From a virus: a stretch of DNA of 33,384 nucleotides. The translations under genes were made by a program, and so were the position numbers. The DNA is taken from positions 1 through 33,384 of IMG/VR virus record IMGVR_UViG_3300049043_000100; one strand, 5' to 3'. The notes under the pieces were generated by a model. That model worked only from the letters and a program-made list of their open reading frames with translations. It was not told the origin of the DNA and searched no databases. Positions 1 to 33,384 of this stretch are shown one piece after another. Numbering within the stretch: the stretch's first letter is position 1; each line of letters starts with the position of its first letter.

Positions 1-47
1 ATAGCAATACGTAGACTGTTTGGCGTTCGTTCAGTTGACGTATTGCT
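1..47. other. Nanopore sequencing adapter remnant
   Basis: Bases 25-47 contain GTTCAGTTGACGTATTGCT, which is the end of the Oxford Nanopore ligation adapter (GTTCAGTTACGTATTGCT) with one inserted G. Bases 3-16 carry the opposite orientation of the same adapter (AGCAATACGT followed by AGACTG). Together they form a 10-bp perfect inverted repeat (3-12 with 38-47). The adapter sequence is known from sequencing practice; the match is seen directly. It is not phage DNA. The insert probably starts near base 48. Confidence 0.85.
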
Positions 48-90
48 CCAATGACCAACTGCATCTTTATCTAAATTTAGTTTTCTTTTC

Positions 91-1059
91 TTAATTCCTT
101 CCTTTTTTTATATTATCAAATATTTCTTGAATTTTATTTTTTCCATCCATTCCCTCATAACCATAAGGAGTTATATATTTTTCAGCAAGATCTTGATAGA
201 ATTGGTCTATAAGCTTGTCTTTGATTAGAGAGTTATACCCACTTGTTCCATTTGTCTTTTTGCTATTTCATGTGGAGAAAGTCCTTCTTTTATTACCTTT
301 GTTTTTCAATTTCTGCCAAACTTTTACCAACTTTAGTTAAATGTCTATCTGCTATTACAATAGGATTTGATTTCATAGCACTTCCCAATGGGTCAAATCC
401 AAGAGCACCTAATCCAGCTGTCATAGCTACATTTAAAGCTGCTTCTTCTTGCTGTTTTAGAATTTCCTAAACTTGAAGCTAAGTCACCCACCATCTTTAC
501 AGGGTTGACATATTCATCAAATACTTCTCTCCATCCTCCTACATTCCCAGGGAATAGTCTAAACTTCTCACCTATATCAAAGTTCTTTTCTTTGAAATGT
601 ACCTTTTGTATTTCTTGCTTTTTTTCTTTCTTTTCTAAAACTTTTTGTTTATGTTTTTCAGTTGCTACTTTTTGTTCTTCTGTAATACGTTTGTTTTCTT
701 GCCATTCAGCTTCAGTGAGAGGTCTAGGTTTTGGTGCCACTCTGGTTCCATCTTGACTAATACTCTTTGGTTTAAAATCTTAGTCCCTCTTGATCGAATC
801 TCATACCATCCTGTGCACTGGCTTTTGTCTTCTTTGCATATTTTCCATTGGAAGGAATGCTTCCTGTTACGTGCGTTACATCATTCCTGTAGCACCAGGG
901 AGATCACCACCTATTGCAAATTGTCCACCCCCAAGCAGGACTATAATTCCTACCCTGTGTGTCATTACCCATACCTACAAATCCTGGAGGAGTGAAAATG
1001 TCATAATCATTATAATTAAGCTCACCGCCTGATTCATATTTGTCTAACCACTTTTTCAT
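91..1059 (-). CDS. Structural protein of crAss-like type, unknown function
   Basis: Read across at least four frame jumps, this gives about 320 residues. It begins MKKWLDKYESGGELN at 1059, one base after the stop of the upstream gene, which fixes the start. Near residue 45 comes QFAIGGDLPGATGMMYAR, followed by NGKYAKKTKASAQDGMRF, then a strongly charged Lys/Glu-rich helical stretch (about residues 100-160). The C-terminal third has a Gly/Ala-rich segment (GALGFDPLGS) that could insert in a membrane, and ends near IQEIFDNIKKGRN. The Gly-Gly/MYAR pattern is one I associate with virion proteins of Bacteroidota phages next to the tail genes. The role is not known to me; a cargo or pore protein ejected with the DNA is an inference from position and composition. 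Confidence 0.6.
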
Positions 1060-1060
1060 G

Positions 1061-1936
1061 TTATTTGTATGACACTTGAGAGGATGAAATAATAAATTGT
1101 GAAACTAGGTGAATGTCAAGACCTATTATCAAGAATATGTCTCACCTTCAAATCTTTAGCTCTTAAGGGCTCTTTCTTGAAAGACCTCTTTCCATAATCC
1201 ATGTTAGCTTGATTAACCACCTTATCAATAGACATGTTTTCACACGTAGTTACAGAACAAAGGAACTTGTTTGTTTTTAACCAATGACCAGAATGTGTTA
1301 TATTGATAGAAGTTATCGCTCTCTTTGTATATGTAATTGTCTTACTATCAGTGTTGTATACAGGATACTTCATGTATTCCTTTAAGTTATTGATGGGGCT
1401 TGGGAGCAAGAATCAATACACCTGAGGACTGTTGTCCATTGTACAGAACAGCTTTATTAAACCATGCTCCATACTATTTCTATCTTAAGGTTGTCATTAA
1501 ATGCTCCATCATCTGTTGGAAAGTATTTATACACCTTTGTATAGTCTTGAATGGATTGTAATATCTCATCTTGATATTTATACGCAAATGGATATTCTAT
1601 AATGTATGGCTCAGTGTTCCCATAGAAATGGTTGGTACATGGTTGTAGTGATGAGATGTCTCCATATACAAGCTGTACTAATTTGTTTATATCCATCACT
1701 TGCTATATCTAATGGGGAACCAGTGGTAACTAAAAAAGACTTTTTCTTCTTACATTTCGCCTGTAGATTCTAATACTATTACAGAGAAACCTCATTATTA
1801 ACGCTATAGCTCACACCATCAATCAATGATTGTTTAGATACATCTGTAGCTAATACATTCTCATATTCATCTGTTATAATGAATGGTCCTACATTAGCAG
1901 CAGAGGAAGTTAATTTTATGGTGACTACTTTAGACA
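1061..1936 (-). CDS. Tail-associated structural protein with N-terminal beta domain
   Basis: About 290 residues when joined over several frame jumps. The start at 1936 follows the preceding stop by two bases, and the stop at 1061 lies one base before the next ATG, so this is a tightly packed operon gene. Residues 1-65 form a small predicted beta domain (VTIKLTSSAANVGPF, then ATDVSKQSLIDG) that recurs in the appendage gene at 14121-14589. The rest carries YGNTEPYIIEYPFAYKY, FNKAVLYNGQQSSGVL and KEPLRAKDLKVRHILDN. I recognise this second part as a region conserved at the C-terminal side of the large tail protein of crAss-like phages. It may be part of, or bind to, the tail muzzle. Function is inferred from position only. 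Confidence 0.6.
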
Positions 1937-1938
1937 TA

Positions 1939-4900
1939 TTATGATAAAATTATTTTTATTCCATTAGCAATGTTTCCTGAAGTGAATGTTATAGGATTAA
2001 TTGTTACTGTATGGCTACCATTCCCAGAAACTGTGAATGTTAATGGTAATCCTGTAGTTCTATCTACAATGTCTGACGATAATACAGTCATATTAGAAGA
2101 TAGAGCATTGTTAGTAATCACTATTGAATTGGATCCTACAATTCCATTAGGAGATGTTCCTAGTGTATTTGGTGCGGTTGGTAATGTTATATTTGTTAAA
2201 CCAGTTACATTTATACCATTTAATGCCACTGTAAAGTTATTTTGGCTAGTTCCTATTGAGTTTGAATTTCAATAGTCATTGGAGCCACAGTTGTAGTGGT
2301 GGTAGTGGTGGATGTGGATGTGCTTGTAGATGTAGTGGTGGTTGTTACAGGAATACGATTGTATATTTCAACAATTACACCACCTAAAACATGGAACACT
2401 ACACTATTGTATTGAGACTCTCCTGTAAAATACCATCCATCAGGTATTGTGGAGCAGTCTGTCGTACCATTCCATACATACACTCTGGAGCCCTCATACA
2501 ATCCTTCATATTCAACATCTAAATATGTGGGGACAACATTTACATATTGACTACCAAACGTATTCAAATATGCAACAGCAGCACAAGCAGCAGACGAACT
2601 TCCTGTAGAAGTGGTGTTGCTAGGAGGAGATATTGTTAAATATCCAGTGTAAAATACTTCTCTATTCACATTAGAAGGTCTTTGGCAAGGGGGTGGAGGA
2701 GGTGGTATAGTTATTATTGCTGTTCCTGCTATTACTACAATCCAGGAATCTCAACTGTTCCAACCAGTCTACAATCAAGAGTGGTGGTCAGTGGATGTAG
2801 TGGAAGATGTAGAACTTGTAGAAGTGCTGCTAGAGGTTGTAGTGGTAGTTGGAACAGAAACAGGAATACCAACAATCGCATCAAAATCATCACAACATCC
2901 ATTAACACCAGAATAGAAGAAATTGTTTTCTCCTATATACCAATTAGGTAGATAGCTATGGAAGCTAGTCCCAGCTCTTGGTCTTCATACTTAAAAGATA
3001 GTGTCCAGCTCTTATTACAGAAATAGGTTTCATCTGTTAAATAAACCACTTTTGACGAATAGTGAAGACTTATACACATAAAACTCTTTTGCTACATCAT
3101 CGTATTTAACATCAGATGTTTTTGGAATATAGTCTAACTTAGTGATAATCACCCTATCATACTTTCTGTCATACACACCAGTGCAATCCTATTCCTGTGA
3201 AATGGTTATACTGTAGGAACATCTGGAAAATAGCGTAATATTTCAAATGGTCTGTAAAGACCTCATTCCTGAACCAAATGCAGATAGGTCTACAGCTTGT
3301 TGTCCAGAGATGAGAAACACTTGTCCACGTTTAGCATCCACCGTGATTTGTCCCTGAGGAATCTTTAATCGGAATTTATTCTGACTACCTACATATACCT
3401 AAATCTGTTTCAGCAAAATCAATAGGAGGAGCAGAGCTGAACAGTCTATTGTTTCCTGTATATGCAGCTTGAGGATTACTGGTGTCTATTGTTAATAAGT
3501 TGTTGTATAACAGTGTCTTATTACTACAAAACGAGCAGACAGCCCTGTTCTGTATACCATCCAGAGAAACTAAATTTGCCATAGTTTTGTGGGAAATCAT
3601 AATAAGAAACAGCTCTGTAAATCAACCAACTGTTCACTACTACTATCAGCATCTATATTCTGAGAGTCAGAATAGATGGCCTTAAAGGGATAGTAGGTGT
3701 AACATGGCTTACTCCAATCAACAGGCAAATGTGTGAAGGTGTTCTCTTTATTCTGTTTGGAGAATGTCACATTGTAATAATATGTGTTATCCTGAGCTAT
3801 TGGAACAAAGGTTTGTTGAACCCAATCATCAGGAATTCCTGTACTTACATGAGGCCAAAACTCTCCTTCTTATTATTAAATGCTTGACGAAGGTCAACAT
3901 TATAAGAACTTTCACAATAGAAATTAGGTATTCATATGCAAACATATAGAAATATCCATAGTAATAAGTTCTTGATGGGTTGCTAGATGGTAATTGTCCT
4001 GCACCAATTGCTTGTGAATTAGGACAATCAAAGTTGTGTGCCTTGTATGATATAATGTTTGATAAAATTGCAAAGTTGTCTGCTGAATAGTCTTTCAGAA
4101 TAGAACGTGCTCGAATGCCAATACTTTGGATAGGCAACATTACCTGATTTCAGTCGTAGAATATATCACTATCATCTGGAGCATCCACTCTGTTGTCTAT
4201 AAAGAAAGGAAGCTTTGTTTTATATGCAAATCTACTAATAAATGTCCCCTGCCACCAGAAAACAGTAGCTACATTCAGCAGTGCATTATATCAACTATTG
4301 CTTGGAAACCAGTGTCTACTGTTTCATAAGAATATATTTGTCCATATTGGTTGATGAATACATTCTTTATTGAGGCATAATGAGACAACAGATATGTCTT
4401 TCTCCTGTGCTGGGAGAAGCACAAACATTCTTGCTAGAGATTGTAAATCTTGAATTGTCTGTTATAATTGGAACCCCTGCAGGATTCATGTTTGGACTAT
4501 CACTCAGCAAATGGTAAAGGAGTTTTATTAACGTCTGTTCTTAAATATACAGAGGTTTCTCTATTTGTAATTATTGATGTCTGTTTTTATCTCCAACATT
4601 TAATACACCAGGAATTAAATATCTAGCAATATATCCTATCTTTGCTTAATTCCTTGATTATCAGAACTCCCCACACCATAGTTGTAATCACCTATTGAGT
4701 TGAAAGAATATGCATAGTTTTTCCTTGTTTAATACCATTCGAGTCAGATGGCAAGATGGGCTTGGTATGCAGTGAACATTGCTGTTGGGTCAAATGGATT
4801 AGTTGTTTCACCCAGTGCACGTGAACTATTCAATGCATCTCTTTGAGCTTCTTCTGTCCAAGTTAGTCTGCATTTAGCATTGTTTTTCACCTGAACAAAG

Positions 4901-7332
4901 TGAGCTTTACCACCACCAAACACTACACTTTCCACCTTCAAAACATTTCCTAAGAATGGTTGCCCAAAGGATGTTTCAGGAGAATTGAATATTTGTCTAT
5001 ATTTCTCTGTCACTCCAGGTTGAGAGTTTCTGATTTCACAATTTTGACCTGTGACAGTTCTAATATAATGAAAACATAAATCACCAGGACCATCCACCTT
5101 AACAGGTGTAGTTCCTGGCACTACATTCACTTCCATATCTATTGCACCAAGGCCATCCATCTACCCATTCGGTCACAATACCTCTAACAACATCCTCATA
5201 TTGTACTCTTGCTCCTCTTCTGATTTCACCACAGAAACACACCTCAATACTCCATACATCATATGTAGAAAGACCTATTTCTGCTTCTGCAGGACCAACA
5301 ATTAAAGGTTTTCCTATAGAGCACAGTTGATAGGTTCCTAATGCTGTATATTTCTTTGTTGTTTGTTTGTTTGTATTACAATCTGTGTATATTACATCTG
5401 CATAAGAAGCTCCTCCATTAGGGTCTAATTGCAGTTTTGTAATATTAACATTATACCCATCACACAATTGTGAAAATGCATTGTTTGTTGTATTTAAGAA
5501 TGGGTCTGCAGTTAGGTCATTGTAAGGGTAGTTTGGATAGTAATAGGTTTGGTCTTCTCTAGTGTATGTGTTTACATTCCTGAGCATACCCTTAGCTATA
5601 ATCAGATTTGTTTGTACCTCTATTCCCACAGTATGATTTTAAACCCTATAATATCAGCTTTCTGTTCAGCTGTTAATCCAGAACTTTGTATAAGATTAGA
5701 AACTCTTGTACATCCAGTCTGACACCCATAGGAAAGACAGCATCATTTCCCATAACTAATCCTGAGGAGCCAGTGAATACCTTTGAGCTCGTATGCAGGG
5801 CTAATATTAATATCAGGGAACTTGTGATGTCTAATGGGCTTACCAGCTAAATCTCCCCATACATCACTGTTACAAGGATAGGTTTCTGTTGATTCCCAAT
5901 AAGAGAATGTACCATATTGATATGGTCCTTTGTATGTTACGTTAGATGAATATCCAGGAGCAAATCCTGTTACATTAGCTGTATTGTATATTTTCCAATA
6001 CTTACTATATCCAATTCCTCCTAATGTATAATCAGGAGTGCCAACAAAATCAGGATTGGTATCTGGTATATCTGGAAGGAGAGATTCTGTATTACTTAGT
6101 GCTTTCCCAGGGATGTGAAATCCATCTGTTTGTTTACCATTCTTCAGAAGGAATACAATCTCAAAAGCATACACCTCATCCCTTAAATATCCTCTTAAGT
6201 TTGTAGCATTTAGCTCATTTGCATAGTTTTCTGTGGCTGGAAGTCTCCATGTTTGCCATCTGAAGAGATATTTATTAGCTATGCTTTGATAGTTGATTCT
6301 ATCAATAGATGTAAGATTGTCCCAAACAAGAACATCCTGGACATTTGTCAAATCTTGAGCAATTTCGTAATAAGGAAACTTCTCAAATATATCATCCACT
6401 GTCAGACGTATTTGTGTTACATTCTGGCCTGTATATGTGATTGTTTTATTGTAACTATCTATATCGTATGTACCAACTAGTTCTACAGACGTAATATCAT
6501 TCACTGTTTTTATTACAGCAATGTTAATGTATTTATACAGCCCTGTGTCTTCTAAGTTGTTGATATTCAATACAATAGACTTTCCAACATTGTAATTGAA
6601 ATTAACAGATGTTAGAGCTGTGTCAGCAGATTGGTGTAGGATTAGTGATTGAATAATAGGAAGTGTAAGGATTTCCTTGAGAGTCACAATATTGAATAGC
6701 AAATTGGTATGTACCAGCTGTTAAGTTTCCTGTGCTAGTAACATCAACTACAGATAGTTGTGGAATCTTAAAATTGGGTTGAAGTTTCAGTTGGTTACAA
6801 TCAGACATCATCCGTGTAATCAGGATTGCAATTCAGGAGTGCTACCTGGTCTAAGTATCTCTTGGAACATTATCTATATCTAAATATCTTCTAGGATTGT
6901 AACCATCTGTCCAATAGATTTCCGTAGAACAGTTAGTTATTTTATGCAGCAATCTTATGTATTGGATGGTGAATGTTAAAATTCAAGACAGGGAGCATTG
7001 ACAATTACACAGATAGAGACAATCATTGTTGCTCCCATACATCCAATCTGACTATCATTGGTGTCAGGATTTGTAATGAAAAATATATGTTTGTTCTTCT
7101 CCTGTATCAAATGAGACCCTATTAATATAAAGCCAGAAGGGAATGTAACACATAGTTCATTCCCTGGCTCATTCTGATAGTTAACAGAACTTGCATCATA
7201 GTTTTCAACAGAAGCATTTAATGCATAGGTGAACTTCCCTTACTTGATTTGATTAGGGGTTTGGTCCATGTTTAGACCTGTTGTAGCATTGTTGTATTCC
7301 TGTCTAATATTACCTTGTTCCTGTTCAGCCAT
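1939..7332 (-). CDS. Giant tail protein, crAss-like muzzle/stabilisation type
   Basis: One gene of about 1800 codons, broken here into many frames. The start at 7332 is three bases after the upstream stop and gives MAEQEQGNIRQEYNNATTGL. In order: an N-terminal region (NEPGNELCVTFPSGF), a long beta-rich region best preserved at 6702-5743 (TVDDIFEKFPYYEIAQDL, GDLAGKPIRHHKFPD), a middle part (SFNSIGDYNYGVG; WQGTFISRFAYKTKLPFFID near 4240), then IPQGQITVDAKRGQVF, YDRVIITKLDYIPKT and SFHSYLPNWYIGENNFF near residue 1450. After that come a Thr/Ser linker, a Pro run, an added domain (2669-2350), a second Thr/Ser linker and a last beta domain. The order and motifs match the large tail 'muzzle' protein family of crAss-like phages as I know it. 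The C-terminal linker-joined domains look like added surface modules. Confidence 0.75.
2287..2348 (-). repeat. Thr/Ser linker (second) in giant tail protein
   Basis: A run of ACT/ACC/TCT-type codons encoding almost only Thr and Ser, ending before VAPMTIEIQTQ. It separates the inserted 2350-2669 domain from the final beta domain. It is DNA-repetitive at the codon level, not an exact tandem repeat. Confidence 0.85.
2779..2852 (-). repeat. Thr/Ser linker (first) in giant tail protein
   Basis: Encodes about 24 Thr/Ser residues after NGCCDDFDAIVGIPVSVP and is followed within about 30 residues by a run of six prolines (near 2690). It marks the end of the conserved part of the giant tail protein and the start of its variable C-terminal modules. 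Confidence 0.8.
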
Positions 7333-7334
7333 TG

Positions 7335-8005
7335 TTATAAATATCTTAAGTAAAAATTTTTATTTTCTCTTAATTTTTTTGTCAAACATGAGTAATTCAT
7401 TTTTAGTAAATTAGCTGCATCTTTTACAGATGGATATATTTCATTTGTAAGTGTATTTATTACTTTCTTAGCAAATGGACTATTTCTCCCTGCTCTTTTA
7501 CCAAACATTGGGTGTTTTTCCCCACTTCTTCAGTAATTTGGATTTTTATCACCATAACTTCCGTATCTTGGATGTTGTTCTTTTGGTTTATTTTCCAATA
7601 TCCTATATTACCATAAGCTGGATGATCTTTTCCTTTACCAGTACATTGCATTTTTTCTCTTCCAGATTGTGCATTACTCGAGTTTAATTTAGTTTCGGAT
7701 GAAACTCTACCATTACTTCCAGGTTCTTTAATATTAAGCATCTCTATTCCACAATCTTTGTAAAGTTGCCAATATAAAATTTCATTATTATTATATTATA
7801 TTTTTGAGGAGTATCTATTGGTAATTCATGTACTATTTTGAATACATGATTATTATATCCATATTTTAATAATGGTATCTGTGTATCTTAATACTGTTGA
7901 GTATTTCTTAAATTTTTATATTTACTTTTTCTAGCTAGTCCAATTTTTACTTTGACCAATATAAATTTTACCACTCGGAGATGTTATTTTATAAATTACT
8001 ATCAT
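7335..8005 (-). CDS. GIY-YIG homing endonuclease with NUMOD3-like repeats
   Basis: About 220 residues over several frame jumps. It starts MIVIYKITSPSGKIYIGQSK, which holds the GIY-YIG core as IYKI followed by YIGQS with the expected spacing. After a middle part (YWQLYKDCGIEMLNI) come repeated His-Pro-x-Tyr/Phe-Gly units (DHPAYGNIGYW, HPRYGSYGDKNPN, HPMFGKRAGRNSPF), the pattern of NUMOD3 DNA-binding repeats. The C-terminus (TLTNEIYPSVKDAANLL) looks like a NUMOD1-type helix-turn-helix. The start lies one base after the stop of the structural gene at 8007, and the end lies two bases before the start of the giant tail protein. It is therefore a freestanding endonuclease gene in the junction, not inside an intron. 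It is more AT-rich than its neighbours. It probably nicks or cuts phage DNA lacking the insertion. Confidence 0.82.
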
Positions 8006-8006
8006 T

Positions 8007-8981
8007 TTATGAATTTCTTCTATATCTACTTACTCTATTTGGTAATTCATACATGTTGAAACGATTTAATTCCTGTTTAATTTTTCTCTGTTTTTTTCGT
8101 AAACTGTAGATTTTTTGATTTCTATGTCAGCCATAATGAACACTTCTTTCAGACTGTTGTTTGTAATACACCAGTTTCTTTTCTAATTGATTGAAAGTTT
8201 CATCATTGGTTTGATTTGTTAATGTTTCAAACATCTTAAACTTAATGAATGCTTCAATGTATTCCTAATACGATAGTTATCATGGAATCATTTGACTTCC
8301 AGCACTATCATATTCTGTAGCATAGAAAACCAAATGAACAACACCATTACGAAACTGTTTACAAACTTATTGTCTCTTATATCAAAACTATCATATCCTG
8401 AGGAGCCAGGAGTAAATTGGTTGATAGGAGGGGCTTCACGATAGAATTACCCCAATTGCTTGTATAATCTACACCACAGTTTCTCTTGGCTGAAATATTT
8501 CCTGGTTTAAGTAGATATTCTCTTCTATAAGTGACAGGTGCTTGATTGTTTGTTTTATATACAGCTTGAATCAAATCGGGCATGCATGTTAGGACAGTTT
8601 TCTTGTCCGCAATTACCTTCTTGACAAGGAGTACCACTTGCAATAACAGGACTCACCTGTATTGTTGTAGAAGTGGCTGCCTGAGAATAGAATGAGTATT
8701 CAGCTTGTTGGTAAGGAAATACCATTTACAGCTGTACAAAGCCATGCTTCACGAACAGCATAAGAAGTTGTCTGGAAGCCTTGCTTCATAGTCAGAAATG
8801 TTCAATATATCCTCAGCTATTACATAGGTGGTTCTTCCCAGCTTTCTAGACATTTGTCTAGATAGGTGGGAAACATTAAATCATCTATGGCTCCTGTATC
8901 AAAATAGCTTTTAAACTCTTCCTTAACAGTGGCATAGATGGGCTCAGGACTAACAAATTGATATTTGTAATAATAACTCAT
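8007..8981 (-). CDS. Tail/ring structural protein of crAss-like type
   Basis: About 320 residues joined across frame jumps. It begins MSYYYKYQFVSPEPIYATV, followed by YFDTGAIDDLMFPTYLDKCL, AVREAWLCTAVNG, RREYLLKPGNISA, NDETFNQLEKKLVYYKQQ and a basic C-terminus (NMYELPNRVSRYRRNS). The ATG at 8981 is four bases from the upstream stop at 8988. I recognise the pattern as a conserved tail-adjacent protein of crAss-like phages that precedes the giant tail protein. A ring or tail-hub role is inferred from position. In relatives the next gene would be the giant tail protein; here a GIY-YIG gene separates the two. Confidence 0.65.
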
Positions 8982-8987
8982 TCTTTA

Positions 8988-9466
8988 TTAAATTTTCCAC
9001 TCATGATAAATATGTTGATATTTGTCATCGGTTTTTATGTAATGTGACAGAAGTCTTGAGAGTTTCTCTGGCAGGTTTAAAGAACCAAAATGCCATGTGT
9101 CTAAATCTAGCTGTTTTCTTGAACCATGCCCATCCAAAGAAATATCCCTCAGTGTGGTAGTTGAAATTATATATTATCTTTCCCTTCTCTTTGGTCTTCT
9201 TCCAATCAACAGGAAGATTGATAAACTCTTTTCCATCCACACCTTTTATTTTCCTACGCTTCTTTTTCCTTATAGACCATTCACCAAATCCAAAAGGAAG
9301 TCTTGCTCTTTCACCTGTTTCAAGAATGTATTCTTTGAAAGCATTGTTGAAAGAATAAATGATGTTTCTCCATTCGTCAAATGATAATTTGATTGATGGA
9401 TTAGTCTTGCAGAAATGGTTGTAGTTTTCTTTACTGGATGATCTCCAGTCTACTTTTCACTCTCAT
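8988..9466 (-). CDS. Small conserved tail-region protein
   Basis: About 155 residues with at least two frame jumps, one near the start and one near 9050. Visible motifs are SIKLSFDEWRNIIYSFNNAF, RARLPFGFGEWSIRKKKRR, FINLPVDWKKTKEKGKIIYN, YHTEGYFFGWAWF and, in a second frame, SHYIKTDDKYQHIYHEWK at the end. The protein is very basic and rich in aromatic residues. The start at 9466 is two bases after the preceding stop at 9469. Homologues in this gene order are known in crAss-like phages without a firm function; a neck or tail role is inferred. Confidence 0.62.
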
Positions 9467-9468
9467 TA

Positions 9469-10199
9469 TTATCGAAGGTTTGGAGCATTCGGTGATTGAC
9501 CATCAATTCCATCTTCTGAGATGTCAGTTTTAATTTTGAAATATGTATTTAATAGCTTCTGAGAGGTTAATTCCAACACCTGTTTTTCTAGATAGCCTGG
9601 AACAGGAGATTCTCTATCTAGAGGATTCTTGCATAACTCTTCGTTTGTATATTGTACATTACCACATCCACACTCTGGATAGAGAATAGAAATAGGTACA
9701 TCTTCCTCAAATAAAGCTACCAATCTGATTGCTTGTAGTTGAGGATTGCTTACATACAAATAACCATTAGAAATCCAATAGTATTCCTCTTTTTTAATTA
9801 TAGGAAGTTTCAGCAGATTTACATATCTATTGACAGTCGTTTCTTTTAATTTCTTTCCTTGTCCGCCCATGTCATGTTAATTGAGTAGACACCCTGGATA
9901 ACATATTGGTAATTACCCTCTGTTATCCTTGGGAGCTTGAATTTTGACCTTCCTACAGTGCAGGGGTCTACATAATCACAACATTCAGAAATAGGAACTT
10001 CTACCATTTCCAAACAAGGAATAGTAGTAAAAACTGTATCTGTTGCCCATAACTTTCTTAAATTGGTTTCCCTTTTTATCAAAAGAAAGGCATTGTTCTT
10101 AATCTCAGACATGATTGCTCTATCTGTTATCAAACTATCTGTTGACAACAATTTATGCATACTGCGAACAGAAGATACTAAATATCTAAAAGTACTCAT
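9469..10199 (-). CDS. Tail ring protein of crAss-like type
   Basis: About 243 residues with one frame jump near 9860. The N-terminal part reads MSTFRYLVSSVRSMHKLLS, then LIKRETNLRKLW, FTTIPCLEMVEVPISECCDY and a switch of frame at QGVYSINMT. The second part has NRYVNLLKLPIIKKEEYYW, NGYLYVSNPQLQAIRLVALF, ECGCGN, and ends in LNTYFKIKTDISEDGIDG. The pattern matches a ring/neck protein family of crAss-like phages in my memory. Two Cys pairs (ECCDYVDPC and ECGCGN) might bind metal. The start lies one base after the stop of the upstream GIY-YIG gene. Confidence 0.68.
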
Positions 10200-10200
10200 T

Positions 10201-10997
10201 TTAATTTAAAATTTTATTACTCCAAATATATCCCTTGTATATATTATTTTTTCTATTAACTGCGTTGTGTATACCACTTGTAAATAGTCCCGTTTTATTA
10301 GATGCGTCTGAGTAAGATGAGTATTCACAAATAAGTTCTTTGTTTAAGGAATATTGAAATATAGGATTACAAATTTTTGATAATCTTTTATTTATTCCTT
10401 CATTATAATTTACAGGATTAATTTTAGAACCACAATACTCATATCTCCACTGATATCCTTTAAATGTTATTCCTTTGAGACTAGGTATCCTATTATTTTT
10501 TAAATTGAAAAATCTACCTATATCTGAAATACTATCCCATTCCTTAATAAAATTTCCTTCTAAATCGTATTGGTATGCTTTTTTAGATTTAGAATTATTT
10601 TTTCCAAACTTTCCTCTACTATAGTTATTTTTTGACAGCTTTGATTTTGTTTCATTTGAAACAATTTTTCCCTGATTACCATCTCCACCATTCGTTAAAT
10701 TAGATAATGTTCCTGTTTTTTTATCTATTCTACCATATAAATTAATAAATTCAATTTCTTTTTGTTTAATGAATTCATAATTATTAGATTCTATTAATAT
10801 TTCAATTCTATATTGAGTTTTTTAATTATATCATTATATATTTTACTTTATGTTTACGATACGCTCTGTGATATTCGGAAGTTAAAGTTTTGAATTTTCT
10901 TTTTATTAGTTTTTGTCCCAATTCCTATATAAAATGGTTCATTTTTATCAAGTCTAATATATCTATATAAATAATATTTGCCAATATCCTCAATCAT
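10201..10997 (-). CDS. GIY-YIG homing endonuclease with two NUMOD1-like repeats
   Basis: About 262 residues with frame jumps near 10870 and 10820. The start MIEDIGKYYLYRYI is followed by EPFYIGIGTK, giving a GIY-YIG core (YLYRYI and YIGIGT). A middle segment has EIEFINLYGRIDKKTGTLSN and LTNGGDGN, typical of this endonuclease group. The C-terminal half holds two similar units, AYQYDLEGNFIKEWDSISDI and IFQYSLNKELICEYSSYSDA, each followed by a helix and KGYQW or KGYIW. These are NUMOD1-like DNA-binding modules. An alternative start at 11025 overlaps the upstream stop as TAATG but needs an extra frame jump. The stop at 10201 is one base from the next start. It sits between the phosphoesterase and ring genes with no extra spacer. 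Confidence 0.83.
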
Positions 10998-11024
10998 CAG
11001 AAATAAGTTTTCTATAAGTTGACA

Positions 11025-12279
11025 TTATAAATATTGTTTGAATATATTTGTCATTCCATTGTCTTCTTCTATAAGAAAGGCAGTCACCTCTCCTTTAGCT
11101 CCTACATATCCATCTTATCATCCCATCTACTTTTAGCTGTTGAGAATGCTGGAATTTGATAAAACTTAATTCCTCCAAAATCTTGACTAAGTTCATGGTG
11201 TTTATCACCTGTAAATATGTAGAAATGATCATGGTCTGACCATTCTTGTTTAAATTCTATTGGGAATATACTAGCTAATTTAGCAGGCTTTATAGCATCC
11301 CCATGATTGAACATAATTGCTGTCTTTCCAAAGCTGTAATACTTTCTGTAGGAACTTTCTACATCGAATGTAATTTCGTTGTAATTTCTATAATATATTG
11401 ATAACCAATTAATTAAGTGCCATCCTACATACTCATCATGATTACCAGGAACATAAATAACACATACATTTGCACCTGTTTCTAATAAGTTGTCTATTAC
11501 ATCTATTTCATGGTCACATATACGCTTAAATGATTCATGATATGAAAGAATGTTATCCTGAGGAGTACCCTTAGTTGTGGTAGATGTAAACTCACTATTG
11601 AATTCATCTGACCCTATTACATACACTATTTCTTCTAATTGGTTTGATATTTCAGCTTGATAGACAATTGTCTTTATTCTGTCAAGCACCATTTTAAATC
11701 TATCTTCAATATCATTCTGTCCATGAATATCCACCTTATTATAATGAGCATCTTGTTTGTTTATTACAAGAGCTGCCAAGGGGGATTTATTAATTGTTAA
11801 GAACTCTCTACCTACATTCTTCTTTTCTGGAGCTTTGTAATTGCTCAGAAAGATAAGATACTGGTCTTGGAACAGTTGTTCATCCTTTTCTTAGATAACC
11901 AAGCTTTCACCTGCCAGCGTGAGAATTACCATTTCCCCAGTAGTTCTGTACGTATTTAGTAATTTCCCATTTAGTAGTGTCTATTTTACACTTTTCAATT
12001 AACTCATCCAATGTCTTGATTTCATTGGCTAAACTTAGGGTGATTTCCCCTTTTCCGTTAACAATATCCTTCTTCAAATTTAACAATCTTATCTTCAAGC
12101 TCTGCTATATATATTGCAGATTCAGCTTCATTTCTTATGTATTCTCTGTCTTTTAGTTGTTTTAATAATTCTTTCACATCCGATTCTTGAATCCCTAGCT
12201 TTTCAGCATAGAATTTTGTACTTTTTTTCTGTCTCAAAAGCCTTTCTAGCTGAGATAAAAGATGTTGATTTTCAGACAT
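11025..12279 (-). CDS. HTH plus calcineurin-like metallophosphoesterase
   Basis: About 415 residues across several frame jumps. The N-terminus (MSENQHLLSQLERLLRQKKS, then FYAEKLGIQESDVKELLKQL) looks like a helix-turn-helix. A linker with TTKWEITKYVQNYWGNG follows. The phosphoesterase domain starts near 11810 (INKSPLAALVINKQDAHYNK) and carries the metal-binding series DAH, GSDEFNSE, PGNHDE, FNHGD and TGDKHHE; one residue of the usual GD motif is read as GSD. The end is EEDNGMTNIFKQYL. Proteins with this HTH-phosphoesterase arrangement are common in Bacteroidota phages and act on an unknown nucleic-acid or nucleotide substrate. It is the first gene after the promoter at 12307-12339 and is transcribed with the tail ring genes. 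Confidence 0.78.
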
Positions 12280-12306
12280 ATATGATTGGTTAAGTTAAAA
12301 TTGCAG

Positions 12307-12339
12307 TAAAGATACGAAAGGTTTTTCAGAATTTCCAAA
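12307..12339 (-). promoter_or_regulatory. Bacteroidota-type promoter for the tail/muzzle unit
   Basis: On the minus strand TTTG (12339-12336) is followed after 21 nt by TATCTTTA (12314-12307), close to the Bacteroidota consensus TTTG-N19-TAnnTTTG. It lies just downstream of the terminator at 12391-12427 and about 28 nt upstream of the phosphoesterase start, with no Shine-Dalgarno sequence in the leader. The 21-nt spacing may be an indel error. Confidence 0.6.
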
Positions 12340-12390
12340 TTATTTTAACTAAACTGGTTATTGGTAATAATTAAATTAGTTATGTTCTAT

Positions 12391-12427
12391 AAATAAAAAC
12401 TTCCAGGGGTAGAAACCCCCAGGAGAA
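12391..12427 (-). terminator. Terminator of the appendage cassette
   Basis: On the minus strand CTTC-T-CC-T-GGGG pairs with CCCC-T-GG-AAG around a short TTTC loop and is followed by TTTTTATTT. A second, weaker stem (CCCTG with CAGGG) lies just upstream at 12429-12450. It falls directly after the lectin gene and before the next promoter. Confidence 0.75.
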
Positions 12428-12440
12428 GCCCTGAAAACCA

Positions 12441-12456
12441 ATAAACAGGGATTTTT
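12441..12456. repeat. Direct repeat copy 2, after the lectin gene
   Basis: Plus-strand ATAAACAGGGATTTTT, identical over 16 bases to 13332-13347. It starts five bases after the stop codon of the lectin gene and partly overlaps the upstream stem of the terminator region. Confidence 0.85.
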
Positions 12457-12461
12457 GAATG

Positions 12462-13328
12462 TTATAGTCCAAATCTTGTTTTATAAAAGTTGTAGTTTTG
12501 TGCAACTTCATTGTCACTTAGCGGTCTATTATATATTAATGCAAGATATTGTTTTGTATATGATCTTACAGCACCACCGTAGCCTGTTCCAAATTTTAAA
12601 GTTACATTACTATTATTAATAGGATGTCCATATTGTCCTATCATATATGTTTTACTAATAAGTACACCATTCAAATATATACAATTAAATGTACCACTAT
12701 ATACACTATTAGGAGCAGGCGAATAAGTGTATGTAAACATATATTTAGTATTACTACTAATTATATTACTGGCATTATTTTCTATATTAAAACCATAACC
12801 GTCTGACATCCAATGTCTCATACCACTTATATTATAAGGCGCACCTATTGTACCTATTTCAGTTGTAAATTTAATAGTAATGCCAGAAGCTTCACTTTTA
12901 TCTAATATAACACTTCTTGATCCTACATTAGGAGTTTCTGCTATAACTGAAAATGTATAACCTCCTTCTACATAAAAATTAGAAGAATCATTTGTATCAA
13001 CTTTAGACGTATCTCCTACAAAATTTATATAACTATTATCTCCTGCATTAACAAAACTTGCTCCAGAAAGACTTAATGTAGCATTTCTATTATTGCCACT
13101 TAAATCATATAATGTATTTCCACTTCCTGGATAAGAAGCTGTGTTCCCCCAATCATAAAACATGTATAATCCAGAAGTAATTAATGAAGGGGCAGAAACA
13201 TTATAACTATTAATTTCTATCCATTTACCCACCTTAGGCATGGAATAAGCAACAACCATACTGCTAGGAACTGTTCTTCCTGAGCCATCAATTCTAATGA
13301 ATGTTCTTAATTTTTTATCAAATGACAT
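12462..13328 (-). CDS. Laminin-G/concanavalin A-like lectin tail protein
   Basis: An intact 288-codon frame, one of the few in this window. I start it at 13328 (MSFDKKLRTFIRIDGSGR) because the preceding gene stops at 13361 and this N-terminal motif recurs at the start of short tail proteins of Bacteroidota phages; an in-frame ATG at 13385 would overlap. From about residue 60 the sequence has the jelly-roll pattern of LamG/ConA-like domains: GLYMFYDWGNTASYPGSGN, LYDLSGNNRNATLS, YTFSVIAETPN, FNCIYLNGVLISK and LALIYNRPLSDNEVAQNYN at the C-terminus. Such domains bind glycans, so a receptor-binding role at the host surface is likely. It is the last gene of the appendage cassette and is flanked by exact 16-bp repeats. 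Confidence 0.8.
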   Translation of the reverse strand: MSFDKKLRTFIRIDGSGRTVPSSMVVAYSMPKVGKWIEINSYNVSAPSLITSGLYMFYDWGNTASYPGSGNTLYDLSGNNRNATLSLSGASFVNAGDNSYINFVGDTSKVDTNDSSNFYVEGGYTFSVIAETPNVGSRSVILDKSEASGITIKFTTEIGTIGAPYNISGMRHWMSDGYGFNIENNASNIISSNTKYMFTYTYSPAPNSVYSGTFNCIYLNGVLISKTYMIGQYGHPINNSNVTLKFGTGYGGAVRSYTKQYLALIYNRPLSDNEVAQNYNFYKTRFGL

Positions 13329-13331
13329 ATT

Positions 13332-13347
13332 ATAAACAGGGATTTTT
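13332..13347. repeat. Direct repeat copy 1, before the lectin gene
   Basis: Plus-strand ATAAACAGGGATTTTT, identical to 12441-12456. On the coding strand it lies between the stop of the upstream gene and the ATG of the lectin gene, so the two copies bracket the lectin coding sequence. Confidence 0.85.
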
Positions 13348-13360
13348 AAATATCTAATGA

Positions 13361-14117
13361 TTAAATAAGAGTAAGATTTACCCAAGAAGTTGAACCACTA
13401 AGTGTTGGTGAAGGTATACAACAGCCACCAGTTCCATTCCAACCAACAGTAACATTAGCGCTAGGACTACTAAATCCTGTACTAACACTATTAGCACCAA
13501 CAAAAGTAGGATTTTGTCCAGTGCTGCAAGAAAACATAAAATTACCAACTCCTGGAGCATTTGTAGCTGATGTTAATATAGCAGTTTGACCAGGACTTAT
13601 AGGAAAACTTCCAATATAAGGAATATTAAAAAGTCCTCCAGTAAATGTAGTCCCAAAATCTGTTGAAAATCCTAAATTATTAACCACTGCTGAAGTGCTA
13701 TTGTTATATACAGTTACAGTACCTGTTATTCTAAAATTAGTCCAATATCCATTATCAGTTAACCATACTCTGGCTGCCATTACCCGAAGGAAATGTTTGT
13801 GTATTTCCTGCAAGTTTTGTAATATATTTAGCTAAATCTAGAAATGAAAGTTCTGTTCTAGCTTCAGACCTCCAAAATCCTACAGAGGCAGTAACTGATG
13901 GTGGTACTGGTGTAGGTTGATTGTTTGCTGGAACTTCTTGAGCAATTATCCATCCTGATGATTCATCAGGACCATTCCACCAAGGAATGCCTGTACTTCC
14001 ATATCCATTAGGCGGACCATTATCAATACCTATTCCTAGGTTTCCAATTTTATTGGTTCCTGTGATAATTGCTCCTGTATTTCTAGCAAAAGGTCTACTT
14101 GATGGTTCTGCTCCCAT
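13361..14117 (-). CDS. Appendage protein with conserved N-terminal fibre module
   Basis: I read this as one gene of about 250 residues with one frame jump near 13785. The N-terminus MGAEPSSRPFARNTGAI, then NKIGNLGIGIDNGPP, WWNGPDESSGWIIAQEVP and VGFWRSEARTELSFLDLAKY is a module I have seen at the start of Bacteroidota phage tail proteins. It continues in the second frame as AARVWLTDNGYWTNF. The C-terminal part (VYNNSTSAVVNNLGFSTDFG, SFPISPGQTAIL, WNGTGGCCIPS) resembles the C-terminal part of the gene at 15429-15994. If instead the frame change is real, two genes (14117-13755 and 13781-13361) would overlap. A tail-fibre or receptor-contact role is inferred. Confidence 0.65.
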
Positions 14118-14120
14118 ATA

Positions 14121-14589
14121 TTAATATTCACAACTTCCTGTTATTGTTAATGTTGGTCCTTCTGTTGTAATAATGGTTCCTTGAAGAGCACATATATTAC
14201 CGTTTGGAACAAGTGTTTGATTAGTCCACCACACCCCATAACAATCTTGATAACTTCCTTTCCAATCTACAACCCCATTGTTTGTATAGTTTTTACAAAG
14301 AGCTGCTGTAGTGGTGGTTGAGGTTGTTGATGTTGATGTATTAGTTGTTGAGCTAGTGGTAGTTGTCACTATAATAAGTGGAATGTCTATATAGTTTAAA
14401 CATGTATTAGTAGATTTCACTCTTATTACAGTGGCTGTATCTGGTACTGCTGAGGATAAATATTCCAGCAAGTAGAGCAGCTTTGCTCACACCTGTTGCA
14501 AATGCTGAAATAAATCCATCAGCATCTGAGTATAAATCAAATGGTCCTGTATTTGTTCCAGCTGTTGTTAATGTAATTAATACTGTCAT
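14121..14589 (-). CDS. Modular appendage protein with Thr/Ser linker
   Basis: About 155 residues with one frame jump near 14465. The N-terminal domain (ITLTTAGTNTGPFDLYSDAD, ATGVSKAALLAG, VPDTATVIRVKSTNTCLNY) is a small beta domain that is clearly related to the start of the gene at 1061-1936. A Thr/Ser linker (14369-14301) leads to a C-terminal domain with Cys and Trp (CKNYTNNGVVDWKGSYQDC, VWWTNQTLVPNGNICAL). The stop is three bases before the next start at 14117. I do not know the fold of the C-terminal part; a surface-exposed adhesin or decoration role is inferred from the company it keeps. Confidence 0.65.
14301..14369 (-). repeat. Thr/Ser linker
   Basis: Encodes about 23 residues of Thr and Ser with one Asn, between the N-terminal beta domain and the C-terminal Cys/Trp domain of the 14121-14589 gene. 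Confidence 0.85.
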
Positions 14590-14604
14590 CTTATTGGTTT
14601 TATA

Positions 14605-15418
14605 TTAGAATTGTCTTATTGGTCTAACCTTAGTGGCATATTGACTACTTACAGTGCCAGGATACCCTAAAAATGCTCCAGTAGTCTTATTAGCAGCATT
14701 TACATTTCCAGTGATAAAATCTCTACCAAATGCTTCTGTTGTAGAAAACTCTTTTGATGTCCAATATCCATAGTTACCAAATCCACCAATAGCCACTCTA
14801 TTAATATATAATTTATTTATCTCTCCTGTACTAGGAAGGTACCAGTCATTATATCCTCCTCCAGCATAAGTTTTACAAACTCTTGCAGCATAGGTTCCTG
14901 TATTCCCCAAAGAAGCGATAATTGCATTTGTGTTAGTTAATCCAGAACCAAGAACAAATACTGTTGGTCCTCCAACTTCTAATGTAGCACCAATAAAGTT
15001 ATTTTCTCCCATTATCCCAATTAGGACAAGTGATATCTGAAGTGGCTGCCACTATACCATGTTGCACACTTGCATTATATCCATCATCACCAGGCTGTAA
15101 TATATAAGCAATTATTCCTCCTAATGCAGGTTGACCAACGGTATAAGCCACTGTAGTGGTAGTAGTAGTAGTTGGAGGTGTGGTGGTAGTAGTTGATGTA
15201 CTTGATGTAGAAGTGGTGGTGGTTAAACCATTTATTTGATTCTGCAAACTTTCAATTGCTGCTTGCAAATCACACACCTTTGAGTTAGCTTTTTGTAAAC
15301 TTTCTGTAAGGGTATCACAAGTTTCTATCTCTGTACATATTAAATTTGGTCCTGTATAGTTTATACTATCAGAAGAATATGTTGGTTGATTACAAGGGTC
15401 TGATTGAGAACAAGACAT
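14605..15418 (-). CDS. Appendage protein with DUF1566 domain
   Basis: About 270 residues with one frame jump near 15010. Residues 1-65 form a docking module with a short coiled coil (SINYTGPNLICTEIETCDTL, then SLQKANSKVCDLQAAIESL). A Thr/Ser/Pro linker (15224-15147) follows. The C-terminal domain starts VGQPALGGIIAYILQPGD and has the marks of DUF1566/Lcl-type domains: GGGYNDWYLPSTGEINKLY, NYGYWTSKEFSTTEAFGRDF and KVRPIRQF at the very end. DUF1566 domains occur in phage tail adhesins and bacterial surface proteins. I saw no template repeat or reverse transcriptase that would make it a diversity-generating target. It probably contacts the host envelope. Confidence 0.75.
15147..15224 (-). repeat. 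Thr/Ser/Pro linker
   Basis: About 26 residues of Thr and Ser with two Pro, joining the coiled-coil docking module to the DUF1566 domain. On the plus strand it reads as a long run of GTA/GTG/GTT units. Confidence 0.85.
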
Positions 15419-15428
15419 TGTATATAAT

Positions 15429-15994
15429 TTATTGGTTAATTGTAATTATTTTATCTATTCCTGGAACTCCTCCACATCCCGTTAACACTGTTGTTACTCC
15501 TCCTACATTAAATAATGGTGCTGTTATTCCAGAACCAACACAACTACCTGAACCAGTTGCTCCACCAGAGTTAGCGCTATAGTCTATTTGTAAATAAATT
15601 GCTGATGGATTATACCCAGGCACTATAAAATATCCAGATTGACCAGGAGCTATTGGAAAATTGGCTCCAGAATAATTTACAGCATAATAATATAAACTGG
15701 TTCCTAATGGAATAAATTCTAATATCCATAAATCGTTCACTGTAACATCTATGGAATTATTTTGAACAAATATTAGTCCTTCTGGAGCAGTGGTGGTTGT
15801 AGATGTAGTACTTGTGGTGCTCGTTGAGGAAGGTTTGATTTTATTCCATTCATTCTGTAAATCAACAAGTTGTGAATTAAGATACATATGGTGTTATCTA
15901 ATTTCTGTAAAGCAACAGTGGCACTATCCCATTTATCTATTCCAAGACATGAGAGATTTCCTCCTACATATTTTACATTATTTGTACTAGACAT
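15429..15994 (-). CDS. Appendage protein, docking module plus beta domain
   Basis: About 188 residues with a frame jump near 15885. The N-terminus (NVKYVGGNLSCLGIDKWDSA, then ALQKLDNTIC and NSQLVDLQNEWNKI) matches the docking and coiled-coil module of the next gene. A short Thr/Ser linker (15831-15786) leads to a C-terminal beta-rich domain (FVQNNSIDVTVNDLWILEF, NFPIAPGQSGYFIVPGYNPS, Gly/Ser-rich GGATGSGSCVGSG). This last domain resembles the C-terminal part of the 13361-14117 gene. It starts four bases after the stop of the collar gene. Likely a tail-surface protein; ligand unknown. Confidence 0.68.
15786..15831 (-). repeat. Thr/Ser linker
   Basis: About 15 Thr/Ser residues between the docking/coiled-coil module and the beta domain of the 15429-15994 gene. 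Confidence 0.8.
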
Positions 15995-15998
15995 TCTA

Positions 15999-17143
15999 TT
16001 ATGGAATATACATTATGTAATAACAACCTAATCCAGGTTGATAGTTATTATGAGCCAATCCTCCTCCTGTAGAGCCAATAGCTGTTACAACACTGACATC
16101 TCCCTTGTCTAGGAGCTTCTAACACCAATATCAGCAGTTCCTCCTGTAATTCCTGCAAGAGCATAGCTAGTGTTTCCACCATATGTTGCTCCAGCAGCAA
16201 GATGCGTGTAGATGAGTGTAGTTGCATTTTGATCTCCAGCTTTCACAGTGTAGTGTGTATGTGGAAGGACAGTGACAATATTAGTTGCTGAGTGAGTGTG
16301 TGAAGGTAATTGAGAAGCTGAAAGAGAAGCTTTCAGTGTTCGGCTCCCACAGCTCCTAATAATGTATAGCTAGGATTACCAGCAATACTTAGGATCTACA
16401 ACAGGGCTAAATGCTCCTCCTCCCATTCCTGTTGTTACACCAACTCCCACTCTACCCCTTTTATCAGGGAGTGCTATTATTACCATTACACAGGGTAGAT
16501 TTTTTCTCAAAATATCCCAGTCCTGCTCCAGATGCATCAAAATTACCAGAAAGTGTGCCATAATATTCTACAACAGTGTATGGAACCATTCTAGTGTAAT
16601 ACTTTGTTGCAGCTGATTGTCCACTTAAATATGCAGCAATTAAAGAGTTTAAATCTGAAAGTTTTACATATGTATTGTTTACAGTTACAACAAATGCTGC
16701 AAAAGATGAGTTTAATTCACAGAGTTTATTTATTGTTGCTTGTAATATGTTATGTGTTACCAGAACTAGCAGTGACACCAGATATACATCCTAATTGGTA
16801 AAAATCTTCTAATCTACCAATAATAGCCTCCACTGCTATATGAAGTCTGCTATTAAGTTCACAAACAGATTTAATAATTGTGGATATTACATTTTGGAAG
16901 GGTGAGAGGTTCACATTCCTTTAGATTACGAGTTATTATCTCGCAAATAATAGTTTCATCTATATCTAATGTTATTCCTTCTCCTGAAAGAGTTGATACA
17001 AGAAATCCAATAATAGCTTGTTCAACATAAGAAAGAGAATCCCCATTCTCTATCCCAAGCTCAGGAACATCCACTCCTGTATATTGAACACATTTATCAG
17101 AGGTTGTTTCTATACAACCATTATAGCAATTTGAACAAGACAT
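15999..17143 (-). CDS. Phage tail collar-domain protein
   Basis: About 375 residues over several frame jumps. The N-terminus is Cys-rich and carries the docking pattern (MSCSNCYNGC, CVQYTGVDVPELGIENGDSL). The middle has KLCELNSSFAAFVVTV and MVPYTVVEYYGTLSG. The collar domain follows: CNGNNSTPDKRGRVGVGVT, GMGGGAFSPVVDP, LGAVGAEH, QLPSHTHS in a second frame and the end GGGLAHNNYQPGLGCYYIMY. This arrangement (short substrate loop, Asp-Lys-Arg-Gly-Arg, His-rich segment and C-terminal Tyr-Tyr-Ile) is the Phage Tail Collar family, known from T4 gp12-like short fibres and many environmental phages. It heads the docking-module series and probably forms the central fibre. Confidence 0.8.
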
Positions 17144-17412
17144 TATTTATATATTTTAATATTTTCACTCTACTGGCAATCATATTTATTGTATAATTAT
17201 CAGCATAGTTGGGGTTATAAAATTTACTAGTGAGTATCCTTTTGTAGTTGATTAAATCTAACATAGCTCCTCCTGGAACAGGTTGATTTGTTAAATATAC
17301 AACATTATTGTACAAATTACTTGCCAACTCTACCATTCTACAGTCTATTTCTTTCAGATAGAGCAGGAATGCTAGAACATTCAGGACAACTTGTTAGTCT
17401 AGGTGATAACAT
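17121..17412 (-). CDS. Small conserved protein of the tail cassette
   Basis: About 90 residues with a frame jump near 17345. It starts MLSPRLTSCPECSSIPAL and continues as CRMVELASNLYNNVVYLTNQ, VPGGAMLDLINYKRILTSKF and NYTINMIASRVKILKYINN. The end overlaps the start of the collar gene, or stops a little earlier if another indel is present. It has a CxxC pair near the N-terminus and otherwise looks helical. I do not recognise a function. The position between the 17464-18076 protein and the collar protein suggests a small tail assembly or connector protein. Confidence 0.55.
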
Positions 17413-17463
17413 TATTATTGGTTTTTAGTGCTATTACAATAGATGCACATACCATTGGTTAAA

Positions 17464-18076
17464 TTACATGCCACATCCTACATTAGCTCCGCAATTAGTA
17501 ACAACTTGCCATATTAATAAAAGTTTATTGACATAGTTATTTCCAGAGCAGCCACAATTGTTTTTAATGAAATTATTCAACATTTTATCAGCTTGATTAT
17601 AAAGCTTTGTTGCTTCAATTTCAGCACAGTTATTTCCAGCAGCTATGGCTCCTTGAATGAAAAAATAGATTGAATTCAAATCCACCTTTGCTTGTGTCTT
17701 ATAGCTCTATCACATTCCATCATGTCAAGCTTCATAAATGCTTCATCAAACTTCTCTTGAATTTGCTCTGTACGCATAATAGACTTCTCCACATTATATA
17801 AATATGCAGGGGATACAGAATATCTCAATCTGTAAATTCCATCAGGAAGAGGTTGTTGTACGCCAGGAGCAGTGATTCCAAGATTGGAAGTGGTGAATAC
17901 GTTAAAGTCATTAACACTAAAGGTTTGATAAATGTACCAAACCCAGGAACTGTCACTTCAATAGAAGCCCGAGAAACAGCAGGAGGATCATTAGGATAGG
18001 TAGACGCATCAGCCACCCCTAATGTATTTTTGTTATACGTAGGAATCACTAATATATCTAATTGTAAATCTGCCAT
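17464..18076 (-). CDS. Conserved structural protein at start of appendage cassette
   Basis: About 205 residues with frame jumps near 17920 and 17700. The start at 18076 follows the terminator at 18083-18137. Motifs are MADLQLDILVIPTYNKNTLG, ASTYPNDPPAVSRASIEVTV, GFGTFIKP, LNSIYFFIQGAIAAGNNCAE and NNCGCSGNNYVNKLLLIWQV. The first half looks beta-rich and the second helical with several Cys. In another frame the end may continue to about 17418 with NLTNGMCIYCNSTKNQ, adding a CxxC pair. I have seen this protein type in crAss-like phages ahead of the fibre genes; its role is unknown. Confidence 0.6.
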
Positions 18077-18082
18077 TTTGTT

Positions 18083-18137
18083 ATAAATAAATAAGCCAGA
18101 GGATCCGAGAATTAATCCTCTTTCACCTCTGGCTTAT
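18083..18137 (-). terminator. Strong rho-independent terminator
   Basis: Perfect 12-bp stem on the minus strand, ATAAGCCAGAGG (18137-18126) with CCTCTGGCTTAT (18102-18091), loop of 23 nt, then TTATTTATAA. It lies after the 18153-19343 gene and before the 17464-18076 gene, separating head/neck genes from the appendage cassette. The stem is symmetrical, so some termination from the plus strand is also possible. Confidence 0.85.
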
Positions 18138-18152
18138 AGGTTATTAATTGTA

Positions 18153-19343
18153 TTACTCTCCTACACTATTATGGGATTCTAGTTTGAAGTGGTAGTAGGT
18201 AGAAGGCCATGTAGTTGTAGAGGTGGAAGTAGTTGTTACACATACACCGTTTACAGCTGATACACAGCACCCAATCGCAGCAACAAGAACAGTCTCAATA
18301 GCGCTTTCCATAGCACTTCCTGCTTGAACACGCAATGATGGACGTACTATCTGTAGGAATGGAATCTCCCCACTGATACTGAGATCTATCGTAAGCATTG
18401 TATTTAATGTAATAGGTGGTGTAAGATTGCACCACTATTTACATAGCTTTCGAAGTTCTCATTGTACCCATTCATTCTGTCAGAGGTGCTTCAGATAGCC
18501 AGCTTGATAGCTATAGAAGTTCTTCTCTAATTGGCAATTTCGTCTGAAGTTCCACTCGCATAGGTAGAGACGCTGTATAATTACAGGAGTAGCTACAATG
18601 TTACCAGTTGTCTGCCACGATGAAATCATGCAGTGGTGGCAGGTCCTTCGATTACAAAGGTACGGAACCACATACGGTCATATTCAGTAAGGGAAAGCTG
18701 CAATATCACAAGGCTGACCATACTTAGTCAAAGGCTTACCAGTGATACGAAGGAATGCATTGGCATCATTACCCAGTCTTTGGAACTGATAGAAAGTGCT
18801 AAGGCTAATGTCATCAGGATTGATACCAGTGAGCTTGCTTCTGCAGCTTGAATCGAGTTTGTCAAGCAAAGCTGGTACATCACATCAGCACAAGGATTAG
18901 CACCACAGTCACAACAAGGAGCTTGTACAGTTACTGAGCGAGTGAAACCATTGAAATACAAGGTGTCAATGTAGCTGGAGTGTGCACGAAGAGTAACAGT
19001 TATAATTTCTCCACATTGTACTTTCCATCCACTAACTGTCTGTAATCTGACTAATGGGAGTTGCACAACCAGATACTTTGTACCACTCAGTTACATTTGC
19101 TGTGTTACCAGTGCCACCTTTTATTCTTGTCAGAACGCTTAGATCCCTGAAATAGGTGTTTTGTCTGCCCTGCGCTATGTAAAAATAAGGAGCAGCAGCA
19201 ATGTTACCAGCTGTTGCAAGGGTGTAGTCGTTTCTGTGGAAACCAACTTGACCAGCAGTGAGGTCTTGCGTAGATCCAGAGCTAGGGAGCGCAGTTTGCC
19301 CTACTGGCACTACGAAGAGCGTAGTTAGTGAAAAATCGGCCAT
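18153..19343 (-). CDS. Large structural protein with C-terminal Thr/Ser tail
   Basis: About 395 residues over many frame jumps. It opens MADFSLTTLFVVPVGQTALP, then TQDLTAGQVGFHRNDYTLAT and PYFYIAQGRQNTYF. The middle has WKVQCGEIITVTLRAHSSYI, FNGFTRSVTVQAPCCDCG and LTKYGQPCDIAAFPYEYDR. The C-terminal part has NCQLEKNFYSYQAGYLKHL, NGYNENFESYV, KYNAYDRSQYQWGDSIPTD, then SAMESAIETVLVAAIGCC and a short Thr/Ser run. I treat 18398-18153 as its C-terminus because the frames join at a natural motif; a separate small gene there is the alternative. It is probably an abundant virion component such as a head-fibre, decoration or tail protein, but I cannot name it. Confidence 0.6.
18210..18240 (-). repeat. 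Short Thr/Ser run
   Basis: About 10 Thr/Ser residues (VTTTSTSTTTWPST) close to the C-terminus of the 18153-19343 gene; the same linker type as in the appendage genes, but followed only by a 15-residue tail. Confidence 0.75.
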
Positions 19344-19354
19344 TTTATTTTATT

Positions 19355-20102
19355 TTAAATTGTGAAAAAACCTATTCGTTTGCTTTGTATTCTAAACTGT
19401 GCACTTTGAACAGCAGCTGTGTTCTCTGTGTACATTGCTAGATTTTGTACTGTTAAGTCTACTAGTTCATCCTCCAGAATAGAGTTCAAGTGCAGTCTTG
19501 ATTGATGGAGTCTGTACCATCAAACTTTATATATCCCTCTTTATCAATATACACTGGGTAGCGCATATAAGATATGTAAATCTTTGTGGGAGTGAATGTT
19601 CCATCTGTAAAAATGGATATTTCATCAGAAGATAGAAAGTTGAAAGTTTCTTGATATTCAAAGCTTGGTTTGGGATGGCTGTTATTCAGAATGAACTGAA
19701 GGTCACCATGCTTAGCCATGTCTCTGTTTATCCATATCTTTCTATCCTTACAAACACCCTTGTCAGCTAATACATAACTATCAATGTAGAACATGTATTT
19801 TGGCTCAAGAGCATGTAAATTTGCACACCACTGATTTAATTGTTCGTTCTTTATAGAGAGATCAAGAGGTTGATTGTTGTATGTAACCACCAAGCTTTGT
19901 AGGTCTTCATAACGCTTTTTGAAAGCATCAAGTCCCATTCCACTTATAACACTAAAACCATCAACCTTTTGTTTTATCAGCTTAATCTGAGCTTCGTTTA
20001 AAGCCAGTATTTTATCTTCTAATTGAATCTGCTGGTGACGTTAGTTGACAGTTTATTTAGTTTCTGGTCAATCTTATATAATAAACTGTCTACTGGTATC
20101 AT
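19355..20102 (-). CDS. Head-tail connector/ring protein of crAss-like type
   Basis: About 248 residues with frame jumps near 20040 and 19490. The start at 20102 overlaps the previous stop as ATGA, indicating translational coupling. It begins MIPVDSLLYKIDQKLNKLST, then QLEDKILALNEAQIKLIKQK (helical), GLDAFKKRYEDLQSLVVTYN, YMFYIDSYVLADKGVCKDRK, PSFEYQETFNFLSSDEISIF, TDGTFTPTKIYISYMRYP and YIDKEGYIKFDGTDSINQDC. I recognise this as a conserved protein located after the capsid genes in crAss-like phages, where portal-proximal ring proteins are encoded. The exact ring position cannot be told from sequence. Confidence 0.68.
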
Positions 20103-21079
20103 ACTGCAGCAATTTTCTTAGTTTTTAATTTACCTTCTAATGTGAGGAGTATGTCTTGATTATGATCATCAGACAACGTCTAGCTTACATTAAATCATCC
20201 TCATCCTTTGCCACTTCAAACTCACCTTCATAAATCTTACCATTAGGTTTGAGTCTGTAGATGGAATGAGCAAGTGGCTTGTTTCACTAAGTCCTTGATA
20301 TGGAGCAGGTTATCTTTCATGTCCGCAAAGCGTGTGAACACTTCCACAGGATTCAATCCCTGATATTTACCATTCTTAGAACTCTGTTTGTTTAAGGACA
20401 TTGTCTACAAGATTGTAAACAGCATTCCTCTTTGGTATCATCAGTTCCAGGCAAGTCCTAACAAACAGCCACCTTCTTTTCTTCTCAGGTGTCATACTGT
20501 CAAATTTGATAGATTGCTCTATTGATGAGCTTGTTTCTTCTTGAAGTAGAGCAGTATTTTCAATTTCTTCATCAGCTACATAAAACTGTGTGTCAGCAGG
20601 ATATTCACCACGTCTCCCATGCTTGATAGGAGCTAGCGATAGTTGGATGAACACGTAACCAAGAGAAAGCTGACTCTTGTAGAGGAGTGGAACAAGTCAA
20701 AATAATTGTCACCATCCATCAGTTTTGCAGGTTGGCACATGCATTGTATCAGAAACAGACGTAGAAAGTCCATAATTCCAGAAAGTTGAACGAGGACCTA
20801 AATCAACATCACCTAATGCTGATTCCAGTCTTTGTCTAAGCTTTGTTACACGCTCCACTTCCAGTCTCTTTCCAGAGGATCAGAAATTCTGCGTATATAA
20901 GCAGCATCTGGGTCTAAGCCTGTTCTGTACTTACCATCCAGTTCTTTATAGGGATATTTAAACACCCCTGTTCCTGGAACTCGTGTCAAGCCTTTTCCAT
21001 AGCGAGACCACCTTGCATAGTTTGCAGTTGAGAGTTTTGAGACTCTTTTGATTGTTGCGATTTTGCCTAACCTAGCCAT
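20099..21079 (-). CDS. Conserved head/neck structural protein
   Basis: About 325 residues across several frame jumps. The N-terminus (MARLGKIATIKRVSKLST, ARWSRYGKGLTRVPGTGVF, YRTGLDPDAAYIRRISDPLE) is basic and intact. The middle reads ADTQFYVADEEIENTALLQ, SSIEQSIKFDSMTPEKKRRW and LMIPKRNAVYNLVDNVLKQ; the end reads DDHNQDILLTLEGKLKTKKI. The Thr-Pro-Glu-Lys helix with ten or so following residues resembles a structural helix bundle. It follows the major capsid gene by one small gene, as in crAss-like phages. A head-completion or neck role is inferred. The stop overlaps the next start (ATGA). Confidence 0.62.
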
Positions 21080-21081
21080 AT

Positions 21082-21206
21082 TTAGTTGTTTATTTGGTTT
21101 ATTTTAGCAGAGCGATTCCCATCGAAGGGAGAAGCAGCTGAACATTGGCTCAACTCTACACTCTGATTTTGAGATAGAGCTCCCGACTCTGAAGTGTGGG
21201 GGGCAT
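21082..21206 (-). CDS. Small capsid-adjacent protein
   Basis: A 41-codon frame after correction of one homopolymer (six C at 21198-21203 appears to be over-called by two). It reads as a Met-Pro start, then HTSESGALSQNQSVELSQC, SAASPFDGNRSAKINQINN and a TAA stop two bases before the next ATG. Without the correction the frame stops after 16 codons. The uninterrupted frame of 38 codons, the close fit between the capsid stop and next start, and lack of any other candidate make a short gene more likely than a spacer. Function unknown. Confidence 0.5.
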
Positions 21207-21221
21207 TTCTTCTCGATATTT

Positions 21222-21240
21222 TAAGGATTATTTATCCTTA
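21222..21240 (-). repeat. Small inverted repeat at the capsid gene stop
   Basis: TAAGGAT and ATCCTTA, 7-bp stem with 5-nt loop, begins at the TAA stop of the major capsid gene. There is no T-run after it on the coding strand, so it is not a standard terminator; it could protect the capsid mRNA end or slow read-through. Confidence 0.45.
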
Positions 21241-22800
21241 GAATTGTGGAATTTCCTCAATCAGCACTGTACGAGACAGGTCTTCAATGAAAATATCACA
21301 ACGGTCTTTCATCCAAAGTTCGTAATCCAGGGAATTTGTTAGCAGAACTGCATACCCTGAGATTTAGCAAAACCTAAGTGGTGACGAGTACCGTCAGCAT
21401 ATCCCCAAGTCATAGAAGGAGCACCCTTCATTCTTACCTCACGAATGTTGTTAACCAAAGAACCATCAGACATAGGAGATACATCAAACACCATGAATAC
21501 CGGGGTTGATTTCTATTCTGACCAAATTCCAGGTTAGTTTGAGGCAAAGTCGCAATTCTTTCAAGTGAATCAGTTCAACACGACCAGTCTTCACGAGTAA
21601 CCATCGCATCGAAAGCAAAGTTGTAAGTGATGTGTTGTCCTTCTCCCTGTAAGTAACGATTACCGCTGATCAGCCATGAAGGTCAAACCACTATTCAAGA
21701 GCGTCAGCCTTTAAAGCTTGTTGGAATACGTCAAATCCAGCTTCATTAGTGTACATTTTCACACGACGGTCTTTAACATCCACACGACGATAGAACAAGT
21801 CACCAAATACAGAACGAATTAAGTTTGCAGTGAATTCACCACGGTTATATTGTACCAGGTTACCATTGTTACGCATACGGTGGTAAACACCAGCTGAGGT
21901 ACGCTTCAGCTCTCGTCTGCTACCGATTAGTTTTAACAGTACCAGGGCGAGACCAAATCATACGCTTAACCTTCAGTTCCAGCATAGATTTACGCATCCA
22001 GAATTCAATAAATGGTTCCCATTTAACATCATTACGTGTAAGGGGTAATTGATTTCTGCGCTGAAGGAGCATACACAAGGATGTCCAAGGGACGACCTGC
22101 AGATATCACGCATCATTTTGTCATCAGCCCACTCAGTGATTTTGTGTTCAAAACCATAACCACTACCGAGAGATTCAAACATTGTGATTTGCTCACCCAA
22201 ACGAGGAAGTCCTAACAAATCTTGGTCAAACTCACCAATGGCAGCATCAACCAATTCTAATTCCAGACCAACTTGTAAAAACGTATGGCTAACAAAATCT
22301 ACAGTGGGGTCGTCTGTAACTAATGTGAAGGAATAAAAGAATCCCATGTTCCAAGGAACTGGATCCTTAATAACGTAAAAACGAGGACCATATTGACGAC
22401 TACCAACAGAAACGATTGCATTCTTAGAGAATTCGTTAGTGTCAAGTACCAATTGGAACTCTTGACCATCAATACCAGGCTTACTTAAGTCAGTGGTAGC
22501 ACTAGGAACATTGATGATTTTCAGGAATCTGTAAGGAACTGCCACTTGCCATTTCCAAGCATCACTGTTATTATCAATGTAATAGGGAGTGCTCTTGTTA
22601 ATCATGTCTAAGAAATCATTGCTGTACAATGAGCTTTGAGTGTAGAAGCTGATGATTTTCTTATCATAATCAGCAGGTTCCGTAGAGTGGAAACTCTCTA
22701 AGTGGTTAGCATCTGTAAGCTTACCAACAGCACGTTTGTCCATAGAGGCCACACGAGCATACGTAAAACCAGTTAGACCTGGGATTGTTTGAATTGCCAT
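21238..22800 (-). CDS. Major capsid protein (crAss-like HK97-type)
   Basis: About 520 residues. Residues 1-265 are in one frame (22800-21973): MAIQTIPGLTGFTYARVASM, WKWQVAVPYRFLKIINVPS, LVLDTNEFSKNAIVSVGSRQ, YGPRFYVIKDPVPWNMGFFY and IGEFDQDLLGLPRLGEQITM. The rest is spread over other frames: RRELKR, MRNNGNLVQYNRGEFTANL, LIRSVFGDLFYRRVDVKDR, FMADSGNRYLQGEGQHITYN, DVSPMSDGSLVNNIREVRMK, GAPSMTWGYADGTRHHLGF and DRCDIFIEDLSRTVLIEEIP. Size, place after a scaffold-like gene and the sequence pattern fit the major capsid protein of crAss-like phages, which has the HK97 fold. The C-terminal P-G-Y-E-L-W-M-K segment is typical. Frame jumps cluster at short homopolymers. Confidence 0.8.
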
Positions 22801-22827
22801 TTTGTTATTCTTTTATTAATTAAAAAT

Positions 22828-24107
22828 TTATAGAGCCCAAGGAGAAGATTGTGAGTTACCAGAGGAAGTTGAACCGCTTCCTTTAGTTTTACTGACTTGT
22901 CTTGCAACTTCCCCAAACAGCTCATTAGATTTTTTCGTAATGCCTGTTTTTTGTATGGTAGATAATGTAGGATCTTTTTCAAGCACTTTTAACAACAATG
23001 CCACTTTAACCTTCATATTATGATTCTCAGGCTTCTTTAAATCCAGAATGGTTTTATCAAAGTCTGTTAGAGTTTCACCACTTGTGGTTTTGTACTTATC
23101 TACCAACAGGAAGTCTTGTAGTTCATTTGCTAATTTTGGATTGATGGGAATACCATCAAATTCTTTAGCTTTCAGTTTGTCCTGGAGGACAGATTGTACA
23201 TTTTGTACGTATTGTTGTTTAATGGCTTGTTTCTGTTGAAGTTCTTGCTCAGCTTTTTGTTGCATTTGCTGGAGCTTTTGAGCTTCCTTCTTAACTAACA
23301 CCTTGTGGTGTTTTGTAGCTACAGATTCTAAGTCACCGTAGTTCTTTAATCTTTCTACCTCTGTATCTACGTCTTCAGGTTCAAATCCCTGATCTGTAAG
23401 TGCTTGACGAATAACTGCCACTTGATTGTTTTCTTGTGTCAGGTCCATTTCAGCAAATGATACAGCTGTATTATATGTGTTGAAATATTCTCTTGGATTC
23501 ACCCCTTTTACAAAGATGGCATCAAAGGCTTGTTGGTAATCATCACCAAACTGTCCAATGAAGTTGTTTACCATTTCAATAGCTCCTTTCTTCTTTTCAT
23601 TTTGAAAGCGCTCTAGAAATGCCTAGGAGTAGCTATATCCAAATCTTCTTCACCCTCTTCCTCATCCTTGGAAAATACACCAAGTTTGAATAGGTCACGA
23701 GATAGGGCTGTGAATTGATTAGCCTCTGGTTCATCATCCTCATCACCAGTGGTGGTGGCAGCAGCTTCAGGCTTCTTAGGAGCTGCTTTAGCTGGTGTCC
23801 CCTCTTCTTCTTCCTCCTCTGCGTTATCACCAAGGAAGTTTGATATAAGGTCTTGACCTGTCAGGTATTTACCATCTTCTTTAGGAACTATTTTCTTTTC
23901 CTTTTAGGAAGGAACATCTGGTTCGGGGGCTGGTTCTGCAGGAGTTGCAGGTTTGATGATTTCTCCACCTGATCAGGACTAGCAGTTGCTGTTTCAGCAC
24001 CGAACAGTCCTTCTAAAAGTTCTGCTCCTCCAGGACCCATTTCCATAGTGTTCTCAATACCAAAGTTTCCAAATGAGGATGGTGTCATCAAGATTAATTT
24101 CAGACAT
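22828..24107 (-). CDS. Scaffold-like acidic coiled-coil protein
   Basis: About 425 residues over several frame jumps. The N-terminal third is acidic and low-complexity: MEMGPGGAELLEGLFGAETA, a Pro/Ala/Glu segment, QDLISNFLGDNAEEEEEEG, then Asp/Glu-rich to SRDLFKLGVFSKDEEEGEED. The remainder is in one frame (23574-22828): NNFIGQFGDDYQQAFDAIF, VERLKNYGDLESVATKHHKV, a Gln-rich coiled coil (KLQQMQQKAEQELQQKQAI), KEFDGIPINPKLANELQDF and a Gly/Ser-rich end. Position immediately before the capsid gene, acidic start and coiled coil are typical of a scaffold or capsid-assembly protein. No protease motif is visible. It is the first gene after the promoter at 24138-24168. Confidence 0.65.
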
Positions 24108-24137
24108 CTGTAGTTTATTTTATTTGGTTTGTTAATG

Positions 24138-24168
24138 TAAAAGTAGATAGAGATTGTTGAAAATCAAA
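24138..24168 (-). promoter_or_regulatory. Bacteroidota-type promoter for scaffold and capsid genes
   Basis: On the minus strand TTTG (24168-24165), exactly 19 nt, then TACTTTTA (24145-24138), seven of eight positions of TAnnTTTG. It lies in the 119-nt gap between the SPFH-like gene and the scaffold-like gene. The leader to the ATG at 24107 is A-rich, with AACCAAATAAAATAAAC and no Shine-Dalgarno. This would give the capsid genes their own strong transcription start. Confidence 0.65.
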
Positions 24169-24226
24169 GAGATATGTGTTTATATCACTGATTTTTGCAT
24201 ATAATATAGCATTAACTTATTTTACT

Positions 24227-24759
24227 CTAATCAAGTTTGTTTGAAAATGTATCATTTATAAGTCTAAAGCTACGTATTGGAGCTATATCAGTTAGTGTAA
24301 TTTGTTGCACTTCCACTCCCCATTTCCTAGCTTCCACTCTCACCTTCTTAGTGAGGATGTTATCTACATCTGGGTCAATGCATTGGTCTATTGGCAGGGA
24401 GATGATTATGTTCTTTATGATGGACTGTGTCATATCAGCTAATGCATCCTTAGCATCAAACACCTCCAGGAGAAACACTTTTACATCTGTGATTTTATAT
24501 TTAATAACCCCCTTCACCACTATATTTTGTTTATCCTTTGTATACAATGACTGTGGAGCTAAACTAAGAGTGGTTACAACAACGTGCTGTGGTATCACCT
24601 ACATCAAATATGGGAAGCTTTAAGTGAAACCCTGGAAGTAACACCTTCTTGAACTTTCCATTCCTTAGGAGCACAGCTTGTTCATAGCTTGGTATGATTA
24701 CCGCTGGCATGATGTAGTGCCACCAATTGGTGAGTAGTTTCTATTAGTCTATCAAACAT
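24227..24759 (-). CDS. SPFH/band-7 (stomatin-like) protein
   Basis: About 177 residues with two frame jumps before 24600. The start at 24759 overlaps the portal stop as TAATG. The N-terminus reads MFDRLIETTHQLV, then in another frame YIMPAVIIPSYEQAVLLRNG and KFKKVLLPGFHLKLPIFDVG, the classical opening of stomatin/prohibitin proteins (tyrosine/valine, LR.GK, PG.H...P..D). The rest is in one frame: SLYTKDKQNIVVKGVIKYKI, FDAKDALADMTQSIIKNII, ILTKKVRVEARKWGVEVQQI and TLTDIAPIRSFRLI. SPFH proteins form membrane-bound rings or cages in bacteria. This one has only a weak N-terminal hydrophobic stretch and lacks the long C-terminal coiled coil. Its role in a virion-assembly operon is unknown. Confidence 0.83.
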
Positions 24760-27363
24760 TATTTAGGTTTTTTAGATGCCCTGTTCCTAGCATTTATCTT
24801 AGCTATCTCCAGGTCATTCTTTTGGTTTTCTCTATCCACCTGCAATTTCTCTCTTTCTATCTGTAGCTTCTGAGAATTTTGTGCCATTTTAGATTGGATG
24901 TCTGCCATTTTAAGGCTGTGGTCTTTTTCTAATTTAGACTGCTCATTGCTTATTCTAGAGATTTCCAATACATCAGGAACCTCATTTACATTTCTGTCAG
25001 CCAGTTCAGCTTTAGATTCAGCAGCTATGAGAGCTATTTCTTTCTTGTTAATTCTATCACGTTCATTCTGATAGTTCTCATTCTGCATATCTTGCTCATG
25101 TTGAAGCTGGGCTTGTTTAGCCTTGAGCAGCAGCAATTTCTCTCTGTTGGTCAATCTGCTGTTGCTGTTGCTGTTGTTTAGCTTCTTGCATTTGTATTTG
25201 TCTGTCTCTCAAGTCTTTAAACACCTTCTTCATCTCTCTTATAGACTTGGTGCTATACAGTTCAATTACATCATACAAGCTTCCTCCATTCTGAATAACA
25301 GCTTGAGATAATTGTCTAATCTCATTAAACATTTGTGTATCTTCAGGACGATTGGTAAGAAACACCTTCAAATCACGGAATTTAAGGTCTGAACCATTCA
25401 CCTGTACAAATGCACTTTCTCCCTCATCTGTAACATAGGAGAGTGTGGATTGTGGCTTTTTACTTTCTACATATAGAGCAGCATCAATAATTGCCTGATA
25501 GAGCTGGCCTAAGACATACTCATGAGCAACAAACAAGGGTTCTGTTTGTGAATAGGATTGTTGTATAGCTGCATTTGTTCCTGTTGCAGGATTCACTGGC
25601 TGATACAGAACCAAGTCTTTGCTTACTCATTCCCACTAGTTCCCAACACTCATTCTTCAATTGTTGTGCCAATGTATAACGAGATTGTATTTCCTGTGTT
25701 CTTGTCAGGTCAATATCTCTGAATTGGTTGAATGAGCTTGGACTCTTCAAGTTTTCAGGACTGTCATCAATGAATACCACTCCACGATTACGAGCTTCCA
25801 TTTCCCATACATCTAGAGCATCCTGAGCATCACCATCCTTAGGAACAGGAATATGTCTAATAGATGTTAAATACACTTTACCCACCTCTTTTTCTAAGAG
25901 TCTTATAAAGCTGATTCATGCATACATTATACTGCACCTGGAAAGGTTTCATCAAATCCACCAAACTCTTAGCTTCTGTATTCTTCACCTCATAAACAGT
26001 TCCTATGATGGGACAATAGTTTAATAGTTTGAATGGTTTGATGTGATAGATGTCTGGACCAATCTTTGTTCCCTGATACCATCCGTTCACCCATCCCCAT
26101 TCAAGAGATTGTTGTGTAGGAATTGTACCAGATTTGTAAGTTTCATCAACAGAGCAGGGATTGTTCATTCCCTAGTTCATCAATGTAAATCACCTTACCA
26201 ATCTTTTTCTTACTAATCCAATAAGAACGTACAACAACATACTTATATCCAAAGGAGCTTACATTTGATGTGAGTCCTAAGAAGTCTTTTAGTCCATCAT
26301 TGTTCTCCTTCATCTCTGATTCAATCATCATACGTGTTTGGAGAACAAGAGGGTCGTATGTATCATACATCACAGAGTCTGTTACCTGGAATCGCATTAG
26401 GATTACCTAAGATTGGACTCTCGTACATTAATCAATCCATAATCCTGAGAGAGAGAACGTTGAGGTGGTCTATCTCTTCTTTTGTCAGGTCTGGAATGCT
26501 TTCGATGATTTCTGAAAGCTCCATAACTCTGCACTGTACCAGCGGCATATGCCCCCTGAGCTCTACCTGTTGGGTCACTGAGATCCACTTTACGTATCTG
26601 GGGTTGTTAAGAAACCATGTGTTCTTAGGGTTGGCCACCTCGATGTTAAATCCTAAGTTTCGAATTATCCTCGTAGATATGATAGAACTTGTCTGTGCTG
26701 AAATTAGCAAATCACGGAAGGCATCTTCTGACTCTTTTCTCTTCAGATTGAATTCAGCTTTCTGGCATGTGAGAACGTGGTTTGCCCATTTCTCAGCTAC
26801 AGATGTATAACTATCAAGTACATCCTTCACTTGATCCATTGTCATTTGATCTAAATCTTCATCAGAAATTTCTTCTCCTTGAGAGCAGTCTTTTGTCAAT
26901 AATCTTTTGTCTGGCTTGATTGATTACATATTCCTGGAAGAATGCCAGTTTTGAATTCTAGCTCTTCAGCCTTGACTATCATCATCAAATGCTTTCACAC
27001 GGAATGTATCAGGACGCTTTGATATTTACCTACTAGTTCATTCACAGGAGTGGTGATGATGGAATACATTTTCACATATGCAGGAAGCTGTAAGTCAGCT
27101 GTTAGTACATCTGTAAATGAGCGCACTTGTGGCTCTTGATAGAAGTCTTCCATCCGTAGGATACCCTTCATCAGGTCATAGTTCTTAACAAATGTGTCAC
27201 GATTCTTTACATACTCAGCATAAGCCTTGCTTTGCAAAGTAGTCCATGGTGTTCTTTATCCAGCTCTCATCCTGCTTCTCCTTTTCAGTTTTGAACTGAT
27301 CAGGGAATATATTCAGGTAGGCATACCTAATCGTAGCATCTTTGGTATATCTAATAATAGCCA
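24759..27363 (-). CDS. Portal protein (crAss-like)
   Basis: About 868 residues, broken by many frame jumps. It starts MAIIRYTKDATIRYAYLNIF. Motifs in order: KNYDLMKGILRMEDFYQEPQ, YVKMYSIITTPVNELVGKYQ, a helical part (QMTMDQVKDVLDSYTSVAEK), IRNLGFNIEVANPKNTWFLN, YDTYDPLVLQTRMMIESEM, GWVNGWYQGTKIGPDIYHIK, GVVFIDDSPENLKSPSSFNQ, SASE followed by AAIQQSYSQTEPLFVAHEYV, then a Gln-rich stretch and a long charged coiled coil to the end (25154-24759). The order, the SYSQTEPLF segment and the C-terminal coiled coil fit the portal of crAss-like phages. It forms the dodecameric DNA channel at the capsid vertex. Its start overlaps the terminase end. Confidence 0.8.
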
Positions 27364-29469
27364 TTATATGAATAGTTTACTTTTCTTTTCTCGAAATAGT
27401 CCACGAGATTCTGTGAACAATTACGTTTCTTCTTGTTGGGTTTGAATAACGCGTTCAGCTCTTGGTCATCTGCAGATCCTCCCACCCTTCCAAGAATAGG
27501 GTCCATCTTAAGAGCTTGAGCTATAGCTAGTTCTGCAGCAATCAGACTACGGTCAAAGTTACCCTGATCGTTATACTGAATTATTTCTTCTAGCAGCACA
27601 GGATCAAATATCTTTGACACACCTGTCACTTCTTTGGTGACGTTACCATCTTCATCTTTCTCTCTGATATACCACTTCTTCCATATACTTCTTTAGACAG
27701 TTGTGTAGATAGTCTCTTATTTTGTCTGCTGAACGGTGCACTCCATACTCACGTCTTCACGGTGGTGCCAGGCACCACTTCTTTCAACCAATCAGGTTGC
27801 TTCTCTAGGTAGTGAGCATCTCCTTTTGCTTTCATGTATTCTATAAAGGAAATGTCATCATTTTCACAAAGCGTTACGTAGCATTGTAATATTTGATGAG
27901 CAGTCTAGCCTGTTCTTCCCATGTTTCCTTCTTATCAGGACGTGCACAATAAGAAGCTACGAACATATCTTGATATTTCTCGTCCGGTGATATCATGCAT
28001 ACTCTTATAAATGTACACAGCTCCCAAGAGAGGTAGAATATGCAGCTTGTCCTTGTCTATAAGGGTCCACACCAGCTACATAGAGTCCATATGGAGGATT
28101 CTCCATAGGGAATTCATATATAACAACAGGTGCATCCTTCAAGATCGCTACTTCTTCGAGAGGGAAGTTGGTGATGGGTTGTTTGTACTGTAAACTCATG
28201 CTTCTATCTTCTCCCCATCATTAAACAATATCACAGGAGTGCCTGTTCTATTCTGTGATTAAGCAGTCTAGACTTCTGACGTTTAGCTGCTTCTATATCA
28301 AATATGTTTGTATCTTCATTCAGGAAGTATGTCATCCACTTCCATGGGGATAGTACATCTTCTCTTTTAGATAGGCCACTCTATCCCCAGCCTTTTTCAG
28401 TCGTTCTAGATTACTCACTTGTTATTTCACGTTAGCCTTTTCTTCATTGCTCACCAGCATGCTGACGCTGTGTAAGTCACTTTCTGGCGGGCTGCTCGAA
28501 GGAAAGCTTCCCAGTGTGCTGGACTCCTTTGCTTCCATTCTGATACTTATACGATATGAATAAACCGTGAACTCGTCTTATCATCTTTGTCATTATTATA
28601 GCTGTAAGGAAGTTGAAATTATCCAGCGTCAAACATCAAGCTCTTGGCATCCATGAAACTTTTCATGTCACCACCTGTTCCTGTAAGGATGGAGAACATC
28701 CCCCATCCATATGGAGTGGTGAAACCTGGAACAGCTGCCTGGAATCCTCTGAGGAAATTGCCCTTACCTATCTCATCTATAATCAGTTTACGAGGTTTGG
28801 TACCAGCAATTGCTTCTTCATTTGTTTACCTTCATCCAAGTTACGAATAGAGATTCTGAGAGAACGGTATCACTCTCTCCTGCTTTGGTCTTAATACCTA
28901 GAGTGACTTGGTTTTTCCAATTATCCTCCACCCTCTGCCATCTCCATGCTTCAGGCAAAAGTTGAGGCCCTTGTCCAGCTTATCTGTGATCAGCTTTATA
29001 TCAGGGGGCATTCAACCCAGCGATCACATTCTGGGAATTCTCATCAAATGTTGCACCCCACCCTATGTAAGAAGCCTCTAATACATGATTTTGCAAAACG
29101 TCGTATACCAAGTATCACCAAGTCCTTTTTTCTCCTGCTGAGCCCTATCCATCTCATTTGTCACAATCCACTCGTTATCACGAGCAGGGGATTAGCATAT
29201 TTCTGGTAGATTCTTCCTCTTTCATCTACTACATCCACCTCTGTATGCCAGACATTTAAATGCCAGTATAGAGAATGGGTTGATGTACACCCCATTCATC
29301 ATGCATCCATCCAGGCAGTATTTGTCTTATGAAAGTCGAAAGAACTGGTTTGTACTCTGCTGGATAGTCTATCAGGCAGATCGTCTTCTGGTTAATCATA
29401 CCAGTCTTTATAGTCCTATGCTTTTAATGCTCAATCATCTTCCTGCTCTTTAGGCAAGTCTTCAGCCAT
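27351..29469 (-). CDS. Terminase large subunit
   Basis: About 700 residues over many frame jumps. I place the start at 29469 (MAEDLPKEQEDD, overlapping the upstream gene). N-terminal motifs include SRVQTSSFDFHKTNTAWMD. The ATPase has a deviant Walker A, LVILGIRRFAKS (about 29122-29087), then SYIGWGATFDENSQNVIAG, Walker B KLIIDEIGKGN (about 28790) and a coupling motif ILTGTGGDM. The nuclease half begins PPYGLYVAGVDPYRQG (28080-28040) and contains SYCARPDKKETWEEQARL, NDDISFIEYMKAKGDAHYLE, a Glu-rich part and FDPVLLEEIIQYNDQGNFD. This is the DNA-packaging motor and headful nuclease. The end is either 27363, overlapping the portal start as TAATG, or 27351. Confidence 0.8.
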
Positions 29470-29775
29470 GAGCTGGACATATCTCCATTTCCTCTCACTT
29501 CCACCTTAGCCTCTTCTACATTTCTCAAGCTTATCCACACTCTGTAATATCTCAACATAGTCTTTCAAAGCCTGTGTTAAATCTTTCCTTCGGGCTTCTT
29601 TATTCGCAATACATATAGGGATCACTCCTCCATTCTTGGTTCTCCTCTATAAGCCATTCTATCCTGTAGCAGTGGAAAAAGGATTGCTTTCTATGCATTC
29701 TTTTAGTTCTTTCAGCTTACCTTCCAGAAACTCCAGCTCATATTCTATTAAACTCACCTTTTTAGAAGTCGCCAT
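29424..29775 (-). CDS. Small terminase-associated protein
   Basis: About 117 residues with two frame jumps near 29655. It starts MATSKKVSLIEYELEFLEGK and continues as helical LKELKECIESNPFSTATDR, then TKNGGVIPICIANKEARRKD, LTQALKDYVEILQSVDKLEK and RGNGDMSSSWLKT. The helical pattern and location directly ahead of the large terminase, with overlapping ends, suggest a terminase partner (small subunit-like), but I see no DNA-binding motif. Homologues of this type stand next to the terminase in related phages. The start lies inside the end of the upstream gene. Confidence 0.55.
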
Positions 29776-30054
29776 TATCTTCCTCCTCTTTCAAAATGTT
29801 ATTTAAATCCATCCCATTCTTTAATTATCATATCTATTTCACTATCATCTGTATGTGGAATGTCCATTTCCAGCTCAGCTTTGTACTTTCTCAAAAGCAA
29901 ATAATATCTCCTTATCTGTCAATCCCCATACATTTCCATATTCATCTAGACGCTGTAGATATGTGTCTACCCATATTGTAATTGGGGTAGAGGGTTCACT
30001 AGTTGCTGGAGAAGCATGCAATATCTTCTGGTAGTTGTCGTCTTCCTTAGGCAT
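29762..30054 (-). CDS. Small acidic protein, unknown
   Basis: About 97 residues with one frame jump near 29880. It starts MPKEDDNYQKILHASPATS at 30054, overlapping the previous stop (TAATG). Middle: TPITIWVDTYLQRLDEYGNV, WGLTDKEILFAFEKVQ. End: in another frame LEMDIPHTDDSEIDMII, DLNNILKEEEDNGDF. It is acidic (many Asp/Glu), largely helical and has no motif I can name. Its 3' end overlaps the 29424-29775 gene start, so it belongs to the same operon. Confidence 0.5.
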
Positions 30055-30158
30055 TACATTAATTGATTCAAATCTTCGTCCGTCAGTTTATTATTACGAA
30101 CTTTAAATGTTTCTACGTCAAAATCATATTCTTCTCTATTATCATTGTCCTTTGACAT
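30054..30158 (-). CDS. Very short acidic protein, unknown
   Basis: An intact 34-codon frame: MSKDNDNREEYDFDVETFKV, then RNNKLTDEDLNQLM. The start lies inside the last codons of the upstream gene and its stop overlaps the next start (TAATG), so it is embedded in a run of overlapping genes. Very acidic. Overlap on both ends supports it as a real gene despite its size. Function unknown. Confidence 0.5.
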   Translation of the reverse strand: MSKDNDNREEYDFDVETFKVRNNKLTDEDLNQLM

Positions 30159-30312
30159 ATATTCTTACTTTTACAATAATTCCCACATTGTCCTGCACCT
30201 CATCTGGGGTTCCCACAATATCTATATAATCAGCACCACTATTGTATATATTTGTTAATACATCTAACAAAGCAGCTAGAGGGAATCTATTCTTGAAACT
30301 AATTGTTTCCAT
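30142..30312 (-). CDS. Short conserved-looking protein, unknown
   Basis: An intact 56-codon frame without indels: METISFKNRFPLAALLDVLT, NIYNSGADYIDIVGTPDEV, then QDNVGIIVKVRIYVKGQ and two stops. It has a helix followed by a beta hairpin-like segment (DYIDIVG and VGIIVKVRIYV), reminiscent of small alpha/beta proteins, but I do not recognise the family. It starts seven bases after the stop of the Cys-rich gene. Confidence 0.55.
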   Translation of the reverse strand: METISFKNRFPLAALLDVLTNIYNSGADYIDIVGTPDEVQDNVGIIVKVRIYVKGQ

Positions 30313-30318
30313 ATTAAA

Positions 30319-30604
30319 TTATTTTATCATTTCTTGTTCTTCTGCTGCTGTAACCAACGCTGTCCACTTACTCAGGGGCATGCACAGGATAGGCATTTAG
30401 TTTTGGCATCCAACGTACATCCACACTTTGTGCAATGTACATCAATTCTCATGGTTTTGTAATTCTTGGCATTAACAGAACTTAGCTCACACCCATTACA
30501 AATCTCCATCCTCTCCTTCGCTGTTCTCTATAATATCCTTCAGATGAGCTGGGGGAATCAACTTGTTCCTCCATCCCTCGTATATCTGTAGATAATACAC
30601 TCAT
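30319..30604 (-). CDS. Small Cys-rich zinc-binding protein
   Basis: About 94 residues over two or three frame jumps. N-terminus MSVLSTDIYEGWRNKLIPP, then AHLKDIIENSEGERMEICNG. The zinc-binding part is CNGCELSS, then VHCTKCGCTLDAKTKCLSC and ACPLSKW. With about eight Cys in CxxC spacing it probably holds two zinc ions. Homologues are common small genes beside the terminase in Bacteroidota phages; the function is unknown. The start overlaps the end of the HU-like gene. Confidence 0.62.
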
Positions 30605-30940
30605 TTAATTTTGGTTTTAAATCCCTAATGTTTCCCTCAAGCGTATCCTTCCTCATGAGCAAACCTCGTCTTGTTCTAGCATCTGTCTCTGTCTCTAACG
30701 CTTTTGTCCACCTCTTCCAGCTTATGGACCCATCTCTTCATTGCTATCAGCCTTCTTCTGATTAAACTTAAACACTCCGAACCCACTGATTTCCACACTC
30801 TTATTCTTTGCCATAGCCTTATTAGCCTCCTGAAACTGATGTTACAACAGCCTCTAGCACCTTTCTCCCACCATCATCTTTGGAGAAAGCTTCCTTATGA
30901 GCCAGTCTCTAACAGAGCAGACTCACAGGCTTCTTCTCAT
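30600..30940 (-). CDS. HU/IHF-like DNA-binding protein
   Basis: About 112 residues with frame jumps near the start and near 30700. Motifs are RDWLIRKLSPKMMVGE, a helical stretch, HQFQEANKAMAKNKSVEISG and GFGVFKFNQKKA, followed by TKALETETDARTR and LEGNIRDLKPKLN. The helix followed by SVEISGFGVF is the start of the HU/IHF beta arm, although the arm itself looks reduced. HU/IHF-like genes are typical of crAss-like phages. The C-terminal extension is helical and charged. It may bend DNA during packaging or replication. Its start overlaps the previous stop (TGATG). Confidence 0.62.
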
Positions 30941-31300
30941 CACTTATGGAATATTCTGATTTCAAGCACTACATTTTATCAAAGTTCATTAACTATCTGG
31001 GGATTCACCTTCACCCTTGTGAGCCATCCTTCACCAACACCCCATACGCTTCAGCTTAGAGACAATATTATTAATAGAAGCATTCGTTCTGTCCCATATT
31101 TTTTACAAGAACTCCTCCCTTATACTTCCATATGAAATATTACCCTTAACAGCTGTAAAGGCTATAAGCTGTATTTCTCTCTCTGTCAATTTCAACCCAT
31201 TAACAGCAGATAGTATCATATAATACCTCTCAGCGATAGAACAAGAGATGAGTTCTCATTCTTTCTAATCCTCTGTAATACAATATCATTCACAATAACA
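30940..31300 (-). CDS. Winged-helix-like DNA-binding protein
   Basis: About 118 residues with at least three frame jumps; the start is uncertain (a GTG near 31297 is one option). Motifs: VNDIVLQRIRKNENSSLVLS, YYMILSAVNGLKLTEREIQL, IAFTAVKGNISYGSIREEF, then NASINNIVSKLKRMG, VNPQIV and VVLEIRIF. The helix-turn-helix, a recognition helix (SINNIVSKLKRMG) and a following beta wing suggest a winged helix. The LTEREIQL segment resembles response-regulator-like helices, but I favour a phage replication or late-gene regulator of the crAss-like gene set. TAGTTTTG just upstream (about 31304) could be a promoter -7 element. Confidence 0.55.
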
Positions 31301-31387
31301 AAACTACCATATAGATTATAACAAACAACAAATTATTTTCTATCAATAGCTATATTATTCCCCCATTTTCCTTCCTCCAGAGCCCCA

Positions 31388-31974
31388 CTATCCACCTCCC
31401 CACCCACCACCCTGCAAGATAATAACTTTTCTTGATATTCTTCTTTGATGTGCAAAAATATTTTCAAAATATTCTAATGAACTAGGCATGTCTGCATAAC
31501 TGTTTGATTTTCTGATATTTATATCTTTTTTAATAGTTGAAGATTATGAAGATTACCAACTAATACTAATTGGTGTTTCATTGTCTTTTAAACCATGACA
31601 ATGGTCATCAATGCAGTACTATATGCACTCCTTTTTTTGCTGTTCAGGAAACTTTTTAATAAACTCATCTTTACTAAATCCTCAAGTCTCTCCATGTAGA
31701 ATTTCCTTTTTCAAAGGTTGTTCTTTTGATAGCATCTTTGAAAAAACTGTCTTGCTTTTCTTCTTGGAGTTTGATTTCTATTTCTCTCGATTATTTGTCT
31801 TACTTCTTTTATCCATCCATTATCATTCTTTATAACTTTATATTTACAGAGTTTACATCTACTAGATATACCAGTGCATCTAGATGAGTCTTTTGGAAAC
31901 TCATCATAATCCTTTATATTTTTACATCCTGGACATCTAAATAATGGTTTACAATCTATACTTTCTGTTGCCAC
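31388..31974 (-). CDS. HNH-type homing endonuclease-like protein
   Basis: About 190 residues over several frame jumps. N-terminus (GTG at 31974, or an upstream ATG in another frame): FRCPGCKNIKDYDEFPKDSS, then RCTGISSRCKLCKYK, a four-Cys zinc finger of the type that opens many HNH endonucleases. After NNGWIKEVRQII-like helices and TPRRKARQFFQRCYQ, other frames give FSKDEFIKKFPEQQKK, DDHCHGLKDN and NLHNLQLLKKDINIRKSNS, which resemble the HNH core and the terminal N-L-Q-L...K-S-N pattern. The catalytic His pair is only partly readable because of indels. The gene stands between the zinc-finger protein and the packaging-side genes, a common place for a mobile HNH gene. Confidence 0.6.
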
Positions 31975-32106
31975 TTTTCAAAATATTCTTTATTTTTTTA
32001 TTTCTTTTACAGATAGATTCAAGTTTTCATAATTTTAATTTTAACAACCACCCCGAAGGTACGAATGAATATTTCACATTTCCCGAATTTATCTTTTCCT
32101 CAACCC

Positions 32107-32140
32107 ATAGCTTGACAAAACACCCCATATATCAAGCTAT
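32107..32140. repeat. Inverted repeat downstream of zinc-finger gene
   Basis: ATAGCTTGA and TCAAGCTAT, a perfect 9-bp stem with a 16-nt loop. It lies five bases beyond the stop of the 32145-32502 gene. There is no T-run, so a classical terminator is not supported; an mRNA-end hairpin or protein-binding site is possible. Confidence 0.6.
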
Positions 32141-32158
32141 ACATTTACACATCCCCCC
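32141..32158. repeat. 18-bp direct repeat, downstream copy
   Basis: ACATTTACACATCCCCCC, differing from 32572-32589 at one base. The coding-strand form contains the stop codon of the 32145-32502 gene. Confidence 0.7.
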
Positions 32159-32502
32159 CATGATGCTCCAAATGATGCTCTCTACAATCCAGTCGTGTAA
32201 CATCGTAAGGGCTTTGTATAATGCCTCATGATGAGCTTCAGCAAGATGGGACTACCACATATACAACATGGCTGTTTTACTATCTTTCCTCTCTTTATTT
32301 GTGCACATGTAAATAAGACCTACAATTTGCTTTCATTCTCTGAAAATCATTTAGCTCAGAATGTTTAGGGTGTATTTTTCCTCATATAAGCATTGTGACA
32401 ACTTAAACAAGTACCTACGCTTGTTTATTCTATCTTGGCTCTAAAGGACCATTACATTTAGAACATTCATTCTTTAGGGGATTTGGCACTTCTCTTTCTC
32501 AT
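32145..32502 (-). CDS. Small zinc-finger/HNH-like protein
   Basis: About 118 residues with several frame jumps. It opens MRKR, then KNECSKCNGPLEP, CLSCHNAYMRKNTPK, ELNDFQRMKANCRSYLHV and a second Cys cluster PCCICGS followed by AHHEALYKPL and REHHLEHHGG. Two Cys pairs, then a CxxC and a HH...HH end are arranged like a small HNH-type zinc protein found in several Bacteroidota phages. It starts five bases after a perfect -7 box, so the mRNA may be leaderless. It could be a regulator or small nuclease; I cannot choose. Confidence 0.6.
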
Positions 32503-32506
32503 ATTG

Positions 32507-32538
32507 CAAATATAACAATATTGTTTCACATTAACAAA
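32507..32538 (-). promoter_or_regulatory. Bacteroidota-type promoter, leaderless
   Basis: On the minus strand TTTG (32538-32535), 20 nt, then a perfect TATATTTG (32514-32507). The ATG of the zinc-finger gene begins at 32502, so transcription should begin at or next to the start codon. This is the best promoter match in the window and probably opens the minus-strand gene series. Confidence 0.72.
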
Positions 32539-32551
32539 TGTTTATGTGAAA
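32524..32551. promoter_or_regulatory. Palindromic operator candidate over the promoter
   Basis: TTTCACAT (32524-32531) and ATGTGAAA (32544-32551) form a perfect 8-bp inverted repeat with 12-nt spacing. The -33 TTTG box lies between the two arms, so a dimeric repressor binding here would block the promoter. Confidence 0.55.
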
Positions 32552-32571
32552 CGCTAATGTGACTCAGTGGA

Positions 32572-32589
32572 ACATTTATACATCCCCCC
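32572..32589. repeat. 18-bp direct repeat, upstream copy
   Basis: ACATTTATACATCCCCCC, 17 of 18 identical to 32141-32158. It lies upstream of the promoter and palindrome of the zinc-finger gene, so the two copies bracket that gene with its promoter. Confidence 0.7.
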
Positions 32590-32613
32590 TTATTATAGGA
32601 AAATTTTAACTTC

Positions 32614-32713
32614 CATCCCCCAAATCTATCATATCCATGAGAGGGGAGACTCACTCCATCCCAGAAGCCCCCTTCGGGGAAAGGTAAGTTGGGGGCATCC
32701 CCGCCAATTTGCC
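32614..32713 (+). other. GC-rich structured region upstream of plus-strand gene
   Basis: A GC-rich island in AT-rich DNA. On the plus strand CCCC-TTCG-GGG (about 32672-32682) is a stable tetraloop hairpin, and TTGGGGG-cat-CCCC-g-CCAA (about 32690-32708) is a second one. An upstream segment ATCCCCCAA (about 32617-32625) could pair with TTGGGGG instead, giving an alternative fold. Together these look like a structured leader or a host-type intergenic repeat. A 66-codon minus-strand frame covers the area but has no recognisable protein pattern, so I do not call it. Confidence 0.4.
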
Positions 32714-32770
32714 TCATAACAATCATTAATCATAAAGTGCAGACAGCACTATAAAAACTTTAAAATCGTT

Positions 32771-33203
32771 ATGAATACAACTATTCAATTGGAAGGTGCT
32801 CAGGTAGGTAAAATCACTTTACTTTAGAAAAGGTTTGCCTTACAAGAATGGCCAAAGAGCTAAGGACAAGAAGACTTATAATCAGTATCGCTACAACGGT
32901 ACAGTTTTCAATGTTGAGAGTGATAATAAGTTTTTGTCAGCTTTTTGATCAGTGAAGAGCTCTATTCTGTTGAGTTCATCACAGGTCAAAGAGAGGTTAA
33001 AGAGGGTTGACTCTGAGGGTGCTGAAATCACTCGCACTGTTGACACTCTTGAATTTGACAACTGTTGCCGATCTGTTAATCAGGCAGAAAAGCTTGCAGG
33101 TAGTGAGGTGAGAATCAAAAGATTTACAAATCTTTAGAGGCAGCTCCTGTAACTGATGAATTGCTTGAAAATGTTGGCAAAGGGTGCAGCTGTAAATGCT
33201 TAA
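32771..33203 (+). CDS. Plus-strand gene of unknown function
   Basis: The only plus-strand gene I support. About 138 residues with several frame jumps: MNTTIQLEGAQVGKIT, then FRKGLPYKNGQRAKDKKTYN, QYRYNGTVFNVESDNKF, ELYSVEFITGQREV (another frame), DSEGAEITRTVDTLEFDNCC, RSVNQAEKLAGSEVRIKRF and AAPVTDELLENV to a TAA at 33201-33203. The protein looks beta-rich in the first half and helical near the end. A terminator follows within 15 bases, which supports the reading direction. I have the impression of a conserved small protein in related phages but cannot name a function. Confidence 0.6.
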
Positions 33204-33216
33204 TATCGACAGGAAA

Positions 33217-33251
33217 GAATGTGTTCGTGTAATGCGGACACATTCTTTTTT
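33217..33251 (+). terminator. Rho-independent terminator of the plus-strand gene
   Basis: GAATGTGTTCG (33217-33227) pairs with CGGACACATTC (33235-33245), 11 bp with one G-T pair and a 7-nt loop, then TTTTTT. The A-run ahead of the stem also allows weaker termination on the minus strand. Confidence 0.88.
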
Positions 33252-33384
33252 CTTCATTCTGTGTATATATGGGTGGGGAATAATGAATTAGTCCGAAGGG
33301 AGGGAATTGACTGAAGAAATTCGTTCCATTTTCCTTCATAACTCATTGATTATCTGTTAGTTTGAGAGTGGGTAACAATACATT
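33252..33384. other. Window end without a recognisable gene
   Basis: No coding frame with a recognisable pattern. The last 11 bases (33374-33384, AACAATACATT) resemble the start of the reverse nanopore adapter (AGCAATACGTA) and may be a degraded adapter end, which would make the window a complete read. Confidence 0.4.

Follow-up and report, generated by a model that had tools for sequence, protein, structure and literature searches.

The lectin locus of a crAss-like phage

The DNA analyzed here (IMG/VR record IMGVR_UViG_3300049043_000100, positions 1 to 33,384; all 33,384 nt are referred to as the window) is part of the genome of a crAss-like phage and covers 33 kb. Two frame-broken pieces of the Crassvirales hallmark protein CrAss_Ring_2 scored above the Pfam cut-off, the muzzle-like protein crAss_MUZ scored slightly under its cut-off (E=5.6e-6), and portal as well as head proteins were recognised. 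Frame-broken overlapping ORFs were observed at 9469-10199 (Ring 2 protein), 13755-13813 (preceding adhesin) and 21973-23574 (possibly head proteins), and these broken genes look like indel errors of the contig. Alternative genetic codes were considered for the short ORFs but did not explain them, and single-base indels fitted better. The locus of interest is summarized in Table 1. The adhesin gene preceding the lectin gene (u2+u1) is probably a single gene that was split by an indel near 13.78 kb. We also observed an ORF with NUMOD1 motifs (homing-endonuclease-like) that is flanked by the SbcD and Ring 2 genes. The segment containing this ORF, about 830 bp long (10161-10994), is missing in one relative (L044) and, judged from this comparison, is a second gene insertion separate from the lectin.

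Table 1. Features of the lectin locus and its surroundings (window positions)
Feature	Position	Strand	Details
ORF with NUMOD1 motifs	10204-10821	-
SbcD-like DNA repair exonuclease gene	11102-11779	-	served to fetch 80 relatives
d1	12058-12279	-	first conserved gene past the element; d0 and the SbcD-like exonuclease gene come next
Complete two-hairpin element	12380-12461	-	covariance model 82.7 bits, E=2.1e-22
Hairpin 1 of the element			CCCTG-TTTATTGGTTTT-CAGGG
Hairpin 2, core stem-loop	12403-12422	-	followed by AAGTTTTTAT, terminator-like
Downstream repeat copy	12441-12456	-	A-run on the 5' side, then the left arm of hairpin 1 and the first five bases of its loop
Lectin gene (288 aa)	12462-13328	-	ATG 13328-13326, stop TAA 12464-12462
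Upstream repeat copy	13332-13347	-	orphan left half of the element, without right arm
Preceding adhesin gene (ARPFARNTG... type)	13361-14117	-	read as two overlapping ORFs, 13755-14117 and 13361-13813 (together u2+u1)

The lectin consists of an N-terminal module (residues 1-48), which it has in common with short proteins resembling adhesins in other phages (L054-L057), and of a putative LamG/ConA-like domain (residues about 42-288). In phages outside the group, the N-terminal module was also seen in two tandem copies (L055:4995-5574, L057:5001-5308). The lectin matched phrog_24074 (E=2.8e-9), and no direct Pfam match was obtained for the protein. Residues 42-288 share 30% identity over about 250 aa (E=3e-13) with a domain in the relative L139, which in turn matches Laminin_G_3 at 1e-15, and because of this relationship the name lectin is acceptable. 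A PDB sequence search gave no useful match and single-sequence structure prediction yielded no usable fold (pLDDT 34). The GC content of the lectin gene (30%) resembles that of d1 (30%) and SbcD (32%), with 35-40% in the adjacent adhesins, and thus base composition is no proof of a foreign origin. In L139 and L140, the preceding adhesin itself ends with the homologous LamG domain at its C-terminus, and a small ORF and then a single element come next. Here, one binding domain is therefore found in two architectures, since it is fused to the adhesin in these relatives and not in the window.

The 16-bp repeat and the two-hairpin element

The original prediction had stated that exact 16-bp direct repeats flank the lectin gene, and we found that both copies are indeed exact. 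The sequence ATAAACAGGGATTTTT occurs on the plus strand at 12441-12456 and 13332-13347 and reads AAAAATCCCTGTTTAT on the coding strand. The spacing was also as described: one copy starts 5 nt past the lectin stop (CATTC) and the other, located between the stop of the preceding adhesin and the lectin ATG, ends 3 nt before this start codon (AAT). When the comparison was extended, 19 of 20 bases matched between the copies. No other exact direct repeat in the window reaches 16 bp. In shuffled windows, 0.35 repeats of this kind were obtained over the whole length and 0.02 at distances within 1.5 kb. The former frequency would leave some room for chance identity, but the latter, the tight placement at both gene ends and an additional flank match with the relative L013 make such a coincidence, which had already been called unlikely, extremely improbable. 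The exact 16-mer was present in 51 viral contigs, only two of which (L013 and L044) share the genomic context; all the others are unrelated in this respect, and the 16-mer alone was uninformative as a marker.

For comparison, 80 relatives were taken from 405 SbcD matches (64-71% identical). In all of them, the structural genes come first, then the variable adhesin genes and finally d1, d0 and SbcD. It can be seen that the downstream repeat copy belongs to an element which is present in all 80 relatives, one copy each and at the same place, directly after the stop codon of the last adhesin and about 150-160 bp from the d1-d0-SbcD genes (230 bases before d1 examined). Among 44 distinct sequences, the stems of its two hairpins were paired in 95.2% of the cells, and cells changed on both sides numbered 152, compared with 51.7 after shuffling and 13-28 in slid controls. 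RNAalifold recovered both stems unprompted. Of 36 distinct stem-loops, 34 had the same hairpin 1 loop, TTTGTTGGTTTT, and the loops of the window (TTTATTGGTTTT) and of L137 each deviated by one base. With the covariance model, we obtained one match per record at 83-98 bits (records of 14-114 kb), the next best match scoring at most 31 bits. Folding of the window element as a single sequence was not significant (z -0.89), so that the structural case rests on covariation. An Rfam search of the window gave no match, and we found no description of the element in the literature searched, for which journal coverage was incomplete.

Hairpin 2 together with its T-run scores as intrinsic terminator, and a GC-rich stem, a T-run at the gene end and compensatory stem changes were all found. 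These data suggest that the element is a transcription terminator that closes the adhesin cluster. As the downstream copy belongs to this putative terminator, it is there for another reason than cassette exchange. Right after the putative terminator, about 150 nt before d1, the relatives L058-L137 carry a conserved TTTGG ... TACCTTTA, which resembles a Bacteroidota-type promoter (-33 TTTG, -7 TAnnTTTG).

The upstream copy corresponds to half an element and forms no hairpin. One might consider it a functional leader or regulatory motif of the lectin gene (promoter or translation element) with a chance likeness to the terminator arm, since it is close to the ATG and a TATAAT-like hexamer overlaps its end. 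However, it is found upstream of no other gene in the window or in the relatives, sigma-70-like promoter matches occurred at chance frequency, and neither the lack of a hairpin nor a match with the empty site of relatives that runs further 5' than the repeat (see below) favors such a role, which we consider improbable. Both window copies and L013/L044 share a derived loop A (TTTAT instead of the usual TTTGT), and this variant was found, in the pattern searched, in three contigs only of the viral collection. Because of this rare base, the half copy derives from the element of the window lineage itself.

Adhesin exchange and the empty site

When we compared pairs of relatives with 91-99.8% downstream identity (L110/L131, L067/L069, L060/L084, L113/L115, L059/L064, L075/L097, L084/L127), we found that the ends of their last adhesin genes are unrelated. 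Homology resumes 10-19 nt before the loop, which is the foot of hairpin 1, and close relatives thus exchange the C-terminal domain of the last adhesin up to the element. In L059/L064, the left limit of the swap lies in a Thr-rich linker past the shared N-terminal half. In L110/L131, identity is 99.8% over the 600 nt that follow hairpin 1, but hairpin 1 itself differs, which indicates that it can be transferred together with the swapped end. Ordinary homologous recombination would give the pattern seen in these pairs if a conserved terminator lies beside variable sequence. Adhesin exchange at this place is supported by these alignments, and the host-range switching suggested in the original prediction would be plausible for adhesins. 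We also considered whether hairpin 1 is more than a terminator and its loop TTTGTTGGTTTT a DNA or RNA recognition site for a phage factor by which recombination or strand breakage is guided to this place. This is doubtful, but if true, the end of the adhesin cluster would be a programmed hotspot for swapping and adding receptor-binding modules.

In some relatives (L066-L070, L109-L110, L131), the last adhesin gene is up to 861 codons long, and many Thr/Ser-rich linkers alternate in it with small Cys-containing domains. This composition suggests repeated domain gain via linker DNA.

A lectin gene at the locus between the adhesins and d1 was absent in all 80 SbcD relatives. Using the preceding adhesin (u2+u1) as query, we obtained five loci, and ORF 13361-13813 alone retrieved no relatives. 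In L013 and L044, a homologue of the preceding adhesin stands last before the element. Its TAA is followed by ATATTTAAAAATCCCTGTTTAT, the whole element and d1-d0-SbcD, and the lectin is thus an extra ORF between sequences that are contiguous in these relatives. The search for genomes with a single repeat copy and no lectin gene, which had been proposed as a check, was therefore successful. L013 and L044 are about 72-79% identical to the window in DNA and their preceding gene differs past the shared N-terminal part; a near-identical phage pair with and without lectin was not found. When one repeat and the lectin gene were removed from the window, 72 of 73 bases were equal to L013 through the element, with one mismatch. 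In the unjoined window, the upstream copy agrees with L013 up to TTTAT, beyond which the window continues with the start of the lectin gene and the similarity ends. The agreement starts with ATATTT, which borders this copy on the 5' side and matches the empty site as well.

Origin of the repeat and relation to known systems

The half copy, the empty site of L013/L044 and the rejoined match of 72 out of 73 bases indicate that the lectin gene is most likely an insertion. We infer insertion rather than loss and regard as probable the explanation that the lectin gene is a moron-like insertion at the hairpin and the repeat its scar. According to this explanation, the adhesin cluster in these crAss-like phages ends with the conserved two-hairpin element, a putative terminator, and the end of the last adhesin upstream of it is often exchanged among phages. 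In the window lineage, a complete lectin gene would have been added behind the old last gene. The first junction would be located inside hairpin 1, five bases into the loop and adjoining the lectin start codon, and the second one at or past the 3' end of the lectin gene, where the whole element stands. Such an event, with one crossover presumably by microhomology near TTTAT and one homologous crossover in the element, would leave the left half-element in front of the lectin gene, with the whole element following the gene, and these two would form the 16-bp direct repeat.

The original prediction had proposed that the repeats allow the lectin gene to be lost or exchanged as a cassette. Single-copy genomes without lectin (L013, L044) and the presence of a hotspot of receptor-binding variation are in line with this proposal, but exchange between flanking repeats is not supported: different genes between two repeat copies were found in none of the relatives, and the second copy is absent from 80 of 80 relatives. 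If pre-existing flanking repeats served as recombination sites for whole lectin-type genes, L013 and L044 would represent precise loss, and joining the window across one repeat yields exactly their arrangement in a region that is hypervariable. On the other hand, the element is ancestral and single-copy, so that the half copy is derived, and the lectin homologue of L139 occurs with one element only. We therefore consider this scenario unlikely. Since the homologue is fused to the adhesin beside a single element in L139/L140, the repeats are no part of a lectin cassette. The 891-bp unit from repeat to repeat contains the lectin ORF alone and no transposase or recombinase, as a target-duplicating transposon would. 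Taken together, the repeat is real, exact and non-random, yet no purpose-built pair of cassette ends, and it is best read as outcome of lectin insertion. Later precise loss of the lectin between the repeats could occur.

Given the indel-type errors of the contig, an assembly artefact may be involved at the junction. Strains with different last adhesins might have been misjoined to create the half element, and the frame breaks in the Ring 2 protein and the preceding adhesin are compatible with such an error. However, a misjoin requires a genome that already has a half element or TTTAT beside a lectin ATG, and both the lectin reading frame and the junction from its stop to the element look normal. 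This origin of the half copy has, in our view, a very low probability.

If the lectin was inserted at the hairpin, the locus is an example of the addition of a complete extra adhesin and of the scar left by it. More generally, the element is a searchable, single-copy, covarying landmark. In a group of mostly uncultured crAss-like phages, it marks the right edge of the receptor-binding region, which is hypervariable. It allows swapped domains to be listed across metagenomes and receptor-binding change by whole-domain exchange to be studied.

Tail adhesins of crAss-like phages are also diversified by diversity-generating retroelements (PMC12386605, PMC7290462). In contrast to these systems, no template/variable repeat pair was seen at our locus, where whole domains or genes change. 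Short conserved boundary sequences have been hypothesized to mark mosaic junctions in phages (cited in PMC3029335). Similarly, a short conserved intergenic sequence is located here exactly where the homology of close relatives resumes, but it is a covarying two-hairpin element, a putative terminator, present once per genome and on the right side only, whereas the left boundary lies in coding DNA for Thr-rich linkers or further upstream. With intrinsic (Rho-independent) terminators, the element shares the GC-rich stem of hairpin 2, the immediately following T-run and the location at the cluster end; it differs by a second conserved hairpin in front with a nearly invariant 12-nt loop. A phage moron is a gene that separates, in one genome, two genes which adjoin each other in a relative (PMC3029335), and the lectin gene resembles morons as a single extra ORF between sequences contiguous in L013/L044. 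Promoter-like matches at the lectin locus were at chance level and one predicted terminator follows the gene. A possible difference from morons is that the lectin shares the predicted operon terminator, half of which would have been duplicated.
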